A stretch of DNA of 64,000 bases, from assembly GCA_030432295.1 (NCBI GenBank), contig JAUIHI010000024.1, positions 1-64,000 on the forward strand. The letters are read 5' to 3'. Positions 1-64,000 of this stretch are shown here, one piece after another. The first letter of the stretch is position 1, and each line of letters opens with the position of its first letter. The notes below the pieces were generated by a model, which saw only the letters and a program-made list of their open reading frames with translations, ran no database searches and was not told where the DNA came from. The DNA is from Anaerolineae bacterium (lineage in GTDB: Bacteria; Chloroflexota; Anaerolineae; Caldilineales; Caldilineaceae). Position numbers and translations under genes: made by a program.

Positions 1-265
1 GGGCTTTCGGAGGAACAGACAAACCGTTTCTAAGCCGGATTTATCCGGCGTCGCTCAATAGCTCCGGGTCTTTAGCCCGGTGCGGTCGTCGCAAACCTAC
101 CCCTGCCCCCAACTTGAATTGCACCCGTGAGATTTTGGCGATCTTACAAAAGGTCCCCGGCACTCTCTTCCAGCGAGTCAGCACGCCAGAGTTGCGTGCC
201 AGAGTCGAGTGGTCGTCGCTCGTGAAGTGCCGGGGACTTCGGCTGCCTATTCTTGCAGAGTAAAC
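1..265. other. Structured non-coding region, possible ncRNA
   Basis: No convincing protein is encoded here. The stretch is dense in stem-forming sequence. A 12-bp perfect pair (GTCCCCGGCACT with AGTGCCGGGGAC) encloses 153-237 and contains a smaller hairpin around GCACGCC/GCGTGC. GCCGGAT/ATCCGGC lies near 34-49 and CCGGG/CCCGG near 64-80. It lies directly downstream of the minus-strand transglutaminase gene, so it may be a 3' UTR with a terminator or a separate RNA gene. I could not match it to tmRNA, RNase P RNA, 6S, SRP RNA or a riboswitch I know. Strand is unknown. Confidence 0.35.
153..237 (-). terminator. Long hairpin after the transglutaminase gene
   Basis: Twelve-base perfect arms (153-164 and 226-237) enclose about 60 nt that can fold further. 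On the minus strand the hairpin is followed by CTTTTGT, so it could end transcription of the two-gene operon upstream. The loop is long for a classical terminator, so it may equally be part of a structured RNA. Confidence 0.35.
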
Positions 266-2740
266 TTAGCGCGGCTTGTCCGGGCTGTTATCCCGGCCCA
301 AACGCCGGTCCAGCCAGGCCCGCCAGAGGACCGGGCGCAACTGTTGCCAGCTCGATTCCAGATCGCCGGTAGTTTTGTCCTGGGCCGAGGCGTGGGGAGC
401 ATAGCGGTATTGGACGTAAATTTCGGTGATGCGCCGGATGAAGGGCGCGCCCATCGGTAGCTCCTGGGCCAGGATGGCCGAGCGCTCGTAGGGGGTCAGG
501 CCGCTCTGGGTGGCCGCGCCCAGCCGTTGGGTCCAATCCACCAGCCGTTCGTAGAAAACTGAGGCCGGATCGATGTCAAAATCCTGCGGCCCTTGCCAGG
601 GCTTGCGACGCAGCAGCCAGACCCCACCTACCAGGGCCAGCAGCGTCAGCAGGCCGGTGATGACATACCACTGGGTGGTGGGGCGGAAACCTGTCTCCGC
701 TGGGAATTCGCCTGTGAACTCCGGGGGGAGGTCCTCGAAGGAGTCTCGACCCGACTCGAAAAGGGTATCGTCCAGGGCGGGATCGGTCTCTTCCGGCGCG
801 CCGGGGATACTGCTCGGTTCGGGCAGGTCCGCGCCAGAGGGACGCTCCAACGCGCTTTCGCCCGCGGTCGGCTCAAATTCCACCCAGCCGTATTGGGGGA
901 AGTAGACCTCCACCCATGTGTGCGCGTCCCGTTCGGTGATGACCCGGATGCCTGTCTCTTCGTCGAGCAGCCCCTCGGCATAGCCGCTGACCGCACGGGC
1001 CGGGATGCCCTGGCTGCGCAGCATTGTGACCATTGCCGAGGCGTAGTAATCGCAGTAGCCCCGCTGGATATCAAAGAGAAAATATGCCACCGGGTCCTGA
1101 TTGGTGGCAGGCGCTTCGATGGCCTCGTCGTATTCGTAGCCCCGCAGAAAACGCTCCACCCGCTTGACCCGGTCATAGACGTTATCCTCGCTGTCGCCGG
1201 CCACCTCTGCCGCCAGCGCGACGATACGGGGAGAAAAGTCGTCGGGCAGTTGCAGATAGCGCTGGCTGATTTCCAGGGGATAATCGACGGTGGCCTCGCG
1301 CAGGGCGCGCTCGGTGATGTCGGTCAGATTGCTGACAACAGTGTAGCTGCTGCCCACATCCAGCGCCACCCGGGAGCGAATATACGTCAACTCTGTCTGA
1401 ATTTCCGTGCCCGCGCCGTCTTCGCCCACTTCGCCAAAGACGGGCATAAACGAGCCGAGAATAGGCACGGAAATCTGGGCTGCATCCGGCGCAGCCAGCA
1501 CGACGCCGCCGGTGGAGGCCAGGAGGGTAATGGTTTGGGTCAGGGGCTTGCGCTGGCTCCAGCCGATCTGTGGGATCGGCTCATCGCTGTCGAATTCGAG
1601 TTCCAGGGGCGAACTGTTGGCCCACTGCCGCCCGGTGAAGGTGTCGAAAGTGACCGCACGCCAGTAGCGCCCCTGGGCCGCCTGAACCTGAAAGATTGCG
1701 CTGTCGGTCACATTGCGCGCACCGCCCAGGGAGAGAGATTTGGTAAAGCCCGTGGCAACCAGCCGTTCCTGGCGGTTCAAGCCCTGATAGAGCTGGTTCC
1801 ACTCCTGGGTGGCGGCTTCCCAGCGCTGGTTGATGGGGGCCAGAAATTGGTGGAAGTTGGCATTGCGCCCCAGGCTGGGGGCCACAAAGGCAATGGAGAT
1901 AATCACCAGCGTATAGAGTACGCCCGTGCGCATAAAGTCGAAGGCGATGTCCTGGCTGAAGGTGATGCGAAAGGCCCGCCAGCGCTGGCGATTGGCGATC
2001 AGATTGGTCCAGGCCAGGAGCAGAAGCGCAAGTATACAGAATACCACCAGAAAACCGGTGACCGGATTGGGCGCATAGTAGGTGTTCACCAGCAGCGCGA
2101 CTGCCACCATCATCACCCCCCGCCAGACATTCCCATAGCGGAAGACGGTCCACGCGCCCAGATAGGCCAGCCACCAGATCAGAAAGCTGATCTCCAGAAT
2201 AAAGATGTAATTGTCGTTGCTGGCATTGTTGCTGAGCGCGGCCTGCACCCATTCCAGCCAGCGTTCCAGCAGAAAATAGGCCCGAGCCTGGAGTTCGGGC
2301 ACGCCGTGATCCACAAAGAGCGCCACCCGCCGCTCGTTGTCCACAATTCCTGTCATCAGATAGAAGACCCAGGCCAGCCCGGTGGACAGACTGTGGGAGA
2401 GCATAAAGAAGCCGTCGAAGCGGCTGTAGGCCATCAGTGTGCCCATCAGCAGCCCGCCAAGCACAACCGGGACCAGCAGATTCATCCCCGCAACCCACCC
2501 GGCCACATCCAGCGAAATCGCCAGCAGTAGGTTGAGCAGGCCAAAGAGGACGAAGATCAGAAGACGCCCTTCTTGAAAGAAAAAGGGTGTTTGGGCTATG
2601 TAGTGTTCTTCCGGGGCAATGTTGACACTGCTGCCCTGGGCCGAAAGGCTGGCCGCGGGCGCAGTGCCTCTGGTCCCGCTGGAGACAGCGGCCAGGGCGG
2701 ATGAACGTCGGGTCGGTGCAAGTGGATTGGATTGGCGCAT
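266..2740 (-). CDS. TgpA-like membrane transglutaminase, DUF4129 C-term
   Basis: A membrane protein of about 824 aa. The N-terminal third has six or seven hydrophobic helices (DUF3488/TgpA type). An extracytoplasmic region leads to a transglutaminase-like core with the Cys in GYCDYYAS (about residue 563), the His in DAHTWVEVYFP (about 607), and WVEFEPT in place of the usual Asp segment, as is common in this family. One more helix and a C-terminal cytosolic DUF4129 domain with YVQYRYAP follow. Such proteins are thought to act on proteins or peptides outside the membrane; the substrate here is unknown. ATG at 2740 was chosen; a TTG at 2779 would add 13 residues. Neither has a clear ribosome-binding site. 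The preceding gene ends about 65 bp upstream, so the two probably form one operon. Confidence 0.85.
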   Translation of the reverse strand: MRQSNPLAPTRRSSALAAVSSGTRGTAPAASLSAQGSSVNIAPEEHYIAQTPFFFQEGRLLIFVLFGLLNLLLAISLDVAGWVAGMNLLVPVVLGGLLMGTLMAYSRFDGFFMLSHSLSTGLAWVFYLMTGIVDNERRVALFVDHGVPELQARAYFLLERWLEWVQAALSNNASNDNYIFILEISFLIWWLAYLGAWTVFRYGNVWRGVMMVAVALLVNTYYAPNPVTGFLVVFCILALLLLAWTNLIANRQRWRAFRITFSQDIAFDFMRTGVLYTLVIISIAFVAPSLGRNANFHQFLAPINQRWEAATQEWNQLYQGLNRQERLVATGFTKSLSLGGARNVTDSAIFQVQAAQGRYWRAVTFDTFTGRQWANSSPLELEFDSDEPIPQIGWSQRKPLTQTITLLASTGGVVLAAPDAAQISVPILGSFMPVFGEVGEDGAGTEIQTELTYIRSRVALDVGSSYTVVSNLTDITERALREATVDYPLEISQRYLQLPDDFSPRIVALAAEVAGDSEDNVYDRVKRVERFLRGYEYDEAIEAPATNQDPVAYFLFDIQRGYCDYYASAMVTMLRSQGIPARAVSGYAEGLLDEETGIRVITERDAHTWVEVYFPQYGWVEFEPTAGESALERPSGADLPEPSSIPGAPEETDPALDDTLFESGRDSFEDLPPEFTGEFPAETGFRPTTQWYVITGLLTLLALVGGVWLLRRKPWQGPQDFDIDPASVFYERLVDWTQRLGAATQSGLTPYERSAILAQELPMGAPFIRRITEIYVQYRYAPHASAQDKTTGDLESSWQQLRPVLWRAWLDRRLGRDNSPDKPR

Positions 2741-2805
2741 AGGGCAAGTATAGTCAGAATAGGGGCCGCGGGTTGGCAAGCGATCTTACCAACTGGTGAT
2801 TGCAA

Positions 2806-4923
2806 TTATAGTAGCAACCAGAGAATTCCTGCCAATGCAAAGATGAGCGCCATTGCCAGAGCCACTGCCAGAAAGAGACGCAGCAGGCTGACCGATTCGG
2901 AAACGTAGGCCAGGGGCTGGGGAGAATCGCTCAGTTGCAGGCTCCACACACGCCGGTTGGTTGGCCCGGTACTATCCTCAGTGCTATCCCCGGTGGCGAG
3001 TTCGATCTGGACCCGGCTGTCCCGCACCAGACTCTGCCAGCGTTCGGCCTCCTGGCGGTGGGTGATGGCGAAGAGTTCGCCCCGGATGCGGGCCTCCACC
3101 GATCCGGCACTCTCTGCGGCCAGCGCGTCCCGCTCCAGGCTGGCCCCGATTCCGCTCCACTGGTCGGCCACCGGGCGCAGGTCCACCGAATGGCGCAGAG
3201 CCGTCTGCTGCCAGATCAGCCGGGCAGCCGATTCGATCTCCGGGTCAGTGTTGACGAGGAGTGTGCGCAGCAGCACCCACTGGCTGTTCTGGGGGGTGGC
3301 CTGAATCAGGGCCAGCCGCTCTGACAGGTCCAGACCAGCGACGGAAATGACCGCATTTTTGCCGTCGAATTGGATGGACGCCTGACCGCTAGACGGACGG
3401 CTGGTCTTCCAGGCCAGGTCCAACTGCTCCACAAGCCGCTGGGCCTCGGCTTCCCGGCCAGGCGTGGCCGGGGCTATGCCGGTCAGGGTCAGATCGTCCG
3501 GACGGATGCTCAGGGAAAAGTCCCAGCGGGCAAAGACCGTCTGACGTTCGGGTGTGGGCAGCAGATCGTCGGTTGCCAGGGTGGAACCGGCCAGAGCCAG
3601 GGCCGCGGCCTGATTGCCCTGGGCCAGGAACTGAAGGGATTGTTCCAGCAGCAGCAGACGCCGCTCCTCGGCCAGGGCAACCGGGTCTACCACATCGGCG
3701 GGCAGGGCCGCCAATCGATCCAGCAGGGCCAGGGCTGTGGGCCAATCTTTGCGCTGCTGGGCCTGCCTGGCTTGCAGACGCAGGCCATCGGCCAGCCATC
3801 CGGCCAGTTCGCTACGCTCCCCGATGGCGGTGGCAGGCAGACCAGCCAGGGCGCTCTGCGCTTCGTCGATCATCAGCCCCAAATAGGCGGGATCGACAGA
3901 GCCGTCGGCCTGCAAACTGCGGGTGCGATAGAGCGCGGCCAATGCCCGGTGGAGGCGGGCGCTGGTGGCCGGGTCGGCTCCGCTCTGTGCGGCCAGTTCC
4001 AGGCCATCGCCATAGGCGGCCAGGGCCAGGGCATAGAAACGTTCCTGGTCGTTGGCCTGAATATCGGGCTGGGTCTGGGTGCGCTGGAAAAGTTGGTGGT
4101 AGATGTCGCCCAGATCAGCCAGCGCGTCCACAGTCGGCTGCTGGCGGATGGCATCCCGGCGTTGCAGAATCTCCTGCCAGATACGCGGGTGGATCACCTG
4201 CCAGCGCAGGGGCTGTCGTGGGAGGGGGTCTTCGCTGAGCCATTGCAAACGTTGGCCGTTGAAGGTCCACCGGTCTGGCTCCACAGCCAACCAATTGTCC
4301 GGGGCAAAAAGACGGGCATCGGTCTCGGAAAAATGGAGGCTGATCCGCCAGCTCCCCACCCGGCCCGACCAGGCGTCCAGCCCAACCGCGGAATAGGCAA
4401 AGGCGGGCAGGTCTGTGTTGACAAAGCGCAGGCTGTAGCGGAGCAGAAGGGTGCGCTGCTGATCCGCGGCAAAGTCCACTTGGGCCGTCTGTTGCAAGCC
4501 ATTGCCCGTGGGCTGCAAAGCCAGCAACTGGCCGTCGCTTTCCAGGGAGATTGCGCTGGGGAGACGGGGGATTGCCCGGTTTTCATCCGGGGGGCTGTCT
4601 GCCTGCATCAGCAGTGTGGCCTGGGCGCGGGTGGGGTTGTGCAGCCGGTAGCTGGCCTCCACATCCATGCGCAGGTTGCCATCCCCGTCCACCCAAACGG
4701 CCACATCCACCACGTGAGTAAGCAGTTCGATGGGTGTTTCGCCCAATGGCAGCAGCAGGAGGTGGCTCTCGTTGCCCGTTTCTTCCTGGGCGGGTGGCGC
4801 TGCGGCCAGGCGGGTTGCCGTCCCCAGCAGCAGGAGTATCAGGCAGGCCGCGGCCAATGCCAGACGTATGGTTTGTATCCGCCCGCTAGTTGCAATTCTG
4901 GGGTGCATCTGGTATTGTGGCAT
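2806..4923 (-). CDS. Exported membrane-anchored protein, function unknown
   Basis: About 705 aa. The N-terminus has a signal sequence or anchor (LALAAACLILLLLG, then AAAPPAQEE). A beta-rich extracytoplasmic domain follows, with a Gln/Ala-rich helical middle that looks TPR-like (repeated LADLGDIYHQL, LAAYGDGLELAA, LHRALAALYRTR). The protein ends in a C-terminal transmembrane helix (LFLAVALAMALIFALAG) with almost no cytoplasmic tail. I do not recognise a named family. It is co-oriented with the transglutaminase gene, with 26-65 bp between them depending on the start chosen, so a shared envelope role is likely. ATG 4923 was chosen over a GTG at 5010, because the longer form puts a non-hydrophobic leader before the signal sequence; ATG 4908 is also possible. 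Confidence 0.7.
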   Translation of the reverse strand: MPQYQMHPRIATSGRIQTIRLALAAACLILLLLGTATRLAAAPPAQEETGNESHLLLLPLGETPIELLTHVVDVAVWVDGDGNLRMDVEASYRLHNPTRAQATLLMQADSPPDENRAIPRLPSAISLESDGQLLALQPTGNGLQQTAQVDFAADQQRTLLLRYSLRFVNTDLPAFAYSAVGLDAWSGRVGSWRISLHFSETDARLFAPDNWLAVEPDRWTFNGQRLQWLSEDPLPRQPLRWQVIHPRIWQEILQRRDAIRQQPTVDALADLGDIYHQLFQRTQTQPDIQANDQERFYALALAAYGDGLELAAQSGADPATSARLHRALAALYRTRSLQADGSVDPAYLGLMIDEAQSALAGLPATAIGERSELAGWLADGLRLQARQAQQRKDWPTALALLDRLAALPADVVDPVALAEERRLLLLEQSLQFLAQGNQAAALALAGSTLATDDLLPTPERQTVFARWDFSLSIRPDDLTLTGIAPATPGREAEAQRLVEQLDLAWKTSRPSSGQASIQFDGKNAVISVAGLDLSERLALIQATPQNSQWVLLRTLLVNTDPEIESAARLIWQQTALRHSVDLRPVADQWSGIGASLERDALAAESAGSVEARIRGELFAITHRQEAERWQSLVRDSRVQIELATGDSTEDSTGPTNRRVWSLQLSDSPQPLAYVSESVSLLRLFLAVALAMALIFALAGILWLLL

Positions 4924-5027
4924 TGATTTGCGTGTCTGGTATTGGTTGAAAAATTGCCAATCCACCGGCTGGGTCAATCCACCGGCTAGTTGGCAAAGGT
5001 TTGGCCGCACGAGGGGTGTACCGGTCT

Positions 5028-5330
5028 ATGGTTAGATTGTTACTGAAGTGGGACATCAAAGCAGGTCGGGAACAGCCCTACTTTGAATTCGTTATGCGAG
5101 AGTTTGCCCCTGGTCTTATGCAGTTGGGCATCGAACCGGCTGAAGTTTGGTATACCACCTATGGCGATGGTCCGCAAATGTTGACCATAGGCGAAGCGGG
5201 CAGCCTGGAGAAGTTGCAGGCTGTTTTGAGCAGCGCCAACTGGCAGAAACTCCATGCAAAATTGCTTCTCTACGTTTCCAACTACAGCCAGCGAATTGTG
5301 GAACACAACAACCGGACCTTCCAATTGTAA
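5028..5330 (+). CDS. Small NIPSNAP/Dabb-like protein
   Basis: A soluble protein of 100 aa. The pattern of a beta-strand (LLLKWDIK), a helix rich in aromatic and acidic residues (EQPYFEFVMREFAPGLMQLG), a strand (EVWYTTYG) and helices after GSLEKLQAVLSSANWQKL resembles one ferredoxin-like unit of the dimeric alpha/beta-barrel (NIPSNAP/Dabb) superfamily. No catalytic residue can be named. The ATG at 5028 has GAGGGG about 11 nt upstream. The gene is divergent from the operon on its left and is followed by a strong terminator, so it is probably transcribed alone. Confidence 0.65.
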   Translation: MVRLLLKWDIKAGREQPYFEFVMREFAPGLMQLGIEPAEVWYTTYGDGPQMLTIGEAGSLEKLQAVLSSANWQKLHAKLLLYVSNYSQRIVEHNNRTFQL

Positions 5331-5406
5331 ATGTGGCGCATGTGAGTGTGGCGAATCAATCGAAACGACATTTTGTGTCGTTGATTCTGTGTCGCTGGAT
5401 AGAGTG

Positions 5407-5434
5407 GAGATGCGATTTGTCGCATCTCTTTTTT
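5407..5434 (+). terminator. Rho-independent terminator
   Basis: Perfect 9-bp stem GAGATGCGA/TCGCATCTC with loop TTTG, followed by six T residues. It ends the transcript of the small alpha/beta-barrel gene. A second AT-richer hairpin (AACGACA/TGTCGTT) lies just before it. Confidence 0.85.
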
Positions 5435-5796
5435 GTTCTCCCCAATTGCTGTAAGGTTTGATTGTTCGATTTGTCAGCGAATGGCAAGCGATTTTGGTTG
5501 AAATTTTCTGGTATTTCTATATCCTTTATACAGGGATCGGTCAGCAAAGTCGCCACTGGATTCAGGTAGGACAGAACTATTTCCATTTGCAGGATAAATT
5601 TATTGCAAAATTGGTGAAAAATCGAGTCCCTTTTATGCCGCTAACCGGTAACCACCAGCCGCAGTGTGTCATTTGTGGCAAAGCTTATGGGGCAGGCGTA
5701 GAGGGGCGACGAGCGATAGAATCTGGATGCCACGGCAGTGGGAATAAAGAAAAATTTTAGGTCACAATGAAATCGTATGCTCAAAAAGGGATACCC
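5435..5796. other. Intergenic, no gene supported
   Basis: AT-rich relative to its neighbours. An open frame (5458-5760) lacks a ribosome-binding site and recognisable sequence features, so I do not call it. The last bases hold the leader of the receiver-like gene. Confidence 0.5.
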
Positions 5797-6246
5797 ATGC
5801 CAAACTCTTCGTTTGATCTGTCCAAACTGACAAAGAAAGGGACGCCGGTTTTCTCGTCCGTGTCGACAGCCCACATCGTTTGGTTGCGCCAACGGAATCG
5901 GATGGAAAGCCAAGGCCAGGAACTGTATCGGCAGATGCAGGCCCAAGGGATTAAGTTGACAATTGTCGATGCGTTCGATGTCACGGCGGATGAATTGTTG
6001 AGCGCCGACCTGGTGCTGTTGGATGCCTTTGACAGTCTGGATGGCAGTATTGAGATGGTCGTGGGCCGAATTCGTTTTGAAAGCCGGGTCCCTCTGATTA
6101 TGCTTACGAATGGTTATTCTTCCGAACAATTGGTGACTGCCCTGACCGCCGGCGCCGACGCGATCTGGTCACAGAATACACCGGTTGAGCTATTGCTGGC
6201 ACGTTGCAGTGCTTTGTTGCGTCGCTGGCTACCCCCCCACCGTTGA
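5797..6246 (+). CDS. Degenerate CheY-like receiver protein
   Basis: 149 aa. The C-terminal about 110 residues have a response-regulator receiver shape: a strand ending in LVLLDAFD (possible phospho-acceptor Asp), a strand IMLTNGYSS (conserved Thr/Ser position), then ALTAGADAIWSQ, where the usual Lys is replaced by Gln. There is no DNA-binding or output domain. The missing Lys and the weak acidic pocket suggest a pseudo-receiver that may not be phosphorylated. The start at 5797 is preceded by AAAGGGA at good spacing; an in-frame ATG at 5767 lacks one. No partner kinase is adjacent. Confidence 0.6.
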   Translation: MPNSSFDLSKLTKKGTPVFSSVSTAHIVWLRQRNRMESQGQELYRQMQAQGIKLTIVDAFDVTADELLSADLVLLDAFDSLDGSIEMVVGRIRFESRVPLIMLTNGYSSEQLVTALTAGADAIWSQNTPVELLLARCSALLRRWLPPHR

Positions 6247-6606
6247 TGTAACCTTCGCAGGTATCGAGATTGCCAGCCCCCGGTAATCTTCCTGATCATC
6301 GCTCCGGTGACACCCTCCGGCAATGCTCTGGCACGATCCATGACCCACCGATTGGTCACGGACCCGCAGGGCATTTTTGCTATCCCCGTTTTTGCCAAAT
6401 ACCTGACAATTTAATCAATTTCAGGAAAAAACGCTCTCATTTCCTCCATTTCAGTACGCATGTCCTACCCTACGACGTGCCAAAGTACTATATGGTTTGG
6501 GCTGCGTGGCTGTTACACTTCATGTGTAGATAGTCACGTATATTTGCTACAACCAATAGAATTTGTCAGACGTTTTCAAGGGGTAGCCAAGAAAGAATGG
6601 AGATGA
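6247..6606. other. Intergenic, no gene supported
   Basis: About 360 bp with no convincing reading frame. AT content rises toward 6400-6560, where the promoter of the transposase-derived gene probably lies. I cannot assign -35/-10 boxes with confidence. Confidence 0.4.
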
Positions 6607-7173
6607 ATGATGGCGTTATATGTTCGTGATCTGGAAGAGAGTGAATGGAATGAACTGGAAGCGATGTTGGAGGAAAGCGATGGCGAGGTGCCAGCGCAGC
6701 GGTTGATGATTGTTCTGCTCTCGGCTCAGGGACAGCGGGTGCAGGATGTCAGCCGGGAGGTCGATCTGCATCCGATCAATGTGCGCAAGTGGATTCACCG
6801 CTTTAATGCCGAAGGAATTGATGGCCTGCGCAGTGGCAAGTCCCCAGGACGTCCGCCGATTTTCAGCGACACTCAGCGAGATCAGATCGTCAAGCTGGCC
6901 AACAGCGATCCCCGCAAAATGGGGCTTCCCTTCTCCCAGTGGTCCTTGCAGCGCATGCGAAAATATCTGATAGACAACGAAATGGTTGAGCAGATCAGTG
7001 TAGAGACCGTGCGTCAGGTTTTGCGTGCCCACGGCGTTCGCCATCGTATGCTGAGCGGTTGGAGCAAAGAGTCGAAGGTCCGCACACCCTTGCGCACAAC
7101 CTTGCAATATACCCAACGGTTGGGTATCCGAAGTTATAGCGAGCGGACCGCCCCACAATATGTAAGCCATTAG
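6607..7173 (+). CDS. IS630-type transposase N-terminus without DDE domain
   Basis: 188 aa. The N-terminal half is a helix-turn-helix of IS630/Tc1 type (QDVSREVDLHPINVRKWIHR), followed by the linker GIDGLRSGKSPGRPPIF and a winged second HTH (LPFSQWSLQRMRKYL). In full IS630 transposases (about 340 aa) a DDE nuclease domain follows. Here the reading diverges after LSGWSKESKVRTP and stops about 30 residues later. It is either the remnant of a broken insertion sequence or a DNA-binding protein derived from one. GGAG lies just upstream of the ATG and a strong terminator follows, so it may be expressed. No terminal inverted repeats were found. Confidence 0.7.
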   Translation: MMALYVRDLEESEWNELEAMLEESDGEVPAQRLMIVLLSAQGQRVQDVSREVDLHPINVRKWIHRFNAEGIDGLRSGKSPGRPPIFSDTQRDQIVKLANSDPRKMGLPFSQWSLQRMRKYLIDNEMVEQISVETVRQVLRAHGVRHRMLSGWSKESKVRTPLRTTLQYTQRLGIRSYSERTAPQYVSH

Positions 7174-7218
7174 GCCATTAGAAATATGGGTTTCTGAATA
7201 CGCTGCGACTTCAAATGA

Positions 7219-7268
7219 AAAATAAAAGCAGGGCCAATCTACCAATGGATTGGCCCTGCTTTTATTTT
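7219..7268 (+). terminator. Strong bidirectional-type terminator
   Basis: 21-bp perfect inverted repeat (arms 7219-7239 and 7248-7268, loop TACCAATG) with core GCAGGGCCAATC, flanked by A- and T-rich ends. It insulates the transposase-derived gene from the giant gene that follows. Confidence 0.9.
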
Positions 7269-7410
7269 GCCTTCTACTTCGTAATTAGAATTGCAAGAAG
7301 AGTAGGCTAGAATGGAATAGACTAAAATGTAGGGTGGTCATAGAACAATCTGTGGAATCGTTGAGTAGGGTCTGAATTTCTTGGGCGATTGGGTTAGAGA
7401 GAAGGTTGAT

Positions 7411-12306
<4,896 letters not shown>

Positions 12307-12333
12307 GTACAAGCAGGCCAGTGCAAAAAGGTC

Positions 12334-12404
12334 AAAAACCGAGTTTTTAGGGCTGACCCACGCCTGGGATTTCCAGTCACTTTCGCCAAAAACTCGGTTT
12401 TTTT
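12334..12404 (+). terminator. Terminator of the 1631-aa protein gene
   Basis: 15-bp perfect inverted repeat AAAAACCGAGTTTTT (12334-12348) with AAAAACTCGGTTTTT (12388-12402), followed by more T residues. The 39-nt loop is longer than usual. Confidence 0.6.
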
Positions 12405-12437
12405 CACTCCACTCATACAAACAGTTTTGACAAACGC

Positions 12438-12475
12438 AAAAGGAGGGACACTCTTCGGGGTGTCCCTCCTTTTTG
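12438..12475 (+). terminator. Second strong hairpin terminator
   Basis: 14-bp perfect stem AAAAGGAGGGACAC/GTGTCCCTCCTTTT with loop TCTTCGGG and a T tail. Because its arms also end in A residues it can work on both strands. It lies just outside the insertion sequence that starts at 12487. Confidence 0.85.
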
Positions 12476-12478
12476 TTA

Positions 12479-12486
12479 GGTTAAAT
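12479..12486. repeat. Target-site duplication, left copy
   Basis: GGTTAAAT, identical to 13883-13890 and immediately outside the left terminal inverted repeat. Eight base pairs is the usual duplication length of ISL3-family elements. Confidence 0.9.
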
Positions 12487-12500
12487 GGCTCTTCCGGATC

Positions 12501-13202
12501 TCATGTGGTTGACAAAGTAGAGGAGGGTCTGGAAGGAGAGAATATGCGTATTTCCAGATCGATCCATAATCTTTGAAAGAGAGTAGTGGTTTTGCGAATA
12601 CCATAACAGCGGCGGGTGATGGTACGAATTTTGTTGTTCAGCCCTTCGACAAAGCCGCTGGTAACCCGGTCGGCGAAATAATTGAGAATCAAGGTCCAGT
12701 GAGACGAAAGGGTCTTGATGAAGGGACGAAAACAGGTAGCCCCCAAGCGTTCGACCTTTTTGGTCCAGACGGTGAGGCGTCGTTCCGCCTCCTGTATGGA
12801 ATAGGGGCTGTTGAAGATGGCAGTCAACTCTTCCCGCAGAGTATAGGCTTGGTGAAGACGGGGAGTGTGCTGAAAAAGACGCCGTAGCCGCCCTCGGTCC
12901 TCATCATCAAGCGCTGGATGATTTTTGCGCAGAGTCCAAAGAGTCCCTTTGCAATCCTGGTCGTAGGTTTGTGCGGGAAGTTCCTGTTTGAGTCGTTTCA
13001 ACTCCTGTTTACGCAAGGTGTCAAAGTCGTCCCGGTATTGCTTGGCTACATGGAAGCGGTCTACAACCAGGCGGGCGGTCACATCGTCATGTGCGGCGAT
13101 GTATTCCTCCACCGCATTCAGGTAGCCTTCCCACATATCCGTGGTGAAAGAGCGGATGGTGGAACGCAACCCCTGGGGGATTTGCTCCAGAAAGGTGCTC
13201 AC
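12501..13202 (-). CDS. ISL3 transposase, C-terminal part (-1 frame)
   Basis: 233 aa of open frame carrying the second Asp (TTDMWEGY), the DRFHV segment, and the catalytic Glu region near the end (SGFVEGLNNKIRTI), as expected for the DDE_Tnp_ISL3 domain. It probably has no start of its own. Reading through the A7 run at 13208-13214 with a -1 shift joins the upstream frame as LPDRKKTTVSTFLEQIP, which restores the normal family sequence. It is either expressed as a frameshift fusion or disabled by a one-base indel. Confidence 0.85.
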   Translation of the reverse strand: MSTFLEQIPQGLRSTIRSFTTDMWEGYLNAVEEYIAAHDDVTARLVVDRFHVAKQYRDDFDTLRKQELKRLKQELPAQTYDQDCKGTLWTLRKNHPALDDEDRGRLRRLFQHTPRLHQAYTLREELTAIFNSPYSIQEAERRLTVWTKKVERLGATCFRPFIKTLSSHWTLILNYFADRVTSGFVEGLNNKIRTITRRCYGIRKTTTLFQRLWIDLEIRIFSPSRPSSTLSTT

Positions 13203-13801
13203 TGTCGTTTTTTTCGGTCTGGGAGAACGGCTAGGATGCGCACTTTGCCATCTTTCTGAAGGGCAGTGATGATAGCAGCGTAGTTCTTGCGCCCTTTGCT
13301 CATGGCTATTTCGTCAATACCAACTGTATTCAAATCGTCGACTTGCTCCCAGTCTATCTTGGTTTCAACCTGACGGTTGAGTGCACCGACGACAGCGTCA
13401 TAGCCTACATTCTCGCGCAGGCTCACGTCCTCAATCGTACTATTGACCAATTGCTTGAGCAGGTAGCGGTCATATACTTTCGTATGGGGGCTGCGCTGTT
13501 CGTACCATTCCAATACTTGGGTCGTGGTCGGTTCTGTTTCACATTCCATACAGCGTCCTCGTCTTGGCCGGATACAGATGTAAGTTTCCAACCCCAGAAC
13601 CGACAGGTGACGCAATCGAATCTCCTGACCGTGACCGAATGTGGCTCGTACTTGGCCTCCGCACAGCCCGCAGGTTGTATGCTCTATCCGGCTTTCTACA
13701 CAGATCAGTAGTTTGCCCTCTGTCTCAAATTCAGTACCTACTACTTCTACTTCTGGGATATCAAGCGGTATTTGGATACTTGCTCGTGGTTGGGGTGTCA
13801 T
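13199..13801 (-). CDS. ISL3 transposase, N-terminal part
   Basis: 200 aa. It carries two Cys pairs of the ISL3 zinc finger (TTCGLCGG and GRCMECET), the HTH region and the first catalytic Asp (VGIDEIAMSKG). The frame ends with DRKKRQ-stop right after an A7 run (CGA AAA AAA CGA), a canonical A_AAA_AAA slippery heptamer. The next frame overlaps by 4 nt. The start is well supported by AGGAG eight or nine bases before ATG 13801. Intact ISL3 transposases are about 400-440 aa, which matches the two parts together. Confidence 0.88.
   Translation of the reverse strand: MTPQPRASIQIPLDIPEVEVVGTEFETEGKLLICVESRIEHTTCGLCGGQVRATFGHGQEIRLRHLSVLGLETYICIRPRRGRCMECETEPTTTQVLEWYEQRSPHTKVYDRYLLKQLVNSTIEDVSLRENVGYDAVVGALNRQVETKIDWEQVDDLNTVGIDEIAMSKGRKNYAAIITALQKDGKVRILAVLPDRKKRQ
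13208..13214 (-). promoter_or_regulatory. A7 slippery run, probable frameshift site
   Basis: Seven A residues on the transposase sense strand, where the zero frame reads CGA AAA AAA CGA CAG TGA. A -1 slip gives AAA ACG ACA GTG AGC and enters the downstream frame. The stop codon is six bases after the run, as in many programmed sites. I see no strong downstream stem. Confidence 0.55.
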
Positions 13802-13882
13802 TTCGTTCTCCTGATTGACGTATGGCTCCCCAGTTTACATCATTTCCCTTTCCTATGTCACCACATGAAATCCCGTTGAACC

Positions 13883-13890
13883 GGTTAAAT
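13883..13890. repeat. Target-site duplication, right copy
   Basis: GGTTAAAT, identical to the left copy at 12479-12486. Confidence 0.9.
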
Positions 13891-14327
13891 TTTAAGCCAG
13901 TGGAAGATGCTGGTACCAATAGCATATATAAACTTACACTTTTTCAGGGAATAATGGAAGTGCCAAAAAATTGGCATTATCTATTTTCGTCCTAAATCGG
14001 TCTTCTCAGGAAATTATCGTCGCCATTCCACCAATCTGGAGTACAGATTTCTATTTACAGATAACCATAAAACAACCCGACAAATATCTGTAAATAGGTT
14101 CCATACACCCCTAAAAACTGTTCGCAAATAAAGCAAGAAATTGAATTCTGGAAACCGGCCAAAATATGGCCTGGACTTGAGAACGTCGGTGGTTAATCGG
14201 TGGAATTGTTTCCGCGAAACCACTGCTGTAGCAACGAACAGTTATAGACTCCACGCCGCTGTCATTGTTTTCCACAACAGGCAGTCCCAGTGGCGTTGGG
14301 TGGTATCAGTTTGAACGGGGTGTAGCA
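13891..14327. other. AT-rich leader region of the 3192-aa protein gene
   Basis: No supported gene. It is clearly AT-richer than the coding sequence and probably holds the promoter and 5' UTR of the giant gene that begins at 14328. No assignable boxes. Confidence 0.4.
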
Positions 14328-17300
14328 GTGAGTAGCAGAGTAGCTTCCTTACTTCATTTGGGTTCATTACGCCGATTGCTGCCCTCTGTTTTCGGCTTAT
14401 TATTGCTCCTCCTTCTTTCTCAGGGAATTGGCGCAGCCAACCTACCCCCAGTACAGACATTTTTCATCCTCCTGCCAGAACAACAGACCCGAACTTCCCT
14501 GGCCGCGATCGACACGGGAGGCAATGTGGGCACTGTCATCGACAGTGTGATTTCGATTGTGGCGACCGGCAGTGGAACCGTCGTCTATTACGACCACTGG
14601 GAAGATGGCTATGAACTGGACGTGACGAACCCCACCCAGTCCAGCACGCAGATTTGGGGCGACGGCAATGCCGCCAATGGCGATGCCTCGTCCGCTTTGG
14701 TCTGTGGGGTGGCCTGTGCCGGTGATGTTATCAACGGCGGCAATGTGATTGCCCTGCGCAACAATGTCAGCCTGCCCCGCAACAGCGGCACGACCCTCTA
14801 CGACGGACGGGATAAAGTCAGTTCCACCCAGGCGGTGGCCGTAACTCGGGCCGAATGGGCTGTGGAACCAGGCCCGGTGCTGAGCGGGGCAGTTGAAGTG
14901 ATGCCTGTTGCGAAGTATGGCACTGCCTACGAGATACCCGTGGGCCAGAATCTCACCTCCAATCAGATGTTTGAGTATGCGGCCCTCTTTGTGATGGCGG
15001 GGAGCGACAATACTGCCTGTACCTTCAATGGAGCCGGTTTCAATTTGAGTGCCGGGCAGAATTACCACAAATCTGGCGGGGTGAATGCTGGAGACAAACT
15101 GGTCTGCGACAAGCCCGTGCAGGCCCATCTCATCACCGGGGATGTGGGGTCCAGGTATGAATCCCGCTGGTTTACCCTTGTGCCCGATGCCCAATGGAGC
15201 AGCAGCTATTTTGCGCCAGTGGGCACAACTTCCTTTTCGGACCCGGCGGACGTATGGATTTATAACCCCAGCGACGGCTCCTCCATCAGTGTAACAATGG
15301 AAACCCTGAGTGGGACGAGCAATGTGAACGTCCCTGCGAACAGCGCGGTGCGGGTGGCGATGCCCGGCGATTCGGGCGCCCATCTGTTTAGCCCCAGCGG
15401 GTCACCTTTCTTTGCCATCAGCACAGTGGACAGCGACCAGAGCGGCAGCAGCAACCAATCCTACGACTGGGGCTATAGCCTCGTGCCCGAAAGCAATCTG
15501 ACCCAGATGGCGGTGGTGGGGTGGGGGCCGGGCAGCAGTGACGGCACAGCCAATGGTAGTCCGGTTTGGGTGATGGCATCCAAAGCCACAACCGTCTACG
15601 TGGACTATGACGGACAGGATGCGACCTGCCCCAGCACGATTAACGGCAACTGTTACGACATTGCCTTGCCGATGGTTCCACTCCAATCCCGCACAGTTTA
15701 CGACCCCAGCGGCGACAACGACCAGACAGGTATGCGCCTCTTTACAGCGGATGGCACGCTCATCACCGGGGCGTGGGGCCAGGACCCGGATGTGGCAAGA
15801 CCCGGCAATCCCTTTTTGGATATGGGCACGACAGTGCTTCCCTTCCCCCAGGTGCAGCTTGTCAAAGAGTGGGCGTTGCTGATCGATGCCGGGTCGGATG
15901 GCAATGTGACTCCCTTTGTGGATACACTGGTTTACACCATTACATTGAATAATTCGGGTGTTGTCCCGGTTGCCAATATTGTAGTTAGCGATACTCTGTC
16001 CGCGGAACTCTACTACGTTAACGACTCGACGACGGTGGACGGTTCTCCCCAGGCGGACGATCTGTCGGGCGCGACCCGTTTTCCGTTGGACGAAGGCGGA
16101 CTGGCTGTCGCCGGGCTGGATGTGGGCGAATCGGCACTCTTCGTCTACCAGGCGACGGCTGGCAATGTCAGTTCGGTGACCAACACGGCCGTGGCCCGCT
16201 CCAGTCTTTTTGACCTGACTGACCAGGTGGATATACCGGTGGATCAGGGCAATATCACGGCCTGTTCTGTGGACTTTATCAGCGGGCTGGGCGGCGGGTT
16301 GGCCTCTTTCTACCAGGCGAATGGGACTCTCTATGTGCGCCTGAGCGACGGGGACCAGAACACCACCGGCGGTCAGGAAGTGGTGACGGTCACCCTGTAC
16401 AACCCAACCACCACCGACCGGGAGACGCTTTCCCTGACCGAAACTACTGGCAGCAGCGGCATCTTCGAGGGCAGCCTGCCGTCGTCCACCACAGACGGCC
16501 AGGGTGTAGAAGATGGCACCCTCTATGCCCAGGTTGGCCAGAGCCTGAGCGTCAGCTTTAGCGATACGGTTTTCGGCGATAGCTGCACAGACGCCACGCC
16601 GCCAGCCATTGCTGCGCCCAGCCAGACGAAAGTCCTTTATCTGAGCGCGGATGGCAGTGGTAGCCAGGTCCTGGACCGCATTGACCCGGTGGCAACGGGG
16701 GATGGGACCACGGTCACAAGTGTTCTTTTGGGAGGTTTAGAGAGTGGCAGCGTCGGTGATGATTTTGATGGCGCTTCTGGTTGGCTTACTGGGTTTTCAG
16801 GTAATGACGGGAGCGAAAACTGGACAGGTGATTGGCTGGAAATCGGTGAAAGCGATGGCTATAGCAGTGGCAATGTGAATGTTCTGTTCCTAAGTGGTGA
16901 AAGCGCAATAATGAAATTAGGCGATGAACGCCCATACACAGGTGACAATTTCGGAGCTCAGCGCCATGCCAACTTGTCAGGGACCACCCTTGCCGAGCTA
17001 TCTTTCAAATATAGACGGTCCACCATGGAGAACAACGATTATTTGACCGTTGAAGTGTCAAATAATGGAGGTTCCTCCTGGACTGAAATCGATCGTTTTA
17101 CTGCCGGCAGCGACGCCAGTTTCGTTTCCGTTTCCTATGATATTAGCACCTATGCTGCCAGTGATACCTCAGTAAGGTTCCTGACCCATTTTGAGGACAA
17201 CGATTTTTTTGATAATTTTTATCTGAATGATGTAGCGATAACGTACCAAAAAACTGCTGCCACCGCCACCACATTTAGCCAGGTTCTGCCTATGCAAGCC

Positions 17301-20300
17301 GACTTTATCATGCCCGTGGGCGGGCTAGTAACGGTGACTACGCATATCAGTGCCACATATGCTGCAAGCACTCTGGTCAGCACTATCAGCCAATCAAGTG
17401 ACGACGCCGAGGAGGAAGGGCCGGAGGGGGTTGTACCCGGAACCGTTCATCCCGACAGTAGCGATATTGAACTGGTTGAAGATTTCGACTCACCTGTTTA
17501 TGGCACAATGACTGCTGGTTTACGATTTAATAATATCAATATTCCCCGGAATGCAACCATCACTTCGGCCAAGATTACTTTCCGGGCCATCGAACCGGAT
17601 GCACCCAATACCAATAACAACACAGCCAATCTTCTCATTCAAGGCCAGGCGGCGGATAACCCAACTGCTTTTACGGCGGCACTAAACAATATTAGCTCGC
17701 GACCGCGCACGACGGCTTTGGCGAACTGGGCTCCGTCACTCTGGACTATGGGAACGGATTATGACACACCAGATCTGAGTTCAATTGTTCAAGAGATCGT
17801 GGATCGCAGTGGCTGGACAGCCAACAACAGCGTCGCCTTTATCGTCACAGGCAGTGGCTCTCGCTCTGCCGAAGCTTGGGACACTGGTGGCAGCAATAAG
17901 CCTCGTTTGACTATCCAATACACCGTCAACCAGATGCCCGCCAGCCCGGTAATCACCGCCACCCTCAAACACAACGGCACAACCATCGCCACCCTGACCA
18001 ATACCAGCCACGCCGCCGGCCTCATCACCTGGAACGGGGCACTGGGCAGCAATGTCACCGTCAATGCGGGCGAGCAGTTCATCCTGGAAATCGCCTCGGC
18101 TGAGAGCGACCCCTTCCAAATCCGCTACGACAGCAGCACCTATCCGTCGAAGATCGACCTGCCGACAACGACAGTCATCTCTGTCGATTCCCTGGGCGTT
18201 TACGATGCAGCCTATCCTGGCGGCAGCAGCATCAACGGCGGTTACAACGGCCAGACCGTCTACGTGCGGGCCACAGTCAGCGACCCCTTTGGTCCATCCG
18301 ATATTATCAGCGCCACCCTCAATCTGAGTGGCACAAATGTTATCCTCGACGACACCTTTGTGGTGGACTCCACCGCTGGCAGCAAAACCTACGAATATCC
18401 CTGGAGCACACCGGCGACACCCGGCAGCTACAGCATCAACCTGACCGCCTACGAGGGCTACGAGGGCATCAGCGACAGCAGCGCCACCTCCCTCGCCCTC
18501 GACTTTCTGGATATGGGCACACCGGGCGTCATCGAATTCATCGACACCAGCGACAATCTGGTCACCAGCTACGACCCGGCCCAGGAGGTCTGTGTCCAGG
18601 TGGCCGACGCCGACCAGAATACTCTCCCCGGCAGTGTTGAAACCATCGATGCCACAGTCGGTGTCGATGGCGGGGCCAGTGCAGTCTATACCCTCACCGA
18701 AACCGGCGCTGACACGGGCCTCTTCCGCTACTGCTTTGGCAGCCCGGCCAGCGACCCCTTCGCCCCCGGCGACAATCTGGACGCCGACTACACCGACCCG
18801 GACGACGACACGGATAGCTCCCACGACAACGCGGTCATCATCGCCACCAACCCGGCCATCAGCATCAGCAAGACCCGCACAGACCCAACCGACGGCACAG
18901 CCCTTGTCGGCGATCTGGTCGAGTTCCGCATTCAGGTCAGCAATCCCGGAGACACAACCCTTTCGACATATATTCTCACCGACACCTTCCCGTCGGGTAG
19001 CCTGGCCTACGTCTCGGCTTCGGTCACGCCCAGCAGTGTGACTGCATCTACGCTCGTCTGGAATCTGACCGATCTGCCGTCTGGCGGCCAGCGCAGCATC
19101 AGTGTATTCTATCGGGCCACCGCCGCAGCCGTAGCCGCCAACAACAGCGTCAGCGTGACTGGCATCGACGAGAACGGCGCCGGTGTCGGTCCCCAGAACA
19201 GCAGCGCCAGTGTGACGATCACCGCACCCGCGGTCAGCGTCGTCAAGACTCGCACTTCCCCGGCCACGGCCAATCTGAACGACACCGTCACCTTCCAGAT
19301 TCTGGTGACCAACACCGGCAGCACCCAAATCAACAACCTGCCCCTGCGTGACAGCTATCCGGCCAGTTGTCTCCAATTCGCTTCTGCCACGCCCACAGAG
19401 ACAGCCGCAGGCGGCGGCACAATCGGCTGGGACAACATCGGCCCGCTGAACAGTGGCGGCGGCAACAGAACTGTGACCGTCAACTTTACAGTCGTCGGTC
19501 CCTGTGCCCCGGCCACCAACACTGGCGTTGTGGATTCGGCCACGGATGTGAACGGCGACCCGGTTCCCTCCGCCCAGGACGACGACCTGGTGACGACGAA
19601 TGTGGATGCGCCGAGCCTGGCGGTGAGCAAGCAACTGCTCTCCCCAGCCAGTGGCGTGGCCGAGTTGGGCGATGTCATCACCTACAGCGTGCGCATCACC
19701 AACACCGGCGACACGGCCATCACCGGTCTCGTCCTGACCGACACCTACGACAGCGGCTTCCAGAGCCTGGCGGATGCCCAGCCGGTCCCCCCGACCAGCA
19801 CAGGCAGTAGCCTGGCCGTCTGGAATCCGCTGGTTCCGGGTCTGCCGCCTCTGCTGGCGGGCGAGAGTATGGCCTTTACGCTGAGCTTCACCGCCACGGC
19901 CACCACTTCCAGCACGACGAACGTCATCACCGCCACCGGAACCGACGCCTTTGATCGACCGGCTGGGCCAGCCAGCGGCCAGGCGGATGTACAGATTGTC
20001 ACCTATTCGTACATCACCGGGGGGGTCTACGACGATATCACAAATGGCGATGGGGTGAAGGATACCGGCGAGCCAGGCATCGCCGGTGTGCTGATTGCCC
20101 TCTCTAACGGGATGACGACCACAACCGATGCCAACGGTGTTTTCACCTTCACTGTCACAGCGCCCGGAGCCTACCTGATTGTTGAGACAAATTCTTTGGG
20201 TTATATCAGCACCGGTGATACCCAGGGCCTCAATGACGACACAATTTTGGTCAATGTCAGTGCAGGTGAGACCAGCAGCGGTCACAATTTCCTGGATCGG

Positions 20301-23300
20301 ATACCAGCGACACCGACGCCTACCAGTACATCGACCCCGACTCCTACCAATACACATACACCCACACCGACCGCGACCGCGACACCGACTCATACGGACA
20401 CGCCGACAGCGACGGCGACCCACACGGAAACGCCGACAGCAACGCCGACTGATACCGAAACGCCGACGGCTACACCGACGCATACCGATACACCCACCGC
20501 GACATCGACGCATACGGATACACCCACCGCGACACCGACGCACACAGAAACACCGACTGTCACACTGACACACACAGAAACGCCGACAGCTACACCGACA
20601 CATACGGAGACACCGACTGCCACTGCAACGGCGACGGATACACCGACCGCCACGCCAACGCATACGGACACACCGACTGCCACTGCAACGGCGACGGATA
20701 CACCGACGGCAACACCGACACACACAGAAACGCCGACTGTCACGCCGACTCATACGGATACACCGACAGTGACACCGACTCACACAGAAACACCGACTGT
20801 CACACCGACGCACACGGATACACTGACCGTCACGCCAACTCACACCGATACGCCGACTGTGACACCGACCCACACGAAAACGCCAACGGCTACTCCGACG
20901 CACACAGAAACGCCGACGGCGACACCGCTGCCGACGGATACATCGACGGCGACACCGACGCACACAGAAACGCCGACTGTTACGCCGACGCACACTGACA
21001 CACCGACGGCGACACCGACTCACACAGAAACGCCGACTGTTACGCCGACGCACACCGATACGCCGACGGCGACACCGACGCACACGGATACGCCGACTGT
21101 CACACCGACTCACACAGAAACGCTGACAGTGACGCCGACGCACACAGAAACGCCAACGGCGACACCGACGCGCACCGACACGCCAACAGTGACGCCGACC
21201 CATACGGATACCCCGACCGTCACGCCGACGCACACGGATACACCGACCGTCACGCCGACGCACACAGAAACACCGACCGTCACGCCAACTCACACCGATA
21301 CGCCGACTGTCACACCGACTCACGCAGAAACACCGACGGCAACGCCGACACACACAGAAACACCGACGGCGACACCGACGCATACAGAAACACCGACGGC
21401 GACACCGACGCATACAGAAACGTCGACTGTTACGCCGACGCACACCGATACACCGACTGTCACACCGACCGATACCGAAACACCGACGGCGACACCGACG
21501 CACACGGATACACCGACTGTCACGCCGACTCACACCGATACGCCAACGGCTACTCCGACGCACACGGAAACGCCGACGGATACACCGACAGCGACACCGA
21601 CTGATATAGACACACCGACCGCGACGCCTACGCATACAGACACGCCGACAGTCACACCGACTCACACAGAAACACCGACGGCCACGCCGACTCACACAGA
21701 GACGCCGACTGTAACGCCGACGCACACGGATACGCCTACAGCGACGCCGACGCATACAGAAACGCCTACGTCTTCACCGACGCACACGGACACACCGACT
21801 GTCACGCCGACGCACACGAACACACCCGTACCCACGGAACCGCCAGCACCTCTGGCTGCGGTCGGGGATTGGGTCTGGCACGACGTGAACCGCAACGGTA
21901 TGCAGGACCCCGGCGAACCCGGATTGGGTGGGGTCGTTGTCAATCTGCACAATCAGGCCGGTGAGGTTGTTGACACAACCCAAACCGACAGTGCCGGGAC
22001 CTATCGCTTCGACAATCTGACGCCGGGAATGTATTCGCTCAGCTTTGAGGCACCTGCTGGCTACCGGTTCTGTGCCACGCGGGTGACGCGCAACCAGCAT
22101 GACAGCGACGCGGACGCCAACGGGGCTACTACACCATTCTTGCTGGCACCCAGCTCGGACGACAATAGCTGGGATGCCGGGCTGGAAGTAATGCCGACTG
22201 CAACGCCCACTGCAACTGAGACAGGGACAGCGACCGCTACGGCGACCGCTACAGAGACCGCGACAGTGACGCCCACAGGCACGGCAGTCAATACAGCCAC
22301 ACCGACCAATACGCCTACAGCCACATCTACACTCACGCCAACTTCAACAGTGACCGCTACGCCAATAAGCACTCATACACCTACTGTCACGCCGACCGCC
22401 ACAGCGACCGCCACAGCGACCGCTACAGCGACTGCGACAGCGACCGCTACTTTCACGCCAACGCCGCTGCCCCCGCTCGACGAAATGGCGATCGAAATCC
22501 GCAAATCGCTTGTCGGCCAATCCTCCAATCAGGTCGTTATGGGGCAGGTCCTGACCTTCTTGGTTGAAGCGATCAATCGTTCTGACAGGACCCTGGCCGT
22601 AGTACAGGTCTACGACCGATACGAGTTGGACGGTCTTGAATATCTGGGAAGCAGCATCCGAGCACCACAACAGAATATGGCGGGGAATAGGGGTAGCCTC
22701 TTCTGGCCGGATGTTACATTAGACTTGGGCGACATTTCCCCGGGCGGTCAGGTCAGCTTTACTACCGTCTTCCGTGTGGTGGGATATGGCTCTACCGAAA
22801 ATGTGGCCTGGCTGGGCAGCTTTATCGACGGGTTTGGTGTGGAATACCCATCGCCTGGCGTTGAGGTGCGGGTAGTGGTAGAGGCACCTCCGCCCTCTGC
22901 TGGCCCCAGCCAGATATATCTGCCCCTGATCTGGGGACCACCGCTGGACATCTCTCCTCCCTGCGATCCGGTGGCTGGCTGCGAAACCGATTCGATACAT
23001 CCCAAGGGTATGGCCTATTCGACAGTCCAGGATACACTCTATATTGTCAGCCGGGATACCCAGCGATTGATAAAAATTAACGGGCGCACAGGCCAGATCC
23101 TGACCAGTGTTGAGACAGGCAACGAGCCGTGGGATGTGGTGATCAATGAACAGACCAGACGTATTTATGTGAGCAATTTTGCCAGCGGGGATGTCTGGGT
23201 CTACGATGCGGATTCCCTGGCGCTTATTGTCCAGATTCCTGTCGGTTCCCAGCCCGCGATTATGGAGATTCTGCCGGATATCGATACGGTGGCGGTGGTG

Positions 23301-23906
23301 GTGCGGGGCCATAACGAACTGGCGCTGATCGAAGGCCTGACATTGCATCAGCGGGTGGATGCGAATGGTGTCGGTCCCTACGGATTGGCAGCCAATCGAG
23401 CAGACAACGAACTGATTGTTACCCACCGGGACTCTGGGGTGGCCAAGGTCTTTGCCCGCAGCAACGGTCAGTGGACGCTTCAGCCAGGGACTCTGGAATT
23501 TGGCTACCGGGCTGTTCCCTTTGAAGCAACCTACAACCGGGACAACGGCAAGCTCTATGTCGCCTACGTCCTGCCTGGCGGGGTCTGGAATGTGGGTATA
23601 TTCCAGCGCCAGGGGGCAACCCAGTATATCCACATTGGGGATGTGGAAGTGGGCAATGGGGGTGACCTCAACGACGGCGATGTGGGTGGCACAGGACTGC
23701 TGGTGAATCCGGCCACGGGCCACGTCCTCAATGCGAATACAGCAGCGGACAGCGTCAGTGTGATCGACGGCGATACAAATCAGGTAATCGCCACTGTCAC
23801 AACCGGGGACGATCCCTTTACTCTGACTGTCAACCCGGAGACTGGGATCGTCTATGTCGCTCTGCGTCGAGGCAATCGCCTGGCAACGTTTACAGATGTC
23901 GAATAG
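14328..23906 (+). CDS. Giant 3192-aa exported modular surface protein
   Basis: Signal peptide (LLPSVFGLLLLLLLSQG, cleavage after GIGAAN). Domains with approximate residues: IgGFc-binding-like N-terminal region (41-505, VVYYDHWEDGYE); DUF11-like (508-640); beta-sandwich (642-758); scaffold domain (767-1398) interrupted by two jelly-roll modules (808-973 and 1025-1200); beta-sandwich (1399-1508); three DUF11-like domains (1508-1891); SdrD_B-like domain (1895-1991, GVYDDITNGDGVKDTGEPG); Thr/Pro/Glu/Asp repeat (1993-2505); second SdrD_B-like domain (2506-2621); short Thr/Pro stretch; DUF11-like domain (2718-2854); IYLPLIWG; YVTN propeller (2875-3192). It is probably an adhesin, sheath or matrix protein. 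No LPXTG or C-terminal helix is present, so surface retention is unexplained. GTG 14328 was chosen, with GGGG about 10 nt upstream; an in-frame TTG at 14265 also exists. Base composition dips in the jelly-roll region. Confidence 0.8.
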   Translation: MSSRVASLLHLGSLRRLLPSVFGLLLLLLLSQGIGAANLPPVQTFFILLPEQQTRTSLAAIDTGGNVGTVIDSVISIVATGSGTVVYYDHWEDGYELDVTNPTQSSTQIWGDGNAANGDASSALVCGVACAGDVINGGNVIALRNNVSLPRNSGTTLYDGRDKVSSTQAVAVTRAEWAVEPGPVLSGAVEVMPVAKYGTAYEIPVGQNLTSNQMFEYAALFVMAGSDNTACTFNGAGFNLSAGQNYHKSGGVNAGDKLVCDKPVQAHLITGDVGSRYESRWFTLVPDAQWSSSYFAPVGTTSFSDPADVWIYNPSDGSSISVTMETLSGTSNVNVPANSAVRVAMPGDSGAHLFSPSGSPFFAISTVDSDQSGSSNQSYDWGYSLVPESNLTQMAVVGWGPGSSDGTANGSPVWVMASKATTVYVDYDGQDATCPSTINGNCYDIALPMVPLQSRTVYDPSGDNDQTGMRLFTADGTLITGAWGQDPDVARPGNPFLDMGTTVLPFPQVQLVKEWALLIDAGSDGNVTPFVDTLVYTITLNNSGVVPVANIVVSDTLSAELYYVNDSTTVDGSPQADDLSGATRFPLDEGGLAVAGLDVGESALFVYQATAGNVSSVTNTAVARSSLFDLTDQVDIPVDQGNITACSVDFISGLGGGLASFYQANGTLYVRLSDGDQNTTGGQEVVTVTLYNPTTTDRETLSLTETTGSSGIFEGSLPSSTTDGQGVEDGTLYAQVGQSLSVSFSDTVFGDSCTDATPPAIAAPSQTKVLYLSADGSGSQVLDRIDPVATGDGTTVTSVLLGGLESGSVGDDFDGASGWLTGFSGNDGSENWTGDWLEIGESDGYSSGNVNVLFLSGESAIMKLGDERPYTGDNFGAQRHANLSGTTLAELSFKYRRSTMENNDYLTVEVSNNGGSSWTEIDRFTAGSDASFVSVSYDISTYAASDTSVRFLTHFEDNDFFDNFYLNDVAITYQKTAATATTFSQVLPMQADFIMPVGGLVTVTTHISATYAASTLVSTISQSSDDAEEEGPEGVVPGTVHPDSSDIELVEDFDSPVYGTMTAGLRFNNINIPRNATITSAKITFRAIEPDAPNTNNNTANLLIQGQAADNPTAFTAALNNISSRPRTTALANWAPSLWTMGTDYDTPDLSSIVQEIVDRSGWTANNSVAFIVTGSGSRSAEAWDTGGSNKPRLTIQYTVNQMPASPVITATLKHNGTTIATLTNTSHAAGLITWNGALGSNVTVNAGEQFILEIASAESDPFQIRYDSSTYPSKIDLPTTTVISVDSLGVYDAAYPGGSSINGGYNGQTVYVRATVSDPFGPSDIISATLNLSGTNVILDDTFVVDSTAGSKTYEYPWSTPATPGSYSINLTAYEGYEGISDSSATSLALDFLDMGTPGVIEFIDTSDNLVTSYDPAQEVCVQVADADQNTLPGSVETIDATVGVDGGASAVYTLTETGADTGLFRYCFGSPASDPFAPGDNLDADYTDPDDDTDSSHDNAVIIATNPAISISKTRTDPTDGTALVGDLVEFRIQVSNPGDTTLSTYILTDTFPSGSLAYVSASVTPSSVTASTLVWNLTDLPSGGQRSISVFYRATAAAVAANNSVSVTGIDENGAGVGPQNSSASVTITAPAVSVVKTRTSPATANLNDTVTFQILVTNTGSTQINNLPLRDSYPASCLQFASATPTETAAGGGTIGWDNIGPLNSGGGNRTVTVNFTVVGPCAPATNTGVVDSATDVNGDPVPSAQDDDLVTTNVDAPSLAVSKQLLSPASGVAELGDVITYSVRITNTGDTAITGLVLTDTYDSGFQSLADAQPVPPTSTGSSLAVWNPLVPGLPPLLAGESMAFTLSFTATATTSSTTNVITATGTDAFDRPAGPASGQADVQIVTYSYITGGVYDDITNGDGVKDTGEPGIAGVLIALSNGMTTTTDANGVFTFTVTAPGAYLIVETNSLGYISTGDTQGLNDDTILVNVSAGETSSGHNFLDRIPATPTPTSTSTPTPTNTHTPTPTATATPTHTDTPTATATHTETPTATPTDTETPTATPTHTDTPTATSTHTDTPTATPTHTETPTVTLTHTETPTATPTHTETPTATATATDTPTATPTHTDTPTATATATDTPTATPTHTETPTVTPTHTDTPTVTPTHTETPTVTPTHTDTLTVTPTHTDTPTVTPTHTKTPTATPTHTETPTATPLPTDTSTATPTHTETPTVTPTHTDTPTATPTHTETPTVTPTHTDTPTATPTHTDTPTVTPTHTETLTVTPTHTETPTATPTRTDTPTVTPTHTDTPTVTPTHTDTPTVTPTHTETPTVTPTHTDTPTVTPTHAETPTATPTHTETPTATPTHTETPTATPTHTETSTVTPTHTDTPTVTPTDTETPTATPTHTDTPTVTPTHTDTPTATPTHTETPTDTPTATPTDIDTPTATPTHTDTPTVTPTHTETPTATPTHTETPTVTPTHTDTPTATPTHTETPTSSPTHTDTPTVTPTHTNTPVPTEPPAPLAAVGDWVWHDVNRNGMQDPGEPGLGGVVVNLHNQAGEVVDTTQTDSAGTYRFDNLTPGMYSLSFEAPAGYRFCATRVTRNQHDSDADANGATTPFLLAPSSDDNSWDAGLEVMPTATPTATETGTATATATATETATVTPTGTAVNTATPTNTPTATSTLTPTSTVTATPISTHTPTVTPTATATATATATATATATATFTPTPLPPLDEMAIEIRKSLVGQSSNQVVMGQVLTFLVEAINRSDRTLAVVQVYDRYELDGLEYLGSSIRAPQQNMAGNRGSLFWPDVTLDLGDISPGGQVSFTTVFRVVGYGSTENVAWLGSFIDGFGVEYPSPGVEVRVVVEAPPPSAGPSQIYLPLIWGPPLDISPPCDPVAGCETDSIHPKGMAYSTVQDTLYIVSRDTQRLIKINGRTGQILTSVETGNEPWDVVINEQTRRIYVSNFASGDVWVYDADSLALIVQIPVGSQPAIMEILPDIDTVAVVVRGHNELALIEGLTLHQRVDANGVGPYGLAANRADNELIVTHRDSGVAKVFARSNGQWTLQPGTLEFGYRAVPFEATYNRDNGKLYVAYVLPGGVWNVGIFQRQGATQYIHIGDVEVGNGGDLNDGDVGGTGLLVNPATGHVLNANTAADSVSVIDGDTNQVIATVTTGDDPFTLTVNPETGIVYVALRRGNRLATFTDVE
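20368..21831 (+). repeat. 30-bp coding minisatellite (TPTxTPTHT[E/D])
   Basis: About 48 tandem copies of a 30-bp unit encoding ten residues of the form ETPTVTPTHT or [10 protein letters not shown]. Glu and Asp mark the unit joints. Units differ mainly at third positions and at the Val/Ala residue, so the array is old enough to have drifted or is under recombination. It likely forms a glycosylated, rod-like stalk between the beta-sandwich part and the propeller. Confidence 0.92.
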
Positions 23907-24968
23907 TCGGTCATTGCAATGGGGACCTATGCCGACAGATATCCGACTATCGTTGGCCAGTTTGACGGGCAGATGCGTCTCTTCCTTCCTATGACTTCCC
24001 GCTGTCCTGAAAATAGCTTTGTATACACGGATAGAAAAGAACACGGATTTCTTCTGCGCAATCTGCGTCCTCTGCGAAATCTGCGTTCCTGTTTTCATCG
24101 TTATCGGTGTCAGCCGGTCGTGTCGCCTGATAGGTACTTTGACAACCCACTGTCGCCAGAAGGTGTACAGATATACTGAAGTCGGCAAACGCTCTGATCG
24201 GTCCTTCACTTTTCAGGGCATTTGTGCGTCCACCCACAAAATATAGGGCTGTGGCTGGTCATCGACTTTCCATTGGCGCCCTTTTGTTGTGGAGGGCGCT
24301 TTGGGCAATTGCATGAGAATCGACTATAGTTTGAGTAGCGTACGATTGTCTAACGGCGCAGGTGTCCCAGAAGTGATTTCGATGCGGGTGGAAACAACAC
24401 CCGCCTGCTCAATCAGCGCTGATCTGGAGTGCCCCTGAGTTCCCACCGAACCACGAAAATAAGGATTATCTGGAAATAGGGCTGTAATACTTTATGTAAC
24501 AATTGGATCGGAAACTAAGGTAGTCAGCCGAAATTGTGGGGTGTGTGAAATCGGCGCGACTTTCTTGACTCAGACGCTTTGGCCTTTACGAGATGTTCTG
24601 GCTTATAGGATCGGGGAGGACAATCCGGGAAGCTGCCGACAACCTGACAGCATCTTGTAACAAACACATTGGTTTTATTGTTGTAGTATCTTGTCGAGGA
24701 GGATGACACGAGCTTTTCATTACGCACGCCTCTGCCTCCACAGTTCCAGTGGAAGGTTCTGGCCAGAATGCCTGGTACTATTGGCACGCACAAGTAGGTC
24801 TCTTTTATCTGAAAATACTATTGCATTCATCTGCCTTTGCTTTATACTCTATGCAATTTTGTATATGCTTTATGTGGCTCTGACAATGCCTGCTTTGGTA
24901 TTGTATGCCCACAATCGTATGAAATAAGTATGACCAATAATGTCTACCCTTTTGAAGGAGTTGTTTTG
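23907..24968. other. 1.06-kb intergenic region with dispersed repeat
   Basis: No supported gene. At about 24029-24095 lies a run of related units (AACACGGATTTC, CTGCGCAATCTGCG, CTGCGAAATCTGCG) of a dispersed family that recurs in opposite orientation at 44618-44676. A weak hairpin GCGCCC/GGGCGC (24276-24299) followed by TTT could be a distant terminator. The AT-rich stretch 24800-24960 probably holds the promoter of the next gene. Confidence 0.5.
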
Positions 24969-27900
24969 ATGTCACACGGCAAACCGTTGTCCTATACTCG
25001 CCGTAAATGGATCGTCCACTTTGCGCTGTTGATCGCGCTGATCGTCAGTCTCTTCCCCGGTTTTGTGCCTGGGCTGGAGACGCCCACTGCGTCCGCGGCA
25101 GCTAACAATACCCTCTGCTATGCGGTGGCCGACGACGGCGACCGCCTGGTCACTATTAATCGTCTCACAGGTGGCAGCTTTCAGGACGTTGGCCCCCTGG
25201 GGGCTACGTCTGTGGAAGCCATTGAGTGGAGTTTAGACGCCACAATTCTCTATGCGGCCAACGGGGGCGTCTTTGGCAAAATCAATACCACAACCGGCGC
25301 TTTTACTCAGATCGGTTCGGGATTTGGCAGCGGATCGGGTACAGAGACGCCCGCGGCCAACAACAACGGCTCTGCGTCGTTCAATGATATGGATGGCCTG
25401 GCTATGGACGCCACCACCGGCATTATGTACGGGAGCCAGCGCAATGGCGACGGTAATGTGCCCGACGATGTGCTCATCCAGATCAATCTGACAACCGGCG
25501 CACATGTCCCCAACGCCTTTGGCGCGGGGAAGGATTTTGTCTCCATCAACACCAGCACCATCAATGCGGCGCTGAATGATGTGGACGATATCGCAGTGAA
25601 TCCTGTCGATGGACAGATGTATGCGGTCGCCAACAACAGTGGCGGCAGCGACCGGCTGGTCAAAGTCAATAAACTGACCGGTGCCGTCACCGATGTGGGC
25701 CGTCTGCGCTATTCAAACGGAACGACTGTGCAGGATATGGAAGGGTTCAGCTTCTATAACGACGGCACCTTCTATGGCACAACTGGCACCAGCAACGAAT
25801 TGTTTGAGATCGACACTGCCACCGGCATCGTGACGAAGATCGGTGATTTCACCAGCTATGGCGACTACGAAGCAGTAGGCTGTCTGGTGGCTGGTTCCAA
25901 TACTATCGAAGGCACGGTCTTTGAGGATGTGAATGGCAACGGGGTCTACAATTCTGGCACCGACACCGACCGTTCGAATGTGACCGTCCGCCTCTATCGG
26001 GACGCGGACAACAACGGCTCCTACGAGACACTGGTCAACACCACCACCAGCGCGGTCGACGGGACCTACCAGTTTGATGTGGGTCTGACAGGCAAATTCC
26101 AGGTGGTGGTGGATCAATCCACCCTGCCCCAATCGCCCACGCCCACCCTCTCCACACCGGCCAGCTACGATATCAATTTCACCGGCTATGGCAACACCAG
26201 CAGTGACAACGACTTTGGCTATGTGACCACCGGCTCTATCGGCAACTTTGTCTGGCTTGACATCGACAAAGACGGCGTGCAGGATGCCAATGAACCGGGT
26301 CTGCCCGGCATTGTCATGGAGCTAAACAACGGCACCTGTACTGCGGGTGTCAACTGCCCGACAACGACTACCGACGCAGACGGTCTCTACAGCTTTACCA
26401 ATCTCGATGCGGGAACCTACAGCGTCCGCGTCCTCAGCAACACCGCCGCGCTGGGATTGAGCCAGACCTACGACCCGGACGAAGCGGGCGTCTGCACTGT
26501 CTGTAATGCCAACGACGCCAGTATCGTTCTGGCCAATGGCCAGGTCTATGCCGCTGCCGATTTTGGCTATGCGGGCACAGCCAGCATCGGTGATTTTGTC
26601 TGGGATGACACCAACAACAATGGCGCCTACAATGCGGGCGAAGCCGGCCTGAGCGGTGTGGCTGTAGAGCTGACCTGGTATGGCGTCAACGGTGTGGCCG
26701 GCGGTGGGGACGACGTTATCTTCACGACGACGACCAACGGCGGCGGTGGCTATGATTTCACCAGCCTGCCCGCGGGAAACTACAGTGTCAACCCGGACAC
26801 CACTACCGCACCGGCTGGCTATGTGCTCACCACCGCCAACGATCCCCTGGACGTCAGCGTGACCAGCGGCCAGGATTACAACAACGCGGACTTCGGCCTC
26901 TACCGTGCGCCGGAAGCCATCAAGCAACTCTACTTCACAACCCCGGGTCAGGGGATGGATCGCATTAGCCCGGTCAATACCAACGATACCACCACCGCAG
27001 CCAGCGCCGCCCTGATTGTGCCCCAGACCAGTTATCAGGTGCGGGATGAGTTCAACGACGGCAAGGCTTACACAGGCAACGACGGCAGCCAAAACTGGAA
27101 GACCAATTGGATTGAAGTCGGTTCCGGCGAAACACCCACCGATCCTGATGGCGGCAAGATCAAAGTTGTGGAGAATCTGAATAAGCTTGGCTATTGTGGC
27201 GACGGCGACTTCTGTGTCGAGTTCAAGACGGCGGAAACGGTGGATGAGTATTACATCTACCGGGAAGTCGATATGAGCAACGCTGCCAGCGCGGTCAGCC
27301 GGGTCTTCTCTTTCAAATATTACTATAAGCTCGACGACGCCAACGCCCAGATGCAGGTGCAATACTCCTGTAATGGCGGTAGCAGTTGGACCGTCTTCCC
27401 TGGCGGCACGTTCAGCCAGGCGGGGGGTGAACAGACAGGAACCTTCTCCCAGTCTATCCCCTGTAGCACGAACAACACCCGTGTTCGCTTTACCAACACA
27501 GGCACGAAAAAGGACAAGACTTTCTCCTTCGACAATGCGGACATCAGTTGGGAACTGCCAGCCACACCCGACACGGAAACCTTCACCCAAAGCGCCACAT
27601 TGGTCAAACCCTTGACCCTGCCCGCCACCGGTGTGGTCACCGTCTCGACCTATCTTGACGTCACCGATGGCTTCATCGACCTGACCAAACCTGTGCCGAT
27701 GACCGCCACCCTGCGCCACAACAGCCCGGCCACGACTCTGCTCAGCCTGGGCAACCCTGTGGTGACGCCTCTGCTGCCTCCATTGCTCAACGACGTGGAG
27801 GACCGATTCCCGACCAAGGGCAGTTATACGGGCAATGCAGGCAGTGTCAATTGGACTACTATTTGGGAGGAAGACCTGGACGGCAACGATGCCGGGGGCG

Positions 27901-30900
27901 GTGACATCAAAGTAGACGATCCCAGCGAGTGTCCCAGCGCGCCCTGTCTGTCAATCAAAGCCAATGCGGTCGGCATTGGGGTTCGCCGCCAGGCCAATCT
28001 AAACGGCGCTGTCTCGGCGATTCTTACCTACGATTACAAAAATCTGCTGGAAGATACGGATCAGATTGTGGTTGAAGTCTCGGGGAATGGCGGTCTGAGC
28101 TATACGCCTGTCCATGTCCATACGGCCAGTTCGCCCATCGGCGAAGCTGACAGTGTCACCATCGACATCACCCCCTATGCTTCGGCCAATACGGTGGTGC
28201 GTTACCGGGTTGTGGTCGCCGATGCCCACAAGATCCTCTATATTGACAATGTACGCATCACCTACGCGGTCAACCAGGGCTTCTATCTGGCAACCTGGAC
28301 CGGGGCCATCCCCAGCAATACGACTGTGCCCAGCGGTTCCGCCATCTCGGTGGATGTGACTTCGGCGGTGGGTGGCAGCACAATGAAGGTGCTTTACGAC
28401 AGCAGTACCTATCCGTCCCAGTTGAATATGAAGGTCAGCAGCTTTATCAATGTGGATTCCCTGGGAATCTACACCGCGGCCAATCCCGGCGGCAGTCTGG
28501 TCACAGAGAGCGCGCCCGGCGATACAGTCTACATTCGTGCCACAGTGAGCGATCCCTTTGGTGCAGCCGACATCACCAGCATCGATCTGGGCATTACTGA
28601 CATCGGCTGCGGCTCGGTCAGCACAACGCTCAGTTCGCCCATCGCTTCTACGGCCAGCACCAAAACCTTCGAATACGCCTGGAATGTGGGGGCCTGCACT
28701 GGGGACTATCTGGCGACTGTCACTGCCCACGAAGGCACAGAGGGCGTCACCGCCCGCAAGGCCATCCCCCATACGGTTCTGGTCTCCAAAGTGAATGTTA
28801 CCGGCACTGTCTTTGACGATGCCAACGGCTCTCAGGTGCAGAATGGCGGGGAGTTGGGCACGAATGCGGGTACGCTGAAGGTGAATCTGATCGGTGCCAG
28901 TGGCAATGTCTCTGCCACGACCACAGTGGACGCCAACGGTCTCTACACCTTTACGGATGTGCCAACCAATGCAACCTACGAACTGCAACTGACGACAGTT
29001 GCGGGAACAATCGGCCAGCCCAAACCAGCCACGACTCTGCCCAGCAATTGGGTGACGACCGGCGAGAATACGGACGGCACGCCGGACGGCACGCCCAACA
29101 GTCTGCTGGCCCTGAACGTAGCGACAACGGATGTCACAGGCAAGAACTTCGGTATCGAGCAACTGCCCAATAGCGACAACAAGACCGCTGCCTCCCAGCC
29201 CAATCCGGGCGGCACGACCAAAGTCACGGCTCCCACCCTTACCGGGACAGACCCGGAAGACGGGGCATTGAGCACGGGCATGACCCTGACTATCACCAGT
29301 CTGGCTACGAATGGCACGCTCTACTACGACAATACACCGGTCACGCTGAATCAGGTCATTGCCAATTATGACCCGGCCAAACTGACTGTGGACCCGGTGG
29401 ACGGCGCAGTGACTGTCAGCTTCGGCTATGCAGTCAAAGATGCTGCGGCCAAGAGCGACCCGACCCCGGCCACAGTGACAATGCCCTTCCATCTGCTGAG
29501 CCTTTCTGGCACAGTCTTCGACGATGCCAACGGTTCCCAGGTGCAGAACGGCACGGAGCCGGGCACGAACGCGGGCGGGCTGAATGTCAACCTGCTGGAC
29601 GGCAGCAACAATGTGGTGGCGACAACGCCAGTGGCGGCCAACGGGACATACAATTTCCCCAGCGTCACGCCCAACACCAGCTATACCCTGCAACTGACGA
29701 CTATTGCGGGCACGCCCGGTCAACCGGCCCCGGCAGTGGCCCTGCCCAGCAATTGGGCAACCACCGGCGAGAATACCGCGGGCACGCCCGACGGCACCCC
29801 CAACAGTCTCTTGACGGCTGTGGTGGCGACGAGCAACGTGACCCAGAAAAACTTCGGTATCGAGCAACTGCCCGATAGCAATCCGGTCAGCGCTGCCTCC
29901 CAGCCCAATCCGGGTGGCACTATCGCGGTGACTGTCCCTGCGCTCTCTGGCACAGACCCGGAAGATGGGGCACTGGGCACGGGCATGACCCTGACCATCA
30001 CCAGCCTGGCTACCAATGGCACGCTCTACTACAACAATACGCCCGTCACGCTGAATCAGGTCATCACCAACTATGACCCGTCCAAACTGACGGTGGATCC
30101 GGTGGATGGGAATGTAGCCGTCACCTTCACCTATGCCGTCACTGATGCCGCAGGCAAGACCGACCCAACCCCGGCCACGGTGGCGCTGCCTTTTGGCACG
30201 CTGAGCCTGACCGGCACTGTCTTCAACGATGCCAACGGCTCCCAGGTGCAGAACGGCACGGAACCGGGCACGAACGCGGGCGGGCTGAATGTCAACCTGC
30301 TGGACGGCAGCAACAATGTGGTGGCGACGACGACGGTGGATGCCAACGGGCTGTACACCTTTACCAGTGCAGCGCCCAACACCACCTATACATTGCAACT
30401 GACGACGAATCCGGGCACACCGGGCCAACCGGCTCCGGCTGTGGCTCTGCCCAGCAATTGGGTGACCACCGGTGAGAACACCGCGGGCACACCCGACGGT
30501 GCACCCAACAGTCTGTTGACGGCTATTGTCGTCACCTCCAATGTGACCCAGAAGAACTTCGGCATCGAGCAGTTGCCCAACAGCAACCCGGTGCTTGCGC
30601 CGAGCCAGCCCAATCCGGGTGGGACTATCTCGGTGACTGTGCCTGCGCTCTCCGGCACAGACCCGGAAGACGGGGCACTGAGCACCGGTATGACTTTGAC
30701 CATCACAAGCCTGCCCACCAACGGCACGCTCTACTACAACAATACACCGGTCACCCTGAATCAGGTCATCACCAACTATGACCCGGCCAAACTGAAGGTG
30801 GACCCAGTGGATGGGCCAGTCAATGTCTCATTCACCTATGCAGTCCACGACGCCGCTGGGGAAGTAGACCCGACCCCAGCCAACGTGAATATACCCTTTG

Positions 30901-32378
30901 AAGCGCTGCAACTGACTGGCACAGTCTTCGACGATACCAACGGCTCTCAGGTGCAGAATGGGGCCGAAGTAGGCACGAACGCGGGGGGGCTGAATGTCAA
31001 CCTGTTGGACGGCAGCAACAATGTGGTGGCGACGACGGCGGTGAATGCCAACGGACTCTACACCTTCAGCAATGTAGCGCCCAACACCACCTACACGCTG
31101 CAATTGACGACGAATCCGGGCACACCGGGCCAACCGGCCCCTCCCGTAGCTCTACCCAGCAATTGGGTGACGACAGGTGAGAACACCGCGGGCACGAGCG
31201 ACAACACACCCAACAGTCTGTTGACCGCGGTGGTGACGACGAGCAATGTGACCCAGAAGAACTTCGGCATCGAGCAATTGCCCAACAGCGATGACAAGAG
31301 CGCTTCTGCCCAGTCCAATCCGGGTGGTGCAGTGCAGGTCACAGTGCCCACCCTCTCCGGGAGCGACCCGGAAGACGGAAGCCTGGGCACAGGCAACAGT
31401 TTCAAAATTGTGACCCTGCCGACCAACGGCACGCTCTACTACGACGGGACTCCAGTAACAGCGGGCCAGGTCATCGCGAATTACGACCCGACCAAACTCA
31501 CGGTGGACCCGGCGGACGGGACTGTGACTGTCGTCTTCACCTATGCGGCTGTCGACGCCGCGGGCAAAGTGGACCCGTCGCCTGCGACTGTGACGATGCC
31601 CTTTGTGGTGCCCGACTATACGATCACAAAGACACTCAACACACCCAGCCCGGTGCGCAAGGGCGAGACCATCAGCTTCACCATCCGCATCGCCAATACA
31701 GGCAGCGTGACTCTGACTACAGTGCCCCTGCGCGATACCTTCATCGACGGGATTCTGGTCTATGTCAGCGCAACCCCTGCGGCCAATACGTCGGCTTCCG
31801 GCCAACTCGATTGGACAGATCTGACGGATGCTACAGCCAATGGCTTTGGCCGGGACCTGGGCGTTGGGGATCACTTTGAAGTGGTGGTGACCTTTGTCGG
31901 TCTGGTAGATACAGGCGGAGGGGAAACCATCAATACCGCGACGGTACACGATGCCTCCTACGACCTGGACGGGCCTGGAGGCAATCCACCCCAGCCGGTG
32001 GGGGACAAGTCGGCCACCGCGGGGGTAGAGATCATCAATCCCACGTCTGTGGCCCTGGCCGAGGCAAGCGTAAGTTATACCAATGCCCAGGCCCGGTTGT
32101 ACTGGCAGACTGTCAATGAAAGTGATGTGATCGGCTTCCACATCTACCGCCAACTGAATGGTGGAGAGCTTGTGAAGTTGACCGATACGCTGCTCCAGGC
32201 GCAAAAGCCCGGACAGAATGACGGGGCCAGCTATGACTATACCGATAGCACTGTGGAAGCGAGCAACCGTTACCGCTACTTCGTACAGTTCATCGGGATG
32301 AATGGCCCCGCAGGTATGGAGGCCATCGGTGAAATGGCGACTGGCGTGCAGATATTCCTGCCGAGGGTAGGGCGCTAG
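24969..32378 (+). CDS. Giant 2469-aa exported protein, 4 tandem modules
   Basis: Signal peptide (residues 1-44, FALLIALIVSLFPGFVPG, then TASAAA). N-terminal propeller-like region with repeated time-series motifs (45-308, LVTINRLTGG, LVKVNKLTGAV); three SdrD_B/CnaB-like domains (311-648, VWLDIDKDGVQDANEPG); scaffold domain (651-1274) interrupted by two jelly-roll modules (691-864 and 944-1103); four 235-aa repeats (about 1277-2216), each a CnaB-like half plus a cadherin-like half (GTDPEDG...NGTLYY); DUF11-like domain (2216-2358); Fn3-like domain (ARLYWQTVNESDVIGFHIYR) and terminal IFLPRVGR. It probably forms a long fibre outside the cell. ATG 24969 has a good GAAGGAG eight bases upstream; the upstream extension of the frame has no signal sequence logic and was rejected. 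Confidence 0.85.
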   Translation: MSHGKPLSYTRRKWIVHFALLIALIVSLFPGFVPGLETPTASAAANNTLCYAVADDGDRLVTINRLTGGSFQDVGPLGATSVEAIEWSLDATILYAANGGVFGKINTTTGAFTQIGSGFGSGSGTETPAANNNGSASFNDMDGLAMDATTGIMYGSQRNGDGNVPDDVLIQINLTTGAHVPNAFGAGKDFVSINTSTINAALNDVDDIAVNPVDGQMYAVANNSGGSDRLVKVNKLTGAVTDVGRLRYSNGTTVQDMEGFSFYNDGTFYGTTGTSNELFEIDTATGIVTKIGDFTSYGDYEAVGCLVAGSNTIEGTVFEDVNGNGVYNSGTDTDRSNVTVRLYRDADNNGSYETLVNTTTSAVDGTYQFDVGLTGKFQVVVDQSTLPQSPTPTLSTPASYDINFTGYGNTSSDNDFGYVTTGSIGNFVWLDIDKDGVQDANEPGLPGIVMELNNGTCTAGVNCPTTTTDADGLYSFTNLDAGTYSVRVLSNTAALGLSQTYDPDEAGVCTVCNANDASIVLANGQVYAAADFGYAGTASIGDFVWDDTNNNGAYNAGEAGLSGVAVELTWYGVNGVAGGGDDVIFTTTTNGGGGYDFTSLPAGNYSVNPDTTTAPAGYVLTTANDPLDVSVTSGQDYNNADFGLYRAPEAIKQLYFTTPGQGMDRISPVNTNDTTTAASAALIVPQTSYQVRDEFNDGKAYTGNDGSQNWKTNWIEVGSGETPTDPDGGKIKVVENLNKLGYCGDGDFCVEFKTAETVDEYYIYREVDMSNAASAVSRVFSFKYYYKLDDANAQMQVQYSCNGGSSWTVFPGGTFSQAGGEQTGTFSQSIPCSTNNTRVRFTNTGTKKDKTFSFDNADISWELPATPDTETFTQSATLVKPLTLPATGVVTVSTYLDVTDGFIDLTKPVPMTATLRHNSPATTLLSLGNPVVTPLLPPLLNDVEDRFPTKGSYTGNAGSVNWTTIWEEDLDGNDAGGGDIKVDDPSECPSAPCLSIKANAVGIGVRRQANLNGAVSAILTYDYKNLLEDTDQIVVEVSGNGGLSYTPVHVHTASSPIGEADSVTIDITPYASANTVVRYRVVVADAHKILYIDNVRITYAVNQGFYLATWTGAIPSNTTVPSGSAISVDVTSAVGGSTMKVLYDSSTYPSQLNMKVSSFINVDSLGIYTAANPGGSLVTESAPGDTVYIRATVSDPFGAADITSIDLGITDIGCGSVSTTLSSPIASTASTKTFEYAWNVGACTGDYLATVTAHEGTEGVTARKAIPHTVLVSKVNVTGTVFDDANGSQVQNGGELGTNAGTLKVNLIGASGNVSATTTVDANGLYTFTDVPTNATYELQLTTVAGTIGQPKPATTLPSNWVTTGENTDGTPDGTPNSLLALNVATTDVTGKNFGIEQLPNSDNKTAASQPNPGGTTKVTAPTLTGTDPEDGALSTGMTLTITSLATNGTLYYDNTPVTLNQVIANYDPAKLTVDPVDGAVTVSFGYAVKDAAAKSDPTPATVTMPFHLLSLSGTVFDDANGSQVQNGTEPGTNAGGLNVNLLDGSNNVVATTPVAANGTYNFPSVTPNTSYTLQLTTIAGTPGQPAPAVALPSNWATTGENTAGTPDGTPNSLLTAVVATSNVTQKNFGIEQLPDSNPVSAASQPNPGGTIAVTVPALSGTDPEDGALGTGMTLTITSLATNGTLYYNNTPVTLNQVITNYDPSKLTVDPVDGNVAVTFTYAVTDAAGKTDPTPATVALPFGTLSLTGTVFNDANGSQVQNGTEPGTNAGGLNVNLLDGSNNVVATTTVDANGLYTFTSAAPNTTYTLQLTTNPGTPGQPAPAVALPSNWVTTGENTAGTPDGAPNSLLTAIVVTSNVTQKNFGIEQLPNSNPVLAPSQPNPGGTISVTVPALSGTDPEDGALSTGMTLTITSLPTNGTLYYNNTPVTLNQVITNYDPAKLKVDPVDGPVNVSFTYAVHDAAGEVDPTPANVNIPFEALQLTGTVFDDTNGSQVQNGAEVGTNAGGLNVNLLDGSNNVVATTAVNANGLYTFSNVAPNTTYTLQLTTNPGTPGQPAPPVALPSNWVTTGENTAGTSDNTPNSLLTAVVTTSNVTQKNFGIEQLPNSDDKSASAQSNPGGAVQVTVPTLSGSDPEDGSLGTGNSFKIVTLPTNGTLYYDGTPVTAGQVIANYDPTKLTVDPADGTVTVVFTYAAVDAAGKVDPSPATVTMPFVVPDYTITKTLNTPSPVRKGETISFTIRIANTGSVTLTTVPLRDTFIDGILVYVSATPAANTSASGQLDWTDLTDATANGFGRDLGVGDHFEVVVTFVGLVDTGGGETINTATVHDASYDLDGPGGNPPQPVGDKSATAGVEIINPTSVALAEASVSYTNAQARLYWQTVNESDVIGFHIYRQLNGGELVKLTDTLLQAQKPGQNDGASYDYTDSTVEASNRYRYFVQFIGMNGPAGMEAIGEMATGVQIFLPRVGR
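28797..31616 (+). repeat. Four tandem 705-bp coding repeats
   Basis: The start of each unit (encoding xxGTVFDDxNGSQVQNG) falls at 28797, 29502, 30207 and 30912, giving a constant spacing of 705 bp (235 codons) with no indels in total length. The units are very similar at nucleotide level, especially copies 2-4 (for example GGCACGAACGCGGGCGGGCT). This indicates recent unequal duplication or ongoing gene conversion. Confidence 0.95.
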
Positions 32379-32403
32379 CGCAAAAGAGCTTTGACTTTTT
32401 AGC

Positions 32404-32441
32404 AGAGAGGCCGGGTGCAATTGCGCCCGGCCTCTCTTTTT
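32404..32441 (+). terminator. Terminator of the 2469-aa protein gene
   Basis: 12-bp perfect stem AGAGAGGCCGGG/CCCGGCCTCTCT around TGCAATTGCG, then TTTTT. About 25 bp after the stop codon. Confidence 0.92.
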
Positions 32442-32616
32442 AATGGCTGTTCTCTCGACATCCGGTGCAGTTACTACAAAACCCGTACGCTTTGGTAGCC
32501 CAAATAGGACATAAAGCACATTCAATTGATTACGTATCTGGGTCATAATGACAAGTAATCTGCATACTGTTTATTTGTCATCGAAGAACGATGATCCACT
32601 CTTGAGAGGTTTACGC

Positions 32617-35600
32617 ATGTCGACATTATGGGAACAACTGAGTTGCTTGAGAAGCATCCGTAAGGGATTCTTGGTGCTTCTTTCCCTCTCGCTTTTGGCC
32701 GGAAATCTAACATTCATTGGGCCTTTCCACACACCTGTGTCCTATGCCCAGCAGACACTGGACGCGCCTGCCGGGATCAACGCGCCCAGCCAGCCCCAGG
32801 CTGGGGAAGATCCTCAGACAGCGGATGCACCCCTGGGCGCATCGAACCTGGGGGATATGATCTGGCACGACCTTAACGGCGATGGTTTTCAGGATGCCGG
32901 TGAGCCGGGCATTCCAGACGTTATGGTCAGAGTCTGGCTGGACGATGGGGACAAAAATTTCGATCCCGTACTTGACGGTGGCGGCGACCCCATCTTTGCC
33001 ACGGCAATAACATCGAACAGTACGCCCGGCTTCTATAATGTACAGATCACCTTCAATGGACCGGTCTACTGGGTTGAGATTCCCAGCGCTATGTTTGATC
33101 CGGGCCAACCACTGGCTGGCTATGTCCTCACCAGCCAGGGCACGATCTATCCCAACCCAGCGCTGGTGATAGAGACGGCAAGCATCAAAAATCGCACGGA
33201 TTTCGATTTTGGCTTTGCCCGACCCGGCATCGATCTGGTCAAGACCGCGGGCAACGCGCCGGATGGCAGCCCGCTTTCGCTGACCGGGCCGACGGATGTG
33301 ACCTTCACCTATCGCTTTACCAATAATGGGGAGACAGCCCTGGGCGATGTGGTGATTGTGGACGACAACGGCACGCCAGCCAATCCAGCCGACGACTTTA
33401 CCGTCTGCACCCGCTCAGGCCCCTATGGGGTAGGCGACAGCGACACCTGCACAGCCCAGCGTCGGATCAGTGGCAACTATACAAATACCGCTACTGTCAG
33501 GGCCAAGCCGGTCGATTCCTTCAACCTCTACCTGTCTGACAAGGATGTGGTTGACACCGACGACGCTGAGATTATCCTGAATCTGCCAACGGCCACACCG
33601 ACGGCGACGGCAGTGCCGCCAACCCGCACGCCGACCCATACAGCGACATCGACGCCAGTGCCGCCAACTTCTACACCGACCGCGACCAGCACGCCGACTT
33701 TCACGCCTACCAACACGCCCACACCTACCAAGACGCCAACGACCAGTCCTACGCCGACCGCGACAGCCACAAAAACGCCGACCAGCACAGCGACGCCGAC
33801 CCATACACCGACAGCCACAAAGTCGCCTACGCCGACGGCTACTTCGACAGCCACAACAGCGCCGACCCGGACGCCGACAAAGACGGCTACGCCTACACAC
33901 ACGCCGACCAATACGCCGGTCACACCGGGCGCGCCGACACACACGCCGACCGCGACACCAACCCATACTGCTACACCAACCCATACCGCTACACCGCTCA
34001 ACACGGCAACCGCGACACCGACCAGCACGCCGACTGTGACAAATACACCCACACCCGGTCTGCCCAGTGTGGCAGTGGATAAGTATCTGGTGCAGGGTTT
34101 GGGCGATCTGGCCGGTGTGGTGGCCCTGAACCAGCAGATCGTCTTTACCATCCGCATTACCAACACCGGCGCGACCGCACTCTCTGTCGTGCCCTTGCAG
34201 GATGTCTATGACCCAACCTATTTGACCTTTGTCAAGGCCAATCCTGCCCCGAGCAGCATTACCGCAGGCAATCTCCAATGGTTCAATCTGGTCGGCATCA
34301 GCACACTGGCGCCCGGTTCTGTGCTCACTGTGGATGTCACCTTTGTGGCCAAGGCTGCGACGGATAGCCTGCCCAATCGCCAGACGATCAATGAGGTTAC
34401 GGTAGCTAACGTCCAGGATCAGTTCGGCCAGCAGCCGCCGAACCAGACCGATGCCGAGCCGGTGCGTATTGCCCGCTCGGCTGTGACCGTCGAAAAAATG
34501 ATCCTTGCGCCGGCACTGGCGGACATCGGTGTGGGGGCCGACATCACCTTTGGTATTCGTGTGGAAAATGTCGGCGAGGTAGCCCTGGCCCACATCCCCG
34601 TCTACGATCTCTATGAAGCGAACATTCTTCAGTATCAGAGCACGAACATCAGCCCACCCCGGATTACAGTGAATGGCGCAGAGGGGGAACTCTTCTGGGC
34701 AGATATCGCCACAGATTTGGGCACTCTGGCCCCGGGACAAGCGGTCCAGTTCAACGTTATCTTCCGTATGATTGCCCCACAGATCACGACCAATCTGGTC
34801 TTGGTGGACAATGTGGTGGACGCCAATGACGATGCGGTGCCGCCCGCCCAGGGCACAGGCAGCGTGGAAGTCATCCCGGCCGCGGCATCGGTCTACCGTC
34901 TCTATGCACCCAGCGTCAGCAATCAATCGGGCGTCACGCCCACACCCACGCCCACGCCGACACCGTCGCCAACACCGATACCCGTTCCGGTTGTGGGCAA
35001 TGAAGAGCTGCCCTGCCCTGTGCCTGGCTGTCCCGTCAGTGGCCTGCTCCATCCGAAAGGCATTGCCGTACACACCGGCCTGAATCGGCTCTATATCAGC
35101 AGCCGGGACACCAACCAACTGATTGTGTTGGACGCCCGCACACTGGCCCCCATCACGACTGTGGACACCGGCGCGGAGCCGTGGGATGTGGTGATCAACC
35201 AGAACACCAACCGGGTCTATGTCAGCAACTATGCCAGCAAAGATGTCTGGGTCTACGATGCCACCACCTTGGCCATCGATACGAAGATTCACGTGGGTCC
35301 AAACCCGATGATGATGGAGGTATTCCCGGACATCAACACTGTCGCCGTGATTGTGCGCGGACTCAACGGCATTGCCATCATCGAGAACAGCACTGTAGTG
35401 CAATATCTGGCTTCCGGCGGCATAGGACCCTACGGCCTGGCTTCCGATCAGGTCAACAAGCAACTGATCGTCGGCAACCGCGACACAGGCAACGCCTGGG
35501 TTATCTACAAGGATGGGGGGAACTGGCGTCTCAACGGTGGGTCCGAGATGAAGAACTTTGGCGGCATGGAGCGGACTGGACCCTTCGAGATCGCCTACAA

Positions 35601-35970
35601 TCCAAACAACAACCGAATCTACGTGATTTCCATGCGTCCGAACGGTACCTGGTTTGTGGATGTCATCGAGAAGCAGTCTATGACTTCCCTTGTGACACTG
35701 GCAACTGTCGATGTGGGCAGCAGCGGTTCGGATCGGGACCCGAATGTGGGTGGCACAGGTCTGGACGTGAATTTGGCAACCAACAACGTCTTCGTAGCCA
35801 ACACCTATGACGGCACAATCACCGTCATTTCGGGCCAGACCGATCAGGTGGTGGCGACGATTCCCAGTGGGGGTGACCCCTACGAAGTGGTGGTCAATCC
35901 GGTCACGAATCAGGTCTTCGTGACTCTGCGTGCTCCCAACCGCATCCACAAATTCGCCGATGGGTATTAA
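32617..35970 (+). CDS. Exported DUF11/SdrD_B/propeller protein, 1117 aa
   Basis: Signal peptide (residues 1-46, [17 protein letters not shown], cleavage near SYAQQ). SdrD_B-like domain (75-203, [18 protein letters not shown]); DUF11-like domain (204-323); Thr/Pro linker (324-482); two DUF11-like domains (484-622, 623-758); motif [10 protein letters not shown]; short Pro/Thr linker; C-terminal YVTN propeller (798-1117). The propeller is a clear paralogue of that of the 3192-aa protein (shared [31 protein letters not shown]). It probably works at the same surface and may be the compact form of that protein. ATG 32617 has GAGAGGT seven bases upstream; ATG 32548 in the same frame would put 23 polar residues before the signal peptide. 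Confidence 0.85.
33588..34060 (+). repeat. Thr/Pro low-complexity coding repeat
   Basis: About 158 codons of TPT-x-T type, less regular than the 30-bp array and richer in Lys, Ser and Asn ([20 protein letters not shown]). It separates the first DUF11-like domain from the following two. Confidence 0.85.
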
Positions 35971-36033
35971 CGCCTTTCGCAGAAGCGGAAAGGTTGACGC
36001 TGCACAGGAATTGACTTCTGTCTATAGATAACG

Positions 36034-36069
36034 AAAAGGCCACGGGACGTATACCCCGTGGCCTTTTTG
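36034..36069 (+). terminator. Terminator of the 1117-aa protein gene
   Basis: 13-bp perfect stem AAAAGGCCACGGG/CCCGTGGCCTTTT with a short loop, then T residues. Confidence 0.92.
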
Positions 36070-36252
36070 CTTGCTCTGTGAGTTTCGATAGGGCGGGAAA
36101 CAGCCCCCGCATTCTGATGCGACGCCTACGCAACCGGCGCTAGTCCAGCTTGGCGGAAAAAACGAGGCTGCTTCTGACGTAGTGGGTGGGGCGTGTACCA
36201 GTTTACGAACTACGCACCACCTGAACTGCGGGCAAACTTCCGCCCCACTGTA

Positions 36253-37374
36253 CTAATTACCACACAGTTCGTCAATCAACCGCCCATACACTTCCACCGC
36301 CTCTTCCAACTGGGCGATGTCGATGAACTCGCCGACGGTGTGGGCCTGGGCGATATTGCCAGGGCCGAGGACCACCGACTGCATGTGTGCCTGGTAGGTG
36401 ACAGCTTCCGTGCCATAGGGGACTGTGACCGCCCGCTCTACCCCTGTGGCCCGGCAGGCGGCCTGCACCAGCGGGCTGTCCGGGGACACGTAGAAATGGG
36501 AAAAGCCCGTGCCGGACACCTCGGTTTCCAGGTTGTGGGCTTTGGCTCGCTCCACAACCATCTGTATCGCTTCTTCGGTGGCCGCATTGGGCATGGCCCG
36601 CAATCCCAGTGTGGCTACTGTTTTGTCCGCGGTTACATTCAGCGGAACACCCCCGTCATTCAACACCAGATTGAAGCCGTTGGTGGGCGGGCTGAATTCG
36701 TCGTTCTGGAAGCGTTTGTCGGTTTTGAAAAGCTGGGCCAGTTCCGCCATCTCGGCCAGGAAGGGCGCGATTTTGAAATTGGCCGACTCGCCTTTGTCTG
36801 TGCTGGTGTGGGCGGCGATGCCCCGGGCTGTGACGCTAATCCGCGCGCCGCCTTTGTGGGCGTAGACCGGAATCAGCTCCGACGGTTCGCAGACGACGCA
36901 GAACTCCGGCCAGTCGCTGGTCAGGGTCTTCGACTCGGCCACAATAAAGTGGGAACCGGTGTGGCCGTTTTCTTCGTCGGATGTGACCGCGATGAAAAGG
37001 GGCTTTGTCAGTTGTTCCGTGGGGAAACGGGACGCGGCCACAATCGTCGCGGCCAGAGGGCCTTTCATATCACAGCTACCCCGCCCGTAGAGTTTGCCGT
37101 CCTTCACTTCCGGCGCGAAAGGCTCCCAGCCCACATTCCCCGGCACAGTGTCCGAATGGCTGAACAGCCCCAGCCCGCCGGAGCCGCCACCTTTTTTGCC
37201 CACCAGATTGACCTTCTCCTCGCCGTTGGGGTCGATGTAACTCAATTCCTCAACCTCAAATCCGGCTTCCTCCAGCACACCTTTCAGGAAATCAGAGACA
37301 GGCCGGTTGCTCTGGGGCGTCTCTGATTGAATAGCGACCAGTTGGGCTGCCAGTTCCACGACATTTCGGGACAT
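36253..37374 (-). CDS. M20 family deacetylase/peptidase (ArgE/DapE-like)
   Basis: 373 aa, normal length for the family. Metal-dependent hydrolysis of an N-acyl or peptide bond. The M20 motifs are present in order: metal ligands in FSHSDTVP and GRGSCDMKG, catalytic and metal Glu in TSDEENG, a later ligand region in VVCEPSELIPVYAHKG, and the last His in GNIAQAHTVGEF. The dimerisation domain lies between (VTARGIAAHTSTDKGESAN). Closest by feel to acetylornithine deacetylase, but the context (PLP aldolase-like enzyme, two dehydrogenases) does not show arginine synthesis, so the substrate is open. It is last in a four-gene minus-strand set. ATG 37374 has GAGGAG at good spacing; a GTG six codons upstream does not. 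Confidence 0.85.
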   Translation of the reverse strand: MSRNVVELAAQLVAIQSETPQSNRPVSDFLKGVLEEAGFEVEELSYIDPNGEEKVNLVGKKGGGSGGLGLFSHSDTVPGNVGWEPFAPEVKDGKLYGRGSCDMKGPLAATIVAASRFPTEQLTKPLFIAVTSDEENGHTGSHFIVAESKTLTSDWPEFCVVCEPSELIPVYAHKGGARISVTARGIAAHTSTDKGESANFKIAPFLAEMAELAQLFKTDKRFQNDEFSPPTNGFNLVLNDGGVPLNVTADKTVATLGLRAMPNAATEEAIQMVVERAKAHNLETEVSGTGFSHFYVSPDSPLVQAACRATGVERAVTVPYGTEAVTYQAHMQSVVLGPGNIAQAHTVGEFIDIAQLEEAVEVYGRLIDELCGN

Positions 37375-37389
37375 CGGATTCTCCTCATT

Positions 37390-37424
37390 CACAATTCATA
37401 ATTCGCTATTCACCATTCACTATT
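37390..37424. repeat. Dispersed ATTC-type intergenic repeat
   Basis: Short phased units ACAATTC, ATAATTCG, CTATTC, ACCATTC, ACTATTT in the gap between the M20 gene and the upstream PLP enzyme gene. A related run (CAACTCGCAATTCGCAATTC) lies in frame inside carB at 60235-60269. Confidence 0.6.
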
Positions 37425-37426
37425 TC

Positions 37427-38512
37427 CTACGTCAATTTCCCCCGCGCGCTGACGGGCCAGACCGCTTCCACAATACCGTCGCGAACCCCTACAATGTCGT
37501 CGTGCAGGCAGACGGTATTGTCCCCGTAGCCGACGATAAAATCCAGGAAGTCGCCCACCTGCAATGTGTCGTTGGGCCGGTCCAGTGTGACAATGCCGTG
37601 CTCCGCAGACATCGCCACCTTCACCACACCCTCCACGCCGATGGGCACAGGCTGGGTGATCCAGGCGGGAAGAGTCTTCCAGCCCGCGTCCACAATAATG
37701 CGGTCTGGCGCGGGACGGCTGCTGACCACCACCCGCACAAAGAGCGCAGATTCGGTGGGCGCGTGCCAGCGCCGATAGGTGGCGTCGCCAAAGACGGCAC
37801 CCCCGGCCTGCATTTCGGTGATACCGGGAATGTGAGGGGTGACAGTCATTGTGCCGCTGCCCCCGGCACTGACTATCTTCACCGGCAGGCCCACGGCCCG
37901 GCACGCCTCCGCGCTGGAAAGCAGCAGCCCGACGGCTTTGTGGATGCCCGCTTCCCGCTCGGCTTCGGGCAGGGCCAGAGTGTGCCCTTCCCAGGCCATC
38001 AGTCCGTCCAGGCGCAGGCCGGGTGTGTTGTGGACCTGATGGGCCAGCTCGACGGTTGCCTCGCCCGGTTCGGTCCCGGCCCGGTTCATCCCGCCATTCA
38101 CCTCCACCAGCAGGGGAATCTCCACGCCCGCGGCCTGGGCCGCTGCACTCAACCCCGGCAGGACAGATGCGTTATCCACTGCGGCGATGACATTGGCCTG
38201 GCGTTGCAGCGCGGCCAGTCGGGCAAATTTGTGCTTGCCCACAGTCTGGTTGGCGATGAGAATATCCCGAATCCCCGCGGCCACCATCACCTCGGCCTCG
38301 CCCAACTTGGCGCAAGTGACGCCCAGCGCGCCAGCCGCAATGAATTTGTGGGCAATGGCAGGGGTCTTTACCCCTTTGGTGTGGGGACGCCAACTCACCC
38401 CCGCGGCTGCGAAATAGTCTGCCACTGTCTGAATGTTGGCGTCCAGCAGTGCCACATCTGTCCACAGAAAAGGGGTGTCCAGCTCGTCCAAAGAGTATCC
38501 AATAACGCTCAC
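37427..38512 (-). CDS. D-threonine aldolase-like PLP enzyme
   Basis: 361 aa. Fold type III (alanine-racemase N-terminal barrel). The PLP lysine lies in WRPHTKGVKTPAIA; phosphate and ring contacts in VEVNGGMNRAGTE and SAGGSGTMTV; the C-terminal barrel carries a likely divalent-metal site with AEHG and DNTVCLHDD, as in the D-threonine aldolase/D-serine dehydratase (DSD) family. It would cleave or dehydrate a D-3-hydroxyamino acid; which one cannot be read from sequence. GTG 38512 was chosen because GAGG lies six bases upstream. An ATG at 38572 in frame adds 20 residues without family similarity. It is 52 bp upstream of the M20 gene and about 70 bp downstream of a dehydrogenase gene, so co-transcription is likely. 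Confidence 0.8.
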   Translation of the reverse strand: MSVIGYSLDELDTPFLWTDVALLDANIQTVADYFAAAGVSWRPHTKGVKTPAIAHKFIAAGALGVTCAKLGEAEVMVAAGIRDILIANQTVGKHKFARLAALQRQANVIAAVDNASVLPGLSAAAQAAGVEIPLLVEVNGGMNRAGTEPGEATVELAHQVHNTPGLRLDGLMAWEGHTLALPEAEREAGIHKAVGLLLSSAEACRAVGLPVKIVSAGGSGTMTVTPHIPGITEMQAGGAVFGDATYRRWHAPTESALFVRVVVSSRPAPDRIIVDAGWKTLPAWITQPVPIGVEGVVKVAMSAEHGIVTLDRPNDTLQVGDFLDFIVGYGDNTVCLHDDIVGVRDGIVEAVWPVSARGKLT

Positions 38513-38582
38513 ATCTGCCTCGCTTTGTTTGATTGATGAATTGACTTGCCACCTGCTATTTGTAAACTTCAACCTGCAAACT

Positions 38583-39380
38583 CTACCACGCGGTCCAGCC
38601 GCCGTCCACCAGAATATTCTGTCCGGTCAGATAGCTGCCCGCATCGCTGGCCAGAAGAACCACCAGCCCTTTCAACTCCTCCGGTTCACCCATTCGTCCC
38701 ATCGGCACTTTGCTATTGAGCCGCTCGATAAATTCCGGCTGGGAATCCTTCACTTTTTGGGATGGGAAAGCGCCGGGGCTAATGGCGTTGACCCGCACCC
38801 GGTCTGCGGCCCAATAGACGGCCAGATGGCGGGTCAGATGGATCAGCCCGCCTTTCAGCCCGTGATAGTTGGGCGGACTGTTGACGGGCAGGCCCGCATA
38901 GGCGTCTGGATAGCTGGCGACGACGCCGTACATACTGGCGATATTGATGATCGAACCCGGAGCGCCCCGACTGCTCAGGTGGTTGCGAACTTCCCGGGCC
39001 AGCAGAAAATAGGCGGTGACACCCGCGTGATACGCTCTGTCAAAGTCCTCAGCGGTGGCGCTGTCGATGCTGGGCGCGGTCGTGCCATAGGCGTTGTTGA
39101 CCAGCACATCCACCCGGCCCAGGCGCGCCACCACTTCCGCCACAAACGCGGGAATCTCATCCGTCTCCTCCTGAGAGAGGGCCAGGCCGATGTGGCCGTT
39201 GCCTGGCAGAGTGGCGGCGAACTCCGCCGCGCGTTCTGCGTCCCGACTGGTGACGACGAGTGTCGCGCCGGCTTCGGCCAGGGCACGGCTCATGGCCGAT
39301 CCCAGCCAGCCGGCCGCGCCAGTGACAATCGCCACTTTGCCGGTCAGGTCGAGGAGTTGTTGGATGGAACGTTCTGTCAT
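38583..39380 (-). CDS. Short-chain dehydrogenase/reductase
   Basis: 265 aa, usual SDR length. Cofactor motif TGAAGWLGSA (TGxxxGxG type, with LG in place of IG), NNAYG (NNAG equivalent), catalytic Ser in NIASMYG and YHGLK as the YxxxK pair. TSRD after strand 2 gives an Arg near the adenosine ribose, which hints at NADP but does not settle it. The C-terminus ends in the typical GQNILVDGGWTAW. AGGAGG lies eight bases before the ATG. It follows another SDR gene and precedes the PLP enzyme; together they suggest oxidation or reduction of a hydroxy-acid or sugar-acid intermediate. Confidence 0.85.
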   Translation of the reverse strand: MTERSIQQLLDLTGKVAIVTGAAGWLGSAMSRALAEAGATLVVTSRDAERAAEFAATLPGNGHIGLALSQEETDEIPAFVAEVVARLGRVDVLVNNAYGTTAPSIDSATAEDFDRAYHAGVTAYFLLAREVRNHLSSRGAPGSIINIASMYGVVASYPDAYAGLPVNSPPNYHGLKGGLIHLTRHLAVYWAADRVRVNAISPGAFPSQKVKDSQPEFIERLNSKVPMGRMGEPEELKGLVVLLASDAGSYLTGQNILVDGGWTAW

Positions 39381-39402
39381 GAGAAGCCTCCTGAATGTGA
39401 TT

Positions 39403-39487
39403 GTGGACGGCAGACCGCGGACGGCGGACCGCAATAGGATGTCGTCGGATGGCCCACCCGCGGTCGGCGGTCAGTCGTCGGCGGTCT
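39403..39487. repeat. Inverted GACGGCGGAC-type repeat
   Basis: Left part GGACGGCAGACCGCGGACGG and right part (39458-39487) with GGTCGGCGGTCAGTCGTCGG are near reverse complements, forming a long imperfect hairpin between the two dehydrogenase genes. The same family occurs at 51240-51319 and in frame in carB at 60641-60669. Confidence 0.75.
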
Positions 39488-39489
39488 CT

Positions 39490-40269
39490 TTACCCCAATT
39501 TCATCCCCAGCAGATACCCGCCATCCACCGTCAGTGCGGTGCCGGTGATGTAGTCCGCGTCGTCGCTGCACAGAAAGGCCGCTGCTTTGCCGATGTCCGC
39601 GGGTGTGCCCAGGCGACCCCAGGGCATCTTCTGCCCACCAGCGGCGATTTCGGCGTCGCTGGTATAGCGCCGCTCGCCGGGGGTGTCGATCCAGCCGGGG
39701 TTGATGACATTCACATTGATGCGATGGGGCAGTAGCTCCGCAGCCAGCGTGCGGGCGAAGTGGTTGACCGCGGCCTTGGCCATATTGTACGCACCGCTGC
39801 TGGGAAAGGGGATCTGGCCCAGAATCGAGCCAGTGACGAGGATTTTGCCACCGGGCCGTCCATTTTTCTGCTGGCGGATCATCTGCTGGGCGGCCATCTG
39901 GCAGGTGTGATAGACGCCGAACTGGGCCACACCGATAACGGCTTCGACGTTTTTCCAGTCCGCGTCCACTGTCAATTCCCGGATCGAAAAGGCCGCATTG
40001 GCGACCACCACATCCACGTGGCCGAACGCGGCGACGGTGGCATCGAAGAGCGCAGCCACGGCTTCCCGCTGGGCCACATCCGCTTCGTGGACCAGCGCCC
40101 GCCGCCCCAATCCACGGACGGCAGCCGCCGCGCTTTCGGCATTTTCACCGTCCCGCAGGTGGTTGATCACCACATCCGCGCCCTCTGCGGCCAGTGCTTC
40201 GGCAATCCCCCGGCCAATGCCGCTGGACGAGCCAGTGACAAGAGCAACTTTGTCTGTATAGCGATTCAC
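39490..40269 (-). CDS. Short-chain dehydrogenase, 3-ketoacyl/glucose DH type
   Basis: 259 aa. TGSSSGIGRGIA (cofactor loop), VANAAF in place of NNAG, catalytic Ser in VTGSILGQIP, YNMAK (Tyr/Lys pair), PGWIDTPGER and the end TALTVDGGYLLG. This is the classical SDR pattern seen in glucose 1-dehydrogenase and ketoacyl reductase relatives; substrate unknown. GTG 40269 was chosen because GGAG lies six bases upstream; an earlier TTG would touch the Shine-Dalgarno. It is the first gene of the four-gene minus-strand set; its promoter should lie in the AT-rich 40280-40410 gap, divergent from the next gene. Confidence 0.88.
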   Translation of the reverse strand: MNRYTDKVALVTGSSSGIGRGIAEALAAEGADVVINHLRDGENAESAAAAVRGLGRRALVHEADVAQREAVAALFDATVAAFGHVDVVVANAAFSIRELTVDADWKNVEAVIGVAQFGVYHTCQMAAQQMIRQQKNGRPGGKILVTGSILGQIPFPSSGAYNMAKAAVNHFARTLAAELLPHRINVNVINPGWIDTPGERRYTSDAEIAAGGQKMPWGRLGTPADIGKAAAFLCSDDADYITGTALTVDGGYLLGMKLG

Positions 40270-40425
40270 ACACAACTCCTATCAGAAAAAATGGCAATTG
40301 TGTAACAATAACCGAAATTTGGATTTTGTGCCATTTGGCAGGGGGAATCAATTAGAAAACTTCCCCTCGTTTCCATCTATTGGTATACTGGTTTGGTTTG
40401 CTGTACTCAGAATGGATGATCCTCT

Positions 40426-40842
40426 ATGGCGTACACATTTGTTGACCACTACCGCCCAATCCGCGCAATGTTGCGTGTGGATGCCCTCTTTGTGGGGGTG
40501 GGTTTGGGGCTGGTACTTCTTCTCCATCCGGTGGCGCTGCTCAACGGGCTGGGCTTTGAAACGGGTTCCCCGTTGGCTTCCCGGCTGGCAGGCTCCGCGC
40601 TGGTGGGGCTGGGTCTCGGCCAACTGCTGGCCGCGGCCGAAGCCGACCTGCGCGCGGGGACACTGGTAGCCGCCATCCTCAGCAACGGTCTTTTGGCCGC
40701 ATCCCTCTTTATAGCCTATCTCAGTGGTGATCTGGCCGGGCTGACCCCCTGGGGCTATCTGATTCTGCTCCTGCTCTTTGGGGTTTGCCTGCTCAGTGCC
40801 GTGCTGCCGATTCCCTATTTGCGCCAGGGCATCGGGCTATAA
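40426..40842 (+). CDS. Small membrane protein, four helices
   Basis: 138 aa with four hydrophobic segments (VGVGLGLVLLLHPVALL; LAGSALVGLGLGQLLAAA; TLVAAILSNGLLAASLFIAYL; YLILLLLFGVCLLSAVLPI) and short loops. No known family. It lies 60 bp upstream of a cytosolic sensor kinase on the same strand and may be part of that signalling unit, but a palindrome separates them. Confidence 0.65.
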   Translation: MAYTFVDHYRPIRAMLRVDALFVGVGLGLVLLLHPVALLNGLGFETGSPLASRLAGSALVGLGLGQLLAAAEADLRAGTLVAAILSNGLLAASLFIAYLSGDLAGLTPWGYLILLLLFGVCLLSAVLPIPYLRQGIGL

Positions 40843-40855
40843 TTTCTCTGGAGAT

Positions 40856-40891
40856 CAGAAGTTCGACTTTTCCCGAAAAGTCGAACTTCTG
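40856..40891. repeat. Dispersed palindrome, copy 1
   Basis: 16-bp perfect arms CAGAAGTTCGACTTTT and AAAAGTCGAACTTCTG with loop CCCG, ending 11 bp before the kinase start codon. Related copies lie at 50194-50229 and 50291-50324. It occupies the place where a ribosome-binding site would be, so it may affect expression of the kinase or attenuate read-through. Confidence 0.85.
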
Positions 40892-40902
40892 TACACCGAA
40901 AA

Positions 40903-42426
40903 ATGTACGATCTGACACGCTTTACACTGAAAGATATGACCGCCTGTGGTGCGGCCCTGCGCAAGATAGGGCAGGACGCCACGTCGATGGAGGAAGTCGC
41001 CAACCGTATCGTGGGCTACTTCTACGACTCCTTTGTGGACGACCGGGGCGAGCGGGCCAACGCAATGGTGCGCTTTTTCGTCACTGTCCCCTACGCCAAT
41101 CTGGCTGACGATTTGCAGCCGCGGGTGGACGCTTTTCTGGGCCACCGACCCGACGATTCGACGCTCAAATGTCAGACACTGCTGGCCACGATTGGCGAAA
41201 ACCCCGACTGGCACAGCCGCCACCGCTCCCGCAACTACGGGGTTCTGCCCCTCACCGCCGAAATTATTGATGTCAACCCGATGTTCGCCCAGGTGTCGGA
41301 TGTCTTCGGCATTTTGGTGAAAAAGCGGACCGATCCGGACCCGGAACTGCTGGTCGATTTGGAGCAGAAAACCTACAATATCTTTCACGTCCCCGAAGCG
41401 CTGGACAGTTTTTATGTTTCGGATCAGACCGATTTTGTCGTGCCCTACGCTATCCGCTCGGTGCTGGGCTTTTTTGGAATGTTGCCCAGCGGCAATTTGT
41501 TTACGGTCATCCTCTTTTCCAAAATGCATATTAGCCGGGAGATGGCTGATTATTTTCGCCCCCTGACCCTGAGCGTCAAAATGGCGGTTTTGCCCTTCGA
41601 CGAAATCGCCGTCTTCGCCGCCGATGCGCCGTCGCAGAGTACCCCCGCCCAGAACCTGGCCCAGTATCGCTCCCAGGCGGGCAGTCTTTCCCAACTCTTG
41701 GATGTCCACGGCCAGGTGGTGGCGGACCAATCCGAGCGGATTGCCCAGGTGGTGGCTGAGTTTGAAAGGCAGTTGGCAGAGAATGCCCGGCTGCGCCAAC
41801 AGGCCGCCGAAGCTGCTGTGGCCGCCGAGCGCCATCGCCTGGCCCGTGACCTCCACGACTCTGTGACCCAGGCCCTCTACAGCCAGACTCTCTATGCCGA
41901 GGCCGCAGCGCGCCAGCTTGACGGTGACAGAGTAGAACGGGCGCGGGCGCATCTGGTGCAGTTGAAGGAGACAGCCCAGCAGGCTCTGCGCGAGATGCGC
42001 CTGTTGATCTTTGAACTACGCCCCTCCACCCTGGACACGGACGGACTGATCGCCACCCTGCAAGCCCGGCTGGACGCGGTGGAAGCGCGCACAGGGATGG
42101 AGACAGAAGTGTCCGTAGATGGCTCTCTTCAATTGGAGGCAGCGGCGGAGACTGGACTCTATTGGATCGCCCAGGAGGCTCTGAACAACGGGCTGAAGTA
42201 TGCCCAGGCCAGCCGTATCGCCGTCTGCCTCTCTCAGGCCGAGGGGTGTTACCGAATGACAGTATCGGACGACGGTGTGGGCTTTGACACGACGGCTGTA
42301 TCTGAGCGCAGTCGCTTTGGGCTGGCCGGGATGCAGGAGCGCTGTACCCAATTGGGCTGGCACTTTTCGATCCAGAGTGCGTCGGGCCAAGGAACGACGA
42401 TTCAAGTGGAGGTTCCCCGTGGCTGA
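40903..42426 (+). CDS. Cytosolic NarL-type sensor histidine kinase
   Basis: 507 aa, no membrane segment. The N-terminal about 245 residues form an unnamed, probably GAF-like sensor region. A coiled coil follows (VVADQSERIAQVVAEFERQLAENARLRQQ), then HisKA_3 with His318 in LARDLHDSVTQ and a HATPase with EALNNGLKYA (N box) and SDDGVGFD. It autophosphorylates and passes phosphate to the regulator whose gene overlaps its stop codon by eight bases. A soluble sensor suggests an internal signal; residues for haem or other cofactor binding are not evident. No Shine-Dalgarno is visible before ATG 40903, where the palindrome sits. Confidence 0.88.
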   Translation: MYDLTRFTLKDMTACGAALRKIGQDATSMEEVANRIVGYFYDSFVDDRGERANAMVRFFVTVPYANLADDLQPRVDAFLGHRPDDSTLKCQTLLATIGENPDWHSRHRSRNYGVLPLTAEIIDVNPMFAQVSDVFGILVKKRTDPDPELLVDLEQKTYNIFHVPEALDSFYVSDQTDFVVPYAIRSVLGFFGMLPSGNLFTVILFSKMHISREMADYFRPLTLSVKMAVLPFDEIAVFAADAPSQSTPAQNLAQYRSQAGSLSQLLDVHGQVVADQSERIAQVVAEFERQLAENARLRQQAAEAAVAAERHRLARDLHDSVTQALYSQTLYAEAAARQLDGDRVERARAHLVQLKETAQQALREMRLLIFELRPSTLDTDGLIATLQARLDAVEARTGMETEVSVDGSLQLEAAAETGLYWIAQEALNNGLKYAQASRIAVCLSQAEGCYRMTVSDDGVGFDTTAVSERSRFGLAGMQERCTQLGWHFSIQSASGQGTTIQVEVPRG

Positions 42427-43078
42427 GCAGATTCGACTGTTGATTGCCGATGACCACGCGATTGTGCGCTCTGGCATTCGGGCGCTGCTGGAGACAGTGG
42501 ACGACATCGCGGTCATCGGAGAAGCCGCCGACGGCCAGCAGGCGGTGGCCGCGGTGGCCCGCCATCAGCCGGATGTGGTGCTGATGGATTTGGAGATGCC
42601 TGTGCTGGACGGCATTGAGGCTATCCAGCAGGTGATGGCCCGGTGGCTGGAAACCCGCATTCTGGTGTTGACCAGCTTTGCCAGCGACGATCGGGTCTTC
42701 CCCGCGGTGAAGGCGGGCGCGCTGGGCTATCTGCTCAAAGATTCAGAGCCGGACGCGCTGATCCAGGCCATCCGTCAAGTGCATCGGGGCGAATCGTCCC
42801 TGCACCCCAAAATCGCCCGCAAGCTGATGCAGGAACTCTCCCGTCCCCCGGCCCAGCCGACTACCGCCGACCCGTTGACCGCCCGCGAGGTGGAGGTGTT
42901 GCAGGTGGTGGCCCAGGGGTTGAGCAATCAGGAGATCGCCGACAAACTGGTCATTAGCGAGGCGACTGTGCGCTCCCACATCAGCAATATCCTCAGCAAA
43001 CTGCACCTGGCCAGCCGTACGCAGGTCGCCCTCTATGCCCTGCGCGAGGGCTATGCGTCGCTGGATGATGCGGACTAG
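42419..43078 (+). CDS. NarL/FixJ response regulator
   Basis: 219 aa. Receiver with the acidic pair IADDH (Asp11, Asp12), phospho-acceptor Asp57 in VLMDLEMP, Thr in VLTSFAS and Lys in YLLKD. The C-terminal LuxR-type HTH begins at LTAREVEVLQVVAQGLSNQEIADKL and contains SEATVRSHISNIL. Start GTG 42419 overlaps the kinase stop and has GGAGG at ideal spacing inside the kinase coding sequence, so the two are translationally coupled and form one two-component system. Targets cannot be read from the window. Confidence 0.93.
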   Translation: MAEQIRLLIADDHAIVRSGIRALLETVDDIAVIGEAADGQQAVAAVARHQPDVVLMDLEMPVLDGIEAIQQVMARWLETRILVLTSFASDDRVFPAVKAGALGYLLKDSEPDALIQAIRQVHRGESSLHPKIARKLMQELSRPPAQPTTADPLTAREVEVLQVVAQGLSNQEIADKLVISEATVRSHISNILSKLHLASRTQVALYALREGYASLDDAD

Positions 43079-43117
43079 CCTCTCCAACATTTGTTGTACA
43101 TCCCCCACAATCTGTGT

Positions 43118-43148
43118 AAAAAGGCCACCCCATCGGGCGGTCTTTTTT
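43118..43148 (+). terminator. Terminator after the two-component pair
   Basis: Imperfect stem AAAAAGGCCACCC with GGGCGGTCTTTTT around CATC, then more T residues. One A/C mismatch and one G-T pair. It separates the response regulator from the stand-alone receiver. Confidence 0.65.
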
Positions 43149-43238
43149 GTTGGCTCCTCTTCCATCTTTGGGCTGATGTGTCCGGCGGCGGATTCCGCTA
43201 TTCTGTACTCATCTGGAAAACAAAAGCGAGGCGCTGTG

Positions 43239-43658
43239 ATGAGGAAAGAAAAATCGGATGGACAACGGGCTTTGCTTCTGTTGATCGCCGACGACAATCG
43301 AACCGCCCGGGCCGGTCTGCGGGCACTGCTGGAGAGCGTCGCCAGGGATGGCAACGACTTTGAGATTGTAGAGGCCGAGGACGGGGCGCAGGCGGTGGAG
43401 ATCATCGCAAAACGGAAGCCTGATTTGGTTCTGATCGACGTGCAGATGCCCCGGATGGACGGAATCGAAGCCACACGCATTATCAAAGCCCGCTGGCCCG
43501 CTATCCGGGTGATTGTCCTGACAATGTATCGTATCCATCAGACCGATGCCCTGGCCGCCGGAGCCGATGCGTTTCTTCTCAAAGGCAGCGCGCCGGACCG
43601 TCTGCTGGATGCCATTTTTCAAGAGTTGTACCCACCAAAGGAGCAAAACGATGAATGA
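43239..43658 (+). CDS. Stand-alone CheY-like receiver
   Basis: 139 aa, single receiver domain. IADDN (Asp18, Asp19), acceptor Asp67 in VLIDVQMP, Thr in VLTMYR, Lys in FLLKGSAPD: all key residues are present, unlike the degenerate receiver at 5797. No output domain; the sequence closely resembles the NarL-type receiver just upstream. It may act as a phosphate sink or a partner of the same kinase. The ATG has GCGAGG about eight bases upstream. The next gene starts inside its last codons, which couples them. Confidence 0.85.
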   Translation: MRKEKSDGQRALLLLIADDNRTARAGLRALLESVARDGNDFEIVEAEDGAQAVEIIAKRKPDLVLIDVQMPRMDGIEATRIIKARWPAIRVIVLTMYRIHQTDALAAGADAFLLKGSAPDRLLDAIFQELYPPKEQNDE

Positions 43659-44121
43659 TCCAAACATTCCCGCCAAGAGTAGTCCAGTGGCGATTCCCTT
43701 TCGCCAGAAGAGCAGCGGCCTGTCGCTGGTCATCCTCAGTTCGATTGGTATCTATTACGCTGTGAAGAGCTTCGAACTCTGGCAGACCAGCGGCGAAGGC
43801 GCTGCGAATCTCCCCGCAGGCTTTCTCCTGCTCGCCATCACAACGCTTGTGCTGGTGATTGTGGTGGAGGCAGTGCTGCAAGCTGTTTTGGCCATCGGCG
43901 CGGGCGAAGTGGCTGCGCCCACCGAGCGGGACCGGGAAATTGCCAGCAGTGCGAAGGGCGTGGCCTATGCGGTGCTGACTGTAGGCGTGCTGGTGACTTT
44001 TGCCAGCCTCTTCTTGGGGGCCACACCTTTTGAAATGGCGAATCTGGCCCTCTTCGCCATTGTCCTGGCCGAGATCGGGAAATATGCGGCACAACTCTAC
44101 TTGTATGGGCGAAAAAAGTAA
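43651..44121 (+). CDS. Membrane protein coupled to receiver gene
   Basis: 156 aa with four hydrophobic segments (GLSLVILSSIGIYYAV; GFLLLAITTLVLVIVVEAVLQ; VAYAVLTVGVLVTFASLF; ANLALFAIVLAEIGKYAAQLY). It resembles the small DUF2178-like membrane proteins often placed beside signalling genes, but I cannot name it. It starts at ATG 43651, overlapping the receiver stop by eight bases, with AAAGGAG upstream. The coupling suggests that the receiver controls or is recruited by this protein. Confidence 0.7.
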   Translation: MNDPNIPAKSSPVAIPFRQKSSGLSLVILSSIGIYYAVKSFELWQTSGEGAANLPAGFLLLAITTLVLVIVVEAVLQAVLAIGAGEVAAPTERDREIASSAKGVAYAVLTVGVLVTFASLFLGATPFEMANLALFAIVLAEIGKYAAQLYLYGRKK

Positions 44122-44267
44122 CCAACTCGATGCCTAGAAATCGTTTCTAACGCTTCTCCTGCTGTTTTTATCCATCCCCTACATTTTTCCCTCCCACAGT
44201 CCTACAGTTTTTTTTACACTTGACCACAGTTTGTGGTGGGGACTTGTGCTGCCAAAAATCGTATTCT

Positions 44268-44519
44268 ATGGGCATGATGAACAACAGCACCGGGAAACAA
44301 ACGCAGTACGACATTGAAATTGAAGGTCATCTCGATGATGGCTGGCAAGAATGGTTTGAAGGGTTTTCGCTGGTTCGCCTTGCAAACGGCCGTTCTACGC
44401 TTACTGGCCCTGTCCGGGACCAAGCCGCGCTGCACGGTATTTTGAAGAAGGTTAGCAATCTCGGTCTGAAGCTCATCTCCGTCAATCCACAAGAATCATC
44501 TAATTGCAAAGGAGAATAA
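44268..44519 (+). CDS. Small conserved protein (HLDDGW...LTGPVRDQAALHG)
   Basis: 83 aa, soluble. I recognise the pattern of a small hypothetical family in Chloroflexota and relatives: IEGHLDDGWQEWFEGF, a short Gly-containing turn, STLTGPVRDQAALHGILKK and LGLKLISVNP. Function unknown; the fold may be a small alpha/beta dimer. Its last codons (AAA GGA GAA TAA) also form the Shine-Dalgarno of a relic gene that follows. Start chosen at the first of three close ATGs (44268, 44274, 44277); no Shine-Dalgarno is obvious. Confidence 0.7.
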   Translation: MGMMNNSTGKQTQYDIEIEGHLDDGWQEWFEGFSLVRLANGRSTLTGPVRDQAALHGILKKVSNLGLKLISVNPQESSNCKGE

Positions 44520-44594
44520 ATCACGAAGCAGTTACAGAAATGGGGCGGCGTTGCCGCACTGTACGAAGCATTGGCATATCTGTTCCCAATCTGA
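44520..44594 (+). pseudogene. Relic 5' end of a DUF4386-like gene
   Basis: The 24 codons read ITKQLQKWGGVAALYEALAY LFPI, then stop (given in two blocks). This matches the N-terminus of the intact membrane protein at 45797 (KTVQKMGGLAALIEAFAYIFGI). The start codon position holds ATC instead of ATG, right after GGAGAATAA, and the frame stops where the first helix of the intact copy continues. A decayed paralogue; the rest is missing. Confidence 0.75.
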
Positions 44595-44617
44595 AATGTA
44601 AACCCAAATAGATTTTG

Positions 44618-44676
44618 TCCACAGATTACGCAGATTTCACAGATTGAATCCTGAAAATCTTGAAAATCTGTGGAGA
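44618..44676. repeat. Dispersed CACAGATTACGCAGATT repeat
   Basis: Phased units CACAGATTACGCAGATTTCACAG...GAAAATCTTGAAAATCTGTG. The family also occurs at 24029-24095 in the opposite orientation. It fills most of the gap between the relic gene and the hydrolase gene. Confidence 0.7.
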
Positions 44677-44713
44677 AGAACCTCTTTGCTCTTATTTCAA
44701 GGAGAAGCGTGAG

Positions 44714-45739
44714 ATGAAACTCATTTTATTTCTGTTGAAAGGGGGCGGCCTTCTGCTTGGGCTGCTGCTGGTCGCGGTGGTGACTCTCTTCGTTGTCACC
44801 CGGGACGAGGCTAGTGTCCCCCATACGGTTACGACCGATCCCTCCCTGCCCCACGTGGAGATCGACGGAGTTCTCTTCCACAGCCGTACCTTTGGCAACC
44901 CGGAAAACCCGGCGGTGATTGTCGTCCACGGCGGGCCGGGCGGCGACTTGGGCTATCTGCTCAATCTGCACCGGCTGGAAGACGAGTACTTCGTTGTCTT
45001 CTACGACCAGCAGGGCGCGGGGCTCTCGCCCCGGGTGGACGCTGCGGAACTCTCCCTGGCCTCCTCTGTAGCTGATCTGCACCGGATTGCCACCCACTAC
45101 GGCCAGGACCAACCGGTCTATCTGGTAGGCCATTCTTGGGGTGCGATGCTGGCCGCAGCCTATATCGGCGAGCATCCGGAGACCACAGCAGGGGTTGTCC
45201 TGGCCGAGCCAGGCGCGTTGGACAACGCCGGGCTGGAACGCTTCCGGGCACAGCAGGCCGCAGCCCAGGGGGGCAGCTACTACCCTGCGCTGGTACGGAC
45301 GATCTTTGCCTCCCTGCATCTGGACGGGCCGGATGCCCAGGCCCAGAACGATTATATTTTCGGGCAGATGAGCCAGCGCTTCGTCGCCTCTGCGGCCTCC
45401 GGCTATGGCTGCCCAGAGCCGGTCACACCCACAGTCCCGGATGTGCCGATCCCGCCCAGCCGTTTTGGCTCAGTGGCCTTCAATACCCTTTTTGGCCCTG
45501 AGGCAGACCTCTCGCCCATTCAGGCTAATGCTGCCAATTACACCCGCCCGGTACTCTTCCTGGCCTCGGCCTGCAACAGCTTCATCGGGGCAGACTTTCT
45601 GCAGGGCGAGATGGATATCTTCCCGGATGCCAAACTGGAGATTGTGCCCCAAGCAGGACACGAGATGTTCAGCGACAATCCAACGGAGAGTCTGGCCGCG
45701 GTGCGCCGCTACTTCGCCGGGTTACCTTCCGTAGAGTAA
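44714..45739 (+). CDS. Membrane-anchored alpha/beta hydrolase (PIP-like)
   Basis: 341 aa. An N-terminal hydrophobic anchor (LLKGGGLLLGLLLVAVVTLFVV) is followed by an alpha/beta-hydrolase fold outside the membrane: oxyanion region VVHGGPGG as in proline iminopeptidases (S33), nucleophile in GHSWGAM, His in QAGHEMFSDNP. The cap region is short. It may cleave N-terminal residues from peptides or act on small esters; the HGGPGG motif favours the aminopeptidase group. AAGGAG lies nine bases before the ATG. It starts a run of same-strand genes for membrane hydrolases. Confidence 0.83.
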   Translation: MKLILFLLKGGGLLLGLLLVAVVTLFVVTRDEASVPHTVTTDPSLPHVEIDGVLFHSRTFGNPENPAVIVVHGGPGGDLGYLLNLHRLEDEYFVVFYDQQGAGLSPRVDAAELSLASSVADLHRIATHYGQDQPVYLVGHSWGAMLAAAYIGEHPETTAGVVLAEPGALDNAGLERFRAQQAAAQGGSYYPALVRTIFASLHLDGPDAQAQNDYIFGQMSQRFVASAASGYGCPEPVTPTVPDVPIPPSRFGSVAFNTLFGPEADLSPIQANAANYTRPVLFLASACNSFIGADFLQGEMDIFPDAKLEIVPQAGHEMFSDNPTESLAAVRRYFAGLPSVE

Positions 45740-45796
45740 CGATATCAATTCAATCCATACCTTTCCATTCCAAACTTTGACCACAGGAGAATTTTG

Positions 45797-46459
45797 ATGA
45801 AAACTGTACAGAAGATGGGCGGCCTGGCCGCACTGATCGAAGCCTTCGCCTACATTTTCGGCATCGCCGTTGGCTTCACAGCCCTGGCGCCGTATATGGA
45901 TGGGCAGCTCAACCCGTTGGAGACTGTCGCCTTTATGGTCGAAAACCAAAGCATCCTCTACATCTGGAATCAGATTATTTATGTCCTCTTCGGCATCGTT
46001 CTGGTAGTGTTGGCCCTGGCCCTCTACCAGCGGCTGCAGAAAGGCTCCCCGGCCCTCAGCCAGACCGCCGCAGTCTTCGGTTTCATTTGGGCCGGGCTGG
46101 TCATCGCCAGCGGGATGATCTTCAACATCAGCTTGGAGACGGTTGTCGGGCTGGCCTCCAGCGCGCCGGAAGAGGCCGCGGCCATCTTGCAGTCTGTTTC
46201 GGTGGTGCAGGATGCAATGGGCGGCGGCAATGAGATTGTGGGCGGCGTCTGGGTGCTGCTGATTAGCTGGGCTGCCCTGACCACTGGCGGTCTGCCCAAA
46301 GTGCTGAACTACTATGGGTTGCTGATCGGCCTGGCCGGCGCGGTGACAATTGTGCCCGGTCTGGGCGATGTGGGGCTGATCTTCGGGCTGGGGCAGATTC
46401 TCTGGTTCATTGGGGTGGGCGTGGCTCTTCTGCGCAGCCCTTCTGCCGAGATGGCATAA
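45797..46459 (+). CDS. DUF4386-like integral membrane protein
   Basis: 220 aa with six probable helices. Starts MKTVQKMGGLAALIEAFAYIFGI and contains ILYIWNQIIYVLFGIVLVVLALALYQRL, a pattern seen in DUF4386-type proteins; function unknown. AGGAG seven or eight bases upstream of the ATG. The fragment at 44520-44594 is a dead relative, so the gene has been duplicated locally. Followed by a 19-bp inverted repeat. Confidence 0.75.
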   Translation: MKTVQKMGGLAALIEAFAYIFGIAVGFTALAPYMDGQLNPLETVAFMVENQSILYIWNQIIYVLFGIVLVVLALALYQRLQKGSPALSQTAAVFGFIWAGLVIASGMIFNISLETVVGLASSAPEEAAAILQSVSVVQDAMGGGNEIVGGVWVLLISWAALTTGGLPKVLNYYGLLIGLAGAVTIVPGLGDVGLIFGLGQILWFIGVGVALLRSPSAEMA

Positions 46460-46475
46460 CCATTCCACAGCCGCT

Positions 46476-46524
46476 ATTCCGGGAATCGTTCGGGGGTCTC
46501 GTACTCCCGAACGATTCCCGGAAT
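46476..46524. terminator. Inverted repeat between membrane genes
   Basis: 19-bp perfect arms ATTCCGGGAATCGTTCGGG and its complement at 46506-46524, with an 11-nt loop. No T tract follows, so it may be a repeat element or an RNA-processing hairpin rather than a terminator. Confidence 0.5.
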
Positions 46525-46540
46525 TACAAGGAAAAGACAG

Positions 46541-47569
46541 ATGCAGAAAATGATAGCCAATCTGGGACAAATCGCACTTATCAGCCTGGGAATTTATCTG
46601 GCAATCGCGCTGATTCTGATTGCCACAGACCGGCCCGTCGATCCGGTTGTCGAGGACGAGCCTGTGTCGATGAACGCACTGATGGATGCCTCATATACCG
46701 AACTGCCGCCCCTGCAAACATACACCGCCCAGGATGGCGCTGCATTGGCCTATCGCTTCTACGCAAGCCAGCGCCCCAGCGACAAAGTGATCTTCCTGCT
46801 CCACGGCTCCGGCTGGCACAGTATGCAGTTCCACCCCCTGGCCGCGGCTTTGAGTGGCAACGGTCTGGCCCACGTCGTCGCCCCGGACCTACGGGGACAC
46901 GGCGCTGCCCCGGCCCGTCGCGGCGATGTGGATACCATCGGCCAACTGGAGGACGACCTGGCCGCGCTGATTCAGACTGTGCAACAGGACTATCCAGGCG
47001 CACAGGTAATTGTAGGCGGTCACTCCTCTGGCGGCGGGCTGGCCGTCCGCTTTGCCGGTGGCGCGCACGGCGCACTGGCCGACGCCTATCTGCTGCTGGC
47101 CCCTTTTCTGAAATACAACGCGCCGACGACACGCCCCAACTCTGGGGGCTGGGCGCAGCCCAATTCCCGGCGCATCGCCGGATTGATGATGCTCAACCGG
47201 CTGGGCATCTCCTGGCTGAATGGGCTGACTGTCATCCGTTTTGCCATGCCCCAGGCCGTGCTGGACGGTCCCCTGGGCCACACCGCCACCACTGCCTACA
47301 GCTACCGGCTCAACACATCCTATGCGCCCCGCGCCAATTACACCGATGATTTGGCGGCTATGCAGCAGCCCTTTCTGCTGGTGGCGGGGGAGGCGGACGA
47401 GTCGTTTGTGGCCGAAGCCTACGAGCCGGTCATCTCGGCCTACACAGACAGCGGCGCGTATGTGCTGCTGCCCGACACAGGCCATATCGATTTATTGACG
47501 AATCCCCAGCTTGTGCCGCTGATGGAAGCGTGGCTGGCAAATGACTTTACACAGGAGAGCATAAAATGA
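46541..47569 (+). CDS. Signal-anchored alpha/beta hydrolase (lysophospholipase-like)
   Basis: 342 aa. N-terminal anchor (IALISLGIYLAIALILIA). Hydrolase core with LLHGSGWHSMQF, PDLRGHGAA, nucleophile Ser in GGHSSGGG, Asp in AGEADESF and His in DTGHIDLL, a complete triad in the monoglyceride-lipase/lysophospholipase style. It is a paralogue of the hydrolase at 48437. The active site should face the outside. AAGGAAAAG precedes the ATG. The stop overlaps the start of the CPBP gene (ATGA), so the two are translationally coupled. Confidence 0.83.
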   Translation: MQKMIANLGQIALISLGIYLAIALILIATDRPVDPVVEDEPVSMNALMDASYTELPPLQTYTAQDGAALAYRFYASQRPSDKVIFLLHGSGWHSMQFHPLAAALSGNGLAHVVAPDLRGHGAAPARRGDVDTIGQLEDDLAALIQTVQQDYPGAQVIVGGHSSGGGLAVRFAGGAHGALADAYLLLAPFLKYNAPTTRPNSGGWAQPNSRRIAGLMMLNRLGISWLNGLTVIRFAMPQAVLDGPLGHTATTAYSYRLNTSYAPRANYTDDLAAMQQPFLLVAGEADESFVAEAYEPVISAYTDSGAYVLLPDTGHIDLLTNPQLVPLMEAWLANDFTQESIK

Positions 47570-48378
47570 GTATCACACGCAAAGAGCAGTCCGTTCGCAA
47601 TATCGCCATCTTCGCGCTGCTGGTCAACGGCCTGGCCTGGCTGGGACCGCTCCTGGGTGGCAGTCCCTCTGCGCCGGGGCTGGGTGTTCTGGTCTGGGCC
47701 ACTGCGCCCCTCGTCGCCGGGCTGGTGATGAAATATCTACTGCGTGACCCGGTCTCGCTGGGGGCAAAACCTGTCATCCGGGGCAATGGTCGCTGGTATG
47801 TGCTGAGCGCTCTTTTCTATCCGGTCGCCATTGGTCTTGTGCTCGGTGTCGGGCTGCTCACTGGCGCGACGACACTGGGCAACTTCACCGCGGGGGCGTT
47901 TGTCACCGCGCTGATCCCCCTGGCCGTCTCCTATCTGTTCTTCGCCCTCTTCGAGGAAGTGGGCTGGCGGGGCTATCTGGCCCCCGCCGTCTACCGGGTG
48001 AACGACAGGCTGCTGGGCCACGTCGTCGTCGGCCTGATCTGGGCCTCGTGGCACTTCCCCTATATGCGGGAACTCTGGGGTCACACCTCCGCCGGGCTGG
48101 GGACATTGCTGCCGCTCTTTCTGCTGGGCACAATCGCCTCTGCCATCTTCTACGGCGAGATTCGCCAGCGCACCGGTTCGTTCTGGCCCGCTGTGCTGAT
48201 GCACTGGATCGGCAATAGCCTGGCCAACACCCTTCTGTCGGGTGGCTTCGTCTCACTGGTTCCCGGCAAGGAATGGCTCGGCTCCTTCGGCGTGGAGGGC
48301 GTGCTGATGATTGCTATCTCCGGTCTCCTCGGCCTTGGCCTCTACCGGGCGCGCCGCACGTCTTTGCCCGGCCACTGA
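47566..48378 (+). CDS. CPBP family intramembrane protease
   Basis: 270 aa with about eight membrane helices. It holds the CPBP/CAAX protease motifs: FEEVGWRGYL (motif 1, the two Glu), IWASWHFP (His) and MHWIGNS (His/Asn). These act as glutamate intramembrane proteases in relatives (Rce1 type). Target unknown; coupling to the hydrolase gene by a 4-bp overlap suggests a shared envelope function, for example processing of a lipoprotein or peptide. Confidence 0.87.
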   Translation: MSITRKEQSVRNIAIFALLVNGLAWLGPLLGGSPSAPGLGVLVWATAPLVAGLVMKYLLRDPVSLGAKPVIRGNGRWYVLSALFYPVAIGLVLGVGLLTGATTLGNFTAGAFVTALIPLAVSYLFFALFEEVGWRGYLAPAVYRVNDRLLGHVVVGLIWASWHFPYMRELWGHTSAGLGTLLPLFLLGTIASAIFYGEIRQRTGSFWPAVLMHWIGNSLANTLLSGGFVSLVPGKEWLGSFGVEGVLMIAISGLLGLGLYRARRTSLPGH

Positions 48379-48436
48379 TTCCCTGACAAGCGAAACGTAG
48401 AAGACTATTTACACATCCGAGAAAGAGAAGAAGAGA

Positions 48437-49465
48437 ATGAATGTTGTAGTCAAACTTATGCGTTGGATTCTTTATGGCGTAGCCGGTCTGATCGGCCTCT
48501 ACTTTGTGGCGGCGCTGGTCTTGACCTTCTGGCCGGAGCCGAGCTTCGCCGTCGAATTAGAGCTGCCGACCGGCAATGCCCTCCCCGCGGCTGGGGAGGA
48601 GGCAGAGACTGGCTACGAAACCGCCCAGTTCACAGCCAGGGATGGAGCCGCCCTTTTCGCCCGTCGCTTTGGGGATGAGTCCCCGGTGACGGTGCTGCTA
48701 CTGCACGGGGTCACAGCCGACAGCAGCCGCTTTGTCACCAGCGCCGACGCACTGCAAAAGACGACCGGCGCACAGGTCATCGCGCTCGACCTGCGGGGCC
48801 ACGGCCAGTCCGGGGGCAAATCCGGCGATATCGCCCATATGGGCCAGTATGAGGAAGATGTGGCCGATGTGGTGGCTGCCATCCGTGCCCAGCAGCCCGA
48901 CGGCCAGGTGATTCTGGCCGGCCACTCGATGGGCGGCGGCATCGCCCTGCGCCACGCTCTGTTGGCAGATGCGCCAACTATCGACGGTTATCTGCTCTAT
49001 GCGCCCCATCTGGGGACCAGCGCACCCACAATGCCCGCCCCGCCCGCCAACGAGGCCTCGGCAGCCGCCGCCGACCAGTTCCTGCAACTGCACATCCCCC
49101 GTATCCTGGGGTTGACGATGCTCAACGCGGCGGGAATCAGGCCACTGAACGGTCTGGCAACAATGTTTTTCAACCTGCCGCCGCAGTTCACCCGGACCTA
49201 CAGCTATCGGGCAATGGCGAGTTCATCGCCAGAAGATTACCGGGCGGTGTTGGAGGCTGTGGATGCGCCAATGCTCGTTCTGGTCGGCAGTAACGACGAA
49301 GCCTTTGTGGCGGAACAGTTCCCACCGACTGTGACCGCCCACAGCGACGGGGAAGTGCTGATCATCGACGGCGAAACCCACGACGGCATCTACAATAATC
49401 CGGCTGCCCTGGCCGCTGCCCAGACGTGGATGCAGGCCAACGGTTTTGCCCCTGTGACCCAATAG
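48437..49465 (+). CDS. Signal-anchored alpha/beta hydrolase, paralogue
   Basis: 342 aa, the same length and layout as the hydrolase at 46541: anchor (WILYGVAGLIGLYFVAALVLTF), LLHGVTADSSRF, LDLRGHGQSGG, nucleophile in GHSMGGG, Asp in GSNDEAFVAE and His in GETHDGIYNN. The two share YSYR and EAFVAE/ESFVAE segments, so they come from duplication. Probably an extracytoplasmic lipase/esterase. GAGAAAGAGAAGAAGAG lies upstream of the ATG. Confidence 0.83.
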   Translation: MNVVVKLMRWILYGVAGLIGLYFVAALVLTFWPEPSFAVELELPTGNALPAAGEEAETGYETAQFTARDGAALFARRFGDESPVTVLLLHGVTADSSRFVTSADALQKTTGAQVIALDLRGHGQSGGKSGDIAHMGQYEEDVADVVAAIRAQQPDGQVILAGHSMGGGIALRHALLADAPTIDGYLLYAPHLGTSAPTMPAPPANEASAAAADQFLQLHIPRILGLTMLNAAGIRPLNGLATMFFNLPPQFTRTYSYRAMASSSPEDYRAVLEAVDAPMLVLVGSNDEAFVAEQFPPTVTAHSDGEVLIIDGETHDGIYNNPAALAAAQTWMQANGFAPVTQ

Positions 49466-49495
49466 TAAAGACTCAACTTCGAGAGGATATTCAGA

Positions 49496-49942
49496 ATGAA
49501 AACCGGAATTCGTAGCGCGTGGCACTGGATTTTTCTTGCCCTTTTGCTGGCCGGGTGCAGCCCTGTCGCTCCACCCACTGCCCCAGCGTCCAGAGCCACT
49601 ACTATCACATGCAATGCTGCCTACCGTACAGATGTCAGTGCTCCGATTGAAAGCGAAGAGAGCGTCATCTTTGAGGATGCAGACGGGGAGCAGTCAATCG
49701 TTTTCCCCGATCTGGTATTTCACGCGGCCTATCGCAGCGGGGAGAGCGACAACGAGCGTTCCCTGCGGGTCTGGGTGACCGACGGAGCCGAGGCAACCGT
49801 CTATCACTCGCATCTTTACCAGCTCAGCCTGGACAGCGGCCCGCAAAACCAATTCCAGGGCGGCCACGGCTTCACGGGTCTGGCCTACAGCTATCCGCCC
49901 CAGTCCAGCGCAGAGATGCAGTTCTGGTGCATAGCGGGCTAA
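49496..49942 (+). CDS. Small lipoprotein
   Basis: 148 aa. Type II signal peptide with lipobox LLLAGC (Cys20), then a Pro/Thr-rich stretch and a globular domain with three further Cys (TCNAAYR, QFWCIAG near the end) that may form a disulphide. No family recognised. GAGAGG lies upstream. It closes the hydrolase gene group; it may be an accessory binding protein for those enzymes, which is only inference from position. Confidence 0.75.
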   Translation: MKTGIRSAWHWIFLALLLAGCSPVAPPTAPASRATTITCNAAYRTDVSAPIESEESVIFEDADGEQSIVFPDLVFHAAYRSGESDNERSLRVWVTDGAEATVYHSHLYQLSLDSGPQNQFQGGHGFTGLAYSYPPQSSAEMQFWCIAG

Positions 49943-49953
49943 GCCGAAGCCAA

Positions 49954-49985
49954 TTTCTTGACAGTTCAGTTTCTTGACAGTTCAG
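49954..49985. repeat. Tandem 16-bp repeat TTTCTTGACAGTTCAG
   Basis: Two exact adjacent copies, each containing TTGACA, which equals the consensus -35 promoter box. Spacing to a -10 box is unclear. Confidence 0.8.
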
Positions 49986-50144
49986 TGTTATCGAAACAAT
50001 CGGACTTCAGTCGTACCGCATAATCTACGTAGCTTTGCCTATTGAGAATGGTTTTGGAGTAGGGCAAACTAATGGTAGTTGTGGTTACGGACCGTTGGCC
50101 CCGGAACGTATACCATTAAAACATCTTCCTCCTCCTTTGTGTGA

Positions 50145-50183
50145 AGAGAACGGCACTCAAGTCTGACTTGAGTGCCGTTCTCT
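50145..50183. repeat. 39-bp near-perfect palindrome
   Basis: 19-bp arms AGAGAACGGCACTCAAGTC and GACTTGAGTGCCGTTCTCT separated by a single T. No T tract follows. A possible operator, a cruciform site, or a bidirectional terminator after the lipoprotein gene. Confidence 0.85.
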
Positions 50184-50193
50184 ATTGGTCTAC

Positions 50194-50229
50194 AGAAGCG
50201 TCGACTTTTCAGCAAAAATCGAAACTTCT
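50194..50229. repeat. Dispersed palindrome, copy 2
   Basis: AGAAGCGTCGACTTTT, loop CAGC, AAAAATCGAAACTTCT; imperfect arms, same family as 40856 and 50291. Confidence 0.75.
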
Positions 50230-50290
50230 CCCCGGTCTCTTGTCCCCTGCCTTGCATCTGTGCTAAAATCCGCCCAGATAGCCCACTTTT

Positions 50291-50324
50291 AGAAGTCCGA
50301 CTTTTCAGCAAAAATCGGACTTCT
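50291..50324. repeat. Dispersed palindrome, copy 3
   Basis: AGAAGTCCGACTTTT, loop CAGC, AAAAATCGGACTTCT; arms match except for one position. It ends 19 bp before the next start codon. Confidence 0.8.
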
Positions 50325-50343
50325 CCCAGCGAGACACCTGCAA

Positions 50344-51240
50344 ATGAGTTTTTTGAAGAATATTTTTGGTCGCAGCAAACTGGACGGCGACGCGCTGGCC
50401 CGCTCCACTGACATCAGCGACTACGCCCAGATCGAACTTCTCAGCCATTTCGAGACGCCCCGCAAGCTCCACGAAGACCGGGACCAGAGCCAGTGGGAGC
50501 GGGTGCTGCCCCGGGCCTACGTGGAGCAGATCGATCTGCTGACAAAGCAGGGCTGGCTCAGTTTCAGCGGCAACATTTATCGGTTGACCGATGCGGGTAA
50601 ACCGTTTCTGGCGACCTACCGGGCGCGCCAGGAAGAGGACAAGCGTATCGCCATCGCCGCGGTTCGCAAAGCACTGGCCGGGAAGGACAGCAGCGAAGCG
50701 CTGGCCATCCGCCGGGCCTACGAAGATAGCCAGCCTCTGGGCAAAGCCGAATGGACCGGCCCCGACCCCCAGATGAGCCATAGCTCACTCACCCGGCGTA
50801 TCCTTTTTTTGGACCACTGGCTGGTAGAAGGATTGAGCAAAGAGACTCTGGACTGGCTGAAGCTCTATGCGGCTGTGCAGCATTTGTGGGGGGCACACTG
50901 GCGCCTGACAGCCGACGAAATCCCCGCCGCTGTGCGCGACGAACTGGCAACCGATAAATTGGATGCGGTGGAAGCCGCCTACTGGCGGGCCTACAGCCTG
51001 GGCCTCTATGTGGACAATCAGGAAACCTGGCAGCGCTGCAAAGGGGGCGATCACGTGCGGCGCATCGAAATCATCGGCCCGGATGATGACCACACCTGTA
51101 CGCCCTGCAAAATCCACCGGGGCCAGCAATATCTGGTGACCCGTGTGCCCGAACTGCCCCACAAGAATTGCAAATCCCCTTTCGGCTGCCGCTGCGAATA
51201 TCAGCCCGTGCTGGAGAGTTACGCCGACATCGCGGAATAG
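50344..51240 (+). CDS. Unknown protein with Cys/His-rich C-terminus
   Basis: 298 aa, soluble. The N-terminal two thirds are helical (RAYVEQIDLLTKQGWLSF looks like a winged-helix segment). The C-terminal 50 residues contain DDDHTCTPCKIHRGQ, then LPHKNCKSPFGCRCEYQPV, a CxxC...H..C...CRC arrangement reminiscent of the metal-binding tail of SPP1 gp7/Mu gpF-type minor head proteins, but no other phage gene is nearby. It could be a domesticated or convergent zinc site. Neighbours give no clue: the palindrome lies upstream, the repeat of the GACGGCGGAC family begins at its stop codon, and the dehydratase gene follows. Confidence 0.6.
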   Translation: MSFLKNIFGRSKLDGDALARSTDISDYAQIELLSHFETPRKLHEDRDQSQWERVLPRAYVEQIDLLTKQGWLSFSGNIYRLTDAGKPFLATYRARQEEDKRIAIAAVRKALAGKDSSEALAIRRAYEDSQPLGKAEWTGPDPQMSHSSLTRRILFLDHWLVEGLSKETLDWLKLYAAVQHLWGAHWRLTADEIPAAVRDELATDKLDAVEAAYWRAYSLGLYVDNQETWQRCKGGDHVRRIEIIGPDDDHTCTPCKIHRGQQYLVTRVPELPHKNCKSPFGCRCEYQPVLESYADIAE

Positions 51241-51319
51241 ACGGCGGACGACGGACCGCAGACGGCAAACTCGGTATCTCACACTGCCATCTGTCTACGG
51301 TCCGCCGTCTGTCGTCCAT
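51240..51319. repeat. Inverted GACGGCGGAC-type repeat
   Basis: Left part GACGGCGGACGACGGACCGC and right part GTCTACGGTCCGCCGTCTGT (51291 onward) are near reverse complements, giving a long imperfect hairpin. The left part begins on the last base of the stop codon of the preceding gene. Same family as 39403-39487 and carB 60641-60669. Confidence 0.75.
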
Positions 51320-51352
51320 CACAATCAGACCAACCCCTATTGGAGCTACCCC

Positions 51353-53590
51353 ATGCCCTCCTCCCGCCGTTTTGAAATTCTGGCCGAGCGCCCCATCAAT
51401 AAAGAGACATTCGTCCATCCCTGGCCCGAAGCCGGGCTGACCGTCGCGGACAGTCCCTTCGACCCGGAACCCAGCCTGCGTCTGGAAAACGGGCGGGTTG
51501 TGGAGATGGACGGCAAGCCCCGGGCCGACTTTGACAGCCTGGATATTTTCATCGCCGAGCACGGGCTGGACCTCTCTGTGGCCGAAGAGGCGATGGCGAC
51601 CCCTTCCCTGCAAATCGCCCGGATGCTGGCGGATATTAATGTGCCCGCGGCCGCGGTGCGTCGGCTGGCGATCGGCTGCACACCGGCCAAACTGGCCGAG
51701 ATCATCCGCCCGATGAATGTGCTGGAAATGATGATGGGGTTGGCGAAGATGCGGGTGCGCCGCACGCCTGCCAACCAGGCCCACGTGACCAACTGGAAGG
51801 AGAGCAGCGCGCTCTTGGCCGCAGACGCTGCCGAGGCGGCCCTTCGCGGCTTTGCCGAAATCGAGACAACTGTGCGCATCGCCCGCTTTGCCCCGGTCAA
51901 CGCACTGGCGATTCTCATCGGATCCCAGACCGGGCGGGGCGGTGTGATGACTCAATGCGCAGTGGAAGAGGCGCTGGGCCTCAAAATTGCGATGAAAGGG
52001 CTGACCAGCTACGCCGAGACTCTCTCGGTCTACGGAACCGAGCGCAGCTTTGTGGATGGCGACGACACGCCCTGGTCCAAAGCCTTTCTGGCCTCGGCCT
52101 ACGCCAGCCGAGGGGTGAAGGTGCGCTTCACCTCTGGCACCGGCTCCGAGGCGCTGATGGGCCACGCCCAGGGCTGCTCAATGCTCTATCTGGAGGCCCG
52201 CTGTCTGGTGATGACCCGGGGGGGCGGCAGCCAGGGGGTGCAGAACGGCTCCATCTCCTGCATCGCCCTGCCCGAATCCCTGCCCGGCGGCGTGCGGGTT
52301 GTCCTGGCCGAGAATCTGCTGGCGTCTATGCTGGGGCTGGAATGTGCAGCCGGCAACGACGCCCTGGCCTCCCACTCGGACATCCGCAAGACGGCTAAAC
52401 TGATGCTTCAGTTCATCCCCGGCGCGGACTTCATCCACAGCGGCTACAGCGCCGTGCCCAAACGGGACAATCTCTTCGGCGGCGGCAACTACGACGCCGA
52501 AGATTTCGACGATTACAATGTGCTGCAACGGGATATGCAGGTGGACGCGGGGCTATCCCCTGTCACCGAAGAGGAGGCCGTCGCCATTCGTCGCCGGGCA
52601 GCCAAAGCGATGCAGGCCGCCTACGCTGAGTTGGGCTTTCCGCCCATCACCGGCGACGAAGTGGAGGCCGCGGCGCTGGGCCATAGCAGCGACGATATGC
52701 CGGAGCGGGACCTCATCCCGGATATGGACGCGGCCAATCGCTTCCTGGCCGGCGACGCGGATATGCTGACGGTCGTCGCGGCCTTAGAAAAGAGCGGTTT
52801 TGGTGACATCGCCGCCAATATTCTGGAGATGGGGCGTCAGCGGGTAATTGGCGACTACTTGCAGCCCTCGGCCATCTTCGACCGGGACTTCCGGGTGCAG
52901 AGCGCCATCAACGACGTCAACGACTACACTGGCCCCGGCACTGGCTATCGGGTGGAGGGCAAGCGCTGGCTAGAGATTCAGGCCATCCGCCAGGCCCGCT
53001 CCCCCCAGGAATTCATCGCCGATCAGGTCAGCGGGCCGTCGCCCAAACTGGCGGAGATCGGCCCCTTCAGCCGCCAGAGCCGACCCGAAGAGGTAATTGT
53101 GGCGGTTGGTCCGGCCTTTGGCGGCGCGATGACCCGCACAATCGGCGGGCTGAAGCACGAGGATGTGCTGGCCGCCATCTGCACGGGTATCGCCAAAGAG
53201 GGGCTGCTGGCCCGTATCCTCAAAGCCTATCGCAGCGCAGACCTGGCGGGGATCGCCCAGGCCGGGGCCGAGTGGAGCGGTTCGGGTATTGCCGTCGCGG
53301 TGCAGAGCCGGGGCACGACAATGATTCAGAAGCGGGGGCTGGCCCGGCTCAACAATCTGGAACTCTTCCCCCAGTCGCCCAACCTGACCCTGGAAACCTA
53401 TGAGGCCATCGGGCGCAACGCTGCCCTCTACGCCAAAGGCGAGGCAGCCCGTCCTGTCCCGGTGAAGATCGACAATTGGGCGCGGCTGCGGCTGATCGTC
53501 AAGACAGCCCTGCTCCACCGCCGGGAGCTGGATGAGGAGCGGGATCAGCCACCCCAGGAGATGATCTTTGACTGGGAACCGGATGTATAG
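51353..53590 (+). CDS. pduCD: Diol/glycerol dehydratase, fused large+medium subunits
   Basis: 745 aa. Adenosylcobalamin-dependent conversion of 1,2-diols or glycerol to aldehydes. Residues 1 to about 570 follow the PduC/DhaB1 large subunit (RFEILAERPINKETFVHPW, TPANQAHVTN, SVYGTERSFVDGDDTPWSK, SGTGSEALMGHA, NDVNDYTGPGTGYR). Residues about 571-745 follow the medium subunit PduD (PSPKLAEIGPFSRQSRPEEV, HEDVLAAICTGI, AVQSRGTTMIQKRGL, LTLETYEAIGRNAALYA). In enterobacteria these are separate genes; here they are one frame with no stop. The small subunit gene lies at 54434, after an unrelated pair. No reactivase, shell protein or B12 gene is visible. GGAG lies seven bases before ATG 51353; earlier in-frame codons are repeat DNA. 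Confidence 0.93.
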   Translation: MPSSRRFEILAERPINKETFVHPWPEAGLTVADSPFDPEPSLRLENGRVVEMDGKPRADFDSLDIFIAEHGLDLSVAEEAMATPSLQIARMLADINVPAAAVRRLAIGCTPAKLAEIIRPMNVLEMMMGLAKMRVRRTPANQAHVTNWKESSALLAADAAEAALRGFAEIETTVRIARFAPVNALAILIGSQTGRGGVMTQCAVEEALGLKIAMKGLTSYAETLSVYGTERSFVDGDDTPWSKAFLASAYASRGVKVRFTSGTGSEALMGHAQGCSMLYLEARCLVMTRGGGSQGVQNGSISCIALPESLPGGVRVVLAENLLASMLGLECAAGNDALASHSDIRKTAKLMLQFIPGADFIHSGYSAVPKRDNLFGGGNYDAEDFDDYNVLQRDMQVDAGLSPVTEEEAVAIRRRAAKAMQAAYAELGFPPITGDEVEAAALGHSSDDMPERDLIPDMDAANRFLAGDADMLTVVAALEKSGFGDIAANILEMGRQRVIGDYLQPSAIFDRDFRVQSAINDVNDYTGPGTGYRVEGKRWLEIQAIRQARSPQEFIADQVSGPSPKLAEIGPFSRQSRPEEVIVAVGPAFGGAMTRTIGGLKHEDVLAAICTGIAKEGLLARILKAYRSADLAGIAQAGAEWSGSGIAVAVQSRGTTMIQKRGLARLNNLELFPQSPNLTLETYEAIGRNAALYAKGEAARPVPVKIDNWARLRLIVKTALLHRRELDEERDQPPQEMIFDWEPDV

Positions 53591-53676
53591 GAACATCTCA
53601 AACGCGTAGTATACTGTTTGTGAGAGTGTGAAGATTTGTGGAGTCAAGCGGTCGATTTGAGTTTGGGAGGAATGGG

Positions 53677-54009
53677 ATGTCCCCAGAAGTTGTGGCTGTG
53701 ATGGAACCTTTCGTTCAGCGCGGTCTTTTTCCCAGTGCAGAAGCGGCGATTGCTGAGATCGTTCGGGACTATACACTTCGTCAGATCGAACGCTATCGAG
53801 CTATGGAATCTGAGTTTGAGGCACGCTACGGAATGAACTACGAGCAGTTTGAGGACTATCTACAGGCCCGGGCCAGGACGCTACAGGAGCGTCCCAGCGT
53901 GGCATTGGGCAGGGCAATGATGGCCGAGGAAGATGATGCCCAGGAGTGGAAGATGGCCCGGGAAATGGCGCAAAGTTGGCTTGGACTCCAGCGCGAGGTC
54001 ACACAGTGA
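53677..54009 (+). CDS. Putative antitoxin of TumE-type pair
   Basis: 110 aa. The N-terminal part (MSPEVVAVMEPFVQRGLFPSAEAAIAEIVRDY) looks like a ribbon-helix-helix or short helical DNA-binding segment. The rest is a charged helix with EARYGMNYEQFEDYL, a pattern common in small genes before TumE (DUF6516) toxins. Its stop overlaps the next gene's start (GTGA), typical of antitoxin-toxin pairs. GGAGG precedes the ATG at six bases. Base composition is less GC-rich than the flanking dehydratase genes. Family assignment is inferred from the partner. Confidence 0.6.
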   Translation: MSPEVVAVMEPFVQRGLFPSAEAAIAEIVRDYTLRQIERYRAMESEFEARYGMNYEQFEDYLQARARTLQERPSVALGRAMMAEEDDAQEWKMAREMAQSWLGLQREVTQ

Positions 54010-54413
54010 GTTCGCTGTCCGATCTGCTCGCCTTTGTCGTTACGACCCTGCAAGAATCGAATGTGTGCAGATCCGTGCGTGTGTTGGAAACTCATCCATT
54101 CTCCACCCGCCAGTTTGCGCTCAAAGCGCGGGCCGATCTGCTTTCAAATGATACTCTTCAGATCCGCGTCTACCGCAACGGTGAGCATTACGATTACTCG
54201 TTTCAACTTCTGCGAGCGAATCAGCCCTTTCTTCGTTGGGACAACAAAGAACATTTCCCCGACGTTGCCACCTTTCCGCATCACTTTCACTCGCCATCCG
54301 GTGAAGTGCTGCCATCCCCGCTGCGGGGTGATCTTATCTTGGACCTACCGACAATACTGGAACTCCTGGAGTCCTATGAACCCGAACCATCGGGATCAGA
54401 TGAACTGGAGTAA
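54006..54413 (+). CDS. TumE/DUF6516-like toxin
   Basis: 135 aa. The core reads KARADLLSNDTLQIRVYRNGEHYDYS, then FLRWDNKEHFPDVATFPHHFH, which follows the TumE/DUF6516 pattern (strand-rich core, Tyr-Ser, RWDN..H, FPHH.H with paired His). Such proteins are predicted toxins of type II systems; the biochemical activity is not settled to my knowledge. GTG 54006 overlaps the upstream stop by four bases and has GAGG at good spacing. It sits between the dehydratase large/medium and small subunit genes, which is an unusual place. Confidence 0.72.
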   Translation: MSSLSDLLAFVVTTLQESNVCRSVRVLETHPFSTRQFALKARADLLSNDTLQIRVYRNGEHYDYSFQLLRANQPFLRWDNKEHFPDVATFPHHFHSPSGEVLPSPLRGDLILDLPTILELLESYEPEPSGSDELE

Positions 54414-54433
54414 ATCAGAGGAAGATCGAACTT

Positions 54434-54844
54434 ATGCAACAGATTGCCCACTCCTACCCCCTGGCCGACCACCCGGAGAAGATCAGCGCGGCCAGCGGAC
54501 GTCCACTGGCCGACATCGATCTGACCGCGGCCATCTCCGGCGAACTCTCTCCTGGAGATTTGCAGATCAGCGGAGAGACCCTGCGCTCCCAGGCTGGGGT
54601 GGCCCGGCGTAGCGGCTACGATCAATTGGCAGAGAATCTGGAACGGGCCGCGGAGTTGACGGCTGTGCCCAACGAGGAATTGTTGGCGATGTACGGGATG
54701 CTGCGCCCGGAACGGGCTACCTTTGCGGAGTTGAGCGAACTGGCTCAGCGGCTGGAAGAAGAGTTCCACGCGCCGGTCAATGCGGCCTTTGTGCGGGAAG
54801 CCGCGGCGGTCTATCGGGAACGGAAACTGCTGCGCAGGGAGTGA
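54434..54844 (+). CDS. pduE: Diol/glycerol dehydratase small subunit
   Basis: 136 aa. Closely follows PduE: SYPLADHPEKISAASGRPLADI, GELSPGDLQISGETLRSQAGVA, LERAAELTAVPNEELLAMYGMLRP, and the C-terminal AAFVREAAAVYRERKLL. It completes the alpha/beta/gamma set with the fused subunit at 51353, 844 bp upstream. The N-terminus is shorter than in enterobacteria, lacking the microcompartment-targeting extension, which fits a free cytosolic enzyme. GAGGAAG lies upstream of the ATG. Expression probably depends on read-through of the toxin-antitoxin-like pair. Confidence 0.92.
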   Translation: MQQIAHSYPLADHPEKISAASGRPLADIDLTAAISGELSPGDLQISGETLRSQAGVARRSGYDQLAENLERAAELTAVPNEELLAMYGMLRPERATFAELSELAQRLEEEFHAPVNAAFVREAAAVYRERKLLRRE

Positions 54845-54871
54845 CGGTGGGCCGCAGACGACAGCCAGCGG

Positions 54872-55726
54872 CTATTGCTGTTGGCCTCGGATGCGTTGCC
54901 AGAGGATGCCCCGTTTCGGCTCAAAGAGAAAGACGAGCAGAAAGACAAGCGTCGATACCAGCACCATTGCCGGGCCAGAAGCGATATTGTAGTAGAAGCT
55001 CAGATAGAGGCCGGTCAGGTTGGAGAGCGCACCCACCAGCCCGGCCACCAGCATCATCGACGGCAGCCGTTTGGTGAGCAGGGAGGCGGTCGTGGCCGGG
55101 GTGACCAGCATCGCCAGCATCAGCGCCACGCCGACAGTCTGTAGCGAGACGACGATTGTCACAGCGATCAGCACCAGTTGCAGATAGCGCAACAGGCTGC
55201 GCGGCAGCCGCAGGACGACGGCCAGTGTAGGGTCGAAGGCCAGAACGAGGAACTCTTTGTAGAGCGCGACGATCACCCCCAGCACCAACAGCCCCAGCCC
55301 GAAGATCAGCCACAACTCTTCCTGAGAGACGCCCAGCACATTGCCAAAGAGGATGTGGGCCAGGTCTGTGGCGTAACTGCCTGTGGTGCTGAGCAGGGCC
55401 ACCCCCAGCGCGAAACTCCCGGCAAAGACAATGCCGATGGCCGTATCCTCCCGAATCTCCTCCCGCTCGCTGAGGATGCCGATGCCCACCGCGGCCAGCA
55501 CCCCAAAGAGCAGCGCACCCACCGCCAACGGCCATCCGGCCAGAAAAGCCAGCACAATCCCCGGCAGAATCGCGTGGGAAAGCGCATCCCCAAAGAAGGC
55601 CATCCCCTGCAAAATCACATACGTCCCCAACACTGAACAGACTACCCCAACCATCAGACTGGCCAGCAGGGCGCGGGCCATAAACGGGTAGGCGAGTGGG
55701 GAAAGAAACCAGTCAAAAAATGCCAT
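54872..55726 (-). CDS. Zn/Mn-type ABC transporter permease
   Basis: 284 aa, ABC-3 family (ZnuB/MntB/SitC type). Eight or nine helices; family segments GTYVILQGMAFFGDALSHAILPG, the REDTAIGIVFAGSFALG loop, LLFGNVLG-like HILFGNVLGVS, VSLQTVGVALMLAMLVTPATTA. It imports a divalent metal with the ATPase whose stop codon directly abuts this start (TAAATG). It runs convergently with pduE, only 27 bp apart, with no terminator visible between them. The substrate-binding lipoprotein is not in the window. Confidence 0.9.
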   Translation of the reverse strand: MAFFDWFLSPLAYPFMARALLASLMVGVVCSVLGTYVILQGMAFFGDALSHAILPGIVLAFLAGWPLAVGALLFGVLAAVGIGILSEREEIREDTAIGIVFAGSFALGVALLSTTGSYATDLAHILFGNVLGVSQEELWLIFGLGLLVLGVIVALYKEFLVLAFDPTLAVVLRLPRSLLRYLQLVLIAVTIVVSLQTVGVALMLAMLVTPATTASLLTKRLPSMMLVAGLVGALSNLTGLYLSFYYNIASGPAMVLVSTLVFLLVFLFEPKRGILWQRIRGQQQ

Positions 55727-56566
55727 TTAGCCCACCAACTCCAACCCCTCACCCATCTCCTCATCGCTGCAACATTCGTCGGCCAGGGCGACGGTAGCGT
55801 CTGGGGTAGGGAGGATATGTAGATGGCTGCCGTAGGCCCGGCTGAGCATCTGGCTGGTGAGTAATTGGCTGGGCGGTCCGTCAGCGATCAACCGTCGATT
55901 GAGCAGAAGAATGCGATCGTACATCTGCGCGGCTTGGCCCAGGTCGTGGGTGGCGACGAGAATACCGATACCCCGCGCACCCAGACCGTCCAGAATGGCC
56001 AATACAGCCTCCTGGCTGGGCGTATCCAGACCGGTGAGTGGTTCGTCCAGCAGCAGGACTTCGGCCTCCTGGGCCAGGGCGCGGGCCAGAAAGACCCGCT
56101 GCTGCTGTCCGCCAGAGAGTTCGCCGATCTGTCGCCGGGCCAAATCCTCGGCCTGGGCTTCCACCAGCGCCTGCTCCACCATCTGCCTGTCGAGGCGACC
56201 GGGGCGACGCAGGTAACCGATGCGGGCCGTGCGCCCCATCATCACCACATCCCACACAGTGGCCGGGAAACGCCAGTCGATTTTATTGCGCTGGGGCACA
56301 TAGCCGATGCAGGTGTGCTCGGCGGGGCCGCTGCCGTAGATACGCACTTTGCCCGACGACGGCTTGATTGTACCGACGATGACATTGAAAAGTGTGCTCT
56401 TGCCCGCACCATTTGGCCCCACCACCGCCACTCGCTCACCTTTGCGCAGTTGAAAGGAGATATCTTCTAGCGCGGGGCGATCAGAATAGGCAACACTCAC
56501 TCGATCCAATTCGATGGTGGGTGCGTTGGGGGGGTGTACGGGCGGGTGGTGGAAGAAGCTGGGCAT
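55727..56566 (-). CDS. Zn/Mn-type ABC transporter ATPase
   Basis: 279 aa. Walker A GPNGAGKST, Q-loop VPQRNKIDW (the IDW typical of metal ABC-3 partners), signature LSGGQQQR, Walker B EVLLLDEPLTGLD, switch His in VATHDLGQ. An acidic Cys pair near the C-terminus (ADECCSDEEMGEG) could sense metal, but this is speculative. ATG 56566 chosen; no clear Shine-Dalgarno is present and a GTG 24 bp upstream (56590) is possible. A 12-bp inverted repeat at 56607-56638 lies just upstream and could be an operator. Confidence 0.9.
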   Translation of the reverse strand: MPSFFHHPPVHPPNAPTIELDRVSVAYSDRPALEDISFQLRKGERVAVVGPNGAGKSTLFNVIVGTIKPSSGKVRIYGSGPAEHTCIGYVPQRNKIDWRFPATVWDVVMMGRTARIGYLRRPGRLDRQMVEQALVEAQAEDLARRQIGELSGGQQQRVFLARALAQEAEVLLLDEPLTGLDTPSQEAVLAILDGLGARGIGILVATHDLGQAAQMYDRILLLNRRLIADGPPSQLLTSQMLSRAYGSHLHILPTPDATVALADECCSDEEMGEGLELVG

Positions 56567-56606
56567 AGGATTGGACCACTGGGTAACTCTGATGAACGCG
56601 GATAGA

Positions 56607-56638
56607 AAGGGCATCCAAAATATAGCTTGGATGCCCTT
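56607..56638 (-). promoter_or_regulatory. Inverted repeat before metal transporter, possible operator
   Basis: 12-bp perfect arms AAGGGCATCCAA and TTGGATGCCCTT with an 8-nt AT-rich spacer, 40 bp upstream of the ATPase start. The size and place suit a repressor site (Zur, MntR or DtxR style), but the bases do not match a consensus I know. It could also be a second terminator of the flavoprotein gene. Confidence 0.4.
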
Positions 56639-56698
56639 GCAGTCTATATGGGGTTGGAGAGGGTGTCAATCCGAAGAGGATGCAAAAAGGGCAAAAGT

Positions 56699-56737
56699 AG
56701 AAGGCAGAAGAGGCCGCCGCAGCCTCTTCTGCCTTCT
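56699..56737 (-). terminator. Terminator of the flavoprotein gene
   Basis: 16-bp perfect stem AGAAGGCAGAAGAGGC/GCCTCTTCTGCCTTCT with a 7-nt loop, seven bases beyond the stop codon. On the minus strand it is followed by ACTTTTGCCCTTTTT. Confidence 0.8.
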
Positions 56738-56744
56738 GGCTGTC

Positions 56745-58301
56745 CTATCCTCTGGACCAATTGAACCAGGCCCCGAAGACTTTCCCTACCGTCGGCGAAA
56801 GGCGGGTGCGGTTGTAGAGATCGCCCACCCGGCGGATGCTGCCCGCGACGGTCGGGTAGGGGTGAATCGTATCGACAATCGCCTTCAGCCCCAGATTGTG
56901 GGTCATTGCCAGGGTCAGTTCGCTGATAATCTCCCCGGCGTGGGGCGCTACAATTGTGGCCCCCAGGATTTTGTCGCTGCCCTTTGCCGTGTGGACTTTC
57001 ACAAAACCCTCGGTTTCGCCGTCGGCCAGCGCCCGGTCAGATTCGTCCAGGGGTACTTTGTAGGTGTCGATTTCGATGCCCTTCTCTTCGGCCTCGTGGG
57101 CATAGAGACCCACATGCGCGATCTCCGGATCGGTGTAGGTGGCCCAGGGGATGACCAGATCGCTGAACTTCTTCTTTGGGCCGGGGAAGAGCGCGTTCTG
57201 CAGAACGATGCGGGCGGAAGCGTCCGCAGTGTGGGTGAACTGGTATTTGATCGCCACGTCCCCGGCGGCATAGATGTCCGAGTTGGTGGTCTGGAGGGTG
57301 TCGTCCACTGTCACGCCTTTTTTGGTGTACTCCACCCCCGCAGCTTCCAGATTGAGGGAATCCACATTGGGCGTGCGGCCTGCGCCCAGCAGAATCTCGT
57401 CCACCTCTAACTCGTGGACTTCACCGTCCAATTCGTATAGCACACATTTGATGTCACCGGCGGATCGCACCTTCTGAATTTTGACCCCCAGCAGCATCTC
57501 TACCCCATCTTTCACCAGAGACTCCGCCACAATCTGGGCCGCGTCTTTGTCCTCGCGGATGAGAATTTGCGGCGCAATTTCCAGCAGCGTGACCTGCGTC
57601 CCCAGCCGCTGGAAGGTTTGGGCCAGCTCGCAGCCGATGGGTCCTGCGCCCACAATTGCCAGACGGCGGGGCTGTTCCGTTAGCTGGAAAAAGAGGCTCT
57701 CATTCGTCAGGTAGCCCGCCTCGTCCAGGCCGGGGATGGGGATTTTGGCGGCCCGGGAGCCGGTGGCGATGACGGCTTTGGTGAAGCGTAGCGTCTGGCG
57801 CTCTCCTGAGCCTGTCGAAGGGCCTTCCACTTCCAGCGTATTAGCGTCAGTGAATTGGGCCGTGCCAAAGAAGACGTCGATGCCCAAATCGGTGAAGCGC
57901 TGGGCGGAATCGGTCTTGCTCAGATCGGCCCGCACGCTGCGCATCCGGCGCATGACCGCCCCGAAGTCTACTCGCGGGGCGGTCTCCAAATGGATGCCGT
58001 AGCGCTCGGCCCTGGCGATTTCCCCCATCACTTTGGCCGAGCGGATGATCGTCTTGGAGGGAACGCAGCCGGTGTTCAGACAGTCGCCGCCCAAAATGTC
58101 CCGCTCGATCAGCGCCACCCGCGCGCCCAGCCCGGCTGCGCCCACCGCAGCAATCAGCCCAGCCGAGCCGCCGCCGATGACGACCAGATTGTAGCTGTCC
58201 GCCGCAATGGGATTGACCCAATCCGATGGATGGCCGTTGGCGAGCAGTCGGGCATTGAGTTCGTCATCGGGTAGGAGAGTGGGCAGGGCGTGGCTGGACA
58301 T
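56745..58301 (-). CDS. Mercuric-reductase-like FAD disulfide oxidoreductase
   Basis: 518 aa. FAD motif VIGGGSAGLIAA, redox pair in GGDCLNTGCVPSKT, second FAD motif ATGSRAAKIP, NAD(P) motif VGAGPIGCELA, YAAGDVA and the C-terminal HPYPTVAGS that completes the active site in the partner subunit. The vicinal Cys pair typical of MerA's C-terminus and an HMA domain are absent, so mercury reduction is doubtful; a general disulfide reductase is more likely. An in-frame insert EGPSTGSGERQ at about 57798-57829 replaces a short loop (next entry). AGGAG lies eight bases before the ATG. Confidence 0.85.
   Translation of the reverse strand: MSSHALPTLLPDDELNARLLANGHPSDWVNPIAADSYNLVVIGGGSAGLIAAVGAAGLGARVALIERDILGGDCLNTGCVPSKTIIRSAKVMGEIARAERYGIHLETAPRVDFGAVMRRMRSVRADLSKTDSAQRFTDLGIDVFFGTAQFTDANTLEVEGPSTGSGERQTLRFTKAVIATGSRAAKIPIPGLDEAGYLTNESLFFQLTEQPRRLAIVGAGPIGCELAQTFQRLGTQVTLLEIAPQILIREDKDAAQIVAESLVKDGVEMLLGVKIQKVRSAGDIKCVLYELDGEVHELEVDEILLGAGRTPNVDSLNLEAAGVEYTKKGVTVDDTLQTTNSDIYAAGDVAIKYQFTHTADASARIVLQNALFPGPKKKFSDLVIPWATYTDPEIAHVGLYAHEAEEKGIEIDTYKVPLDESDRALADGETEGFVKVHTAKGSDKILGATIVAPHAGEIISELTLAMTHNLGLKAIVDTIHPYPTVAGSIRRVGDLYNRTRLSPTVGKVFGAWFNWSRG
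57804..57822 (-). repeat. In-frame CCTTCGACAGGCTCAGGA repeat
   Basis: The minus strand reads CCTTCGACAGGCTCAGGA, a short sequence I know as a widely dispersed intergenic repeat in many bacterial genomes. Here it encodes PSTGSG inside a surface loop of the flavoprotein, between DANTLEVEG and TLRFTKAVIATGS, where relatives have only a few residues. Confidence 0.7.
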
Positions 58302-58658
58302 TGGGATAGCTCCTGAATGGTGAGTGAACAGTTGTCAGTAAGCAGCCATCAGTTAAAGATTCTCGACGAGACCACCGAGCACTGTTCACTGCTTACTGCT
58401 CACTCTACGCTCTGATGAGGGTGCGGGCAGTAACGGCGATTACCCAGACAGTAAATGCCATTCCGCCCCATTTTTCGCCTATCTCCGCTGTCGTCGTACA
58501 ATAGAGAGCGGCAAGCACCCCATCAACGGCGATGAAATGCGAAGCGTGAAACGAAAAGCGTGAGAGCCTTTGGTCTGATTCACCCTTCGCCACACGACCT
58601 GCCATCAAAACACTCATCCCAATTATCGAATATCCAATACCCAATCATCGGTCTTCCC
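58302..58658. other. Intergenic region of stacked dispersed repeats
   Basis: No gene supported. 58318-58346 (GAGTGAACAGTTGTCAGTAA...) pairs with 58379-58405 (CACTGTTCACTGCTTACTGC) as an inverted repeat. 58539-58566 holds GCGTGAAACGAAAAGCGTGA, related to the palindrome at 62078. 58618-58650 holds phased AATTATCGAATATCCAATAC units. Confidence 0.7.
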
Positions 58659-62042
<3,384 letters not shown>

Positions 62043-62077
62043 AGTCGGTTCTGGATTCGGGCGGGTAATCAATCTGC

Positions 62078-62148
62078 AAAAAGAGGCGTGAAACGAAAAA
62101 CGTGAGATCGGACTCCGATCTCACGTTTTTCGTTTCACGCCTCTTTTT
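62078..62148. terminator. 35-bp perfect palindrome between convergent genes
   Basis: Arms of 35 bases, a single C between them; inner part ACGTGAGATCGGA, outer part AAAAAGAGGCGTGAAACG. Both ends are T-rich on the outgoing strand, so it can terminate carB and the convergent nuclease gene. It contains the CGTGAAACGAAAAACGTGA unit also seen at 58539-58566. Confidence 0.9.
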
Positions 62149-62158
62149 TGTTGTAGGT

Positions 62159-62845
62159 TCATTCAATGTTCTGGCGCAGATTGTTGCGCAATTTGTCCAG
62201 CAGATCCGTGGGCAGACCGATGATTTCAGCAAAACAGGCCATAGAATCGGGCAGTGGGTTTTGCGCGAGCCAATCCGCCCGCAACCAGAAACCGGTCAGG
62301 AGCGTCGAACGGTAGACGCCATTCTTCAGGGGAACAGGCTGATACTGCCCTTTCTCATCCAACACCCAAAAGTCGGCCCGTTCTCTGCCTGGGCGGGGAT
62401 CGATGAGCCAATATTCCCGTACCCCGGCCTCCTGATATTCGTAGAACTTCTCCGTCCGATCCCGGGCCACACTTTCCGTACTGATGACTTCCACAATCAG
62501 ATCAGCCGGACCGGTCAGCCGATTCTCTTCCAGGCGATGGCTGTTTTCGGTTGCGACAAAGAGGATGTCAGGTTCCCGAGCACGGCCATCGGGATAGACT
62601 CGCATTTCGCTGGGCGCGGTGAGAACGTGGCCCAAGTCCAGAAAATCCACGAATGATCGCAAAAGCGTAGTGAGAAAACTCACAAGATTCTGGTGGTAAA
62701 TCTTCGGCGGCATAAAGATAATCACCTCCCCATCCACCCATTCGGCGTGGGTTGTATCTTCGCCCCAGGCCAAAAATTCCGCATAGGCCATCGGAATACG
62801 TTTTTCGGTTGTCGGTTCTGCCACAGGGGCGATAGCCACACTCAT
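62159..62845 (-). CDS. Uma2 family (DUF820) putative nuclease
   Basis: 228 aa. PD-(D/E)XK-like restriction-endonuclease fold family expanded in Cyanobacteria and Chloroflexota. Motifs: AEWVDGEVI, EPDILFVA, ADLIVEVISTES, then KFYEYQEAGVREYWLIDP. Catalytic candidates are the Asp of PDILF, the Glu of VEVIS and the following Lys of EKFYEY. Biological role unclear; many copies occur per genome and may derive from mobile elements. GGAGAGG lies before the ATG. Convergent with carB across the 35-bp palindrome. Confidence 0.87.
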   Translation of the reverse strand: MSVAIAPVAEPTTEKRIPMAYAEFLAWGEDTTHAEWVDGEVIIFMPPKIYHQNLVSFLTTLLRSFVDFLDLGHVLTAPSEMRVYPDGRAREPDILFVATENSHRLEENRLTGPADLIVEVISTESVARDRTEKFYEYQEAGVREYWLIDPRPGRERADFWVLDEKGQYQPVPLKNGVYRSTLLTGFWLRADWLAQNPLPDSMACFAEIIGLPTDLLDKLRNNLRQNIE

Positions 62846-62974
62846 TGCGCCCTCTCCTTCCTGACTCTCAATTGACTCCGATCCACTTTCGGTAGATGGA
62901 AGCAGCTAACTTATTCTATCCACGCCATTCGCATCTGTCAATGGTTCGGAAATCAGAGTATTCGCGGTCTATTT

Positions 62975-63898
62975 TCAGCGAAGCGTTACAGTAAAATCCT
63001 GCCACGCCAACTCACCGGCACGCCACTCGGAGCCACTACCCGCCGCGATGCGGCTGTGCTCGGAAAGTTCGGGCAAAGGCAGGGCGCGGTATTGGACGCG
63101 CAATGTATCGTCCGTCAGCGTCAGCAGCAGCCAGCCCATTGGGTACTGGATCAGCGAAGGCGCGACGACGAAACAGATCGGCTTTCCGCCTACTGTAACC
63201 TCGCGCTTGTTCAGTAGGTGGGCGTGTCCCTGAAAGACAGCCCGCACATTGCCGTGGCGGGCAAATATCTCCAGCACGGCTTCGCTGTTTGCCGTGGCAA
63301 AGATATCGCGCCAGTGGGTGGGATCGGCCCAGGGATGTAGCAATTGATGGGTGAAGACGATCACTGGACGGTCGCCAGCCTCTGCCAGGGAACGGTCCAG
63401 CCGCTCCAATTCTGCATCGGCGATCCAGCCGGAGGTGGGGTCTCTGGGCAGGGCTGCCCGACGCTGCTCGTCGCTGTGCCCCTGGCTGTGCAGAAAGACG
63501 AGCCGGGCCGTGTCTGTGTCCACCGTGCGTCCCTGGCGGGGAGCCAGCCCCAGCAGACCTTCGCAGAAGCTGTAATCGATGGAACCGGCGGGGCAGTCGT
63601 GGTTGCCGGGCAACCCATAGAATTGGGGCGCAACGGCCCGAAGGTCCCCGTTTAGCCGTTCCAGCGCGGCGTAGAAGGCTTCGTGGGGCATATCAAAGCT
63701 GCCGCCGCCGCAGGTAAAGTCGCCCAGGTGGACCAGAATCTCCGGTGCTTGTGACTTTACTTCTGCCAAAAATGTCCCGTAGACAGTTTCAAACCAGGGC
63801 TGAAGCTGCTCCCCCTGCCCGCCAAAAGCACCCGGCGCGTCCGGCCAGGCGTGGGTGTCGGTCATTACTGCGATGCGTGTCCCGTTTATTTGGCTCAT
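62975..63898 (-). CDS. Calcineurin-like metallophosphoesterase
   Basis: 307 aa, soluble. The five metal motifs are present in order: MTDTHAW (Asp-x-His), VHLGDFTCGG, GLPGNHDC, VFTHQLLHPW and VFQGHAHLLN. It resembles cyclic-nucleotide phosphodiesterase/icc-type members; the substrate cannot be told. AGGAGGAG lies upstream of the ATG. Upstream 63899-64000 holds its leader, including the small inverted repeat TTCTAAA/TTTAGAA. Confidence 0.87.
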   Translation of the reverse strand: MSQINGTRIAVMTDTHAWPDAPGAFGGQGEQLQPWFETVYGTFLAEVKSQAPEILVHLGDFTCGGGSFDMPHEAFYAALERLNGDLRAVAPQFYGLPGNHDCPAGSIDYSFCEGLLGLAPRQGRTVDTDTARLVFLHSQGHSDEQRRAALPRDPTSGWIADAELERLDRSLAEAGDRPVIVFTHQLLHPWADPTHWRDIFATANSEAVLEIFARHGNVRAVFQGHAHLLNKREVTVGGKPICFVVAPSLIQYPMGWLLLTLTDDTLRVQYRALPLPELSEHSRIAAGSGSEWRAGELAWQDFTVTLR

Positions 63899-64000
63899 TG
63901 TGCTCCTCCTGAAAACCAGCGTTCTTCTAAATTTTTTAGAAAACCTGTCGTTGTAAATTCGGCCAGTGCGCTATTGATCTGGCCCTGCAGGACGTGTGCG

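Follow-up and report, generated by a model that had tools for sequence, protein, structure and literature searches.

Among the short repeats that resemble the feature described here are the SDRs of Nostoc punctiforme, which Elhai and co-workers (cited in PMC3116915) reportedly described in 2008 as units of 21-27 nt with a secondary structure supported by compensatory changes. They are said to nest in other repeats and in themselves, to have no known transposase, and to be confined to a cyanobacterial subgroup. A second point of comparison is offered by the GTAG REPs and REPINs with their RAYTs (PMC3733652, PMC3116915, PMC8266576), and in E. coli a bulge in the REP stem is needed for TnpA activity (PMC8266576). 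The CGTC REPs, some of which lie in genes, have been reported without a dedicated transposase; their families have 8-9 bp stems beginning with A-T pairs and a CCA-like tail, and RPE-4 and RPE-6 have been described as belonging to them (PMC3733652).

The window analysed here is a 64,000-nucleotide stretch of an Anaerolineae genome, in which a mercuric-reductase-like gene contains a repeat that is probably a copy of a mobile, non-autonomous micro-element of 24 bp, inserted in the reductase in an ancestor of two species of the window's genus. We describe this element as a REP/SDR-like mobile, frame-neutral micro-hairpin; neither its core sequence, nor the translations of this core, nor related cores were found described in the literature searched. 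The features of the reductase locus are as follows.

56745..58301, minus strand: host gene, a mercuric-reductase-like pyridine nucleotide-disulphide oxidoreductase by Pfam and PDB sequence match
57798..57821, plus strand (hairpin strand plus; gene read on minus): 24-bp mobile unit GCGCTCTCCTGAGCCTGTCGAAGG, with one mismatch to the genus consensus CCCTTCGACARGCTCAGGACANCGC
57806..57820, plus strand: conserved core CTGAGCCTGTCGAAG (other strand CTTCGACAGGCTCAG), a 15-mer also present in loci of many bacterial phyla
57807..57810, plus strand: TGAG, 5' side of a putative tandem G.A mismatch helix; the TGAG/CGAA frame stays when the loop varies
57816..57819, plus strand: CGAA, 3' side of the same putative helix, in the same frame

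The 17-mer CCTTCGACAGGCTCAGG, found once in the window at 57805-57821 on the minus strand, lies in frame within a 518-aa ORF (56745-58301), as the initial annotation had reported, and forms the core of the 24-bp unit GCGNTGTCCTGAGCYTGTCGAAGG (57798-57821). The bounds of this unit were defined by the 24 nt absent from reductase orthologues and, for other copies, by empty sites in nested or syntenic positions. The host protein carries the Pfam domains Pyr_redox_2 (1.5e-61) and Pyr_redox_dim (1.5e-31), its best PDB match by sequence is the mercuric reductase 5x1y (3.6e-83), and the redox motif CLNTGCVPSK is intact in its translation. In an AlphaFold model run on the alignment (mean pLDDT 90.7), the inserted residues are predicted to form a turn between beta strands 155-159 and 168-178, in line with the loop position initially proposed, and the block-mean pLDDT falls from about 94 to 68 at the insert. 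A reductase paralogue of 59% identity was also seen at G000:C39:32045-33555; it aligns as two separate matches, one of them containing a TAG, and seems to be broken.

Protein and codon alignments set LEV-EGPSTGSGERQ-TLRF in the window gene against LEV-DGQ-KLRF in congener G002, which G001 and homologues from other genera of the family resemble in lacking the insert. The comparison of orthologues thus upheld the claim that a repeat had been inserted into the gene, but the 11 residues (EGPSTGSGERQ) said to have been added come down to a net gain of 24 nt, or 8 residues, over the empty orthologues. Only one of the four congeners carrying the gene, G005, has the insertion, in a diverged form (EDPSTDSGQRQ); it is absent from the other three and from every other aligned homologue. 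Because G005 shares it, with substitutions, the insertion predates the split from that species. The reductase of G006, which has no 24-nt insert, carries its own perfect 18-nt tandem duplication at the same loop (L040, GCCAATTCTTTGGAAGTG), an event independent of the 24-nt insertion. The reductase insert is an old and probably neutral capture, and its eight added amino acids are apparently harmless.

Genome-wide counts confirmed that the motif is a dispersed repeat. The window's own genome (6.72 Mb, 61 contigs) contains 23 exact and 15 one-mismatch copies of the 17-mer, compared with 0 for the reversed control, which led us to reject a single-copy or chance match; dispersed copies and empty orthologues likewise led us to reject a conserved protein segment. 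The opposite picture, a single occurrence encoding residues conserved in distant homologues, was therefore contradicted on both counts. Aligned copies share the longer unit CCCTTCGACARGCTCAGGACANCGC, from which the window copy is off by one specified base, and units of the window type are mostly single rather than paired in this genome.

Empty sites could be read directly because many copies sit inside other dispersed repeats, the host repeats giving GTGAAT-unit-GGTGAAT, ACGCG-unit-GATTGGG, and GGCAAAAG-unit-AGGAAGGC. Congeners were searched using the flanks rejoined across the unit as the query, and orthologous empty sites of exactly 24 nt were found for six copies (L074, L079, L080, L082, L087, and L095), while three copies (L069, L082, and L084) are common to congeners at orthologous sites. 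The rejoined host repeat of L087 has many uninterrupted matches in G006, at about 93-95%. No target duplication was seen at unit insertions in either nested or syntenic empty sites, and the base following the unit is a purine in all 30 copies aligned (26 G and 4 A). At L075, one unit copy is nested in the loop of another, and in G002 a different 24-nt sequence with a TTGAG...CGAAA frame lies within the L081 copy. Taken together, these results show precise insertion of the 24-bp unit, with a purine always following and no duplication of the target, other repeats and the unit itself being among the targets. With empty sites of exactly 24 bp in close relatives, the movement of this micro-element is cleanly documented, although no transposase was found alongside it. 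A palindromic host repeat (AGGACGCAGATGACGCGGAAA ... TTTCCGCGTCATCTGCGTCCT) was observed to bear the unit in its loop at L070, L086, L090, and L096. Targeting to host palindromes was rejected, given that only about five of the 30 copies are at such sites.

Copy numbers differ widely between genomes. The 15-mer occurs in 78 of 301 genomes of the phylum, where the reversed control gave about 10 matches in all, and reaches its highest count (268) in G277. A second genome, G153, holds 222 copies, compared with 2 and 0 in its genus-mates G255 and G286, and counts of the 17-mer range from 3 to 123 within the window's genus. Such unevenness is the pattern of bursts. Inverted pairs at a 52-nt spacing were found in G278 and G315. 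Active spreading, as suggested initially, thus fits the family, given the empty sites in congeners and bursts such as that in G153, but the reductase copy is not a fresh one, being shared with G005 and predating a speciation.

The repeat had also been called intergenic; dispersed it is, but not only between genes, since 10 of the 30 copies examined sit in frame in Pfam-bearing ORFs. These comprise UxaC, AP_endonuc_2, ATP-grasp, a glycosyltransferase, two PMT, ABC, SLT/TPR, and RecG proteins, together with the window reductase. The 24-nt unit has a stop in only one of its six frames, and with five frames open and a length divisible by 3, in-frame capture is expected, so that the in-frame position is not telling in the way that had been assumed. 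The in-gene copies are mostly translated as LRQAQD, otherwise as PSTGSG/LSTSSG or FDRLR. The unit illustrates how peptides can be added to proteins in a simple way with the frame kept. All ten are oriented alike with respect to the gene, with CCTTCGACA on the sense strand (L002, L003, L009, L013, L019, L022, L023, L024, L027, and L030). With the open frames split into three sense and two antisense, ten identical orientations would arise by chance with a probability of about 0.006; this bias could reflect selection or a transcription-linked process.

The 15-mer core extends well outside the phylum, as CTTCGACARGCTCAG was found in named genomes of at least the Proteobacteria, Bacteroidetes, Actinobacteria, Chloroflexi, Cyanobacteria, Armatimonadetes, and candidate-phyla lineages. 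Among the cross-phylum matches listed (164 occurrences), the three bases flanking CTTCGACARGCTCAG on each side are complementary in 92, 85, and 53% of cases, where shuffling gives 41, 33, and 38%. Of 16 closing pairs that are not C-G, 12 are complementary. The short stem around the core thus covaries across phyla with the tip unchanged (STATISTICALLY), and beyond the stem there are often clade-typical tails, for example CGAACGG or TGACA. In viral contigs, comparing matched and mismatched closers by number of matches is uninformative, and a flank test was used instead. Among the matches listed, two further pairs are complementary in 55 of 131 cases with C-G closers and 39 of 119 with G-C closers, compared with 13 of 100, 7 of 109, and 3 of 107 with mismatched closers; T-A closers gave a weak signal (15 of 103). 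When loops other than CYTGT were counted, with the frame's own reverse complement set aside, CTGAG...CGAAG with GA opposite GA was the commonest (24, compared with at most 6 for unrelated dinucleotide pairs), in loci chosen for holding the core, where variants may be decayed neighbours. In DNA, a TGAG/CGAA frame would favour tandem sheared G.A pairs.

A second family in the window's own genome, GTTGAGCYTGTCGAAAC, in which the closing C-G is replaced by T-A, gave 37 pattern matches compared with 3 in the control and includes many inverted pairs at a constant 57-nt offset. These pairs often lie inside longer shared sequence (in G000, for example L353, L357, and L378), and some single copies are in apparent ORFs (L364 and L376). 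The closing stem in the window's genus is only about 1-2 bp, and an Rfam search returned nothing relevant. Since the 24-mer alone has no stable fold under ViennaRNA DNA parameters (-0.9 kcal/mol, z 0.43), the hairpin in this genus rests on cross-phylum covariation and on the second family. It is this complementarity across phyla, together with the swap of C-G for T-A in the second family, that leads us to read the unit as a REP/SDR-like mobile micro-hairpin.

The likeness to SDRs lies in the size of the unit, exactly 24 nt and dispersed, in its nesting in other repeats and in itself (L075), and in the compensatory changes that support its secondary structure in the cross-phylum stem, the second family, and the viral contigs. 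It is a likeness of the features reported for SDRs, and whereas SDRs are said to belong to one cyanobacterial subgroup, the present core crosses many bacterial phyla. With GTAG REPs and REPINs, the unit shares a short hairpin, a putative stem mismatch, and some copies in genes; inverted pairs at fixed spacing were seen in G278, G315, and the second family, and the window-type unit is mostly single in its own genome. However, in the 30 aligned copies, which start with GCGNTGTCC, the hairpin has neither GTAG nor GTGG at its 5' foot. The Y1_Tnp loci examined include no RAYT with copies on its flanks, and some copy-rich genomes have no Y1_Tnp match. As for the CGTC REPs, no associated transposase was found, a likeness that concerns Y1_Tnp only; the consensus differs from their description (PMC3733652) in having neither a CGTC head, nor A-T first stem pairs, nor a CCA tail. 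Rickettsia palindromic elements (RPE) are alike in their in-frame and often tolerated insertion in protein genes, but by description RPE-4 and RPE-6 are CGTC families, whose features the unit does not share, and RPE-1 is longer. A broader reading, which we hold tentatively and judge slightly more doubtful than likely, is that the core marks a third super-family beside the GTAG and CGTC REPs. This super-family would be present in many phyla, with TGAGCYTGTCGAA as its invariant 13-nt tip, a tandem G.A mismatch, a covarying stem, and a clade-specific tail; it would be moved by an enzyme reading folded single-stranded DNA or by an RNA route, and would have a 24-bp frame-neutral form that adds peptides.

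For the mobile micro-element, we propose that the tip of the CTGAG...CGAAG strand would form a hairpin containing two G.A mismatches side by side (TGAG/CGAA), that the folded single-stranded DNA of this tip would be recognised by some enzyme, and that the recognised unit would then be copied into new sites. Selection would retain only tolerated insertion sites, such as surface loops. The 3n length and five open frames allow the unit to enter genes without breaking them.

A classical REP or REPIN moved by a RAYT (TnpA-REP), which cuts a folded single strand beside the hairpin and pastes copies elsewhere, is one alternative. The strand-specific hairpin with an internal mismatch recalls E. coli REPs, the inverted pairs at constant spacing (52 nt in G278 and G315, 57 nt in the second family) resemble REPINs, and many of the genomes encode Y1_Tnp proteins. 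A search for Y1_Tnp (PF01797) genes covered the window's genome and 22 relatives with the motif, and the 57 loci fetched showed no flanking motif copies, only stray single matches at 2 to 4 mismatches. The loci of the window's own genome and of the first relatives had no copy at 0-2 mismatches to the consensus and one match at 3 mismatches, and the 20 loci of the richest genomes gave one 2-mismatch match only (L319), single and about 800 nt from the gene match. Furthermore, a purpose-built HMM detected no Y1 ORF across the 118 motif loci from various phyla (0.87 Mb), and no Y1_Tnp match was obtained in three motif-rich genomes, G277 (268 copies, 95% complete), G153 (222 copies, 100%), and G070 (54 copies, 97%). 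With 57 Y1 loci free of flanking copies, no link in the HMM survey, three motif-rich genomes without a Y1 match, and a genus unit without a GTAG or GTGG head, mobilisation by a RAYT was ruled unsupported and appears improbable, although a Y1 enzyme may once have been present and since been lost. The cross-phylum core offers a handle on what spreads short palindromic repeats without a RAYT.

Spread without any dedicated enzyme is an unlikely alternative that we nevertheless take seriously; here, microhomology at hairpins would prime template switching and gene conversion as DNA is replicated or breaks are repaired. The purine, mostly G, at each insertion point overlaps the G-rich end of the unit, the tandem duplication in G006 arose independently at the same reductase loop, and some copies occupy the loop of a host repeat that is a long palindrome; yet the ends of the unit are exact across unrelated targets, bursts in single species suggest a specific activity, and palindromes account for only a minority of the insertion sites. 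An RNA intermediate of the kind put forward for cyanobacterial SDRs would involve short transcripts that are reverse-copied or serve as templates at breaks, and the 24-nt size, the nesting in other repeats and in the unit itself, and the absence of a nearby transposase fit the traits reported for SDRs. The shared orientation of all ten in-gene copies is what a transcription-linked process could give, but selection could also yield this bias, and we consider the RNA route distinctly unlikely. Virtually no credence is given to the idea that the insert consists of ordinary selected reductase residues whose DNA match is coincidental: the length of the loop does vary among distant homologues too, but the unit departs from the genomic consensus at a single specified position and the insert is missing from three congeners and all other aligned family members.

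The initial annotation had joined the reductase insert with two others in the neighbouring carB gene as three captures pointing to one mechanism, a grouping that did not hold.

60182..60269, plus strand: carB linker A, with GGGGCGAG-type and AATTCGCAA-type repeats in frame, not the 24-bp element; other repeats lie there in congeners
60639..60683, plus strand: carB linker B, with a GGCAGACGGCAGAC-type repeat in frame, not the 24-bp element; variable, and absent in some family members

Both carB inserts are real and repeat-derived, but they consist of simple repeats other than the 24-bp unit and lie in variable linkers. The two linkers are filled differently in congeners and several family members (with SPVPSPQSP, ISQSPNLP, and similar stretches), and some relatives have little or nothing there. 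Because different repeats occupy them in congeners, these linkers mark tolerant places rather than the mechanism of the 24-bp element. The carB linkers also appear to be a hotspot at which this core enzyme gains peptides from repeats, the kind of insert differing from congener to congener.
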